IMG/VR virus record: IMGVR_UViG_3300020121_000165 | Span: 1-42,713 of that record | Direction: 5' to 3' (one strand) | Source of the DNA: a virus | Length of the DNA: 42,713 nt | Shown here: positions 1-42,713 of the stretch, piece by piece | Layout of the letters: every line of letters starts with the position of its first letter | Numbering within the stretch: the stretch's first letter is position 1 | Notes under the pieces: model-generated | The model's database searches: none | Told to the model about the DNA's origin: nothing | The model's input: only the letters and a program-made list of their open reading frames with translations | Position numbers and translations under genes: made by a program

Positions 1-127
1 GATTCAGCAAAAAAGTTGTTGCGCGGCATAGATTTACCGTAGGATGCGCGGCAGGCAGGCTGGTTTTGGCCCAGGGAGGGGCCTGAATCGGTTGGCAACA
101 ACCCTCATCCAGCGCGCACAGACCCCC
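1..127. repeat. Terminal direct repeat, left copy (assembly overlap)
   Basis: The first 127 bases are identical to 42587-42713. The length equals a common assembler k-mer, so this is best read as the overlap of a circular contig rather than a biological end. It includes the start of the portal gene. The true genome would be 42,586 bp. Confidence 0.9.
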
Positions 128-2077
128 CGAGGACGCCTCGAACAGGACGTGAACATGGTCCTGGAGCGAAAGGCGCTCTCCGAGCAGCATTTTACGGGCA
201 TTCGGCGCGAATTTCCGCAGTTGTACGACCTCTACCGGGGCGTTTTGACCGGTCGATTCTCTCCGCACAAGAACAATGTCCACATTCCGCTCATTTTCTC
301 GACGATCCAGAGCGACGTGGCCCGGAAAACGAGCACGAGCTTCGGCGATTGGCCGATTGTGCGCTTCGTGGGCTATGACCCGGGCGATGCGGCGCTCTCG
401 AAGAAGCGCGAGGCCCTGATTTCGGCCCAGATGCGCGATTGTTCGAGCTTCAAGAAGGGCTACGACACGTTTCTGAGCGCGGACCTCTACGGAACGGCCG
501 TGATCCAGTACGGCTGGAATCATACCGAGGAGGACATGGAAGTCCTCGACGTCACGGTCCTCCCGCTGACCGGCCGGATCGTCGAGACGATGAAAAAGCA
601 GCGCACCGTGCTCTTCGACGGGCCGGATTGGAAGGTCTTGGACTGCCTCGACCTCTTTCCGCAGCCCTCGTTTCGCATGATCGATGACATGCAGTGGTTC
701 ATTACCCGCGAGTACATGGACCTGGATGATATACGGCTTCTCACGAAGCCCTCGATCTTTGGAAAGTCCGTCTTCGACTCCGATGAAGTGGATCGGATGG
801 AACGAGACGGTGCCGGTGCCTACACCGCTGGCGACGACTACAAGAACTGGCGCACCCAGGGCCGCACAATCTACGACAACGAGGCCCGGCTGCGCGAGAA
901 GTACGCACGCCCCATCGAGATCTTGCATATGTGGGGCAAAGTACCGAGCGAACTCGCCGACGATGGCGTGGTGAGCCGCGTCATTTCGATTGCGAACGGG
1001 CGCTACCGCTTACGTACCCGGCCGATTCCACTCTGGGGCGGGAAGAAGCCCTTCATGGCCTATTCCCCGATGCCCGACCCGCACTTCTTCTTCGCCGCCG
1101 GAAAGGCCGAGGTCGCAAAGAAGCTCCAGATCGTGGCGAACCGGTTCACGAATCAGCAGTTGGATGCGCTCGACATCTTCATCGACCCCGCCTTCTTCTA
1201 CAACACCCGCTCTGGACTCAACACGCGGAATCTCCTGATGAAGCCGGGGCGGTTCATTGGCTTGGATGGCGTCCCCGGGGAGTCGGTTCAGGCGGTGACG
1301 CCGAACTTCCAGGGCATGCAAATGGGCACGGGGATGACGGAACAGGTCTGGCGCTGGATGCAGCAGGGCAGTGGGATCGTGGAAGACACGGTACAGGGCG
1401 GTGGGGGCCAGCGCCAGACCGCACGGGAGTTTCTGGGGCGGTCTGAGGCCGTCGCGACCCGGCTCCTCATGGAGAGTCGGTTGTTCGAGGAAAGTTTCCT
1501 AGAACCCCTGGCAGACGCCTTCGTGGACCTCAATAGGCAGTTCCTGACGAAGCCCCGTGAGGTCTTCATCCTGGGGGACCGGGCGAACACAGATCCCGAC
1601 ACCGGGGAGCCCATTCCGACCGCGACCCGGCAGATGGTCTCGGGCTGGGACTTGGTGCCGAACTACGAGGCTCACGCCACGGGCGCGACGTCGGCGCTGA
1701 ACCGGGCGGGCCGCCAGCAGAACTTGACCTTCCTGATGCAGGCGGCGAGTGCCAATCCGATGGTCGCTTCGGCCGTCAACTGGATCGCCTTCTTCCGTCA
1801 GATCTTCCGCGAGTTCGAGATCGACAACGTGAACGAGTTACTCGCAAGCCCTGCCCAGCAGATGGCGATGCTCCAGCAGGCTCAGGGAGGCGCGCAGGCG
1901 CAGCAAGGCGCTGGTCCCGCGCAGATGGGACCGGGCCAAGGGCCGCCGCAAGGTGGGCCGGGCGACGTTGGCCCCTACCGAATGATGAAGCAAGAGCAGC
2001 GTGCGATCCCGGGGACGCCCGGTGGTGTCTTGGCTCCCGGGGAGCTTCCCGTTTACCCGGGGCAAGGGATCCAGTAG
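44..2077 (+). CDS. Portal protein
   Basis: A 677-residue protein of podovirus portal size that should form the dodecameric ring at the DNA-entry vertex. It lies just before a scaffold-like gene and the capsid gene, and after terminase once the genome is closed, which is the classic portal position. The middle is rich in charged and aromatic residues. Around residues 440-520 is a helical, Gln/Gly-rich stretch followed by a long helix (TAREFLGRSEAVATRLLMES), as in portal clip and stem regions. The last ~60 residues are Gln/Gly/Pro-rich and probably disordered. ATG 44 is the first start after an in-frame TAG at 29. No strong ribosome binding site precedes it. The family call rests on size, composition and context. 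Confidence 0.82.
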   Translation: MRGRQAGFGPGRGLNRLATTLIQRAQTPRGRLEQDVNMVLERKALSEQHFTGIRREFPQLYDLYRGVLTGRFSPHKNNVHIPLIFSTIQSDVARKTSTSFGDWPIVRFVGYDPGDAALSKKREALISAQMRDCSSFKKGYDTFLSADLYGTAVIQYGWNHTEEDMEVLDVTVLPLTGRIVETMKKQRTVLFDGPDWKVLDCLDLFPQPSFRMIDDMQWFITREYMDLDDIRLLTKPSIFGKSVFDSDEVDRMERDGAGAYTAGDDYKNWRTQGRTIYDNEARLREKYARPIEILHMWGKVPSELADDGVVSRVISIANGRYRLRTRPIPLWGGKKPFMAYSPMPDPHFFFAAGKAEVAKKLQIVANRFTNQQLDALDIFIDPAFFYNTRSGLNTRNLLMKPGRFIGLDGVPGESVQAVTPNFQGMQMGTGMTEQVWRWMQQGSGIVEDTVQGGGGQRQTAREFLGRSEAVATRLLMESRLFEESFLEPLADAFVDLNRQFLTKPREVFILGDRANTDPDTGEPIPTATRQMVSGWDLVPNYEAHATGATSALNRAGRQQNLTFLMQAASANPMVASAVNWIAFFRQIFREFEIDNVNELLASPAQQMAMLQQAQGGAQAQQGAGPAQMGPGQGPPQGGPGDVGPYRMMKQEQRAIPGTPGGVLAPGELPVYPGQGIQ

Positions 2078-2415
2078 TGGCGCTCTCTCCGGAACATGAG
2101 GCTCTTGCTTCGATGCTGATGAATCGAGCTTGGGAGGGACTTTACAAGGCGAAGATCGTCGAAGAGGTGCGTGGCCTCTACGCCCAGCTTGTCAATCCGA
2201 GCCAAGCCCGGAAGGACGCCGTCCCCGACGACTTCATTCGAGGACAGATCCAGGCACTGAAGTGGGCGATCGAGTGGCCCGATCAAGAAATGAATCGCGC
2301 AGTCCTGGAATCGGCCCAAGCCGACAAGGAAGAAGCCGAATTTCAGAAGGTAGTCCCACTCTTCGGTGGCGGGCATCCCGGACCGGGGAAGGAGACATTG
2401 AATGGCAACGGGTGA
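2077..2415 (+). CDS. Hypothetical protein between portal and scaffold
   Basis: 112 residues, mostly helical and charged, no motif recognised. The GTG start shares one base with the portal stop (TAGTG), and the 3' end overlaps the scaffold start by 14 bases, so translation is tightly coupled. In comparable phages this slot holds small head-assembly or adaptor proteins, but nothing in the sequence proves that role. The last residues are Gly/Pro-rich. Confidence 0.7.
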   Translation: MALSPEHEALASMLMNRAWEGLYKAKIVEEVRGLYAQLVNPSQARKDAVPDDFIRGQIQALKWAIEWPDQEMNRAVLESAQADKEEAEFQKVVPLFGGGHPGPGKETLNGNG

Positions 2416-3376
2416 CCAGAACGACGCCGTAGCCCTCGCGACGGAGCTTCTCTCTGCAATCGGGGACGAGGCTCTCGAAGGGACCGGTGGGGATCGCTAT
2501 CGGGCGGGGCAGCCGCTCTTGAACGATCCCTCCGCGCCTCCGGCCCAGCCGAAGGAAGACGGAAAGCCAGTGGAGCCGCCATCCGGCACACCGGCCGTAG
2601 AAGGGGCGGACGCACCGAGCAGTCCTCCTGCTCCTGCGAAGCCTGATCTCGTGTTCGGGCAGTACAAGAGTCTCGAAGAGGCAGAGCGTGGGCTCCACGA
2701 GACGCGGCGGTACGCACGCGAGGCGAAGGAAGAGGCAGCGTCGGCGCAGGCCGAACTCGCTCGCCTTCGCTCTCAGTTTGCGCCCCAGCGCCCGGAGTCG
2801 ACGACCAATCCCTTCGATGATCTCTCGGCGATTGGTGTTCCGAAGGAGCCCCTGGAGGCGGCCATGAGAGCCATTGTCCAGGAAACGATCCAGAAGACCT
2901 TTGGCCCCGCAGCCCAGCGCGTCCAGGCGGACCAGCAGATCCTGAAGGAGTTTCCCCAGTACGGGGAACGCTTCGAGGAGATGCAGCAGTTCGTCGAGAG
3001 CGTGCCGGATTTGAAGGCCAAGGTCGATCGGGCAGAGGCAGATGGTCAATATCTGCTCGCTCGCGAGGTCGCGTGGCTCAATTTTGAGCGCCAAATAGCC
3101 CAAACGCGTCAGGCCGAACTCGAAGCTCAGGGCCAGCAGCGTGTGGAGACGGCGCAGTCCAAGATGGCGGATGCGGCCGTGACGAAGCCTTCTCAGGCGA
3201 CGGCGCGGACGCAGAAGCAGTCGAAGGGCTCGCCGAACGATCTCCCGGACGAGGATTACCAGCGCCTTATCAATCTGGCGAAGTCTGGGCACTCCGCACC
3301 GCTTTGGCGCGAGACGATCGGGTGGGCTTTGGCACAACAGAATCCGGAAATGTTTGGTCCGGAGGGTGGGCCGTAA
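2402..3376 (+). CDS. Capsid scaffolding protein (putative)
   Basis: 324 residues, highly acidic. A Pro-rich N-terminal ~90 residues is followed by a coiled-coil-like segment (about 90-125, Ala/Glu/Arg rich) and further helices, and there is no cysteine-rich or enzymatic motif. This composition and the position between portal and major capsid fit a scaffold that directs procapsid assembly and then leaves the head. ATG 2402 is preceded by an AGGAGA site. No protease is recognised nearby, so the scaffold is probably not processed by a phage-encoded protease here. The assignment is by context and composition. Confidence 0.65.
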   Translation: MATGDQNDAVALATELLSAIGDEALEGTGGDRYRAGQPLLNDPSAPPAQPKEDGKPVEPPSGTPAVEGADAPSSPPAPAKPDLVFGQYKSLEEAERGLHETRRYAREAKEEAASAQAELARLRSQFAPQRPESTTNPFDDLSAIGVPKEPLEAAMRAIVQETIQKTFGPAAQRVQADQQILKEFPQYGERFEEMQQFVESVPDLKAKVDRAEADGQYLLAREVAWLNFERQIAQTRQAELEAQGQQRVETAQSKMADAAVTKPSQATARTQKQSKGSPNDLPDEDYQRLINLAKSGHSAPLWRETIGWALAQQNPEMFGPEGGP

Positions 3377-3402
3377 GCAAAAACTGAAAGGAAGAGCCAA
3401 GG

Positions 3403-5004
3403 ATGGCTGTTCCCGGCAATTTTGGGGTCTATGGGTTCGGCTTTCTCGCGGGAGCGGGAGCCAACCGAGAGGACCTGTTGGACCTGATTACGAACGTGGA
3501 CCCTTGGGATTAAACGACACAGGGATGGTCCCAAGTAAAGTTGGCAGCTATATGCGGGAACCCCGGCGTATCCGAGTGTACGAGCCCCAGGGCCGTGAAA
3601 ATCACGAGGTGCGGGCAATCCGCAGGAAAGACCAGGACAAGTGGAATCCTCAGAGACTCGTGCGCTGCCCAAGATTCGAGTTCGAGATGCCGCCTATCTC
3701 GCCGCAATGCTGGATGGCGAAGGGCACATCAGCGGAACAGACCGAGAGCGAAACGGTGTCGATGATTCCCAGCTTATCGTGGGGATCTCGAACTGTAGCG
3801 AGGTACTTCTCCAGTGGCTCGTAGAGAACTTCGGTGGGCGATGGCGATGGCGGGAGCCGCGTGTCTATGGGCGGCGACCTCACTTCGAGTGGTACCCACC
3901 GACGGAGCACCGGCGAGAGATCCTCAAAGCCGTTTTGCCACACATCAAGATCAAACGCGGCCAGTGTCTTCTTGCGATCGGCTTTTGCAATACGGTGAAC
4001 CAGCCCGGGCGAAGGCGAAAACTGATCCAGGCCATTCGGCGTTTGAACTCGGTTCCGAATCCGGAAGATACAGTCCAGCCCGGAGAGCGATCCCCGGAGA
4101 ACTGACCCCATGGGTAACGCAGGCCCCCAAGGTCCGCGCGACCCACGTCGTCCATGAGTGGCTGACCGATACGCTCGCTGCGACATCGACCTCGGGCGAG
4201 GTTGAGGGCGCGGACTGGAACATGACGGGCAACGTCTTCACATCGACGACCCGTCCGACGCGGATCCTGAACGTCACTCAGATCTTCCGTAAGGACATCG
4301 GTGTCTCTGAGACCCAGCGTGCGGTCAATCCCGCCGGGTTCAAGGATGCGTACGCCTACGAGGTCCAGAAGGCGACGAAGGAACTCGCCCGTAACCTCGA
4401 ATCGACGCTCTTCGTGACGGCCGGAGCCTCGGCCACGGGCGCGTCGGCTTCGGGTCGGCAGATGAAGACCTTCGCTTCCTTCCTCACCGCGACCGCGACG
4501 GGCTCGGGCCAGACCTCCTCGGCTCTCGCGACGACGACGGCCTCGGCGGGTGTGCTTACGCCGACGCTTTTCAACAATTGCCTGGAGCGTTGCTACTCGA
4601 ACGGTGGCAATCCCGAGCAGGTGTACGTGTCGCCCGGTGTGAAGCGCGTCATCTCGTCCTTCACGGCGACGAACCAGAACCGAAACATCGCGGCGGTCGA
4701 CAAGAAACTCGTCGCTGCGATGGATCTCTACGACACGGACTTCGGTCTCATTCAGATCGTGATGGATCGCTGGATTCCGCAGGCGACCAACACGGTCAAC
4801 ACGACCGCCGCGTCGGACATCCGTGGAAACATCTGGTTCCTGGAGCGCGCCAAGAACCGTCTCGCGTGGCTTCGCCCGATGCAGCACACGCTCGTCGGGA
4901 AGCGCGGCGATTCCGTCGCTGGAATGGTCGTCGGGGAATGCACGCTCGAAGTGCTGAACCCGCTTGCGGACTTCCAGGGCACGCAGGTGAACAACATCAG
5001 CTAG
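3403..5004 (+). CDS. Major capsid protein, split by a group I intron
   Basis: The gene is in two exons: 3403-3510 (36 codons, starting MAVPGNFG and ending NVDPWD) and 4105-5004 (299 codons, starting TPWVTQAPKV). The joined protein is 335 residues. The joined text reads as the conserved N-terminus of the SU10-like (DUF5309) HK97-fold capsid family: LLDLI, DPWDTPW, then HEWLTD and LEG-type motifs. Exon 1 alone stops at TAA, the first intron codon (3511-3513), so only spliced RNA gives a full protein. Exon 2 is in phase 0 with exon 1. Ribosome binding is by GGAAGAGCCAAGG upstream of ATG 3403. The insertion falls exactly in the conserved DPWD/TPW motif, a usual choice of homing elements. Confidence 0.88.
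3511..4104 (+). ncRNA. Group I self-splicing intron in the capsid gene
   Basis: A 594-nt intron with a recognisable core. P1: exon CTTGGGAT (3503-3510) pairs with the guide GGTCCCAAG (3527-3535), with the diagnostic U-G pair (3510/3528) at the 5' splice site. P element TGCGGGAA (3553-3560) and Q element AATCCGCAGG (3617-3626) form P4. P3 is GGCAGC (3543-3548) with GCTGCC (3664-3669). R element TCAGAGACT (3650-3658) and S element AAGATACAGTCC (4065-4076) form P7 by GACT/AGTC. A P9-like CCGG...CCGG hairpin follows, and the intron ends in G at 4104. P2 is minimal or absent. The endonuclease gene fills P8. Splicing itself is inferred from structure and from restoration of the capsid frame. Confidence 0.88.
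3641..4105 (+). CDS. LAGLIDADG homing endonuclease, intron-encoded
   Basis: 154 residues with one LAGLIDADG-type motif, YLAAMLDGEGHIS at about residues 19-31, so probably a homodimeric single-motif enzyme. It would cut intronless capsid alleles and drive copying of the intron. The GTG start at 3641 has AGGA just upstream and lies inside the ribozyme core, between Q and R. The C-terminus also reads through S and P9, and its TGA stop (4103-4105) uses the last two intron bases and the first exon 2 base. No full-length start lies further downstream. The coding sequence therefore shares nucleotides with essential RNA structure at both ends. A maturase role is possible but not shown. Confidence 0.85.
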   Translation: MESSETRALPKIRVRDAAYLAAMLDGEGHISGTDRERNGVDDSQLIVGISNCSEVLLQWLVENFGGRWRWREPRVYGRRPHFEWYPPTEHRREILKAVLPHIKIKRGQCLLAIGFCNTVNQPGRRRKLIQAIRRLNSVPNPEDTVQPGERSPEN

Positions 5005-5059
5005 TGACGTGGGGGTGGGGCGGGACTACCAGCCGCCTCACCCCCCTTCGGAGGACACG

Positions 5060-5389
5060 ATGCCAGGAGGAAACACCAGTTCGAGCAAGCGCCCCTACCG
5101 AATGCTGAAGGGTGGGGGACAAAAGCCCTACGACGTGCGTGCGCTGTCGGGTTCGGAGACCTTCGGCGACGAGCGGAATATGAAGCTCGACTCCTATCAG
5201 GGCGATCCCGAGTACGGAATCGACACCGAGTACGGATACCCGAGCTTCAGTACGCCGACGAAGGACAACACGCCGAAGGAAGTGGACGGAAATGACGTGT
5301 GGATGTCGGCCAATCCTCCGGCACCGCCCAAGAGCGGTCCGACGAAGCCCAAGCAAGGGGACGCAACGCCCGGAGGAGGCTGGGAGTAA
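5060..5389 (+). CDS. Small hypothetical virion-operon protein
   Basis: 109 residues, Gly/Pro/Ser/Lys rich and probably disordered, with repeated Tyr-Gly motifs (DPEYGIDTEYGYPS). ATG 5060 follows a clear GGAGGA site; an earlier in-frame start at 5009 lacks one. It lies directly after the capsid gene and overlaps the next gene by TAATG. No family recognised. Position suggests a head decoration or assembly accessory, by inference only. Confidence 0.65.
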   Translation: MPGGNTSSSKRPYRMLKGGGQKPYDVRALSGSETFGDERNMKLDSYQGDPEYGIDTEYGYPSFSTPTKDNTPKEVDGNDVWMSANPPAPPKSGPTKPKQGDATPGGGWE

Positions 5390-5595
5390 TGGCACGCCAG
5401 ACGCCAAAGGATCGTGAGGGTGGGCGGAAGTTCATCCAGGGAATGCACATGAAGAAGGGGGCCCTTCACGAAGAGATGGGGATCCCGCAGGGACAGAAGA
5501 TCCCCGAAGACAAGCTCGCGAAGGCCGCACAGGCAGGCGGAAAACTCGGAAAGCGGGCTCGGCTCGCCGAGACGCTCAAGGGATTCCATCACTAA
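5389..5595 (+). CDS. Small basic hypothetical protein
   Basis: 68 residues, Lys/Arg rich (MARQTPKDREGG... HMKKGALHEEMG). The start shares bases with the upstream stop (TAATG) and has GGAGGAGG about ten bases ahead. The end overlaps the next start in the same way. Small proteins with the pattern KKGALHEELGIP are common in phage head operons; the function is unknown. Confidence 0.65.
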   Translation: MARQTPKDREGGRKFIQGMHMKKGALHEEMGIPQGQKIPEDKLAKAAQAGGKLGKRARLAETLKGFHH

Positions 5596-5885
5596 TGGAT
5601 TGGCAGACGAGGATCGAGCAGAAGTTGAATCGGGTACTCACTGTCCTCATTCAAGGGGAGATCATCCAGATGGCGATTGGACAAGACATTCTCGACGAGA
5701 TCGCAGCCGAGAGCACAACGATCGACTCCATGAAGGCGCTGCTCGACGCCTTCGTGACGAACGGGAACATCACACAGGCTCAGGCGGATGCGATCAAGGC
5801 CGCGTTCGCGGCGAACGATACAAAGCTCGCAGCGATGGAAGCGGCGCTTCAGCCTGCGACCCCGCCGCCTGCGCCGACACCGTAG
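5595..5885 (+). CDS. Small coiled-coil protein
   Basis: 96 residues with heptad-like helices through about residues 5-85 and a Pro-rich tail (TPPPAPTP). No membrane segment. It overlaps the upstream stop (TAATGG). It may be a minor structural or assembly protein; no family recognised. Confidence 0.65.
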   Translation: MDWQTRIEQKLNRVLTVLIQGEIIQMAIGQDILDEIAAESTTIDSMKALLDAFVTNGNITQAQADAIKAAFAANDTKLAAMEAALQPATPPPAPTP

Positions 5886-5889
5886 TTCG

Positions 5890-6042
5890 ATGCCGCTCAT
5901 CAAGGGTGGTGGGCGAGCCGCTTTCTCGCAGAACGTGAAGACCGAGATGGCCGCCGGGAAGCCGCAGAAGCAGGCCGTCGCGATCGCGTATAGCGAGCAG
6001 GGTGAGAAGAAGAAACGGACCAGACCGACACGGAGCAAGTAA
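5890..6042 (+). CDS. Conserved phage mini-protein (EMAAGKPQKQAVAIA type)
   Basis: 50 residues: MPLIKGGG, a helix with EMAAGKPQKQAVAIAYS and a Lys/Arg-rich tail. This pattern recurs in many tailed phages as a small protein of unknown role (DUF6496-like). The real start is ATG 5890; longer upstream readings are shadows of the preceding gene. It ends in TAATG with the next gene. Confidence 0.72.
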   Translation: MPLIKGGGRAAFSQNVKTEMAAGKPQKQAVAIAYSEQGEKKKRTRPTRSK

Positions 6043-6329
6043 TGGCGCGAATGATGCCGATGGACCGAAGCCGTGCCCGACCGACGATGGATCTTCAGCA
6101 CGCGATGGTGAACGAGCCTGCGGAGCCCAATCCCTTCAAGGACCCGCGTCCCGCCTCGGTGGGCGTGGATAAGTTCCTCGCAGCGGGGCGGCAGCGGAAC
6201 GGGGTCTACACGGCCACGCAGACGGGTGCGAAGCAGCTTGCAGACGCGCTCCAGAAGCAGCGCACCGCGCAGGCAACGCAGCAGATCATGGATCAACTCG
6301 CGAAAGCAAAGGCGGCTCAGTACACATAG
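6042..6329 (+). CDS. Small hypothetical protein with TATQTGA motif (paralogue A)
   Basis: 95 residues. The centre has AAGRQRNGVYTATQTGAKQ at about 48-66, closely matched by GGRQGSGTYTATQTGARQ in the gene at 6572, so the two are diverged duplicates or share a module. The C-terminus is a helical Gln/Ala/Lys stretch. The role is unknown; both lie in the head-proximal block of small genes. Confidence 0.65.
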   Translation: MARMMPMDRSRARPTMDLQHAMVNEPAEPNPFKDPRPASVGVDKFLAAGRQRNGVYTATQTGAKQLADALQKQRTAQATQQIMDQLAKAKAAQYT

Positions 6330-6338
6330 GGAGGAGCA

Positions 6339-6572
6339 ATGGCACGAGGAGTGGCGGCACGGAAGCAGCCTGCGATGCAGGGCCGGATCCGGAAGCTGAA
6401 TCTCGGACAAACGGACGAGAAGGACGACTCGATCATCGGGCGTACGACCGGGGGTATTAGTCCGGTGATGAAGGGGAAGATCGGCATGCAGGTGAAGGAG
6501 AAGCAAAGTCCGATCAAGCGCGCGGACAACACGATGAACACGCTCGACGGCGGTCGAGGAAAGGGACGCTAA
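6339..6572 (+). CDS. Small basic hypothetical protein
   Basis: 77 residues, strongly basic, Gly/Lys rich (KGKIGMQVKEKQSPIKRADN). A GGGAGGAG site precedes ATG 6339 and the stop overlaps the next start (TAATG). No recognised family. The charge suggests contact with DNA or an acidic surface, which is inference only. Confidence 0.62.
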   Translation: MARGVAARKQPAMQGRIRKLNLGQTDEKDDSIIGRTTGGISPVMKGKIGMQVKEKQSPIKRADNTMNTLDGGRGKGR

Positions 6573-6829
6573 TGGCGGCGGCGCGGCAGCAACCGACGGC
6601 ACGGGCGGCAGCGCGCCCCGACGTTGCGAGCCCGCAGCCATCGGTTCTCGATAATGTGGGCGATCTCATCAATCACGGACTCGGGAACATGGTGGGGGGG
6701 CTCGCGGAGAAGGCGATCCTGGGAGGACGCCAAGGAAGCGGGACCTACACAGCCACGCAGACGGGCGCACGCCAGAAGGCGATCTACAAGAACAGCACGA
6801 AGGGTCTCGCAGCCGACCGGGAGTACTAA
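6572..6829 (+). CDS. Small hypothetical protein with TATQTGA motif (paralogue B)
   Basis: 85 residues with an Ala/Arg/Pro-rich N-terminus, an apolar Gly-rich middle (LGNMVGGLAEKAILGG) and the shared module GRQGSGTYTATQTGARQ at about 52-68. The same module is in the gene at 6042, with one small gene between them. TAATG overlap on both sides. Function unknown. Confidence 0.65.
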   Translation: MAAARQQPTARAAARPDVASPQPSVLDNVGDLINHGLGNMVGGLAEKAILGGRQGSGTYTATQTGARQKAIYKNSTKGLAADREY

Positions 6830-7161
6830 TGGGCGTTTACCGGCTCAACATGGCGGACGAGAATCTCATCAACTCGGTCGTCGAGAAAGACGAGTTGGTC
6901 AAGCATCTGCCCCGGATGGCGGATTTTTACTCCGGTATCCAGGAGATGAAGACGCTCCAGGCCGAGATCTCGACCCTGGGGCAGTTCACGAAGAAGACGG
7001 GTTTCGTCCCGGGGCGGAATATGCAGCGAGTGGCCTCGATTCCGCACTCGATTGCGTGCGCCATTCTGGAAGTGGATCCCGACTTCTGGCAGGACAGGAA
7101 GAAGGTGTATCGCTTCCTGCAGCAGCATCCGGAGTACGACACGAGGACGAAAATCACCTAG
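6829..7161 (+). CDS. Hypothetical protein
   Basis: 110 residues, mixed helix and strand composition unlike the disordered neighbours, so probably a folded domain. No catalytic motif. It includes FTKKTGFVPGRNMQRVASIP and a C-terminal helix with DPDFWQDRKKVYRFLQQHPEY. It starts in TAATG overlap and is followed by a GGGAGG site for the glycosyltransferase gene. Confidence 0.68.
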   Translation: MGVYRLNMADENLINSVVEKDELVKHLPRMADFYSGIQEMKTLQAEISTLGQFTKKTGFVPGRNMQRVASIPHSIACAILEVDPDFWQDRKKVYRFLQQHPEYDTRTKIT

Positions 7162-7177
7162 GGCAGGGAGGCTCAGG

Positions 7178-8464
7178 GTGCCGATCACCAGGAAGGACAT
7201 CGCAAAACTGCCGGAGGATTTTGACCCGGGCTTTGGAGTCTACTCTCCGGATCCCGGGCAAGCCTCTGGCTGTAACTACTACCGGATCGAGGTGCCGTTC
7301 CGTGGGCTCCTGGATCTCGGCCTATCGCTTTACTTCATCGACAATGAGAAGCGGCGTCTCTCAAAAGACGATCGTGCGGCGATCATGCTATCGTCGGACA
7401 TCGTGCTCTTCTTTGCGCGTGGAGGTCATCAGGCGGACGTGAATCTGGAGACGATCCGGCAGATGTCGCCGGGCGTGATGGACAACGGCACGATCGGGTA
7501 CCCGCCGAGCGTCATCTTCGACATCGATGACAACCTGGATTGGGTTCATCCCTTCAACCACCGCTTCTCGGTCCTTGGTACGAGGGCCTACGACGGAACC
7601 CTCTTGAAGCCCGGGGACAGCCTGACGACCACATTCCCAGACGGGAGCGAGATTGTGGTCTGGAAGGATCAGGAGACGGTCATTGATGGTGACCGCTTCG
7701 TGGTGCAGGACAATCTCGATCGCATTGCGGCCATTCATCGCACGGCGCAGAACTGCGAAGGGGTGAGCGTCCCGAACGAGGAGTTGGCACGCTACTACCG
7801 AAACGTCCACCAGTGCGACAACGTGTATATCTTCCCGAACTCCATGATCCCCGAGGACTGGCCGCAAGTGGAACTCAAGCCGCGCACGGACGGATCGATC
7901 CGGATTCTCTGGCAGGGGGGCGGGAGCCATATGGTGGACTGGTTTCCGCTGCGCGATGCGGTCCGCACGATCTGCGAGAAGTATCCGCAGGTCAAGTTTG
8001 TGATCTGGGGATCGGCCTTCCGGTGGGTCCATGACAACATTCCAGAAGCGCAGTTGGAACTCCATGATTGGGTCGATTATCTCGCGTACCGTCCTCATCG
8101 AGTCCTTATGGACGCAGACATCAACCTCTGCCCCCTCGTGGACAACGTGTTCAACCGAGGGAAGAGCGCGATCAAGTGGTACGAGGGGGCGATCCTCAAG
8201 AAGCCCGAGCCCTGCCTCGCTGGCGCGTGCCCTCCGTACAGTAACGAAATCGTCGATGGCGAAACCGGCATGCTCTACAAGACTCCTCAAGAGTTTGTCG
8301 AGAAACTTTCGCTCTTGATCGAATCGGCGGAACTGCGCCGGAAGATCGGGGAGGCTGGAAAGATGTGGGTCCTCCAGAATCGCCACTTCCATCAGACGGT
8401 GCCTGGGCTCTTTGAGTTCTACCAGGAGATCCGGGCTCGTAAGGAAATGGCTCTGAGCGCCTGA
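7178..8464 (+). CDS. Glycosyltransferase, GT4-like (GT-B fold)
   Basis: 428 residues. The C-terminal half has GT-B hallmarks: IFPNSMIPEDW, SIRILWQGGGSHMVDW (start of the second Rossmann domain), VKFVIWG, LCPLVDNVFNRGKSAIKWYEGA (donor-binding loop with Lys and Glu), and EIVDGETGMLYKT before the terminal helices. It should move a sugar from an activated donor to an unknown acceptor. GTG 7178 has GGGAGG at 7166-7171; the longer upstream reading has no such site. It sits inside the virion operon between head and tail genes, so the acceptor could be a virion protein or the host surface. TGATG overlap links it to the adaptor gene. Confidence 0.82.
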   Translation: MPITRKDIAKLPEDFDPGFGVYSPDPGQASGCNYYRIEVPFRGLLDLGLSLYFIDNEKRRLSKDDRAAIMLSSDIVLFFARGGHQADVNLETIRQMSPGVMDNGTIGYPPSVIFDIDDNLDWVHPFNHRFSVLGTRAYDGTLLKPGDSLTTTFPDGSEIVVWKDQETVIDGDRFVVQDNLDRIAAIHRTAQNCEGVSVPNEELARYYRNVHQCDNVYIFPNSMIPEDWPQVELKPRTDGSIRILWQGGGSHMVDWFPLRDAVRTICEKYPQVKFVIWGSAFRWVHDNIPEAQLELHDWVDYLAYRPHRVLMDADINLCPLVDNVFNRGKSAIKWYEGAILKKPEPCLAGACPPYSNEIVDGETGMLYKTPQEFVEKLSLLIESAELRRKIGEAGKMWVLQNRHFHQTVPGLFEFYQEIRARKEMALSA

Positions 8465-9390
8465 TGTCGATCACATTCGCCAACGCCAAGATCTACGTCG
8501 CGCGTGCGCTCGGAGCCGAAGGCTCGACCACCCAGTTGGCTGCGGCTGCGGACGCGATCGCGGCTGCTATCGAGGAATGGAATCTGCGCCGCGACTGGCG
8601 TTGGCTTTTGATGGACACCCGCGATGGCTTCTCGGTCGCCAGTTGCACGATCGCGGGCGACGGGGTGAGCGTCTCGACGAGCACATCGAACGGGTTCGCG
8701 GGTGTGAATCAGGGCGTGGTCGTCACGGGTACGGGGATTCCCGCGAGTACGACGGTCTCGACCGCCGTTGCGCTCACGACGACCACGTTCACCCTTTCCG
8801 GGGCCGCTACGCCCGGCACCATCACGATGACATTCGCTGGGGATATTCCGGTGCGGGTCGGCATAGCGAAGTACAGCATGCCCACGCCCTTCAAGCGCCC
8901 CTACCGGGCACGGCTTTTGACGAACGAGCGCACCCTGGAGTGGAAGGATCAGTTCGAGATCGATGCCCTTTTTCAGAATCAGAGCCCAGGGTCGACCTCC
9001 GTCTACTACAACATCTTCAATCCCTCAAATTTCACGGTCGGAAGCCAGAACGGTGTGTTCTCGCTCTTCCCGACGCCTTCGCAGACGGATACAGCGCGAG
9101 TGCGGTACTACCGCCCGATCGGGCAGCCTGTGCAGACAACGGATCTCATCGACTCACCGGATCGATATGTGTATGCGCTCCTCGAAATGGCGCGTTACCA
9201 GTATCTGAAGAACCATGATTCGGAGATCTCGCGGCTCGATCAGACCCTTCAGAAGGCTGAGCAGCTTCTCTCGTACTGCATCGCGGATGACGAGGGCGAG
9301 ACATTGGATCGCAGTCCTGGACTGGTCGCCCAGGTGGACCATGGATTTGCCCGCCAGATCCTGAACGAAGACATCATCTGGGGGCCGTAA
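8464..9390 (+). CDS. Head-tail adaptor (tail tubular A-like), with inserted beta domain
   Basis: 308 residues. N- and C-terminal parts resemble the T7 gp11/SU10-type adaptor that sits under the portal: an N-terminal helical pair (FANAKIYVARALGAEG... AAIEEWNLRRDWRWLL), then a beta segment with YRARLLTNERTLEWKDQFEIDALFQ, and a long C-terminal helix (LIDSPDRYVYALLEMARYQY). Residues about 60-120 form a Ser/Thr/Gly-rich insert (VTGTGIPASTTVS, then FTLSGAATPGT) that looks like a small beta domain and is absent from simple adaptors. It ends immediately before the next ATG (TAAATG). Confidence 0.75.
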   Translation: MSITFANAKIYVARALGAEGSTTQLAAAADAIAAAIEEWNLRRDWRWLLMDTRDGFSVASCTIAGDGVSVSTSTSNGFAGVNQGVVVTGTGIPASTTVSTAVALTTTTFTLSGAATPGTITMTFAGDIPVRVGIAKYSMPTPFKRPYRARLLTNERTLEWKDQFEIDALFQNQSPGSTSVYYNIFNPSNFTVGSQNGVFSLFPTPSQTDTARVRYYRPIGQPVQTTDLIDSPDRYVYALLEMARYQYLKNHDSEISRLDQTLQKAEQLLSYCIADDEGETLDRSPGLVAQVDHGFARQILNEDIIWGP

Positions 9391-11916
9391 ATGGCCGACC
9401 AGCCCATTATCCATGTCGAGACCTTCGACCAGGGTCTCGTCACGGCGCGGGATCCTGCGCTTCTGGAGCGCGGTGAGCTAACCAAGGCCGACAACACCTA
9501 CTACCTGCCGAACGAGCCCTCGATCCAGAAGGTGAAGGGGCGGACGAAGTTCAACTCCACTCCGATCAGTGGCTCTCCGAATGTCGTGGGCCTGCGGTAT
9601 CTCCAGTTCGACGACAACAACAATCTCCTCGTCGCGCACGCGGGGACGACCTACTACCAAGCCACGATGGTGAATAGCGAGACCGGGACCTTTTCCAGTC
9701 TCGCGACGAGTGTTGGGACGGGGCTCACGCTCGATGCGATCCAGTACGGGAACCGTCAGTACCTTCTGAATGGTGCAGGGCAGACAAGCGGGCAGCAGAC
9801 TCAGAACGTGGTCGTGCTCTCGGACGCGACGACGCGTCTCCACGGGCTTCAGCCCATTGCGAGCCCGCCTGTTATCACGAGCACGGCCGGAAGCTGGAAC
9901 ACGGCGCTCGGAACGGGCTACTACTTCTTCTTCACGGTCGAGCTATATAACCCAGGGACATCGGACGCCTTGGAGAGCACGAACATTGTTCCCGACTACA
10001 CGCTCGCGTCGACATCCTTCCAATTCACGACGTCGAACATCAACGCGACGACGATCATTGTCACCCGCCCCACCCAGGTTAACTCGCAGGCGACCCACTG
10101 GATGGTCTACGCGAGCCCCGCGCAGCCAACCAACACGGTGCCGAATCGGGTGCTTTTCAAGCAGATCGGCCCGATCCAGGACATCGCCTCGACGACCCTC
10201 ACGATCGGGAATACCCAGGTCCAGGGGACGAACTCGCGTTTCCCGACCACGAACAGCGCCATCACCTCGTGGGCCAATTCGGGTGGCGGGTCTCCGACGA
10301 ACGTGGAATCGATCGCTGGGAGCAATCCGGACGATAACGCGCTCATTTTGAGCGGCACGAACGGTGTCACGCCGTCAGGTCTCTGGAGCACGTTCGGCTT
10401 CAGTGGGATTGCTGGAACGATCACGAGCGTGGATGTCGAGATCAAGATGACCTACTACGGGCTCGGTACGGACAAGCCGAAGCTCGGGATCGCGCTCACG
10501 ACCGATGGATCGACCTTCACGACCCCACAGTATCTTCAGCCTTCGAGTTCGCCCCTTGGGGTGAATCAGGTCAACCCCACGAATCTCCAGGTCTATATCG
10601 CCCGAGGACTTTGGGGGCGCGCTTGGACGACTGCGAATTTCAATGCGAACGCGAACTTCGGCGTGAAGCTCACGTCCTCCATTTTCCACAGCGTGGGGAT
10701 CGCGGTCGATTACATCCGGGTTACAGTCCAGGTGATCGGAACGAGCGCGACGACGCCGATCACGACGGGCGGGGCCTTCCCGACGATCACGATCTCGATC
10801 GGGGGCCTTTCCTCCAGCATTGGAAGCCACGGCTGTCCGCCCGTGGCGACGACGGGCGAGGTCTACGAGGACCAGATGGTCACGAACGACATCTCGGACC
10901 TCTCGATCATCCGTTACAGCCTGCCCAATGCCGTGGACTACTTCCCGAGCCTTTACTTCATCAACTTCGAGACGAAACAGACGGACGTCGTGACGAAGAT
11001 CATCCGGCTCGGGGACAAGCTCCTGGTGGGTCAAAAGACCCAGCTATTCCGGGTGAACTATCTGCCTCGCGAGAATGATGCTGAGTTCGACAGAGGACGC
11101 TGCTACGAGACGATCTCGGAGGGGCAGGGGATTGTGGGCACCCAGGCGGCAGCGACCTTCACATCGCCCGGCGGACCCCTTCTGATGGCCTTTGTGTCCT
11201 ACTCCGGAATCCACGCGACGGACGGGTTCCAGGTAGACACGATTGTCGACGATCTGGACTGGCCTTCGACTGTTTCGCTGCCCACGGCGGCAGCCCCGAC
11301 GGACTACCTCCAGAACTGTATCCTGGTCGACTATCCGATGAACTACCAGCTTTGGCTCTACTACACGCCGCCCGGTGGTACGACTAACACGAAGGCCCTG
11401 GTGATCCATTACCACCCGAGCCACCGGAAGCCGAACGGGAAGATGAAGGTGACGGGGCCGATCACGGTGGCGGCCTTCTCCGCGACAACGGCGCGGGTCT
11501 CAAATGCGCCTGTGCTCGTGACTGGGCAGTCGACGGGGACCGTCTACGTGGAGGATCGTGGCTATACCCACAATGCTGGGAGCACGATCGCGGTGGACAT
11601 CAAGACTAGGGAACTTTATCCGTGGGGGCTCTATTCCTCGGGGACGGTGGAGTACTCGCTCATTCGGCACAATATCGATCCCACGAGCACGATCACGCTC
11701 ACGAGCTTCATTCGTGAGGACAATGCCGCCCAGACCCAGCCCATCGCGACCGAGACCTTCAACACGACGAATGCTGGAGTGGCCTATATCCCGATCCACG
11801 TCTACGGGGATTCGATTCAGTTCGAGTTCACGGAGCCTGGAGCGGACGGCGGGGTGAATCTGAGGCTCGCCCAGTACATGCTCTATCTGATCCCGAGAGG
11901 ACTGCCCGCTGCGTAA
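9391..11916 (+). CDS. Tail nozzle (tail tubular B-like) protein
   Basis: 841 residues, beta-rich, directly after the adaptor, as for T7 gp12-like nozzles that form the short tail tube. The start (HVETFDQGLVTARDPALLERGELTKADN) is the usual nozzle opening, where the protein recounts data points in a beta-propeller; the core has VGLRYLQFDDNNNLLVAHAG. Residues about 285-460 are a separate jelly-roll-like insert (SWANSGGGSPTNVESIAG to VDYIRVTVQV). The insert may bind a receptor or fibre. The call is by position and fold impression. Confidence 0.72.
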   Translation: MADQPIIHVETFDQGLVTARDPALLERGELTKADNTYYLPNEPSIQKVKGRTKFNSTPISGSPNVVGLRYLQFDDNNNLLVAHAGTTYYQATMVNSETGTFSSLATSVGTGLTLDAIQYGNRQYLLNGAGQTSGQQTQNVVVLSDATTRLHGLQPIASPPVITSTAGSWNTALGTGYYFFFTVELYNPGTSDALESTNIVPDYTLASTSFQFTTSNINATTIIVTRPTQVNSQATHWMVYASPAQPTNTVPNRVLFKQIGPIQDIASTTLTIGNTQVQGTNSRFPTTNSAITSWANSGGGSPTNVESIAGSNPDDNALILSGTNGVTPSGLWSTFGFSGIAGTITSVDVEIKMTYYGLGTDKPKLGIALTTDGSTFTTPQYLQPSSSPLGVNQVNPTNLQVYIARGLWGRAWTTANFNANANFGVKLTSSIFHSVGIAVDYIRVTVQVIGTSATTPITTGGAFPTITISIGGLSSSIGSHGCPPVATTGEVYEDQMVTNDISDLSIIRYSLPNAVDYFPSLYFINFETKQTDVVTKIIRLGDKLLVGQKTQLFRVNYLPRENDAEFDRGRCYETISEGQGIVGTQAAATFTSPGGPLLMAFVSYSGIHATDGFQVDTIVDDLDWPSTVSLPTAAAPTDYLQNCILVDYPMNYQLWLYYTPPGGTTNTKALVIHYHPSHRKPNGKMKVTGPITVAAFSATTARVSNAPVLVTGQSTGTVYVEDRGYTHNAGSTIAVDIKTRELYPWGLYSSGTVEYSLIRHNIDPTSTITLTSFIREDNAAQTQPIATETFNTTNAGVAYIPIHVYGDSIQFEFTEPGADGGVNLRLAQYMLYLIPRGLPAA

Positions 11917-11926
11917 CTACTCGCCC

Positions 11927-14341
11927 ATGCGGCTTCCCCCGATCCCAGATCGGGTGGTTCGTTCGGAGCTTCGTCGGACGAACTACTGGCTCCGCATGCT
12001 CGGAAGCCAGATGGGCCGCACGGTCACGCTGCCCCAAGGCACGCCGTCCGCAATCACGAACGATGTGGATTTGAGTAACTACTTGTATCTCCCTGGACGC
12101 GATGGTGGGCAGATCTCCTCCGGACGTGTGCGATTCGCCGCCAAGGTGATGCCTGCCGGAGGAACGTCTGTCCCGGACACGGCCCAGAGAGGGTTCGGAC
12201 TCCTTGCGCCGCTCGATATTGATGGACCGACCAGCGTCAACTTCTGGGTAGAGGACTCGCTCGCCTCGCTCAGTGTGCTTCGCCCGACGCGTGAATGGGT
12301 GATCCCCGCCTTTAACCAGATCGAAGGGGAGACAGCGGGCGTCCATTATTTCGCGGACACGAGCGACTTCCAGGTTCTCTCGAACAAGACGATCACAGGA
12401 AGTATCGTCGAGTTCGGATTCACGTCGAAGAATGCTTTGCTGGATGCGCAGACGGAATCGAAGCTCTGTTACATCACGCTAGAGAACTTGTCGTCGAATC
12501 GCAATACGACTACCCACGCGAGCACGGCGACTCCGCCTGGGATCCAGATTCCGGCGATGGACATCCTCACGGGCCTCGGAAACAACACATTCGACAAGAC
12601 CCACACGTTTGGCGTCGTGAAGACGACTCTCTCTGGCAGCAATCCCACGAGTACGCCCTTTGAGATTTCGGGGCTCGTCTACGGTGGCGATACACGCCAG
12701 GAGCTTTACTGCATGCCCGGCGCGGCCAAGGGCACTCTTCCAGCACCGACGCAGGGACAGTTCGTTGTCTGGAATCCCGCCATCAGCTTCACTGGGAACG
12801 TGTCCACCGGATTCGCCACGATCACGAACATGTCCACGACGGCCGGACTCGTCGTGGGCATGCGGATCCGAGACGTACGGACCAACACGGCTTACGCGGA
12901 GCGATTCCTCGTCTCGATCGATGCCCCTGGCCCCGGCGGCCAGATCACCGTGAGCGCGGCCTTCAGCGAGACGACGAATGGCCTCTCATTCGTTGGGTTC
13001 GGAATGACCTACCTGAGTGCCTCGGGCATCACCGGGATCGCCCACAGCAGTCTGACGGGGCTTCTGGCGGACGACCACACCCAGTACTTGGCACTGGGCG
13101 GCCGTGGGAGTGGGCAGGTTTTCGGGACAGGTGGTCCATACGGTGGGAGCACGCTGCTCGATCTCGCCATGACCGGGCGGCTTCTCCTAGGTAACAACCT
13201 CGGGGCCGGGTTCGTAACCAATCGATTCTTAGAGGTGAAGGGTCAGCCGAACGCACCCGCTACTACGACCAATATCACCATGGATATGACAAATGTGGCG
13301 GCTACCGGGACGACGACATGCCTCCAGGTCTCGGTGAGTGGCTCGGTTTCTACGGCTGGTACCTCTTCCGTGCGCGGTTTCTTCTTCACGAGTTCCGCTC
13401 AGGTAGGGACAGGGGCGACCGTGAGCGAGTCCCTTGGTGCGCTGATCCAATCAACGGCCGGGACTTCTGGCGGGACAATCACGAAGGCGACCGGTGTGCG
13501 GATCCTTGCCAATGGTGACGCTATCTCCTCTAGCACAACGCCTACGATCGTTGGTCTGGAAATTTCGATCGCTCCCAAACTCGCGGCTGTCACGGACTAT
13601 TCGCATCTTTCCATGATCCAGTCTTCGACTCCGTTCGCTGGCGGGACTGTTACCAATTATCGAGGAATCGATTTTGGTGCGACGGCTAATCAGGACAACG
13701 CGGCGGTCACGAACTGGACGGCGCTCCGGATCCCCGCCGCGCCGACGAATCCCACCGGAACGATCCGGGGGTTGGAAATCGGGGACATTCTGAGCCATCA
13801 CGTCGGGAAATTTCGGCATGGCTCGACGGCGGCTCCGGCACACTTTGTCGACATCGCAGCCGGGACGACGACGGTTGCTCCCATCCGGTTGGCTTCTGGG
13901 ACGAATCTCACGACAGCGGTTGCCGGATGCGGGGAATACGACGGGAGCTTCTTCTATCTGACCCATAGCGATGCCGTCCGGACGAAGACCGTCACGCAAC
14001 GCGGGGAAGTGAATGCGACGGCCCAGGGCGCAGCCATCGGCGCGACAACGCTATACGCGGCTCCGGCGAGTGGCTACTATGTCGTCTATTACACGCTGGA
14101 AACGACCACGGCGGACAACGTGACCCCGGCGGTAAGTGTCCAGTTCCAGGTGAACTACACCGATGACATCGGAGCAACGAATCAAACGGGTGCGGCGCTC
14201 TCGCTGGCGGCGACGGGGCGTGATCGTGGCTCCTTTCAGGTCTGGTGTAACGCCGGGCAGAATATCCAGTACCAAACGAACGTGGTGACGATCGGGACCG
14301 CGAAGTACGCGCTTCGAGTCCGACTGGGGTACTTGGGCTAA
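11927..14341 (+). CDS. Tail fibre / spike-like protein
   Basis: 804 residues, Thr/Gly/Ser rich and beta-rich. It carries LADDHTQYLALGGRGSGQ at about 380-397, a motif typical of phage tail fibres (shaft or knob joint), followed by repetitive beta segments with many TxT/GTxT motifs. The last ~110 residues form a compact beta domain (ASGYYVVYYTLETTTADN onward), probably the receptor-binding tip. The N-terminus (MRLPPIPDRVVRSELRR) may anchor to the nozzle. ATG 11927 lacks a good ribosome site; an in-frame CTG at 11909 is an alternative. Receptor specificity cannot be read from sequence. Confidence 0.72.
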   Translation: MRLPPIPDRVVRSELRRTNYWLRMLGSQMGRTVTLPQGTPSAITNDVDLSNYLYLPGRDGGQISSGRVRFAAKVMPAGGTSVPDTAQRGFGLLAPLDIDGPTSVNFWVEDSLASLSVLRPTREWVIPAFNQIEGETAGVHYFADTSDFQVLSNKTITGSIVEFGFTSKNALLDAQTESKLCYITLENLSSNRNTTTHASTATPPGIQIPAMDILTGLGNNTFDKTHTFGVVKTTLSGSNPTSTPFEISGLVYGGDTRQELYCMPGAAKGTLPAPTQGQFVVWNPAISFTGNVSTGFATITNMSTTAGLVVGMRIRDVRTNTAYAERFLVSIDAPGPGGQITVSAAFSETTNGLSFVGFGMTYLSASGITGIAHSSLTGLLADDHTQYLALGGRGSGQVFGTGGPYGGSTLLDLAMTGRLLLGNNLGAGFVTNRFLEVKGQPNAPATTTNITMDMTNVAATGTTTCLQVSVSGSVSTAGTSSVRGFFFTSSAQVGTGATVSESLGALIQSTAGTSGGTITKATGVRILANGDAISSSTTPTIVGLEISIAPKLAAVTDYSHLSMIQSSTPFAGGTVTNYRGIDFGATANQDNAAVTNWTALRIPAAPTNPTGTIRGLEIGDILSHHVGKFRHGSTAAPAHFVDIAAGTTTVAPIRLASGTNLTTAVAGCGEYDGSFFYLTHSDAVRTKTVTQRGEVNATAQGAAIGATTLYAAPASGYYVVYYTLETTTADNVTPAVSVQFQVNYTDDIGATNQTGAALSLAATGRDRGSFQVWCNAGQNIQYQTNVVTIGTAKYALRVRLGYLG

Positions 14342-14664
14342 TGCCGACCAAAACACAGGCGAAGGTGGCGGTGAGTGCCGCTGCGACGGCGGCGAACACC
14401 GACATCGATAACACGCTCCCGGTCGGTGTGGACATTACGGATGGCTCGATTACATTCGCACCGACTCGGTACTTCTTCGAGTTGAACGCGGTGGATTCGA
14501 CCACGGCGACATCTTGGAGTACGACCATCCAGGCAAATCTAACGACTCAAGCTCGTGCTTTTACGATCCGCCAGCAACTCGGGCGGCGTGGAGACGATGC
14601 CGGAGTCGTGAAGGAGATCGTGATCGTTTCGGCTCTGGCGACGTATCGGATCAAGAACTTCTAG
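14341..14664 (+). CDS. Small beta-rich hypothetical protein after the fibre gene
   Basis: 107 residues, Thr/Ala rich, strand-rich, no recognised motif. It is linked to the fibre gene by TAATG. Phages often place fibre chaperones or minor tip proteins here; that role is inference. Confidence 0.6.
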   Translation: MPTKTQAKVAVSAAATAANTDIDNTLPVGVDITDGSITFAPTRYFFELNAVDSTTATSWSTTIQANLTTQARAFTIRQQLGRRGDDAGVVKEIVIVSALATYRIKNF

Positions 14665-14686
14665 AGACGGGGAGGGGAGGCCAAGG

Positions 14687-15217
14687 ATGGCCGACTACGC
14701 CAATCAGCTTTCGCAGTACTTCGGTCCGACGCAGCTCGGGGCGAACACGAATCAGCTTTACCAGCTACTCGCCCGGTCTCCTCAGTTCCAGCAGGCCCTC
14801 ACGCAGAACTATCAGGCGGCCGGGAACTTCCAGAACAATCTTGCCGCTGGACTCGGGCAACGCGGTCTCAGCACGAGTGGCATCGGGACTGTGGCGAACG
14901 CCATGGGGTCGAGTGCTGGAACGGCTGGTGAGGCGAGTCTCCGAGGCGGTCTTTTTGGGCAAGCCGGGAACATGGCCCTGGAGAATCTCCTTGCACGGCT
15001 CCAGGCATATAGCAGCTACCGCAACGTAAGGGCGAATCAGCCCACGTTTCTAGGGCAAGTGGCCGGTGGTCTCTTTGGAGCGGCCGGTTCAGTGCTCGGA
15101 GGGCCGTTCGGAGCGTCACTCTTCGGTCCGAAGCAACAGCAGACTGCGCCGGTTGGAAGCTACATGTCGGGACCGTTGATGCAGGGTGAGCAGCGGCCCC
15201 AGTACGGGATGGGCTAA
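14687..15217 (+). CDS. Internal (ejection) virion protein, small
   Basis: 176 residues, rich in Gln, Ala and Gly. Helices in the first half (NQLYQLLARSPQFQQALTQNYQAAGNF) are followed by an apolar Gly/Ala stretch at about 125-150 (VAGGLFGAAGSVLGGPFGASLFG) that could insert in a membrane. It starts a three-gene set ending in a 1100-residue transglycosylase protein, matching the T7 gp14-gp15-gp16 ejection order. GGGGAGG precedes ATG 14687. It is probably ejected with the DNA. Confidence 0.6.
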   Translation: MADYANQLSQYFGPTQLGANTNQLYQLLARSPQFQQALTQNYQAAGNFQNNLAAGLGQRGLSTSGIGTVANAMGSSAGTAGEASLRGGLFGQAGNMALENLLARLQAYSSYRNVRANQPTFLGQVAGGLFGAAGSVLGGPFGASLFGPKQQQTAPVGSYMSGPLMQGEQRPQYGMG

Positions 15218-16347
15218 TGGGCGTCTTCGATTATCAACCGCGCCGCCTCGGCGGATTCACTCCCGCAGCGGGGGATGCGATACTGAGTTCGATGCTGTTC
15301 AATCCCTCCAATCCCAACGCAGCAGCGAAGGCGGCGGTCACACCGCAGGTGAGTTCAGCACCGGCTGGAACAGCAGCGCCCTACATAGGTGCTCCCGCGC
15401 AGACGGTGGCCAGTGATTTCAAGGCGAAGGTTGCCTCTGGACTCACAGATCCCACGAGCGTACCGAGTGGTGTTGGTGTCCCTGAGATGCCGCAGACCAT
15501 GGAGATGCCCCAGCCGCTTGGGAGCGATGTGATCTCGGGCGCGTTCGCGCCACTCCTTGCCCAGATGAATGCCCAGAAGGCTCCTGCGCCGCGCGATGTG
15601 CCGCCCCCGAGTCCTGCGCTTGCGACCTTCTTGTCGGCTTTGGCGGGCTCTCTCGGGACTCAGTTCGCGAAGGACCCCGCGATCGAGCAGCACGTCTTTG
15701 GAGTCATGCACGAGAACGAAGTCCGTCGGCAGGCGATCCAGGACCAGAACTACGCCGACAAGCTCCAGTTCGACCAGCAGTCGGCCAACCGGCGCTACTC
15801 GCTCATGGGCCAGATGATTGAGACCCAACTCCAGCAGGCTATTCAGAACAACGACGTGAAGCAGGCGGCCTATTACAACCAGCAGCTTGAAAAGATCCGT
15901 GGGCAGATGGAGGCCCGCACGGCCGTCCTGCGGGAAAAGGCGGCGGGTGAGGCCGATGTGGAAAAGGCGCGGGCTACGGCCGAGGTTCAGAAGAAAGGCT
16001 CGGCTCAGAAGACTCTGGAACCGGATGAGTACTTGACCGCACGGACAAACATTTTGAAGGACAAGACGCTCCAAGATGAAAAGACAGGGATGCTCGATAA
16101 GGTCGGCCAGTTTTTTACCGGCCCTCCGGCGGATACGAAACAGTCCGAACTACGCCAAGTGGACAAGGCCGGGATCCTGTCCGGGAATCCGCAAACCCAG
16201 GCGGCAGCGAAGCGCAACATCCGGCAGGCCGTTACCGGGAAGTTGGGGCTCGGAGCCAAGGCGAAGTACTCGAAGGAAGACTGGCAATCGATCCAGAACG
16301 AATTGCGCAGCACGTACGACGTCGGACTGGAAGAGGTTTTTAAGTAA
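15217..16347 (+). CDS. Internal (ejection) virion protein, middle
   Basis: 376 residues. A Pro/Ala-rich N-terminal third is followed by a long charged coiled-coil-like region (about 160-270: VMHENEVRRQAIQDQNYADK to EKARATAEVQKK) and a short folded C-terminus. It is second in the ejection-protein trio (T7 gp15-like by position). TAATG with the upstream gene; its TAA is followed at once by the GTG of the next gene. Function is by context. Confidence 0.58.
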   Translation: MGVFDYQPRRLGGFTPAAGDAILSSMLFNPSNPNAAAKAAVTPQVSSAPAGTAAPYIGAPAQTVASDFKAKVASGLTDPTSVPSGVGVPEMPQTMEMPQPLGSDVISGAFAPLLAQMNAQKAPAPRDVPPPSPALATFLSALAGSLGTQFAKDPAIEQHVFGVMHENEVRRQAIQDQNYADKLQFDQQSANRRYSLMGQMIETQLQQAIQNNDVKQAAYYNQQLEKIRGQMEARTAVLREKAAGEADVEKARATAEVQKKGSAQKTLEPDEYLTARTNILKDKTLQDEKTGMLDKVGQFFTGPPADTKQSELRQVDKAGILSGNPQTQAAAKRNIRQAVTGKLGLGAKAKYSKEDWQSIQNELRSTYDVGLEEVFK

Positions 16348-19300
16348 GTGGCCGATCTGAGTGTCGATGAATTCCTAAAGACTCAGCCCGCTCCGAGCGG
16401 GCCGCCCGCTACTCCCGCGCCCGTGGGACCGGCTGCTCCTGGGGACTATCAGGCCCAGGCTCGGCAGGCCGCCCTTCGGAACGGCCTTGATCCGGACCTC
16501 TTCGTACGGCTCATCGCGAACGAGTCGAGCTTCAACGCGAACGCGGTGAGCCCGAAGGGGGCTGTTGGTCTTGGGCAACTTACACCGGCCACGGCATCCA
16601 GCCTGGGCGTCAATCCAAGAGTCCCCGCCGAGAATCTGGATGGTTCGGCCAGATACCTGAAGCAGCAGTTGGATCGCTTCGGGAATTATCCACAAGCCGT
16701 TGCCGCATATAACGCTGGGCCTGGGAATGTCCAGAAATACGGTGGCATCCCGCCCTTCCCAGAGACCCAGAACGAAGTCGCGAAAGTCGCGGGCGCGGCT
16801 CCGGCTGTACCGAATGCACCCGATTCTACCCTGCCCCGGGGGCCTTCGTCGCCGGAGTCCGCGCTCTCAGTTGATCAATTTCTTGCAACCCAGTCCCAGA
16901 ACGCGCCAGAAGCCCCAGGAGCGACTCCGACCCAGCAGCCGACTGATTTCACGGGAATGGTGGGGAATATCGCCAGGGGGCTCGTGGAGGGCGCTGTGTC
17001 GCCCATTACGGCTGCTGGCGAGACTGGAGCAGCGATCCTTTCGGATCCGCGGATTGGGCTCCTTCCGGCTTCGGAGCAGCAGGACCACGAACAGAAGGCT
17101 CTCGCGGCAGCGGTCCAGGGGGCTGCGTTCTACGGATCCCTGTTCGTGGCCGGTCCTGATGGGCCGCTTGCCTCGCTCCCACTTCAGGGGATCTTGAAGT
17201 CCGCGATCATGGGCGCTGCGGCCGGGGCGAGCTACGAGGGGATCTCGGATCTCCCGCAGCTTGTGGACCGGAAGAAGGACTTTGGCGGGTATCTCAAGGA
17301 CATCTCGTCGGCATCGACCTTCGGTGCGCTGACCGGTGGCGTGCTTCACAGCGTCCCGAAGGCGCTCCAGATCACGACCGCTGCCGCGAAGATGTCAGCG
17401 GATACGGTCCTTGGGGCGGCGAACAAAGTCGTGGATGCGATTCCAGGCGGCTCGGATGTACGCACGCAGGTGGCCCAGTTTGGTCGGAAGATGTGGTCGA
17501 GCATGTGGGATAAGTTCTTCACGTCCGGGAGCGAGGTCTTGAACAAGGCTGGTCTTGGCGACCTTGTAACGAAACTGGAGGATGCGCGGGGTGCTGGGGC
17601 CACCCTCGCCGGAAAGTACGTCGCCGGGTTCTACAAAAATATCCAGGGACTCAGCGTCGATGAACGCCGCCTCATGGGCTATATGCTCGACAAAATCGAT
17701 TTCCAGAATGTGAGCCAAGACACGATCGACGCCTACAGCGGAGGCGGTGGCCGTAACGCTGAGATCTTCCAGCGAGCCTGGGCGGAAGCTGACAGGCTTC
17801 GGGCGATGGGGGAAGCGATCCAAAAGACGGGGCTTGAGCTTTTCGATCCAGGCTCGCAAGAGTTTCATCAGTTCATCCTTCGACGCTCGTACCTGCCCCA
17901 TCGATTCGTGAATCCGGACGGGTTTCTCGACGACGGGCCGATTCGCAGCCTCTCCATCAAACGAGTAATGAAGGCACTGAACTATACCCAGGACGATGCG
18001 GTCAAGTGGATCGATGATTTTGCAGGCCGTGTGGCCGGAGAGAACGACGAGTGGTTGCGTGATCCTACGGCGTTGCGCTCCGGTGCGAACCACTACATGG
18101 TGGGCCGGTCGATCGGACTCCCTGGGTACGAGACGGACGTGCAGGATCTCCTGCCTCAGTACTACGACTCGGCCGCACGGAAGATCACGAACCACGCCTA
18201 CTTCGGCCCCAAGAACGCGGTCGAGACAGCGGTCCAGCAGGCCCTCTTCCAGAAGGGGAAGCTCGGCGAAGGACTCGGTGCGCAGCCGCCGCAGGCCGAC
18301 CAGGGTGAACTTTTCTCTGGTCAGGAGACCTTTGGTGGCCAGGGAATGCCCACCACCCCACGTGGAGAACTTCCCCAACCTCAAACGATCGACGACATCA
18401 TCAAGGCTCGCGCCGCCGAGAACCAGAAGCAGGCGTCCGCCGATTTCGGTATCGAGCGCCGCTATCCGGAAGCCTTCGCCCAACTGGAGCGGGTCCAGGA
18501 TCCGACGCTGAAGTCCCTCTCGACGACGATCCTACGGCGTCAGCTTGGCGCGTTGGAGAAGCAGCCGATCGGAGAGCAGGCGCTGAACTTCGCTGCGCGG
18601 ATCGAAGTTGTGACGAAGCTGGCCCTGGGCGCGATCGCGCAGCCTTCCCAGATGCTTTCGGGCATTGTGCGGACTGGGTTCCGGGGCTCGCTCAAGAACA
18701 TGATGGCGTCGCTGGCCGATGACCCAGAGGCCCTCGATTTCGCGCTCCGGTCTGGTGTGACATTACGGTCCGTGGTCCGGGAAAGTGAGCAATCCCTTAC
18801 GGGTGGAGAGACGGACTTTCTGAAGCGGGTCTACTTCACCCAGTTTGATTCCAAGAGCCGAGTCTTTGGTGCGCTCCAGGGTGCCTCCTACGCCGAGCAG
18901 CAGGCCCGGAAGATGGTCCAGGTGATGGACAACGGCACCCTCGGAGCGCGACAAGCCCAGAAGATTGCCGGGAATCTCCAGAAGCTCGGGCTGGATGCCG
19001 CCGGGATTGCGCAGCGTGGCGGCTGGCTCAATGAGGATGAACTCCTGAAGGCCGCCCAGAGCGTGTCCGGAGACGTGAACTTCTGGGGCGATGCACTCTC
19101 GCTGCCAGAGTTCTATAAGAGCCCCTATGGCCGGTACATCACCCAATTCAAGTCCTTCGGGTTCCAGCAGACGAAGCTCATCAAGGACATGATGATCAAG
19201 CCCGCGATGGACTGGGTGAACTCTGGTGGCGAACGTGGTTCCCTTGGACCGCTTACGCGGTTCGCGCTTCTGATGCCTGCCGGGGGCGAGGTCATCACGG

Positions 19301-19650
19301 ATCTGAAGAAATGGATCCGGGCTCGGAAGCGGACGGACGCACCGGTGGCGCGTGTGATGGAGAACATCGCGAACGCCGCTGGGTTTGGCCTTGCCTACGA
19401 TGCCTTCGACGCGACCCAGTACGGGATGTCGGGCTCTCTCGGGCTTCTCGTAGGACCCAACATCTCGGAGGCCGGGAAGGCCATGACGGCTGTGGGTGCT
19501 GCGGCACGTGGGCAGCCTGCGCGTCTCGCGCACTACGCCCTGGAGACTGGACTTCCTGCGATCACGTCGCTCACGGTGCCTGCGGCAGCGCCCGCCGTGG
19601 CTGCCGTTGCTCCTGCTCTGGCCAACATCGTCGCCCCGGCACCCCAGTGA
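16348..19650 (+). CDS. Ejection protein with N-terminal lytic transglycosylase
   Basis: 1100 residues. Residues 33-150 are an SLT (family 1) lytic transglycosylase: catalytic Glu59 in NESSFN, then GAVGLGQLTPATA and AVAAYNAGPG. The domain would open peptidoglycan during DNA entry. The remaining ~900 residues are helical with Gly/Ala-rich apolar stretches (about 265-300 and 1030-1100), as in T7 gp16-like proteins that build the trans-envelope channel. The short motif SVDEFL near residue 5 recurs as SVDQFL near 172, flanking the enzyme domain. GTG 16348 follows the previous TAA directly. GTGA overlap with the next gene. Confidence 0.82.
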   Translation: MADLSVDEFLKTQPAPSGPPATPAPVGPAAPGDYQAQARQAALRNGLDPDLFVRLIANESSFNANAVSPKGAVGLGQLTPATASSLGVNPRVPAENLDGSARYLKQQLDRFGNYPQAVAAYNAGPGNVQKYGGIPPFPETQNEVAKVAGAAPAVPNAPDSTLPRGPSSPESALSVDQFLATQSQNAPEAPGATPTQQPTDFTGMVGNIARGLVEGAVSPITAAGETGAAILSDPRIGLLPASEQQDHEQKALAAAVQGAAFYGSLFVAGPDGPLASLPLQGILKSAIMGAAAGASYEGISDLPQLVDRKKDFGGYLKDISSASTFGALTGGVLHSVPKALQITTAAAKMSADTVLGAANKVVDAIPGGSDVRTQVAQFGRKMWSSMWDKFFTSGSEVLNKAGLGDLVTKLEDARGAGATLAGKYVAGFYKNIQGLSVDERRLMGYMLDKIDFQNVSQDTIDAYSGGGGRNAEIFQRAWAEADRLRAMGEAIQKTGLELFDPGSQEFHQFILRRSYLPHRFVNPDGFLDDGPIRSLSIKRVMKALNYTQDDAVKWIDDFAGRVAGENDEWLRDPTALRSGANHYMVGRSIGLPGYETDVQDLLPQYYDSAARKITNHAYFGPKNAVETAVQQALFQKGKLGEGLGAQPPQADQGELFSGQETFGGQGMPTTPRGELPQPQTIDDIIKARAAENQKQASADFGIERRYPEAFAQLERVQDPTLKSLSTTILRRQLGALEKQPIGEQALNFAARIEVVTKLALGAIAQPSQMLSGIVRTGFRGSLKNMMASLADDPEALDFALRSGVTLRSVVRESEQSLTGGETDFLKRVYFTQFDSKSRVFGALQGASYAEQQARKMVQVMDNGTLGARQAQKIAGNLQKLGLDAAGIAQRGGWLNEDELLKAAQSVSGDVNFWGDALSLPEFYKSPYGRYITQFKSFGFQQTKLIKDMMIKPAMDWVNSGGERGSLGPLTRFALLMPAGGEVITDLKKWIRARKRTDAPVARVMENIANAAGFGLAYDAFDATQYGMSGSLGLLVGPNISEAGKAMTAVGAAARGQPARLAHYALETGLPAITSLTVPAAAPAVAAVAPALANIVAPAPQ

Positions 19651-20291
19651 GCCGGATCCTCATCATCGCGTCTTACAGCGGCCCACGTCGCTGGAGTCTG
19701 CCCAGTGGGCGGCTCCTCCAGGCCCAGCACGACCAACTCTCGAAGTTGCGGCACAAACTCGACAAGATCGTCGTCGTCCAGAACGAGTCGAAGATCGTCC
19801 CCAAGGAACTCGGTCTCTTTGAACACGTGATCCATCGTCCCAATAAGAGCGGATCTTACGGGGCTTGGCTTGATGGATATACACAGAATCCGGATCACGA
19901 CTGGTACTTTTTCATCGAGGACGACTATCTCTTCGTTCACGACGACTTCGACGACATGATGATCGATCTGTGGGATGACACCGTTTCCTACCTCTGTTCC
20001 CGCGTGGATCCGAATAACAAAAGCTATGGATATCATATGGCTGTCACGAATGGCCTCACGCACCGTACGGTACTGGAGGGAATTGGTCTCCTGGGGGCGA
20101 AATTCCGGGGGCTGGATGATATCTACAATACCCAGCTTCAGATTGCTTTCTCGCGTCTCTTTGAGCTTCTTCCTGGTAGGAGCATCCGTTCGATGCAGGA
20201 AACCTATTGCATGCCCTTTTGGCAGGAAGAGCTTCGCTTCGTGGACGCGAGGCCGAAGCTCATTGTTCCGGCCCAGATGGTGATCGCTTGA
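19647..20291 (+). CDS. Small glycosyltransferase-like protein (GT-A type)
   Basis: 214 residues. The N-terminus SRILIIASYSGPRRW, the strand KIVVVQNES and the acidic motif WYFFIEDDYLFVHDD (EDDY at about 91-94) match a GT-A glycosyltransferase nucleotide-sugar and metal site. Later, HRTVLEGIGLLGAKFRGLDD fits the acceptor side. GTG 19647 overlaps the upstream TGA (GTGA). The longer upstream reading is a shadow of the ejection gene. It sits between ejection and lysis genes; the target is unknown. It is small for the fold, so a minimal or atypical enzyme is possible. Confidence 0.6.
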   Translation: MSRILIIASYSGPRRWSLPSGRLLQAQHDQLSKLRHKLDKIVVVQNESKIVPKELGLFEHVIHRPNKSGSYGAWLDGYTQNPDHDWYFFIEDDYLFVHDDFDDMMIDLWDDTVSYLCSRVDPNNKSYGYHMAVTNGLTHRTVLEGIGLLGAKFRGLDDIYNTQLQIAFSRLFELLPGRSIRSMQETYCMPFWQEELRFVDARPKLIVPAQMVIA

Positions 20292-20603
20292 GTGGAACCG
20301 CCAGAGGTAGCGATTGCAAGAATCCAGGAGCAGTTACTGGCCCGTGAAGGGGCTCTCGTTCTCCAGACCGAGGAGATCCATAGGCGGCTCAACGAATTGA
20401 ACGGAGAAGCAGAGAGACTTCGGCAGATGCAGGCGACGTACATGCCGAGAGAAACGTACGAGGTGCAGCGGAAAGACTTAGAGCAAAAGATCGAGGCTTT
20501 GCTTCAATTCAGGGCCAATCTGGAAGGACGCATGTGGGTCGCTGGGGGGATTGTGGTGATCCTTGGGGCTGCGATTGCCGCCGCGATGAGGTTCATCAAG
20601 TAG
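20292..20603 (+). CDS. Coiled-coil protein with C-terminal membrane anchor (XhlA-like)
   Basis: 103 residues. Residues 5-75 are a charged coiled coil; residues about 81-100 (MWVAGGIVVILGAAIAAAMRF) form one membrane segment with a short basic tail. This layout matches XhlA-type accessory lysis proteins and sits just before a holin-like gene. GTG 20292 immediately follows the upstream TGA. A spanin role is also possible. Confidence 0.65.
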   Translation: MEPPEVAIARIQEQLLAREGALVLQTEEIHRRLNELNGEAERLRQMQATYMPRETYEVQRKDLEQKIEALLQFRANLEGRMWVAGGIVVILGAAIAAAMRFIK

Positions 20604-20611
20604 GAGGGCCA

Positions 20612-21106
20612 ATGCTACGTCGGGTGCTTGTGACGCTGTTCTTCGTTTCCGTGGCGAGTCTCGTCGGTTCGTGGGCTCTGGCCCAGGTGGATTCGCTTCG
20701 CGTGGCCGTGAACTCGACGCCACAGGGACCGACGATCCTGGACCAGATCGCCTCCCTCATGGCGGCACTGACGCCGATCCTGGCCTTTCTCGTGGGCACA
20801 GGGCTCGTGACCAAGTACGTGCCGGGTCTCCAGAAGGTGCCGAATCTCATCATTCCGTTTCTCAATGCCCTGATCGCGTTCTTCGGGGTCTTTAGTGGTC
20901 CCGCTCCCGCGCACGCCTCGATCTTCGGCGACTTTGTTCACGCGCTGAGTTTCCCGGCCAAGGCGGCAGGCTCGTTCTTTATCTCGGCGATGGCCTCGGC
21001 GATCTATGAGACCTATCTCCGGCCGTTCATCGAGAAGATGGGGTGGTATCCGCCGGGAACGACGCATGCCCAGGCGGCCGTCATCACGAAGGCAGTTGTG
21101 AACTAG
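20612..21106 (+). CDS. Holin-like membrane protein
   Basis: 164 residues. The N-terminus (LRRVLVTLFFVSVASLVGSWALAQ) is a signal peptide or first membrane segment, then two more apolar segments, about 46-68 (AALTPILAFLVGTGLV) and 75-95 (LIIPFLNALIAFFGVFSG), and an amphipathic region before a soluble tail. GGAGGGCC precedes ATG 20612. Together with the previous gene it forms a lysis cassette; the endolysin is on the opposite strand at 22388. The holin call is by topology and place. Confidence 0.58.
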   Translation: MLRRVLVTLFFVSVASLVGSWALAQVDSLRVAVNSTPQGPTILDQIASLMAALTPILAFLVGTGLVTKYVPGLQKVPNLIIPFLNALIAFFGVFSGPAPAHASIFGDFVHALSFPAKAAGSFFISAMASAIYETYLRPFIEKMGWYPPGTTHAQAAVITKAVVN

Positions 21107-21115
21107 GAGGGCCAG

Positions 21116-21250
21116 ATGCCGACTGTCACGCTCCTGCTCGTCGTTGCAGCGTTCTTCACGACCATCGTTTCCATCATGGGCAAGTGCCCGCTGTGGTTGC
21201 CTGTGCTGATCCTGTGTCTTGTCGCGCTTCTCCAGGTGCTACCGCGCTGA
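21116..21250 (+). CDS. 44-residue membrane protein in the lysis cassette
   Basis: A small gene with two apolar stretches: TVTLLLVVAAFFTTIVSIMG and LWLPVLILCLVALLQVL, joined by KCP. GGAGGGCCAG precedes ATG 21116, the same leader as the holin-like gene, which supports translation. The TGA at 21248-21250 overlaps a possible CTG start of the next gene. It may be an antiholin or second holin. Confidence 0.62.
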   Translation: MPTVTLLLVVAAFFTTIVSIMGKCPLWLPVLILCLVALLQVLPR

Positions 21251-22095
21251 TCGAGGAACCGCGTTGGCTCTGGCCTTTGATCCTCTTCGCGGCAGGGCTG
21301 GCCGCTCTGTGCATGATCGTCGCCTTGTCGCGTGCGGACGAGACGCTCACCTTCTCGCTCAAGGCTCCGTGCTTCAACGGCCTTCCATGCGACAGCATGA
21401 TGTGGGACTCGACTGGGCAGGGATACGTGCGTGCGGAGCCCACGGACTCCTTGAACGATTTGAAGGAGATCCGGATCTACGGGAGCCTCTTTGATGCTCC
21501 GGACACGGTGCTGCTGGGCTCATTCCCGGCGGTGCCGTGTTCGAGCTACACCTTTGCGCTCACGGTCGCGTCTGGGAAGATGGGCTTCATCATTCCTCGG
21601 GCCGTGGACAACTGGGGGAATGAGTCCTGCATCGGAGAGCAGTTTCTCTTTGCGACGAAGGCTCTGGACTTCCAGCTTGGTCTCCACGCGGCCTACTTCG
21701 ATAACGAGGATCTGACGAATCTCAGAGTGACGCGGATCGATCCAACGGTCGATTTCGACTGGGGCTTTTCCTCACCGGACACATCGATCGGGATTGACAC
21801 GTTCTCGGCCCAGTGGGACGGGTATGTCTTGCCCACGGTGTCGGGCGTCTACACCTTCTACTTCTTGTGGGAGGACGGTGGACGGGTCTGGGTGGGATCG
21901 ACCTACATCGTTAATGACTGGGGGATCAACAGCGAGCACGAGACCCACGGTCAATCCGTCACGCTATCGGCCGGTCTTCTTACTCCCATTCGGATCCAGT
22001 ACATGGCTCACAATGGGCACGCCAGTTGCCATCTCATGTGGGTGCCACCCGGTGGCGTCAAGACCGTCATCCCGGCCGCCAACCTCTTTCACTGA
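21247..22095 (+). CDS. PA14-domain protein with N-terminal signal anchor
   Basis: About 282 residues. After EEPRW comes an apolar segment (LWPLILFAAGLAALCMIVAL), a beta domain with four Cys, and from about residue 140 a PA14 domain: GLHAAYFDNEDL, QWDGYVLPTVSGVYTFYFLWEDGGRVWVG, then RIQYMAHNGHASCHLMWV. PA14 domains bind carbohydrate or the cell surface. The anchor suggests export to the host envelope, or it may be a virion-surface protein. No ATG or GTG lies at the natural N-terminus; CTG 21247 overlaps the upstream stop (CTGA), and TTG 21271 or ATG 21313 are alternatives. Confidence 0.7.
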   Translation: MIEEPRWLWPLILFAAGLAALCMIVALSRADETLTFSLKAPCFNGLPCDSMMWDSTGQGYVRAEPTDSLNDLKEIRIYGSLFDAPDTVLLGSFPAVPCSSYTFALTVASGKMGFIIPRAVDNWGNESCIGEQFLFATKALDFQLGLHAAYFDNEDLTNLRVTRIDPTVDFDWGFSSPDTSIGIDTFSAQWDGYVLPTVSGVYTFYFLWEDGGRVWVGSTYIVNDWGINSEHETHGQSVTLSAGLLTPIRIQYMAHNGHASCHLMWVPPGGVKTVIPAANLFH

Positions 22096-22428
22096 TTTCA
22101 TCTTGGCCATCGGTCTGCGCCCTCGATAGTCCGGGCAGTGAGGTGGATCGCCCTTTCCCCCGGAGAAGCCAAACCCAGACATCTTCGTGCGGGACTTGGT
22201 GTGGAGCACCCCGACTCCAGACTTGAGCCAGATGTACTCACCTTCGGCATCGATGATAGCGTTGGCCCCGGCTCCCATTCCACCGATGTAGTTGGCTTGG
22301 TTCTTCCAGGTCTCCCTGCCGTTGCGTTCCGGCAAACCGTGCATCGACCTTCCAGACACCCCTCGTCCCACGATCTGTACGGTCGGCTCACTTGATCCCT
22401 TCGTGCTCGATCGAGTAGTGGTTCCCAT
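21964..22428 (-). CDS. Hypothetical Gly-rich protein, antisense overlap with PA14 gene
   Basis: 154 residues. The middle (ANAIIDAEGEYIWLKSGVG, then SRTKMSGFGFSGG) uses the codon choices of the phage (ATC, CTC, AAG, GCC), which favours this frame over the alternative at 22098-22391. ATG 22428 has GGAGG 11 bases upstream and starts inside the end of the endolysin gene. The last ~130 bases run antisense into the convergent PA14 gene, so the C-terminus may be partly incidental. Function unknown. Confidence 0.45.
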   Translation of the reverse strand: MGTTTRSSTKGSSEPTVQIVGRGVSGRSMHGLPERNGRETWKNQANYIGGMGAGANAIIDAEGEYIWLKSGVGVLHTKSRTKMSGFGFSGGKGDPPHCPDYRGRRPMAKMKSVKEVGGRDDGLDATGWHPHEMATGVPIVSHVLDPNGSKKTGR

Positions 22429-22735
22429 CGCCAAATCGTCCTCCCCATCGGCAGAGCGGGTCGAGACTCTCCCAGTACTCTCCGAATGGCAGATGGTCCT
22501 CGGTGTGCATCAGATAAATGCCGTCCTTGAAGAGATTGAGATCGATGGCGAGATGGATCGTGTGGAGACTTGATCGGACACCGATCCCTTTCGAGGCGTA
22601 ATAGGCGGCGACGAACGGCGGCCGATAGGCCCAGTCGATCGAGACCTCGTACCCGTCGGCGTAGATCTTCATCAGCAGATCCCCAACCAGCTTTCCGAAG
22701 AGCCGCTGTTTCTCGCCCAGAGTGAGATCAGGCAT
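22388..22735 (-). CDS. M15-type peptidase endolysin (L-Ala-D-Glu or D-Ala-D-Ala peptidase)
   Basis: 115 residues. Zinc-site pattern of peptidase M15: SSLHTIHLAIDL (His58, Asp65) and GGRFGDGNHYS (His106), with a substrate-side helix at the start (LTLGEKQRLFGKLVGDLL). It should cleave the peptide part of peptidoglycan and cause lysis with the holin-like proteins of the opposite arm. ATG 22735 overlaps the upstream stop by eight bases; a TTG at 22750 is an alternative. No signal peptide, so it depends on a holin. The length is typical of a catalytic domain without a wall-binding domain. Confidence 0.82.
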   Translation of the reverse strand: MPDLTLGEKQRLFGKLVGDLLMKIYADGYEVSIDWAYRPPFVAAYYASKGIGVRSSLHTIHLAIDLNLFKDGIYLMHTEDHLPFGEYWESLDPLCRWGGRFGDGNHYSIEHEGIK

Positions 22736-22985
22736 AAGGCACCGAGCCAACCTCGCTCAGATTGAGCCGAGTGGCGAACTCTTCCATCGTGAAGCTGTGC
22801 TGACGACCATTCCATACGATCACGATGTCGCGGTAGACCGGCACGTCCTTGTATGCCTCACGCCACCCTACGAAGTCCTGGGGCTTGAGCGAGATGAAAA
22901 GGCCCGTCGCGCTATGGATTTCGCCGTCCTTCTTTAGATTGACCAGAGTGCTGGTCTCGTCCGTGTAGGGCTGCCCTTTGCGCAT
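22728..22985 (-). CDS. Hypothetical protein
   Basis: 85 residues, alternating strands (TGLFISLKPQDFVGWREAY, VYRDIVIVWNGRQHSFTMEEFATRLN), likely a small folded beta/alpha protein. An AGGAGA site precedes ATG 22985. It overlaps both neighbours (74 bases upstream, 8 downstream). No family recognised. Confidence 0.65.
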   Translation of the reverse strand: MRKGQPYTDETSTLVNLKKDGEIHSATGLFISLKPQDFVGWREAYKDVPVYRDIVIVWNGRQHSFTMEEFATRLNLSEVGSVPYA

Positions 22986-23187
22986 TCGTATGTCTCCTGT
23001 GCATGCGGCCTCGCCGGATCGCGGCGCACCGGTTCGAGCAACAGAGCTTTCGTGTCCCGTTCTGGAGCACTCGCTGGTTGTACTGTTCGAGGGAAATCTC
23101 CTTCAGATTCCCGCACTCGACGCACTTGATCTTGACCTTGAGCGTTCCCTGGCCCTTCCAATCGACCAAGATCTTCTCGTCGTCCAT
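22912..23187 (-). CDS. Small zinc-ribbon protein
   Basis: 91 residues. KCVECGNLKEI and CCSNRCAAIRRGR form a CxxC...CxxxC-type zinc-binding pair, with a His/Arg-rich tail. ATG 23187 shares one base with the RusA stop (TGATG). The C-terminal 24 codons overlap the next gene in another frame. Nucleic-acid binding is plausible from the fold and charge. Confidence 0.65.
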   Translation of the reverse strand: MDDEKILVDWKGQGTLKVKIKCVECGNLKEISLEQYNQRVLQNGTRKLCCSNRCAAIRRGRMHRRHTNAQRAALHGRDQHSGQSKEGRRNP

Positions 23188-23618
23188 CAAACCCCCACGG
23201 GTTCGAGTTCGATCGTGACTCCGGGCTTGGGGTCGTATCGCTTGTACGTGAGACACCGCACGATCTGAGAGTCATCGTGGTAGAGCACTCCCGTGAGGGC
23301 GTCACACACGGCCTTCGCGAGGTTCTCCCAATCGGGCTTTCGGATGTGCTGCTCATAGCGTTTGGGAAGTGACTTCGGACGCGGCATATCGAAGTAAAGG
23401 GTGAGGCTCACCCCTTCGTGCGTGGGCGTCCAGTTTCGTTTCCGAGCTTCTTGGGCTACGAGGAAAGTGACCGTGCGCTTCCAGTCGCGGGATGTCTCAG
23501 GATCGAACATGAGCACGCGATCGTGAATGCGGAACGCCCGCGGGCGTCCCTGGGCCTTTGGGATCCCATCCACACGGCAGCGGAAAATAGAGGGCGGGCT
23601 GTGAAGACCCGCCCCCAC
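23187..23618 (-). CDS. rusA: RusA-like Holliday junction resolvase
   Basis: 143 residues. Family marks: GIPKAQGRPR near the N-terminus, KPDWENLAKAVCDALTG at 94-110 (Asp96 and Asp106 acidic site), YHDDSQI (Asp115-116) and Lys126 in TYKRYD. The enzyme would cut four-way junctions made by recombination-dependent replication, before packaging. GTG 23618 begins one base after the upstream TGA. A GC-rich hairpin overlaps the first codons, so the start is less sure than the family; the conserved part begins near residue 11. Confidence 0.85.
   Translation of the reverse strand: MGAGLHSPPSIFRCRVDGIPKAQGRPRAFRIHDRVLMFDPETSRDWKRTVTFLVAQEARKRNWTPTHEGVSLTLYFDMPRPKSLPKRYEQHIRKPDWENLAKAVCDALTGVLYHDDSQIVRCLTYKRYDPKPGVTIELEPVGV
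23592..23614 (-). promoter_or_regulatory. GC-rich hairpin at the RusA start
   Basis: On the minus strand GGGCGGG and CCCGCCC form a 7-bp stem with a 9-nt loop, followed by TCTATTTT. It lies across codons 2-9 of the proposed rusA frame. It could reduce translation or act as a weak intrinsic terminator. Confidence 0.45.
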
Positions 23619-23619
23619 C

Positions 23620-24096
23620 TCAAGGCCGTCCTTGGCCATCCTCATAGACTGCGAGGCCGTCCGTGGCCCCCTCTTCAATGCTCGCAACGGTGCTGTCGAT
23701 CCCTGTGCGTCTGATGGGCTTGAGACCGTGTGCCTCTGCGACTTGCTGGAGCATCATCGTGGACCCTCTTGCGAGGGCTCTGAGCGCGATCAGAGTGACT
23801 CGCATGACCTCCTCGGGGAGGAGATCAATCATCCCGACCGTGCTATCCACAATGCCCTTCTGACCCGTGATGACGATCCCCAGGATCTGGGGCGGCAGCT
23901 TGGGTGGCGGAGGAGTAGCGGGAGACGCCGGAGGTGCCTCGGCTGGGGCAGGACCGATCGTGTCAGCCTTGGCGTGCTGGTCCGGAGACTGCGCACCGGG
24001 GGGTGAGGTGGTCTCCGGCTGTCGTGGGTAGCCCATCCGGCGCTCCCGATTGAGACGCGATACTTCGTCTTCGATTTCCGTAAGGTCGTTGGCCAT
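23620..24096 (-). CDS. Hypothetical protein with Pro/Ala-rich linker
   Basis: 158 residues. A short charged coil (MANDLTEIEDEVSRLNRERR), a Pro/Ala-rich linker (about 25-65) and a helical domain (about 70-140, EEVMRVTLIALRALARGSTMM). ATG 24096 shares bases with the upstream TGA and has GGGAG at proper distance. It lies between the DUF669-like gene and rusA, so a recombination-module role is likely but unproven. Confidence 0.6.
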   Translation of the reverse strand: MANDLTEIEDEVSRLNRERRMGYPRQPETTSPPGAQSPDQHAKADTIGPAPAEAPPASPATPPPPKLPPQILGIVITGQKGIVDSTVGMIDLLPEEVMRVTLIALRALARGSTMMLQQVAEAHGLKPIRRTGIDSTVASIEEGATDGLAVYEDGQGRP

Positions 24097-24629
24097 CACT
24101 TACTCCCTGGAAGGACGGTGTTCATGTTGTCGTACTCCTTGCCCTTGTACAGGCGCTTCCGTACCTCGAAGTAGATCGGCATTCCGACGAGCGGGGACTT
24201 CACGGGTCCAGGAAAGGATTCGACGGACGGAAAGCAGGTCGTGAGTGTGTCGACTGGATAGCCACCCTCCATGTCCGAGGGGACACCGCAGGCTGTGAGG
24301 AGAGACTTGATGCCTTGGAGCGCGATACGGGTCATGGTGGCGAGATTCTCGGGCTTCCCCGTGTTCATCGCATCCCAGTGGACGCGGTATTCGGTCGTGA
24401 GAAGGCTCCCTACGTTGAGCCCCGTGCCATTCCCGTTCACCGTCACATCGACGCAGAAGTAGGTCTGGCCGTCCTTCTCTTTCGAGAAGGAGGCCGCGAT
24501 CGTGCCGCCCTCGAACCAGAATCTTTCGTCCTTGTACACGCGGGCGCTTTGGGGCGCGGTGAGATGCTGCTTACGGGCCGCCTCTGCGGCCTTCAGCGTT
24601 GCGCCTGGGATGGGATACATGGGTGCCAA
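24096..24629 (-). CDS. Putative single-stranded DNA-binding / DUF669-like recombination protein
   Basis: 177 residues. The strands TYFCVDVTVNGNG and MPIYFEVRKRLYKGKEYDNMN, with a helix between (ENLATMTRIALQGIKSLLTACG), resemble the DUF669 layout, a family usually found next to phage Sak4/RecA-like ATPases, as here. The TTG start at 24629 has AAGGAGG about 7 bases upstream; ATG 24620 is too far from it. A partner for the neighbouring ATPase is likely; the fold is inferred by eye. Confidence 0.5.
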   Translation of the reverse strand: MAPMYPIPGATLKAAEAARKQHLTAPQSARVYKDERFWFEGGTIAASFSKEKDGQTYFCVDVTVNGNGTGLNVGSLLTTEYRVHWDAMNTGKPENLATMTRIALQGIKSLLTACGVPSDMEGGYPVDTLTTCFPSVESFPGPVKSPLVGMPIYFEVRKRLYKGKEYDNMNTVLPGSK

Positions 24630-24649
24630 AGGAGACCTCCTTGTCTCAA

Positions 24650-25474
24650 TTAGCTCTGGGCGGTTTGGCTCCCGAGATGGGCGTCTCTCGCGTTCCAGAA
24701 GTTTATGGGATCGGGGTCGAGTTCGATACGGGGAAGCGGGTTATTGAGGTGCTGACTGCGGGTTCCACCAATCCAGATGTCGTGCCCTTCGGTGTATGCG
24801 ACGAGCGCCGAACGCCCACCCTTCTCGTCGATCACCGTTTGTCGTGCGAGATGGATCACACTATCGAACCATCCCGCGTACGTGCGGATCTTCGCCTTCC
24901 CGACGAGTGCAGGACCGCCGTGGATCGGGATCCCGAGCTTTGTCTCTTCCACGTCGGCATGGCAGATCACGATGAGATGGAGGGGTTGCTGGAAGAGGAA
25001 CGTACGGAGGCGATCCATCATGTTCTGAGCGCCGCCGTAGTCGCCCGGGATCGGGAGATTGTGCCCAGAGACCGTGCCGCCAATGCGGATGTGTTTCTCT
25101 TGGGAGAACTGCCCCTGGTCCGCGATGTAGGAAAGGCACGCGGTCGCAGTCGCAGTCATGGTGTCCCAGATCAGTGTTCGGATGTTGTCTTCGGGGTACT
25201 TCGCTTTCCAGTCCGTGAGCGCGAGGTTGAACGCGTCTTCGTCGGGTGCAGTTCTTCCAGCAGCGTCAGGTACCGATTCAAGGACTTTAAGTCGCGCGGC
25301 GTAACTTGGTGCTGTGCTCGGTAACGACGCAGAGCCAGGATCAAAAGCGACGTATACAGCGGATCCGAATCGCTCAGGAAGATGAGTGGCAAGTCTGGTT
25401 TTGCCGATTTTCGGGTCCCCATAGATCAGGATCCTTTCGAGCGTCTGTGTGGCCGTTCCTTCTCGTAGAGCCAT
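24650..25474 (-). CDS. Sak4-like RecA-fold ATPase (single-strand annealing/recombination)
   Basis: 274 residues. Walker A GDPKIGKT at 19-26, a strand VYVAFDPGS, Walker B-like LIWDTM at 101-106, and a sensor strand LHLIVICHADVEE. This matches the AAA_24/Sak4 group, short RecA relatives that help anneal or exchange strands in phages lacking full RecA. ATG 25474 has GGAG upstream; longer readings are shadows of the primase gene, which it overlaps by 101 bases. It sits beside a primase, a DUF669-like protein and RusA, forming a recombination-replication module. Confidence 0.82.
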   Translation of the reverse strand: MALREGTATQTLERILIYGDPKIGKTRLATHLPERFGSAVYVAFDPGSASLPSTAPSYAARLKVLESVPDAAGRTAPDEDAFNLALTDWKAKYPEDNIRTLIWDTMTATATACLSYIADQGQFSQEKHIRIGGTVSGHNLPIPGDYGGAQNMMDRLRTFLFQQPLHLIVICHADVEETKLGIPIHGGPALVGKAKIRTYAGWFDSVIHLARQTVIDEKGGRSALVAYTEGHDIWIGGTRSQHLNNPLPRIELDPDPINFWNARDAHLGSQTAQS

Positions 25475-26447
25475 CCCTGCTCCTATAGGCTGAACGTACG
25501 ACCGAATCGACCTCCCACCCATCCATAGGTGGGGTAGACAGCGCGGCCCCGAACCGGAGGGCTTCACGGGCCTCCTCCATGGAGATCCCGACCTCACAGA
25601 GCGAGGCCGCTGTCTTGAACGCCGAAGTGTTGCGATCTCCGTACGACGCACCGCGTTGCAGAAAGAAACGTGCTGAAAGCGTGAGGTGGGTGAAGGCGTG
25701 CTGCCAGTCTCCCTGTAGATTCGCTATGGATCCTTGGGGTTCTCGGATTCTTTCACCGAGTCGAAGAATCGATCCACTAATCCCAGGTCGGGGGGATCCG
25801 TAAGAGAGAACGTCGCATCGGCGACCGGTCTTTTGATTGATGCTTCCGACCGCGCGCCCGACTCGGGGGAGATCACAAGTGGCGGTATCCACATGGAGAC
25901 CGTATGCCGTGAAGAGGGACCGCTTCCTAAGTAAGCGGAGGAATACACCAACTCCATCCCTCCACCTGCGACGTACCGTTTCGTCAGGAAGTGGGGTTGG
26001 TTCAACGGGAATCCAAGCCTGGATACCTCTTCCGGAGTCAAGGATATGCGGATCGATTTGGACTCCAAGGAGATCTGTGCCATGGGCTACCAAAACCTCA
26101 CGTATGTCCAACTGCGCCAACTGGCGTAGTCGCGAAGGTGGTAGGCAAGCACCCGAGTCCTCGCCCGGATCGCCCGGATCCAGATCGAGTAAGATACCGG
26201 TTGCATGAACAATCGCATCACTGGACGGGCGTCCTGCCGGGCATTTGCCTCGTCCCTCTGCATCCAGGCTTCCCATCTGGACCTGGTTGATTCCGAAGTA
26301 AAGCGACCACCTTCGGAAGAAGCTCTGAAGCCGCTGATACTCACGATCGGATTCAATCGGCCCCCCTGTGACTGTTCCGGATGGACTGATCGCAAGGTAG
26401 TGGGAGGCCGTGCCCTCCGGATGGGCGACGAGTTCCCAGGAACTCAA
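25374..26447 (-). CDS. AEP-superfamily primase (prim-pol-like)
   Basis: 357 residues. Archaeo-eukaryotic primase marks: ILLDLDPGD (Asp88/Asp90 metal site), DSGRGIQAW at 137-145 (motif II, with Gln where His is usual), and LPRVGRAVGSINQKTGRR at about 193-210 (motif III region). Residues ~270-322 (DRNTSAFKTAASLCEVGIS to VDSVVRSAYRS) are a PriCT-like helical domain. No helicase domain is attached. TTG 26447 overlaps the upstream TGA (TTGA). It would make primers, and perhaps extend them, in a genome with no recognised DNA polymerase. Confidence 0.75.
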   Translation of the reverse strand: MSSWELVAHPEGTASHYLAISPSGTVTGGPIESDREYQRLQSFFRRWSLYFGINQVQMGSLDAEGRGKCPAGRPSSDAIVHATGILLDLDPGDPGEDSGACLPPSRLRQLAQLDIREVLVAHGTDLLGVQIDPHILDSGRGIQAWIPVEPTPLPDETVRRRWRDGVGVFLRLLRKRSLFTAYGLHVDTATCDLPRVGRAVGSINQKTGRRCDVLSYGSPRPGISGSILRLGERIREPQGSIANLQGDWQHAFTHLTLSARFFLQRGASYGDRNTSAFKTAASLCEVGISMEEAREALRFGAALSTPPMDGWEVDSVVRSAYRSRDGSTRRNGHTDARKDPDLWGPENRQNQTCHSSS

Positions 26448-27523
26448 CTAACGGCAATGCGTAACGAAGAAGCCCACTTCTCCAGGGCACCCATGATCGC
26501 TCGCAGGTCAGATTGGGTCAGCCACCAGCCGCAGGGTACGGCCACGTAAGCGGGATCATAGAGCCCGAGTCCCAGCGGTGGCGAGAGCCATCTTCCCGAC
26601 TGAAATCCTGGGTGAACATCGTTCCTCATGTGGACCAGGGAAGTCTCAATTCCCTTGGCGGCCATGTAGGACTGAAATTCTGCCCGCGCCGGGGTCTGGA
26701 TGAAGCAGACCCAGTAATCTCCTCCTGGAGAGCCTCGCAGGGGCTTCTGAAGCGATTCTGTGATGCGAGTCCCATTGATTCGGTGATCATCGCGATGCCA
26801 CTGGGCCATGCTGAGGTTCGACATCCCGATCGCAGCCGAGATGTCATTCATGTGGTACTTAAAGCCAAGTTCTTCAACGCGTTGGGAGCATCGGAAGGAC
26901 TCTGAAGAACGGCGATCAAGCCCGAACCACCGCAGGAGGCGGGCTCGTTCGGTTGTTTCGTCGTCCGGACAGAGGATCATCCCGCCATCCCCAGTCGTCA
27001 GGAACTTGATCGCCTGGAAGCTCCAACACACGTAATCAGCTCCTGGACGCCAGCTTAGGGTGTGTGCCGCATCCAGGATGATCGGGATATGGGATGGGAG
27101 AACGGCTCGAATGGCCGACAGGTCCACGGGAGCCCCACCCCAATCCACGACCATCACGGCCCGCGTCCGCTCCGTGACACTCGCGCGAATGGCACTCGGC
27201 TCTGCCAGCCCCGTACTTGAATCCACGTCCGCCCAGACCGGGCTCGCCCCCCGGTGGATGATGTGGATGTTCGTGGCTGTGCAGGTGAGCGGGACCGTAA
27301 TCACCTCGTCTCCCGCCTGAACTCCCGCAAGGTGGAGTGCCAGATCGAGGGCCGAGGTACCGCTATTGACCGTGATGGGGCGGCGGGGTAGCTCCAGCGC
27401 CCTTTGAAGTTCTTCCTCGAACTCTTCTACCACGGGACCTTGCCCGATGTATCCGCTGCCCAAGACTTCCCCGACCACTTCTTTTGCGTGTGGCGACATC
27501 CCTACCTTGAACAGGCGGATCAT
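26444..27523 (-). CDS. DegT/DnrJ/EryC1-family PLP aminotransferase
   Basis: 359 residues, normal family length. VNSGTSALDLALH at 52-64 (phosphate loop), IILDAAHTL (Asp151 to the pyridine N), and FQAIKFLTTGDGGM with Lys173 as the PLP Schiff-base residue; the N-terminus GSGYIGQGPVVEEFEEEL is the usual family opening. It would aminate a nucleotide-linked keto sugar. It is downstream of a GT2-GNAT fusion and tRNA-Cys on the same strand, which suggests amination, acetylation and transfer of one sugar. It lies next to replication genes, so it may be an imported cassette. Confidence 0.87.
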   Translation of the reverse strand: MIRLFKVGMSPHAKEVVGEVLGSGYIGQGPVVEEFEEELQRALELPRRPITVNSGTSALDLALHLAGVQAGDEVITVPLTCTATNIHIIHRGASPVWADVDSSTGLAEPSAIRASVTERTRAVMVVDWGGAPVDLSAIRAVLPSHIPIILDAAHTLSWRPGADYVCWSFQAIKFLTTGDGGMILCPDDETTERARLLRWFGLDRRSSESFRCSQRVEELGFKYHMNDISAAIGMSNLSMAQWHRDDHRINGTRITESLQKPLRGSPGGDYWVCFIQTPARAEFQSYMAAKGIETSLVHMRNDVHPGFQSGRWLSPPLGLGLYDPAYVAVPCGWWLTQSDLRAIMGALEKWASSLRIAVS

Positions 27524-27556
27524 CCTTGATCCCCTTTCCCCAACCCATCACCTTAG

Positions 27557-27630
27557 AGGCGGCACCAGGATTTGAACCTGGGTAAACGGCTTTGCAGGCC
27601 GTCGCCTCATCCAGCCTCGGCCATACCGCC
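27557..27630 (-). tRNA. tRNA-Cys (GCA)
   Basis: 74 nt with a complete cloverleaf: acceptor GGCGGTA/TGCCGCC, D stem GCC/GGC, anticodon stem ACGGC/GCCGT with loop CTGCAAA (anticodon GCA), 4-nt variable loop and T arm CCAGG-TTCAAAT-CCTGG. The discriminator is U73, the known identity base for cysteine tRNA. CCA is not encoded. The 5' end touches the stop codon of the GT2-GNAT gene with no gap, so it is probably processed from the leftward transcript. Confidence 0.95.
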
Positions 27631-28701
27631 TTATTGTGCCTCCATGAGTTTCGGCGCGTTCACCTTGGGCCGATAGAGCACAACGACCTCTCCGAACGGC
27701 GATTCCTTCCGCCCCACCTCTCGGAATCCCTGCATCTTCTGGAGGTGCAGGATCGGTGCGTTCGAGGCGAGCGATTCGGCGTGGACTTCACCCATCGCGG
27801 CATCGCCAGCGTGCTGGACAATGAGGCGGCCAAACCCTTTTCCGCGATGCGATTCGCCCACGCCATAGCTCGCCATCATCTTCCCACCTTCGAGCGACAG
27901 GTAGCTGTATCCCAGATACCCAGAGGTCTTCCCCGCTCGCTCTGTGTACAGAAAGGGCCACCCAAGGCGCGCACCAGACCGCAAGGACTCCGAGAAGGCA
28001 GCCTGCATGGATGGCCCAATCTCGTCTTGACTCCGTGTCATAAAGCTCCGGCATTCGTTCCGGATGATGCGCAGCGACTCAAACTGTTCATCAGTCCGCA
28101 CTGGCCACGCCAGGAGCGAACGGTTGGGCCGCTGTCGGGTCAGAAACTCTTCACGCCAGATCCAATCGTTCTTGGGATAGCAATCGAGGACGCCTTTCAC
28201 CCAATCGAAGTCGCCACGATACGTTGGGGCGAACGCGCTCTTTTTCCCTTCGACGTTCGGACACACGAGATTGTGGCCGCCGATATGGGCCAGTTTGATC
28301 TCCTGATGGTCGCTTTCCTTCCAGAGCATCAGATGGTCATTCGAGTAGAAGCGGAAGAGATGCGGCTTCCATTGGTTCGCCTCAAGAGCGCCGCGTACGG
28401 TCTCGAAGGCCCGCGAAAAGTACCCATCGTCGTCGTCCGTGCAGAGAATGTAATCACCCTTCGCGAGATCGAGGCCATAGTTCAGTTGACTATGACCCCA
28501 ATCTCCGGAGGGGTTTGTCTCGGCATACCGGAACGGTGGCCCGATCGCTTCGACAATCTGCCAGATCTCGTACTGCTTCCCGTCCCCGATCACGATCACT
28601 TCGTCCCCATCGACGAGATTCTGAGTCGCGATCGTGTGGATCACGTAGCTCAAATCCCCGCCACCACGCGTTGGGATCAGAATCGTGAAGCTCGGTCTCA
28701 C
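27631..28701 (-). CDS. Fusion of GT2 glycosyltransferase and GNAT acetyltransferase
   Basis: 356 residues. Domain 1 (about 1-195): RPSFTILIPTRGGGDL, DGDEVIVIGDG, and GDYILCTDDDDGYF (DDDD at about 89-92) mark a GT-A, GT2-type transferase. Domain 2 (about 205-345): LRIIRNECRSFMTRSQ and GVGESHRGKGFGRLI (the acetyl-CoA loop) mark a GNAT N-acetyltransferase. Both domains are complete in one frame. With the adjacent DegT aminotransferase this gives amination, N-acetylation and transfer, as in WecE/WecD-type pathways. GTG 28701 begins just after the upstream stop; GTG 28716 is an alternative without a ribosome site. The sugar and acceptor are unknown. Confidence 0.82.
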   Translation of the reverse strand: MRPSFTILIPTRGGGDLSYVIHTIATQNLVDGDEVIVIGDGKQYEIWQIVEAIGPPFRYAETNPSGDWGHSQLNYGLDLAKGDYILCTDDDDGYFSRAFETVRGALEANQWKPHLFRFYSNDHLMLWKESDHQEIKLAHIGGHNLVCPNVEGKKSAFAPTYRGDFDWVKGVLDCYPKNDWIWREEFLTRQRPNRSLLAWPVRTDEQFESLRIIRNECRSFMTRSQDEIGPSMQAAFSESLRSGARLGWPFLYTERAGKTSGYLGYSYLSLEGGKMMASYGVGESHRGKGFGRLIVQHAGDAAMGEVHAESLASNAPILHLQKMQGFREVGRKESPFGEVVVLYRPKVNAPKLMEAQ

Positions 28702-28706
28702 GTGTT

Positions 28707-29177
28707 CTAGTCCCACCTGCTGATAGTGCCCATGGCGAGCGGCGAGAGGATCGCATTGGTCGCCGTTGTGCCGTTCATCAGGGCAGACTGGTAATGGATC
28801 TGATGTTGGTTCCGCATCGCCTGCTCCATCTTATCCGAGTACAGGCCCTGGATGTTCGCCATGGAGGCGCTAATCAGGCCACTCGCGGGAGACGGTCCGG
28901 TCTGCATCTTCTTCGCAACCCTGATCGCATCCAGGCGCTCTTTCGGATCACGCATCCTCGCAAGGCCCTTGAGATCCGCGAGTGTGGGCTGTGGCGGTTT
29001 CGGTATCGCGTGCCGTGTCATGTTCGCCATTGCGTTGGTGATGACTGCCATCTGGCTATCCCTCGCTTGTCGTTCCTTCTGCCGTAGCATACTGTCCAGC
29101 TTGTCTTGTGTGGCCCAGAAAACCATCAGGCCCAGTGGGATAAGCGGCAGGAGATAGGCGAAGGCGAAGTGCCGCAT
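28707..29177 (-). CDS. Hypothetical protein with N-terminal membrane anchor
   Basis: 156 residues. Residues about 5-23 (FAFAYLLPLIPLGLMVFWA) are a membrane anchor or signal; the rest is a charged helical domain rich in Gln, Met and Ala. No cysteine or lipobox. ATG 29177 follows the upstream TAA by one base. The role is unknown. Confidence 0.62.
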   Translation of the reverse strand: MRHFAFAYLLPLIPLGLMVFWATQDKLDSMLRQKERQARDSQMAVITNAMANMTRHAIPKPPQPTLADLKGLARMRDPKERLDAIRVAKKMQTGPSPASGLISASMANIQGLYSDKMEQAMRNQHQIHYQSALMNGTTATNAILSPLAMGTISRWD

Positions 29178-29178
29178 C

Positions 29179-29634
29179 TTACGCGCTCACAATATCCGAG
29201 AGCTTCACGTCGTCGCCCCACTCCGCGATGAAGAACCGATCGCCAGTCCCCTCGATCCGACCAAAGAGGATCGGGTCGGGGTCACGCACATGCTCCCGAT
29301 TGGTGATCGTTGCGATCTCGAAGCGGTCGAAGATGCCAGTCGCCTTCGCGTGCCGGAGTGCGATCAGCACGTCGCGTGGAGGCATCTCACTGTAATCCTC
29401 GATCGCCGTCATTGTGAGTTCCTTCCACGTGGCGCTGTAGGACGTGTCCTTCATCGTGCTGAGCTTCAGCTTATCGTTGAACGCGTCCACCTCTTCCTTG
29501 GTCACGCACTTGTAGTCCGTGCATGCCCGGATCACACGCTTCGCGACGGAGTACTCACTCTCCATGCGCTTCGCTGCCGCCGTGAATCCCACTTCCTCTG
29601 CTAGCTCGACCTGACTCTTGACCGTCGCTTCCAT
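29179..29634 (-). CDS. Hypothetical protein
   Basis: 151 residues with a helical N-terminal half (VELAEEVGFTAAAKRMESEY) and a C-terminal strand region (DPILFGRIEGTGDRFFIAEWGDD). GGAGGGCAGG precedes ATG 29634. No motif recognised; probably a soluble folded protein. Confidence 0.65.
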   Translation of the reverse strand: MEATVKSQVELAEEVGFTAAAKRMESEYSVAKRVIRACTDYKCVTKEEVDAFNDKLKLSTMKDTSYSATWKELTMTAIEDYSEMPPRDVLIALRHAKATGIFDRFEIATITNREHVRDPDPILFGRIEGTGDRFFIAEWGDDVKLSDIVSA

Positions 29635-29643
29635 CCTGCCCTC

Positions 29644-30006
29644 CTAGTCGTCGTCTACTCTGTCGCGAATGAGCTTCCGATCGCGTTTGATGCTGTGCGT
29701 CAGTTCCAGTCCCTTCTCGTCACTCTGCCAGATCGTCTTACCAGCCTCTCGAATCACGAGTTTGTCTACTTCGATTTCTGCAACGCGGAACTCACGGACA
29801 TTCGTGAACACAGCGAGCAGCCCGGACTTTTCTGTAGCTCCGTCGTAGATCCGTAAGGCGTATTCGCGTTGCCCGTCAAAGTTGCCTCTCGTCGGAGCGG
29901 GAATCGCTGGTCCAAAGGTAACTTTCGAGATTGCTGGGCATTTCACTCGAAGTTCCTTCTCGCCATTCAACTTGACGATCAGGGTCTTTACGTCCTTCGA
30001 TGGCAC
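29644..30006 (-). CDS. Hypothetical protein
   Basis: 120 residues, beta-rich, with strands KTLIVKLNGEKELRVKCP and SGLLAVFTNVREFRVAEIEVD and a charged tail. The GTG start at 30006 directly follows the upstream TAA. No family recognised. Confidence 0.62.
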   Translation of the reverse strand: MPSKDVKTLIVKLNGEKELRVKCPAISKVTFGPAIPAPTRGNFDGQREYALRIYDGATEKSGLLAVFTNVREFRVAEIEVDKLVIREAGKTIWQSDEKGLELTHSIKRDRKLIRDRVDDD

Positions 30007-30399
30007 TTATCCCTCTCCGACTCGCACACGGCACCGCTGGAGATCCGTATCCGCAGCGATGTCCTTTGCGGACATGATGAATGCAATCTCGACCGAGGGC
30101 GCGAGATAGGCCGTCGGCTTCAGGGCGAAGCGCGGCGGCTTTTGATCGGCCGGATCGAGGGTGGACACCGGATCCTCGATGATCGAGATCCAGTACGTGT
30201 TGTTCTTCGGATACCCCATTCCAGACACGACGGCCTCCCTGCCCATTTGGGCGTCAATCAACGCTTCGGCTTCCTTGCCGGTAAACACCTTGCCTTGGGG
30301 ATCAAACGTATTCGGGTACGAGTGCTTCTGCTTCCTGGGGTCCGGTGGTGAATAAGCCCACAAATTCCCGACGATCCCCATGCTGCTGCTGGTTACCAT
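30007..30399 (-). CDS. Hypothetical protein
   Basis: 130 residues. ATG 30399 (MVTSSSMGIVGNLWAY) has GGAGGCAGGG just upstream; the longer reading from 30426 is not needed. The 3' half contains strands KNNTYWISIIED and SVEIAFIMSAKDI. It overlaps the previous gene by 98 bases in another frame. Function unknown. Confidence 0.58.
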   Translation of the reverse strand: MVTSSSMGIVGNLWAYSPPDPRKQKHSYPNTFDPQGKVFTGKEAEALIDAQMGREAVVSGMGYPKNNTYWISIIEDPVSTLDPADQKPPRFALKPTAYLAPSVEIAFIMSAKDIAADTDLQRCRVRVGEG

Positions 30400-30751
30400 T
30401 CCCTGCCTCCTTGCTGGGAACCCCATGCTCTTCGAGTCGTGCGATCATCTGCTCCAGAGCTACCTGTACCCCCTCTCGATGCGCCTGCTGGAGAATAGCG
30501 AGCGGCGAGGAGCCCAGTTCGTGGTAGAACTGCTTAGACCTGACACGAGCCTCTATGCAATGGTCGTCCTGACTGAACGTACTCTTCAGTTCGCAGGAAC
30601 AACCGAACATAGAATGTAGCTTGATGAGGAGACAAGGTGACGGCCCCCCGTCGCTGCGATGCGCGTGAGGGTAGATCGACCAAGTGTTTGCGACGTCCCA
30701 GTTATTGAGGAGATGCTGCCGAAGTGCTCGCGCTGCTTCCAGGTTCGTCAT
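30302..30751 (-). CDS. Hypothetical protein, paralogue of the gene at 31830
   Basis: 149 residues. The N-terminus (AARALRQHLLNNWDVANTW) and the following strand pattern resemble AIVLRKRLLRYWATAGDW of the gene at 31830-32219, which suggests a duplication around the nuclease gene. GGAGG precedes ATG 30751. It overlaps both neighbours. The Gln/Gly-rich tail may be disordered. No known family. Confidence 0.58.
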   Translation of the reverse strand: MTNLEAARALRQHLLNNWDVANTWSIYPHAHRSDGGPSPCLLIKLHSMFGCSCELKSTFSQDDHCIEARVRSKQFYHELGSSPLAILQQAHREGVQVALEQMIARLEEHGVPSKEAGNGNQQQHGDRREFVGLFTTGPQEAEALVPEYV

Positions 30752-31619
30752 GGCCTGCCTCCATGAGAGTGGGGTAACGGTTCACCGCATGTTTGAAGAT
30801 GGTGTCGTCCGCGATGTCCTGTTCGCCGAGCTTTACGAAGAAGTACGGAGAGAACGTATTCCCGTAGATGCCAGAGTCGGACTTGCGATTCTGGATCGGC
30901 TTCACTTTTTCGTCAACGATTGCCTGCATCTGCTGGACGATCGCGCGAATATCCTGGATCGCGTCTACCTCGTCCTTCGGCATAAGCGGGATAAGCTGCT
31001 GCACGAAGGCAGCTTCTGGTTTCTTCTGGAAGGCCGTCCTACTGAGCTTGCGAAGCCCGTTGAGGTACGTCCCTCCGTAGGCATCCCGGGGATAGCTATC
31101 TTGAATGAGACGCGAGTACGCAAGCCCGTGGAGGTTCCGGCGCATGACCGTGACGTAGACCCCGATTGGAACGCGGTCCCCGATCGTCTTGTGCTGGAGA
31201 TCCCAGAGCTTCCCCTGGTAGCGCACGATCGTATCAGGACGGCCTATGAGTCGGTGCCCACCGCCGAGATTGAACGTGAGCGGCTCCTCGACCGCGAGCA
31301 CTTCGTCCGGGGGATAGTTCAGCTTCCAGTCGCCCGCCATGGAGTGGATCGCGTCCATCGTGTTCCGGTAATCGCGCGCCTCGGCGGGATAGCCATCAAG
31401 CTCCATCCCGATCTGACGCTCGATTACGGAATCGATGGATTCCACGATCGCGAGCGAGAGATCCTTCCCGCGAAAAACGGCTTCCATCAGTGCGTGGAAC
31501 GAAGTCCCTGCTTCCAAGGCGGCCAAGGGCCTACGTGGGACCCGTCCACGCACGTACTCATAATACCAATCTAGCTGGTCACGTTGGAAAGACTCCACGG
31601 CGCTAACCGATACGTCCAC
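30702..31619 (-). CDS. PD-(D/E)XK nuclease (RecB/Cas4-like)
   Basis: 305 residues. Motifs: GTSFHALMEAV at 38-48 (His42), LIGRPDTIV at 124-132 (Asp129), and LWDLQHKTIGD at 138-148 (Lys144), the GxxD...xHKT arrangement of PDDEXK_1 nucleases; Gln142 stands where Asp or Glu is usual, a known variation of the fold. Likely an exonuclease making single strands for the Sak4 system. The GTG start at 31619 has GGAGAAGGA upstream. A structured RNA with a terminator-like end lies 43 bases ahead, so its expression may be switched. Confidence 0.75.
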   Translation of the reverse strand: MDVSVSAVESFQRDQLDWYYEYVRGRVPRRPLAALEAGTSFHALMEAVFRGKDLSLAIVESIDSVIERQIGMELDGYPAEARDYRNTMDAIHSMAGDWKLNYPPDEVLAVEEPLTFNLGGGHRLIGRPDTIVRYQGKLWDLQHKTIGDRVPIGVYVTVMRRNLHGLAYSRLIQDSYPRDAYGGTYLNGLRKLSRTAFQKKPEAAFVQQLIPLMPKDEVDAIQDIRAIVQQMQAIVDEKVKPIQNRKSDSGIYGNTFSPYFFVKLGEQDIADDTIFKHAVNRYPTLMEAGHDEPGSSASTSAASPQ

Positions 31620-31661
31620 GAGTCCTTCTCCCTGTACGCGCGAACGATCAGCGCGCCGTGG

Positions 31662-31705
31662 AAAAACTGGCGCTCCCTAGCTGGTTACCCAGTTACCCCA
31701 GCGCC
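31662..31705 (-). terminator. Terminator-like hairpin competing with stem P5
   Basis: On the minus strand GGCGCU (31700-31705) pairs with AGCGCC (31669-31674) and is followed by AG then UUUUU (31662-31666). The AGC of the 3' arm is also used by P5 of the upstream RNA, so P5 and the terminator exclude each other. That is the layout of an attenuator in front of the nuclease gene. Confidence 0.5.
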
Positions 31706-31823
31706 GTTCTGAGCCTTTCAGCCCGATGTGCTGGACTAGGGAGCATATAACCCCACAGGAGGGGATCTCCGCTGCGAGAGGCGGTCCCAGCAAATGCCGG
31801 GTGTGATCCCATATCCTGTGGGG
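31667..31823 (-). ncRNA. Structured RNA with two three-way junctions (unknown class)
   Basis: Read on the minus strand. Domain 1: P1 is 10 bp (31814-31823 with 31751-31760), P2 6 bp GGGAUC/GAUCCC, enclosing hairpins CCCGGC-AUUU-GCUGGG and CCGC-loop-GCGG. Domain 2: P5 is 9 bp GCUCCCUAG/CUAGGGAGC (31736-31744 with 31672-31680), enclosing a CCAGC/GCUGG arm that carries GGGCU-GAAA-GGCUC, and CUGG-GUAA-CCAG. GNRA loops and G-U pairs exist only on this strand; the other strand would have A-C mismatches. It lies in the leader of the nuclease gene. It may be a riboswitch-like leader or a stable phage RNA. I do not recognise the class. Confidence 0.7.
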
Positions 31824-31829
31824 AGCAAG

Positions 31830-32219
31830 TCACCCCGCAGAATACCCGTCCCGAAGGAGTGAGCCATGGCCGACGCTGGTCGTCACCAGCCGAGTGATCC
31901 TGCGGGAAAGGAGACGCATAGAAAGCCGGATCCGAAGGCGCGTGCGACTCGCATGGCCCCGCTTCAGAGTGAAGATCTTACGATTCAGATAAGCGAGCGC
32001 CTGTTGCCGTGGCCTTGGTGTGAAACTCATCGCCCGGTATGCGTCAGAGGCAACTACGCGGTTCATGCCACGGTGAGAAGCGGCGAACACAATGAAACAA
32101 TCGTGTCCGTCACGATCCTCTAGCTCGTTCTTCCAGTCTCCTGCGGTCGCCCAGTATCTCAGCAGGCGTTTTCTCAGGACGATTGCCGTTCTCATATCGA
32201 TCTGTTTCTGCGTCGTCAC
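31830..32219 (-). CDS. Hypothetical protein, paralogue of the gene at 30302
   Basis: 129 residues. The first ~85 residues look folded (MRTAIVLRKRLLRYWATAGD, HDCFIVFAASHRGMNR); the rest is Arg/Leu-rich and may be a basic tail. The GTG start at 32219 has GGAGGGCAGG upstream. An opposite-strand reading (31866-32123) also has a start but less natural composition. It is followed by the structured RNA region. Confidence 0.52.
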   Translation of the reverse strand: MTTQKQIDMRTAIVLRKRLLRYWATAGDWKNELEDRDGHDCFIVFAASHRGMNRVVASDAYRAMSFTPRPRQQALAYLNRKIFTLKRGHASRTRLRIRLSMRLLSRRITRLVTTSVGHGSLLRDGYSAG

Positions 32220-32233
32220 CCTGCCCTCCGAGA

Positions 32234-32683
32234 TTAGTCGTCTGCCGTGGGATCGCCTGCTGAGCGTGAGTTACTCGTGTCGTCCGGATCGCCCTCCTTC
32301 ACATTGTCGCCGGTGTCGGGATCGAGAGCTTTCACGTGGATCGGTGTCCCGTCCGGGTCCCCATTGAGCGGTGCGCTCACGTACCCGCCGGTGTTGATCG
32401 CAGGGCCAGTGCAGCCCGTGCCGTCCGTATAGCAATGCCCCGGAGCCGGAGGACCGGCATACCCGAGGGGATAGTCGCAGTAGTACAGGATCTTGTAGCT
32501 CGCGGGATGGGCGGGATCGCGCACAACCCACGCGAGAGCCTTTGAGCCGTCGGGTAGCGTGACCGTGGCCAAAGTCTTGGGTGTGCCCATGATCGCCTCG
32601 CTACGGGGCTCAGGCGCGGTCACAGGGGCTTTGGAGCAGCCAGCGAGACCGAGAATCGCGAGAAACGCTAGTGTCCGGTTCAT
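32234..32683 (-). CDS. Lipoprotein
   Basis: 149 residues. The signal MNRTLAFLAILGLAGC ends in lipobox LAGC with Cys16 as the lipid site; the mature part is Pro/Gly/Asp-rich with four Cys in YYCDYPLG...HCYTDGTGC and a disordered acidic tail. ATG overlaps the upstream stop (ATGA). Phage lipoproteins often block superinfection by masking receptors; an Rz1-like role is less likely because no Rz partner overlaps it. Confidence 0.78.
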   Translation of the reverse strand: MNRTLAFLAILGLAGCSKAPVTAPEPRSEAIMGTPKTLATVTLPDGSKALAWVVRDPAHPASYKILYYCDYPLGYAGPPAPGHCYTDGTGCTGPAINTGGYVSAPLNGDPDGTPIHVKALDPDTGDNVKEGDPDDTSNSRSAGDPTADD

Positions 32684-33105
32684 CGGGGACCTCCCTTGCC
32701 ATGTTTCGCTAGAATGTTCGCTTCACGCTTGATTGCAGGACTTACGATCCAATGCCCGCGTACCTCTCTGGGGATCCCATTCCAGATTCGGGTGTGAGTC
32801 TTCACCCAGTAGTGATTCGCACTGGGGCGCTTGGTTTCATCGAAGACATCCTCCCTTCTGGGGCGACCACGCTTGCGTTTCATGGGACCGAAGCGATCGA
32901 TTGCATCCGTCGTGATAACAATAGCTTCCGACTTGTGGCCGTTACCACCGTGCATCTCCATGTCCGATGGGCCTTCGCCCGCCGTGATCGGATCCTCCCC
33001 GAAGATCATGGCCAGAATCTTGACAGCTATAGCCACGTCCTCTTTCGGGAGAGGCTTCAAGTTCTCGATCACGTCGGCAAGCGCTTGGAGCTTATCAGTT
33101 TGCAT
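32680..33105 (-). CDS. Putative DNA-binding protein with AT-hook-like motif
   Basis: 141 residues. A helical N-terminus (TDKLQALADVIENLKPLP), a basic KRKRGRPRRED motif at about 77-87 like an AT hook, and a C-terminal domain with NHYWVKTHTRIWNGIPREVRG. ATG 33105 has AAGGAG eight bases upstream; longer readings lack one. A regulator of the leftward unit is possible. Confidence 0.58.
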   Translation of the reverse strand: MQTDKLQALADVIENLKPLPKEDVAIAVKILAMIFGEDPITAGEGPSDMEMHGGNGHKSEAIVITTDAIDRFGPMKRKRGRPRREDVFDETKRPSANHYWVKTHTRIWNGIPREVRGHWIVSPAIKREANILAKHGKGGPR

Positions 33106-33310
33106 GTACCTTACTCCTTCCTTGTTCCATCCTTGCGAGGTAGTCAACTGCGGCTCCAAGCCGAGGGTCCATGGGACCAGTGGGATCCACATACTCCTGG
33201 ATCAGAACGATGACTTGCTTCAGGTGGTAATCCGATACAGCCAAACGGGATAGCACTTTATGGTATCGCTCCCGGTAGATGGGAAGCGTGACACCCCCAG
33301 TCTTGACCAT
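33095..33310 (-). CDS. Small hypothetical protein
   Basis: 71 residues, helical, with LPIYRERYHKVLSRLAVSDYHLKQ and a C-terminal helix. GAGGAG precedes ATG 33310; an upstream start at 33340 is weaker. It overlaps the next gene by 11 bases. No family recognised. Confidence 0.6.
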   Translation of the reverse strand: MVKTGGVTLPIYRERYHKVLSRLAVSDYHLKQVIVLIQEYVDPTGPMDPRLGAAVDYLARMEQGRSKVHAN

Positions 33311-33374
33311 CTGCGGCTCCTCTCTCGGCAAGCTGCCCATGGCCGATTAGGATGCCTGCCACCTACTTCCAGGT

Positions 33375-33890
33375 TCAGCCTTTGCCGACACGACGCACCC
33401 GATCGGTGAAGTGAATGACGCGCTTGGGCTCCAGTCGCCCGGTCCGAATGTGCTTGCTGTCGTTCCCGCCCGTCTTCATCCCAAGCCGATTCTTGGGAGA
33501 CACCACGGCAAGCCGATACTTCCCAGGACTGAAATCGTGGTGCCGATCGAATGAGACGATCTCCCGAGCGATGGCACTCCCCGTGTAGTACCGCACCGCC
33601 TTATCTCGATAGATCAGGTAGGAATAGCTAATCCCGATCAGTGCCCCGATCACACCGGGATTGCGCCCACAGGCCCGCGCCAAGGCACAGTGAGCCTCAT
33701 TCAGCGCCGTGCCGAGTCTCGTATCGTCCTCTCGGACCTCGATCGGCATGGGGTCCTTAGCCTCCTCCACACGCTCTACGTTCTTGAAGTACTTCCGGAT
33801 CCGTGCGAGGGCCATCGGATGCGGACCCTTCCTCGCAACCTTCACTTTCGCCTTCTGCGGCTTCTTCACTGCGACTTCCTGTTTCGGCAT
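33375..33890 (-). CDS. Hypothetical basic protein
   Basis: 171 residues. A Lys-rich N-terminus (KKPQKAKVKVARKG), a helical middle (NEAHCALARACGRNPGVIGALIGISYSYLIYRDK) and a basic C-terminus. AGGAGACAGG precedes ATG 33890. The middle resembles a helix-turn-helix in spacing, but this is weak. Function unknown. Confidence 0.62.
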   Translation of the reverse strand: MPKQEVAVKKPQKAKVKVARKGPHPMALARIRKYFKNVERVEEAKDPMPIEVREDDTRLGTALNEAHCALARACGRNPGVIGALIGISYSYLIYRDKAVRYYTGSAIAREIVSFDRHHDFSPGKYRLAVVSPKNRLGMKTGGNDSKHIRTGRLEPKRVIHFTDRVRRVGKG

Positions 33891-34081
33891 CCTGTCTCCT
33901 GCCTTCCGTTCTGGGTTCTCCGGGATAAGCGGTTCGATGCGCGAGGCCGGGATAAGATTCTAGAAACGGATCTGGCCTGCCAGTATGGCTCTCCGGAATG
34001 CCGTGGCCATATGATAGACGTGGTGATTTCGCCCTTCAGCCAAGCAATCGCCAGTTCCACGATTTCATCCTCCGGAAGCAC
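33866..34081 (-). CDS. Small hypothetical protein (start uncertain)
   Basis: Up to 71 residues. The GTG at 34081 has no good site; a GTG at 34060 (reading VELAIAWLKGEIT) has GGAGG eight bases upstream and is likely the true start. The Arg-rich tail runs into the ribosome site of the next gene. The overlapping small gene at 34036 reads the same bases in another frame. Weakly supported. Confidence 0.4.
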   Translation of the reverse strand: MLPEDEIVELAIAWLKGEITTSIIWPRHSGEPYWQARSVSRILSRPRASNRLSRRTQNGRQETGCRNRKSQ

Positions 34082-34191
34082 CCGCTTTCTCCGCCCCGCG
34101 TACTATAGGCACAGAACGTCAGACGCCCGCGCACGGCTCTAATCTTGACCGCGCGCGCCCGCTCCACGAGCCTTTGATCCTTTCCTGCCAT
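34036..34191 (-). CDS. Small basic hypothetical protein (51 residues)
   Basis: MAGKDQRLVERARAVKIR onward, with an AAAGGA site before ATG 34191. Arg/Trp-rich at the end. It overlaps the gene ending at 33866. Supported mainly by spacing within the operon and by the ribosome site. Confidence 0.42.
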   Translation of the reverse strand: MAGKDQRLVERARAVKIRAVRGRLTFCAYSTRGGESGCFRRMKSWNWRLLG

Positions 34192-34205
34192 GCTGCATCC
34201 TTTCT

Positions 34206-34237
34206 GCCCCTTGAGGGGCGAGCCCATCCCTGGGCTC
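34206..34237 (-). other. Two tandem GC-rich hairpins between genes
   Basis: On the minus strand GAGCCCA-GGGA-TGGGCTC (7-bp stem, 4-nt loop) is followed at once by GCCCC-TCAA-GGGGC. There is no U tract, so this is not a standard terminator. They may protect or delimit the mRNA between the zinc-ribbon gene and the next small gene. Confidence 0.55.
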
Positions 34238-34246
34238 GGTTGGGGA

Positions 34247-34678
34247 CTAGGCGTTATCGCCCTTGAAACGCTGAACCTGCCAATCCGTGCGCTGGGGTTC
34301 CCACTTGTCGTCCTTGATCTGTCGGGCCGCCATAGCGATGGCACTCGACCGACCATTGGCCACGACATCGACCTTGATGATCTGTCGAGCCACCTTGCCG
34401 CCCTGGGACTCCAGCAACGTCGGCCGCTCAATCGCAACGACCGTGTAGACGCTGGCCCTAGTCTCCTCGCACATGGTGTTCTCTCCTTCTGCGCGCTGTG
34501 CGCGCGGGTTCGGTGCCGGACTATCCGGCACCATTTCTTCCCACCACAAAGCCTCAAATACCTGCCCACAGACCGGACACTCGGAGTCGCACGCGCAATC
34601 CCATTCGTCTTCCCATTCCACGTCACATTCCGGGCACTCGTAGAAGATTCGATACCAAGGTGGTGGCTTGCGAATCAT
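34247..34678 (-). CDS. Zinc-ribbon protein
   Basis: 143 residues. CPEC at 15-18 and CPVC at 34-37, with CAC between, form a zinc ribbon in an acidic/Trp-rich setting. The second half (VVAIERPTLLESQGGKVARQ to KDDKWEPQRTDWQVQRF) looks like a separate small domain. ATG 34678 overlaps the amidotransferase stop (ATGA), so the two are co-translated. It may be an accessory of the amidoligase system. Confidence 0.65.
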   Translation of the reverse strand: MIRKPPPWYRIFYECPECDVEWEDEWDCACDSECPVCGQVFEALWWEEMVPDSPAPNPRAQRAEGENTMCEETRASVYTVVAIERPTLLESQGGKVARQIIKVDVVANGRSSAIAMAARQIKDDKWEPQRTDWQVQRFKGDNA

Positions 34679-35664
34679 TCCGGATACCCTTCCTTCTCCA
34701 TTTCCTGGACGAGCCCGTCTACGATCTTCTGCGCCTCAGACGGGCCATTGGATGCCGCCGGGAGCGTTGGCGATTCGTTGCACTTGTGGCCGTTCCCGTT
34801 CACAGGCGGCACGTCCTTATCCCGGTCGGGCCAATCCCGAGAGTCGTATCCGCTCTCGTAGACCTTGATTCCCTGCTGCCCGAGCCCGTAGCCATATCCC
34901 CGATGCTTGGAGTAATCCTCCACCTTGGTGCTCTTTCCCTTGGTCGCGTATTCGGCCAGTGCAGGCCCGTAAGCCTTCTCGTGGTAGACGCCCGTCGCTG
35001 ACACCTTGCAGAGCGCCCGATGCGGCACCGATTCCGCCTTCGTTCCTAGCTGGATGTAGGCAATGGAGCGCACGGCGGCAAGTAACTGCTCCTCGGTCGA
35101 CGCGAACACGGTGAACGTATTCCCGGCTCCCGTGATGGTGCAGTATTCGAGCGGATTCCCGTCCCGAATGAGATACATGCGCTTCCCGTACACGAACGCG
35201 AGCGCCGTAGAACCGAAGGCTTGCCACATGAAGCGGGTCATCGCCTTTGGGCCATACTTCTCCACGAATGAATGTGCCAGTTCCGAATCGACCCCGGACG
35301 GATTCAGCAGTTCAAAATCCGTGCGTAGCTTGTAATGATTCGTGAAGACGCCATTGTGAACGAGTACGGCTTTCTCGCCGTGAAACGGTTGCGCTCCATC
35401 GTCCAATCGACTCCCGCACGTCGGCTGTCGTGTATGCACGAGCGCCATCGTCGCGGGCTTGGCGACTTGATGGAACGATGCGTCTTGAATGAAGGCAATC
35501 GGCTCCATCGCCCGCTTGTAGACGTATCCGCCGGGGCCTTCGGCATTCGTCCAGATACCGGACGATTGCTTTCCTCGGGGCTGGCCGTAGTACAAGAGCG
35601 CGGCACACAATTCCGCCGTGTGCGGAAGAGGCTTTTGCGAGATAAATCCTGCGATGGAACACAT
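34675..35664 (-). CDS. Class II glutamine amidotransferase
   Basis: 329 residues. Cys2 in MCSIAGF is the N-terminal nucleophile of class II amidotransferases after Met removal. HTRQPT at 77-82, HNGVF at 103-107 and DSELA at 126-130 are the glutamine-binding and oxyanion motifs as in GlmS/PurF. The domain fills about residues 1-210; the rest is a charged, probably flexible tail. No synthase domain is attached, so ammonia from glutamine must be used by a partner. The partner is most likely the amidoligase just upstream, whose stop overlaps this start (TAATG). Confidence 0.85.
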   Translation of the reverse strand: MCSIAGFISQKPLPHTAELCAALLYYGQPRGKQSSGIWTNAEGPGGYVYKRAMEPIAFIQDASFHQVAKPATMALVHTRQPTCGSRLDDGAQPFHGEKAVLVHNGVFTNHYKLRTDFELLNPSGVDSELAHSFVEKYGPKAMTRFMWQAFGSTALAFVYGKRMYLIRDGNPLEYCTITGAGNTFTVFASTEEQLLAAVRSIAYIQLGTKAESVPHRALCKVSATGVYHEKAYGPALAEYATKGKSTKVEDYSKHRGYGYGLGQQGIKVYESGYDSRDWPDRDKDVPPVNGNGHKCNESPTLPAASNGPSEAQKIVDGLVQEMEKEGYPE

Positions 35665-36926
35665 TAGCTAGTTCCCCCGGTGCGACGATTGTCATGGAGC
35701 CATTGAAGCGGTGGTTCCGGACGGTCTGCTTCCAGGTTCGCCTGTTCTACCATCGCCTGCCGAATCCGTGGTGGTGGTGTGTCCTTGGCGAAATTGAAAT
35801 GCGCAAATTCTCGCGCTCGCTTCACGAGATAGCGCCGCAGATAGAGCGGCATGCGCAGCATTTGGAACAGTTCCACCAAGCGGGGGCGAGCGTAGTAGTT
35901 CCGCTTCGGCGGGGCTGGCGCATCCTGCCAAGCCTGGAAGGCGTACAAGAGAAAAAGCATCCAATTCCGGACCTTCTCCGGATTCAAGGTGCCGGGATGA
36001 AGTCTTACTTCGTACGTTTCCCACTTGCTCAAGGCCGCTACGTTCAGTGCGTAGTAGCGGTTGTCTTGTGGGATTTGACTGCGCGGCATGCAGAAGCGAT
36101 TCCCGTGACGGGAGACGGGAACAAACGAGAAGATCGTTTGCTCGAAGTAGCCCCACCACTTTAGGATAGCATCGCGCTGCGCGCTGGACATTACGCTCAT
36201 GTCCAAATGCACGTGGAAACCGCACGATGCGTTCACAAAGCCGTGATGCCGCCGGAATAGCAAGCAGACATCACGCACTAGTTCTAACGCCCGATCACCA
36301 CGCGCAGCATGCGATGCATATTCGTAGGCTTTGCCGCGCTGGGAGTGTTCGTTCTTGACAGAAGCGTCATGCTTCAAGACACCGTAAGGCGACATATCCA
36401 AATGCGTCGGCAGGCCGCCTGGAACGAGAAATTCCAGTTCAAAGCCGATCTTCCGTAGGAATGGATTCCGCGTGTATGTTGTGTCGTCGAGTACAATCGG
36501 AAGGCGAGAACGGCACCCACCACAAAGCGGTAATGGTCCTTCTCGGTCATGGCCACGCGGCAGTATTATCCGGACTTCACACCGGCGGCACCTGGTCATG
36601 TTGGCATTGCAGGCATCGCACCACCCACCATTCGCGTAGAAGATTTCGGAATGGATCAATGACCCACAATCGCCGCACGTTTTCATGTAGCGAGGCTTGC
36701 AAGCGGTACAAGCCCACAACTTCGCTTGGGGATCGCTGGCGAGCGTCCTGGGACCGGTGACATCATGCAGACTGCGCCGTAGGAAGGCTTGGTGGCAGCC
36801 ATGGCACGCCAAGAACGCAAGACGAAAATGCTCGAAGCAGTACCGCTTGCGGGAGCGCGGATTCTGCCAGTATGGCTCGCGTTCACATCGCGGCTTGATG
36901 CAACGAAACGTGGGATCGTTCGGCAT
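35664..36926 (-). CDS. Amidoligase (ATP-grasp-like COOH-NH2 ligase) with N-terminal zinc modules
   Basis: 420 residues. Residues 1-140 carry repeated CxxC pairs (41/44, 73/76, 84/87, 103/106, 113/116, 135/138), an array of zinc ribbons. Residues ~155-345 match the Amidoligase_2 family: IGFELEFLVPGG at 160-171, Asp187, AYEYASH at 200-206, GFHVHLDMS at 236-244, YFEQTIFSF at 260-268 and ETYEVRLHPGTLN. The family joins a carboxylate to an amine using ATP. The paired amidotransferase next door supplies ammonia. AGGAG precedes ATG 36926. The substrate may be a protein, peptide or cell-wall component. Confidence 0.83.
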   Translation of the reverse strand: MPNDPTFRCIKPRCEREPYWQNPRSRKRYCFEHFRLAFLACHGCHQAFLRRSLHDVTGPRTLASDPQAKLWACTACKPRYMKTCGDCGSLIHSEIFYANGGWCDACNANMTRCRRCEVRIILPRGHDREGPLPLCGGCRSRLPIVLDDTTYTRNPFLRKIGFELEFLVPGGLPTHLDMSPYGVLKHDASVKNEHSQRGKAYEYASHAARGDRALELVRDVCLLFRRHHGFVNASCGFHVHLDMSVMSSAQRDAILKWWGYFEQTIFSFVPVSRHGNRFCMPRSQIPQDNRYYALNVAALSKWETYEVRLHPGTLNPEKVRNWMLFLLYAFQAWQDAPAPPKRNYYARPRLVELFQMLRMPLYLRRYLVKRAREFAHFNFAKDTPPPRIRQAMVEQANLEADRPEPPLQWLHDNRRTGGTS

Positions 36927-36982
36927 TAGGATGCTCCTCTCATCCGAGCGGCATCCTTGCCGGGTTGTGGTGCAGGGGACAG

Positions 36983-37093
36983 CTAGTTACGGCGCGTGAG
37001 AATCCAAAGGCATATTCGGGATATTCCAATCACGAGTAGCACAAGCGCGATATGCGCCGCCGCGACAGAGAATGACCCGAATACCAGAATCAT
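36983..37093 (-). CDS. 36-residue membrane protein A
   Basis: MILVFGSFSVAAAHIALVLL and on to a basic end (TRRN): one membrane helix. ATG 37093 overlaps the upstream stop (ATGA). A second 36-residue membrane protein lies at 37322 with the same kind of overlap. It could be an inner-membrane peptide that changes host physiology. Confidence 0.6.
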   Translation of the reverse strand: MILVFGSFSVAAAHIALVLLVIGISRICLWILTRRN

Positions 37094-37320
37094 TCCGCTT
37101 CGCTCAGAAATTGCAGGATAGCGGCCCACTTCTCTGCTTGGTCTGCCGTGAGTACGTGATTCCTACACGGTCCTTCACGGAGAAACTTGGCCATATCCGC
37201 CAATTCCCGGAGCCACGCACGCGGTATCTCCCCTTCCAAGTAAGTCCGGCAGTCGCACATCCACGGTGCGTCGTGCCGATATGCGCATGACGGATCGTGT
37301 TGTTCCTGTTTGTCGCTCAT
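37090..37320 (-). CDS. Small Cys/His-containing hypothetical protein
   Basis: 76 residues: HDPSCAYRHDAPWMCDCRTY at about 7-26 may bind zinc, followed by helices (WLRELADMAKFLREG, EKWAAILQFLSE). ATG 37320 lies two bases after the upstream stop. No family recognised. Confidence 0.62.
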   Translation of the reverse strand: MSDKQEQHDPSCAYRHDAPWMCDCRTYLEGEIPRAWLRELADMAKFLREGPCRNHVLTADQAEKWAAILQFLSEAE

Positions 37321-37321
37321 G

Positions 37322-37432
37322 CTAGCTGGCAGACCGTGCATCGCTCGCTGCGTCTCGTATCGTGAATGCTGCCCACATCCCGATTAGAATCCCTAGTGCA
37401 AGGCCAATGGAAAAGTAGACCCAAATGCTCAT
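37322..37432 (-). CDS. 36-residue membrane protein B
   Basis: MSIWVYFSIGLALGILIGMW, then a charged tail IRDAASDARSAS. The glycines spaced in the helix (GLALGILIG) suit helix packing. ATG 37432 overlaps the upstream TGA. Same length as the gene at 36983 but no clear sequence identity. Confidence 0.6.
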   Translation of the reverse strand: MSIWVYFSIGLALGILIGMWAAFTIRDAASDARSAS

Positions 37433-37683
37433 GCTAGTTGGTAGACCGTGCATTGCTTGCCTTTCTGCTCGAAGTGAGCGAATCGCCGCGCGGAGACTTG
37501 GAACGTACCGTCCAGCTTGCGCAGTTTCTTATGTCGCCGTTTGAACGTGAGAATCGCATGCTCGATAACACGGATTTCCGCCGGGATGACTGCTTCGAGC
37601 AGACCGATACGCTCTCCCTTGCCGGTATAGAGCACTGGCCCGGCATCGGCGATACGGATTGTGTATTTGTCCAGAATCTTCAC
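37429..37683 (-). CDS. Small basic hypothetical protein
   Basis: 84 residues, beta-rich start (KILDKYTIRIADAGPVLYTGKG) and a Lys/Arg-rich second half (FKRRHKKLRKLDG). The GTG start overlaps the upstream TGA (GTGA), and its own stop overlaps the next ATG. Possibly nucleic-acid binding by charge. Confidence 0.6.
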   Translation of the reverse strand: MKILDKYTIRIADAGPVLYTGKGERIGLLEAVIPAEIRVIEHAILTFKRRHKKLRKLDGTFQVSARRFAHFEQKGKQCTVYQLA

Positions 37684-37853
37684 TTGCTAGGCTCCTGCTT
37701 CACGCGATACGCAAGAATGCTGCGAGGCTTCAGGGATACGATGGGAGCCGGGCGATAGCACACAAGGCGGCACGCGCACACCCCACGCTGTGGCCCCTCT
37801 GCTTCCTGCCACTCTTGGCCGCAGTCTTTGCATGTCCGAATGACCAGCTTCAT
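37680..37853 (-). CDS. Small zinc-finger-like protein
   Basis: 57 residues: CKDCGQEW and CACRLVCYRPAP give two Cys pairs for zinc. AAGGGA precedes ATG 37853; an in-frame ATG at 37922 would add 23 basic residues. It is coupled to the next gene by GTGA. Confidence 0.58.
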   Translation of the reverse strand: MKLVIRTCKDCGQEWQEAEGPQRGVCACRLVCYRPAPIVSLKPRSILAYRVKQEPSK

Positions 37854-38266
37854 GCGTCCCTTTCGTGTGCAGGTGCCGTTACGAGCGCGAGCCCGTCTGA
37901 GCCACTTTTCCGCCCGACCCATCCAACGATCTACCGGCGACCCGCGATCGTCGCTTGTGGGGCTCGCCAGATGCCTTCCGCGCGATTCTGGCGGGCGGGC
38001 CGATCTGCGACCCCGGCTGAGATGCGCGACCCGCTCGCGAGGTTCGGATTTTCTGCCCCTCGGACCGCATGAGAGGCCGTACAAGCCACGATCGGAGCCC
38101 GACCCATGCCGGACTACCGGTCCGGCCCGATCGTCGCCCTAAAGCCCGCTAATGCGGTCTGGCGGGCCTTGGAGCGAAAAGCCGGAACCCCGGAGCCGAT
38201 GGTCTGGCTTCCCGGGGTCCGATGCCGCTGCTCGCTTGCGCGACCTTGGCCGCGTCGCTGCGAGGC
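37854..38266. other. No confident gene
   Basis: This GC-rich stretch is open in several frames. The best minus-strand reading is 37931-38107 (58 codons, MGRAPIVACT...) with no clear ribosome site. A plus-strand reading from ATG 38106 has a GGAG site but runs antisense to the better-supported gene at 38267. The 11-base string ATGGGTCGGGC occurs twice on the minus strand, starting at 38107 and 37922. No terminator or RNA seen. Confidence 0.4.
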
Positions 38267-38407
38267 TTACGCGGAAATGGAGCGAATTGCAGATGCCACA
38301 AGGCGTTGCAGCGCGTCGCGTTCTTCCTGCTTGGCGCGCTCCTGTTCGGCGGGCGTCAAGAGCCAACCCGGACCGATTCTGAGACATAAAGGCTTGTCCT
38401 GGAACAC
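38267..38407 (-). CDS. 46-residue helical protein
   Basis: Starts GTG 38407 with AAAGGAG six bases upstream. It ends in an amphipathic charged helix, LLTPAEQERAKQEERDALQR, then LVASAIRSISA. The codon use and strong ribosome site support a real gene that a length cut-off would miss. Function unknown. Confidence 0.6.
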   Translation of the reverse strand: MFQDKPLCLRIGPGWLLTPAEQERAKQEERDALQRLVASAIRSISA

Positions 38408-38498
38408 GTTAGGCTCCTTTCGTTCCGATGCTACTGGGCCTCATCGGCTACCGCGTCACGGTAGGACCGGGGCATCCATGCGCCCGGTTTCGGCCTTG
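38408..38498 (-). promoter_or_regulatory. Leader with two hairpins
   Basis: On the minus strand CTACCG/CGGTAG and CCGATG/CATCGG form two stems just ahead of the ribosome site of the 46-residue gene. A seven-codon reading (MDAPVLP) also lies here. No U tract follows. The stems may set mRNA stability or translation. Confidence 0.4.
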
Positions 38499-38747
38499 CT
38501 AACTGTCGTAGCGGTAGACGGTTACGACCGCGAATAACCCGCCCGGCAAGGCAATGGGCCGGATCGCTTTGGCCACGATCCAGGTCTTGCCGGTCTCACT
38601 CTTGCCCAGCGTAACTGCCGGGTCAATCACGAGATGCACCTTGCCATCGGTTCCCATTTCCCCTCGCACGTTGCCTTGCGGTTTCTTCGCCTTTTCCGGC
38701 AGCGTGGTGACGGGAACGTCTGGCGTAACTTTCGCAGGATGCGGCAT
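38499..38747 (-). CDS. Hypothetical protein, first gene of the leftward unit
   Basis: 82 residues. A Lys/Pro-rich N-terminus (MPHPAKVTPDVPVTTLPEKA), then a beta-rich core: KVHLVIDPAVTLGKSETGKTWIVAK and GGLFAVVTVYRYDS. GAGAGAGAGG precedes ATG 38747. As first gene after the control region it is probably early expressed. No family recognised. Confidence 0.65.
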   Translation of the reverse strand: MPHPAKVTPDVPVTTLPEKAKKPQGNVRGEMGTDGKVHLVIDPAVTLGKSETGKTWIVAKAIRPIALPGGLFAVVTVYRYDS

Positions 38748-38961
38748 TCAGGGCCTCTCTCTCGCTTGCGTTGACCTAGCCGACCGGCCGATCCGGCCGA
38801 CGCCAGCCGACCCAACGCAACCCGCGTGCCGATCGCTAACTTGTTGCGCCGCAACACCGTGGCCAGATCGAGCCACCCAGTTTTGGGGCAAAAGGCCCGA
38901 TCTCGTGGGGCAAAAAGCCCGGCCGCTTCTCCGCTCCCACACTGCATTTTCCACTTTCCCC
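38748..38961. promoter_or_regulatory. Divergent control region with inverted repeats
   Basis: Contains an 8-bp inverted repeat TTGCGTTG (38766-38773) with CAACGCAA (38813-38820), enclosing four spaced (A/G)TCGGCY units on the minus strand; a 15-bp palindrome TGTTGCGCCGCAACA (38842-38856); and two hairpins of GGGC-A-rich-GCCC type at about 38880-38925. These look like protein-binding sites or leader structures for the leftward unit. No convincing minus-strand sigma70 promoter was found. Confidence 0.5.
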
Positions 38962-39001
38962 TTGACTATGCTCTTGAACCCATGTAGACTAACGACGTTA
39001 G
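38962..39001 (+). promoter_or_regulatory. Sigma70-like promoter overlapping a 13-bp palindrome
   Basis: -35 TTGACT (38962-38967), 17-base spacer, -10 TAGACT (38985-38990). The perfect palindrome CTAACG-A-CGTTAG covers 38989-39001, across the expected transcription start, so a repressor bound there would block it. It points toward the repeats and terminase genes. Confidence 0.6.
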
Positions 39002-39039
39002 GACGGGGCGAGCGAAGCGAGCCGGTGGCTTTACGTCTG

Positions 39040-39300
39040 GCTCTAGCCTGAGACTATAGCCTAACTAGTGCAGCCTCAGCCTATTACGCTACTACTCCCA
39101 GTCTCAGCCTCACGTAGCCGCCTATAGTCTCAGCCTATAGTCTCACACTGCTCCGTGAGGGTAAGTGCTATAGCCTCAGCCTGTTACTACCAGCCTATAG
39201 CCTCTCAGTCTCAGTCTCAGTCTCAGTCTCAGTCTCAGTCTGTAAGTACCAGTCATAACTACCAGTTACCAGTCTCCAAATACCAAACTGCTTGATAAGA
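39040..39300. repeat. AGYCT-type repeat cluster, possible origin or packaging site
   Basis: Dense degenerate repeats of CAGCCT/CAGTCT/CTATAGCCT, including six perfect tandem copies of CTCAGT at 39204-39239, then TACCAGT repeats to about 39310. AT content is higher than in flanking genes. It lies between a promoter and the small terminase gene. Such iteron-like arrays mark replication origins or pac sites. Confidence 0.7.
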
Positions 39301-39591
39301 AATTACCAGTCTTACTGGCTACTCCGTTGGAAGACATAGACTTACAGCCTCTCATGTCGCGTAATAGGCATTATGTCAACTACGGTAAGACTCCCTATCC
39401 CATTGTGGCGTAATGAGTACCGGCGTTCCATGCGTCAGATTGAAGCCTGGAGACGCTGCTCCCAGCCTCAGACTGGCCTGGAACGACCACCCCACGACCC
39501 CACCCGCGCTGAAACGGACGTTCTTTACCCCAGTCTCACCCCGGCACCAGTTTTGACTGTAGGCGGGGAGACTGGTACTGGGCCAAGCTCC

Positions 39592-39644
39592 GGGAGGGGT
39601 GGTAGGGTGGGGGGTGGGGGTGGTAGTAGGCGGGGGAGGGGGAA
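39592..39644 (+). other. G-rich tract, G-quadruplex prone, at the terminase ribosome site
   Basis: Many runs of three to six G separated by one or two bases, ending in GGGGGAGGGGGAAGCG before ATG 39648. Several runs could form a quadruplex in mRNA or DNA and hide or expose the ribosome binding site of the small terminase gene. From 39302 to 39591 I see no convincing gene; an ORF from ATG 39373 is low-complexity. Confidence 0.6.
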
Positions 39645-39647
39645 GCG

Positions 39648-40154
39648 ATGCCGCACGTGAAGCGGGGGTATGGGCTGGCATGGGCGCAGAAGCAGCGGCG
39701 GGAGGAGATTGAGGCTTACATCCTGGAGCAGCAGGCGGCGGGGCAGATGCCGACGGCGCAGGAGATTGCGGATCGGTTTGACGTGAGTCGGGTGTTGGTG
39801 AGCACCATACGGGGGCGGATGGTGCGAGCGGGGAAGATTTTGAGGCCGCCGCGGAGTCCGGAGGCGTTGGAGAGGACGCAGCGGGAGGCGCGGAAGTTGG
39901 TGGAGAAGATGTCGACGGTGGGGAGTGGAGTGCCTATGACGGTGGAGGAGCGGAGGAGTTTCTTATCGGATTTGGCAAGAGTAGAGCCGAGGGCGGATGT
40001 GAAGGTGCAGGCGTTGAGTGCGTTGGATAGATTGGAGGGGCGGTTAGGGCAGATGCAGGTGGTGGGGCATGGGCCGCCGTTGAGTCGGGAGGAAGCGTGG
40101 GGGCGGGTGGAGGCGGTGAATGAGGCGTACCGGCGGCTCTTCGGAAAAGATTGA
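39648..40154 (+). CDS. terS: Small terminase subunit
   Basis: 168 residues. A helix-turn-helix at about 35-60 (PTAQEIADRFDVSRVLVSTI) would bind the packaging site, followed by a helical oligomerisation region (ERRSFLSDLARVEPRADVKVQALSALDRLEG). It is directly ahead of the large terminase gene and overlaps it by 35 bases. The G-rich leader carries the ribosome site. The repeats upstream are a candidate recognition site. Confidence 0.75.
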   Translation: MPHVKRGYGLAWAQKQRREEIEAYILEQQAAGQMPTAQEIADRFDVSRVLVSTIRGRMVRAGKILRPPRSPEALERTQREARKLVEKMSTVGSGVPMTVEERRSFLSDLARVEPRADVKVQALSALDRLEGRLGQMQVVGHGPPLSREEAWGRVEAVNEAYRRLFGKD

Positions 40155-41877
40155 GTGGGCGTTAGACGCGGAGCGGGAGTTTTGGGCGGATGTGTGTCGG
40201 AGGAGTTTTTGGGATTTCTTTCGGGTGGCGTGGGGAGCGGAGCGGTACATGGCGCAGCATCCGCAGGACCGGTGGTTAACGGAGCGGCTGCACCATCCGA
40301 TTTGCCTGTGGTTGCAGGGGCACGTGGAGGAGTGGGAGCGGCGTAGACAAGCAGGAGAGAAGCGGCGCACGAAGTTGGCATTAGTGATTCCGCGTAGTTT
40401 TGGGAAGTCGCTCCTCGCGACGAAGGCGCTCACCCTCTGGGCGCAGCTTAGAAATCCCGACATGTCGGCGATGATTGGCTCGGAGATTGTGACGAAGGCG
40501 AATGGGTTTCTGTCGCCGATCAAGTCGGTGATGGACGGGTCGGATCCGTATGCCTTGTTCACGTGGTTGTATGGGAATTGGTATAGCGCGGACCGCCCCT
40601 GGACAGCGGGCAGTGTGGTACACGCGGCGCGGAAGTCGATGGGGAGAACGGAGCCGAGTTTCAGTACGTGGGGTGTGGAGGGAGGGATTACGGGAATGCA
40701 TCCGGATTGGGGCGTCTACGACGATCCGATCTCGGAGGAGAAGATCAAGGAGTCGGGGACGTGGATCCAGGCGGTGAACGATTCGATGGGTGCCCTTAGA
40801 CCTGCGTTTCGTAGTGACTCGTTTTTCATGCTCTCGCTCACAAGGTATCGCGACAACGACATCATTGGGACGTTCCTTCCGAGGGAGGGCGTGCGCAGTT
40901 GGAGTGGGATGAAGGCTCCGAGCGGGAGCGCGATCGAGGTGAAGGAGACGGGGGAGTGGGATGTTTATTATCTCCAGGCGCGCGGCGCGGGCGGTGAGTC
41001 GATCTTTTCTGAGATGTGGCCCACGCATGAGTTGGATCGGTACGAGGAAAGCGATTCGGTTAAGTTTGCGGCGCAGATGATGAACGAGCCTGGAAGTGGG
41101 GAGCACATGGCGCTCACCCAGGAGCAGATCGACCAGTTGTGGCTGGAGGAGAAGGAGCTTCCGAGCGGGTTGGTCATCACGGTGCATATGGACACCGCGT
41201 TCAAGAGTCACGAGAGCCGTGCGACGGGTGACGAGAGTGTGATCATCGTGTTTGGTCACGACCCCAGAGGGAACGGGGACGTGTATTACCTGGAGGGATA
41301 CGGGAGCAATACGTGGAGAGTGGAGGACTTCACGGACAAGTTGGTGGAGATTGTGTTGCACCAGCGAAAGAAGGGCCGTCGGGTGCGGTGCATGACGGAC
41401 GAGCGGGAGTTCGGTGGAAAGGAAGGGACCTGGGAGCAGGCGCTTAGGAGTGCGTTTGCCGGGAGTGAGGCCCGGCGTATGCCGCCCTTGGTGACGTTCA
41501 CGCGAGGGGGCAACCGTCGTGGGCACAAGATGCGGCGGATGACCGATGCGGCAAGTTTCTGGGTGGATGGGCATGTGAAGGTGGTGAAGTCGGCACCGGG
41601 GGCGCAGAAGTTGATTGCGCAGATGGTGCGATTGGGGATCAGTGCCCACGACGATTGGGCCGATGCTGCGGCGGACGTGTTTGCGCCCGAGGTGTACCAG
41701 CCGATGCTTTCGTTGCCCGAGGGGAAGGAGGCACCGTACGAGGGCGGGTATCCGACGCAGCCGGGCGATGATATTTTGGGGAGAGCGTTGACGCCCGAGG
41801 ACGTGCGGGCGCTGTATGACGAGCAGCATGGGGAGAAGGTGGGGGAGTGGATGGAGCGGGACGAGTGGCAGCGGTAG
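40120..41877 (+). CDS. terL: Large terminase subunit
   Basis: 585 residues. ATPase: LVIPRSFGKSLLATK (Walker A-like, Arg-Ser-Phe-Gly-Lys-Ser) at about 88-102, then SAMIGSEIVTKANGF and a Walker B region near HPDWGVYDDP. Nuclease (RNase H fold): TVHMDTAF, an acidic strand with DEREFGG, and ISAHDDWADAAADVF as the C-terminal Asp pair. It pumps DNA into the head and cuts it. ATG 40120 follows GGAGGCGGTGA. The 3' end is overlapped antisense by the gene at 41639. Closed-circle assembly fits headful packaging. Confidence 0.9.
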   Translation: MRRTGGSSEKIEWALDAEREFWADVCRRSFWDFFRVAWGAERYMAQHPQDRWLTERLHHPICLWLQGHVEEWERRRQAGEKRRTKLALVIPRSFGKSLLATKALTLWAQLRNPDMSAMIGSEIVTKANGFLSPIKSVMDGSDPYALFTWLYGNWYSADRPWTAGSVVHAARKSMGRTEPSFSTWGVEGGITGMHPDWGVYDDPISEEKIKESGTWIQAVNDSMGALRPAFRSDSFFMLSLTRYRDNDIIGTFLPREGVRSWSGMKAPSGSAIEVKETGEWDVYYLQARGAGGESIFSEMWPTHELDRYEESDSVKFAAQMMNEPGSGEHMALTQEQIDQLWLEEKELPSGLVITVHMDTAFKSHESRATGDESVIIVFGHDPRGNGDVYYLEGYGSNTWRVEDFTDKLVEIVLHQRKKGRRVRCMTDEREFGGKEGTWEQALRSAFAGSEARRMPPLVTFTRGGNRRGHKMRRMTDAASFWVDGHVKVVKSAPGAQKLIAQMVRLGISAHDDWADAAADVFAPEVYQPMLSLPEGKEAPYEGGYPTQPGDDILGRALTPEDVRALYDEQHGEKVGEWMERDEWQR

Positions 41878-42034
41878 GGCCGACGCGCCAGTCTCCGAAG
41901 TGGGTGAGCCCGATGCCCTGGTTTGCGCCCCAGAGCCAAAGGGACTTCCTGGGGGCGACGGTCGCGTAGCAGTGTCCAAGGACCGGAGACCAGACAGGGA
42001 AGCAGTTATCGTCGATCGCTTTGAACTGGCTCAC
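41639..42034 (-). CDS. Hypothetical protein, partly antisense to terL
   Basis: 131 residues. The first ~50 residues (SQFKAIDDNCFPVWSPVLGH, then APRKSLWLWGANQGIG) look like a real folded protein and lie outside terL. The rest is Pro/Arg/Ala-rich and runs antisense to the terL 3' end, so it may be a non-conserved tail. GTG 42034 has GGAGG at ideal distance and overlaps the upstream TGA (GTGA). The N-terminal part is the reliable part. Confidence 0.5.
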   Translation of the reverse strand: MSQFKAIDDNCFPVWSPVLGHCYATVAPRKSLWLWGANQGIGLTHFGDWRVGPTAATRPAPSTPPPSPHAARHTAPARPRASTLSPKYHRPAASDTRPRTVPPSPRATKASAGTPRAQTRPPQHRPNRRGH

Positions 42035-42288
42035 GTTCCCTCCGGCTTCGAGGCGAGGGCGTCGGCCCACTCGGTAACTTCCTGCTCGACGGCCTCAAAG
42101 CGAGACCAAACAAGTTGTCCTCGCATCTGCGCCGCCAACTCCTCGATCTCCTGGGCGATTTGACAGATATCTTTTCTCCATGCGCCCGGCGAGGGCTCCC
42201 CCAATGGCGATCCGCATTGGCCGCATCGCTCGCTATTCATTTCGCGTGCAATGACAGCCAGCCGCGCCGAGATGCTCTTAGTCTTCAT
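42031..42288 (-). CDS. Hypothetical protein of the terL-portal cassette
   Basis: 85 residues, helical and acidic (AQEIEELAAQMRGQLVWSRFEAVEQEVTEW), with one CGQCG near residue 22. The middle gene of three small minus-strand genes between terminase and portal. Overlaps both neighbours (11 and 4 bases). No family recognised. Confidence 0.65.
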   Translation of the reverse strand: MKTKSISARLAVIAREMNSERCGQCGSPLGEPSPGAWRKDICQIAQEIEELAAQMRGQLVWSRFEAVEQEVTEWADALASKPEGT

Positions 42289-42553
42289 TGCGAAGCTCGC
42301 GGTGGCGGTTCGTGCGAGGCTTGATGAAGCCGATGCCCGGCTTCGGATCGATGATCCAGGCGATCTTTTCCATCTCGTAGCGGCTCATCGTGCCCTTCGC
42401 TTCCCAGTCGGTGCATTCGGAGACGGCGAACGGGAGATGCCGCTGCATCAGGGAGCAGTAGGCGAACTCCGTACCGTCCTCCCGTTTGGTCACCGTCCCT
42501 CGTTCGCAGGTCGCACAGAGGGTATGGATCTTTCCAGGTTTGACTCGGATCAT
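42278..42553 (-). CDS. Small zinc-binding-like protein, first in the terL-portal cassette
   Basis: 91 residues with four Cys in CATC, YCSL and ECTDW (about residues 13-47), a likely zinc site, then a basic tail. It starts 76 bases from the portal start across the closed junction, in divergent orientation, so both may share a control region. No strong ribosome site. Confidence 0.65.
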   Translation of the reverse strand: MIRVKPGKIHTLCATCERGTVTKREDGTEFAYCSLMQRHLPFAVSECTDWEAKGTMSRYEMEKIAWIIDPKPGIGFIKPRTNRHRELRNED

Positions 42554-42586
42554 GGGATAGGGCTTGGATGCCCATCCGATAGGGCA
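42554..42586. promoter_or_regulatory. Divergent junction upstream of portal (joins to 1-43)
   Basis: In the closed genome this and bases 1-43 separate the minus-strand cassette from the portal gene. TTGTTGCGC at 16-24 matches half of the palindrome at 38842-38856, a possible shared operator. No convincing -35/-10 pair was found. Confidence 0.35.
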
Positions 42587-42713
42587 GATTCAGCAAAAAA
42601 GTTGTTGCGCGGCATAGATTTACCGTAGGATGCGCGGCAGGCAGGCTGGTTTTGGCCCAGGGAGGGGCCTGAATCGGTTGGCAACAACCCTCATCCAGCG
42701 CGCACAGACCCCC
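42587..42713. repeat. Terminal direct repeat, right copy (assembly overlap)
   Basis: Identical to 1-127 and in the same orientation. One copy should be removed on circularisation. It contains a truncated second copy of the portal start, which should not be counted as a gene. Confidence 0.9.

Follow-up and report, generated by a model that had tools for sequence, protein, structure and literature searches.

What does a row of strongly folded RNA units do between two genes of a phage operon? The window analysed in this study is a whole virus contig of 42,713 bases, which carries portal, major head, tail and terminase genes. It belongs to a tailed phage, and the folded array sits in a leftward operon just before an exonuclease gene. 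The initial annotation had read positions 31667-31823 as an unrecognised RNA with two three-way junctions. We found that this RNA is indeed structured, leftward and outside Rfam, but that it has four units, of which the best supported is a hairpin on the start codon of the exonuclease gene. Because of this hairpin, we favoured an mRNA leader over a separate RNA. With a probability of about one half, we believe that the array is a cis-acting structured intercistronic leader, which would uncouple the exonuclease from the upstream gene and keep the exonuclease start repressed unless the hairpin is cleaved or bypassed.

A repeat search around 31667-31823 found two more arm pairs with the same size and spacing. 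The array covers 313 bases, running leftward from 31906 to 31594, and is composed of four units arranged head to tail. Three of them measure 73 nt and the fourth 69 nt; a stem of 9-10 bp closes every unit, and 6 to 10 bases separate one unit from the next. The two units described before are real, but the proposed extent was too narrow, as one more unit flanks them on each side. The features are listed in Table 1.

Table 1. Features of the array and of the adjoining genes (positions in the window; units numbered from the exonuclease side).
Feature	Position	Strand	Description
PD-(D/E)XK exonuclease gene	30702..31619	-	Pfam PF12705, E 2.6e-11; PHROG exonuclease, E 1e-14
U1	31594..31662	-	69 nt, near-continuous hairpin (10+6+8 bp); perfect 10-bp pair 31594-31603/31653-31662
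GTG start codon of exonuclease	31617..31619	-	inside U1 stem
Shine-Dalgarno region AGGGAGAAGG	31624..31633	-	U1 apical loop; mean unpaired probability 0.91
U2	31672..31744	-	73 nt, three-way junction, one GUAA loop; perfect 9-bp outer stem, arms 31672-31680/31736-31744; fold -36.9
U3	31751..31823	-	73 nt; perfect 10-bp outer stem, arms 31751-31760/31814-31823; fold -44.7
U4	31834..31906	-	73 nt, multi-branched; 10-bp stem with one G-U, arms 31834-31843/31897-31906, inverted repeat 90%
Apparent insert	31620..31934	-	conserved part of upstream ORF to exonuclease start; G007 comparison, codon scores
Upstream ORF	31830..32219	-	residues 9-95 homologous to the ORF preceding the exonuclease in G007, tail not; tblastn E 3.3e-7

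The perfect outer stems of 10 and 9 bp claimed for U3 and U2 were exact in both arms. The 9-bp stem of U2 closes a three-way junction, as had been proposed, but in U3 the outer stem is followed by an internal loop, and it is an inner stem of 6 bp that closes the junction. Two GNRA loops had also been reported. The GUAA loop (CUGG-GUAA-CCAG) is present in the minimum-energy fold, whereas the supposed GAAA loop is not, since that hairpin pairs CUGA with UCAG around AAGGC. The folding energy was -36.6 leftward versus -26.0 rightward for U4, and -39.9 leftward versus -27.6 rightward for U1. The surroundings, described as non-coding, are so from 31620 to 31829, between the two ORFs, but the outermost units reach into them: U1 spans the start of the exonuclease gene, and U4 overlaps the final codons of the upstream ORF. 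An ORF of 46 aa at 31693-31833 was rejected as coding, since its codon score falls short of the 5th percentile for coding segments and Pfam gave no match.

The sequences of U1-U4 are not significantly alike (lowest p among the 6 pairs, 0.07). A duplication of one unit, with an apparent compensatory change between the outer stems of U3 and U4, was considered and rejected on this ground, and for the same reason the change was not counted as covariation. At 31490-31553, within the exonuclease coding sequence, there is a perfect inverted repeat of 9 bases with a similar unit length, which may be a fifth unit or chance. At 31660-31705, a hairpin pairing AACUGG with CCAGUU and running into UUU would exclude the outer stem of U2. 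It resembles an attenuator but is less stable, and it forms only when the 5' arm of U2 is lacking (-28.8 for the shortened stretch versus -38.6 for the full one). No intrinsic terminator was called at the array.

The array folds far better than expected from its composition. The full array reached -165.3 kcal/mol leftward, with none of 100 shuffles as low (z -7.20), compared with -135.3 rightward (z -4.32). The stretch 31667-31823 reached -83.7 kcal/mol leftward, a value that no dinucleotide shuffle out of 200 attained (z -5.73), compared with z -4.53 rightward, in agreement with the earlier claim that the structure is specific to the leftward transcript. Among 2828 windows of 310 nt on both strands, the array was the most structured, and in a scan by 76-nt windows it formed the top cluster, with four successive bins. 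We then counted non-overlapping units with perfect 9-base arms, requiring three in 330 bases. No Markov-simulated contig out of 200 reached at least three (the maximum was 1 in 180 contigs and 2 in 20), and neither did any of the 59 relative loci fetched, among which there is some overlap; the window's own count of three starts at 31490 and includes the arm pair at 31490-31553 in the exonuclease gene, which is perhaps chance.

The comparison with relatives shows how the two flanking genes are arranged elsewhere. The position of the exonuclease gene start is consistent with its homologues. In all nine relative loci compared (11 were found), a forward ORF either runs across the exonuclease start or stops no more than 24 nt away, and no similar array precedes the exonuclease in the nine relatives examined. 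In the relative G007, homology to the upstream ORF stops some 15 bases short of the exonuclease start, whereas 315 bases intervene in the window. Because the flanking genes abut in G007, the array appears to have been inserted in this lineage. The suggestion comes from this one relative, which keeps both flanking genes, since the upstream ORF had no match in G004, G023 or G024. The upstream ORF had no family match either, at the curated level or at 0.01. G007 has a hairpin-rich noncoding stretch of its own at about 21660-22081 (L032:1661-2082), followed by a TTGACA promoter-like sequence; it lies elsewhere in a same-direction operon and is the top structured cluster of that contig.

Of the four units, U1 is the best supported. 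In the prediction, the start codon is paired in a hairpin of -40.7 kcal/mol (positions -43 to +27), with a mean unpaired probability of 0.00. No other gene start among the 42 tested had so low a minimum free energy; the second lowest was -28.5, a gap of 12 kcal/mol, and the same region in nine relatives gave -14.1 to -23.0. In two relatives whose hairpins are weaker, the start codon was likewise predicted to be largely paired (unpaired 0.07 in L041 and 0.01 in L044). When codons 2-9 were recoded synonymously, only 32 of 36,864 versions folded equally well or better (0.2% weighted by codon use). In the control with 42 gene starts, the exonuclease had the smallest synonymous fraction (0.0007), and the second gene had 0.047. 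This test was devised after the U1 hairpin had been seen, and it shows only that the leader and the codons match; had the leader arisen through inverted copying of the coding strand, the match would be there even if nothing had selected for it.

Computation gave the fold, the preference for one strand and the unusually good match of the exonuclease codons with the leader; for repression and how it is lifted, and for what U2-U4 do, we infer the following course. The insert of about 315 bases would part the upstream ORF from the exonuclease gene and break translational coupling. U1 would bury the exonuclease start in a long stem, with the Shine-Dalgarno in the loop, where a fully closed operator would not leave it exposed, and low translation would be expected from a read-through transcript because this stem holds the start codon. 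Release could come from cleavage of the stem (e.g., by RNase III), from a transcript beginning inside U1 or from a bound protein. Without the 5' arm of U1, the model released the start incompletely (0.30-0.34 unpaired) and made the Shine-Dalgarno less accessible (0.31-0.43). U4-U2 would most likely form a barrier by which the two halves of the mRNA are kept apart, protected or processed.

The most serious rival, which we consider unlikely, is an mRNA processing or stability element. On this view RNase III cuts the tandem stems, or the stems stop 3' exonucleases, and the operon yields two separate messages, as happens with T7 early mRNA; burial of the start would be a side effect. The array does lie between two same-strand genes, and U1 forms one nearly unbroken helix (24 pairs, with a few more at the apex). 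However, simple processing does not need the codon fit of U1, and an array of this kind is missing before the exonuclease of the nine relatives examined. The view of the initial annotation, a free-standing structured noncoding RNA that is transcribed separately or released from the mRNA and acts in trans, seems improbable to us. The strong multi-branched fold, the insert-like location and the short U run after U2 would suit it, but 31000-33000 held no sigma-70-like promoter (the scan does not cover phage-specific promoters), a terminator was not called there either, U1 and U4 overlap the adjoining ORFs, and a homologue was not found in any collection searched.

The array may also act as DNA, as a REP-like or MITE-like cluster of palindromes or a protein-binding site. 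Its insert-like nature, inverted repeats of constant size and the hairpin-rich stretch of G007 speak for this, but the leftward fold is about 30 kcal/mol better than the rightward one and departs further from its shuffles, the units have no significant likeness in sequence, and the array is a single copy in the contig, without the multiple copies of repeat or mobile elements (REP, MITE) and without copies in the collections searched, and we hold this reading to be somewhat less probable again. Least probable of all is a functionless product of chance or mutation, for example, inverted copies made by template switching. Conservation was not found and the units are unrelated in sequence, as such an origin would allow, but several units of the same size stand in a row, and three perfect-arm units were never reached in the simulations.

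With the covariance models of Rfam 15, nothing except a tRNA-Cys scored above the gathering cut-off in the whole window, and the best sub-threshold match in 31600-31900 had E 7, so a known Rfam RNA was rejected; the initial annotation had likewise seen no match to a known riboswitch or ribozyme. A tRNA-like reading of the 73-nt units was likewise rejected, as ARAGORN and Rfam detected only the tRNA at 27556-27630. Searches of phage and plasmid DNA by blastn gave short matches at E 0.9-1 or none; a single 22-nt match was found in G004 (E 0.06), away from the exonuclease. In pattern scans, two array patterns had no match in viral_contigs, and one pattern had none in genome_contigs. Protein scans of close relatives yielded no array homologue. 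A covariance model of U2 and U3, built from one sequence entered twice, was run against 53 sources (648,558 bases) and found itself at 192 bits, all else being incomplete matches at noise level (14.1 bits with E 0.8 and 9.7 bits with E 8.4); against 11 records it gave one match, at E 1.3. The literature searched gave no description of such an array, which is a weak negative, since subscription papers lie mostly outside its coverage.

Several known systems resemble the array in part. Riboswitch and attenuator leaders have a branched domain with a closing outer stem. The units here have the same plan, and the 3' part of U2 can form the competing hairpin beside a U run, but they differ from riboswitches and attenuators in having no Rfam match, no known conserved core and no homologues found. 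In T7, each RNase III site consists of one hairpin about 60 nt long, whereas here four units stand in a row, three of them branched. The sites in T7 early mRNA are stable intergenic hairpins in a polycistronic phage message (PMC4858673), and by this analogy U2-U4 may be processing or stability elements.

The leader reading finds its nearest parallel in phage T4. Its genes e, soc, 49 and I-TevI are kept silent on long transcripts by inhibitory leader hairpins, in which the Shine-Dalgarno and/or the start codon is held in a helix of the longer read-through transcript (PMC3014915). Unlike these leaders, U1 is predicted to bury only the start and to leave the Shine-Dalgarno in the loop, no late promoter was identified in its 5' arm, and three more stem-closed units precede it. 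The exposed Shine-Dalgarno, the failure of the sigma-70-like scan to find an internal promoter, and the model without the 5' arm, in which the start is partly released and the Shine-Dalgarno becomes covered, count against simple membership in the T4 type. A new kind of leader could be imagined instead: a row of sequence-unrelated, stem-closed RNA domains of about 73 nt, taken up together between two genes that a relative keeps coupled, and acting jointly as a sensor or insulator, the last of which shows the Shine-Dalgarno in a loop and gates the start of a recombination exonuclease. We regard this as doubtful, a little more so than the processing element and less so than a free-standing RNA. 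If the leader reading is true, the array is a compact insert that controls a phage recombination nuclease by uncoupling the gene from its operon and gating the start codon. It would also be a warning that a structured leader of a phage may be confined to one lineage, where scans that require conservation miss it.

Some other features of the contig were also observed. On the opposite strand, 31866-32123 (+) holds an ORF of 85 aa with a good Shine-Dalgarno, which overlaps the upstream ORF and U4 and has no family match. At 34675-36926 (-), a glutamine-amidotransferase-like gene adjoins an amidoligase-like gene, and the pair is also adjacent in G004 and G007. The tRNA-Cys(gca) gene at 27556-27630 (-) stands alone beside a GNAT-like gene.
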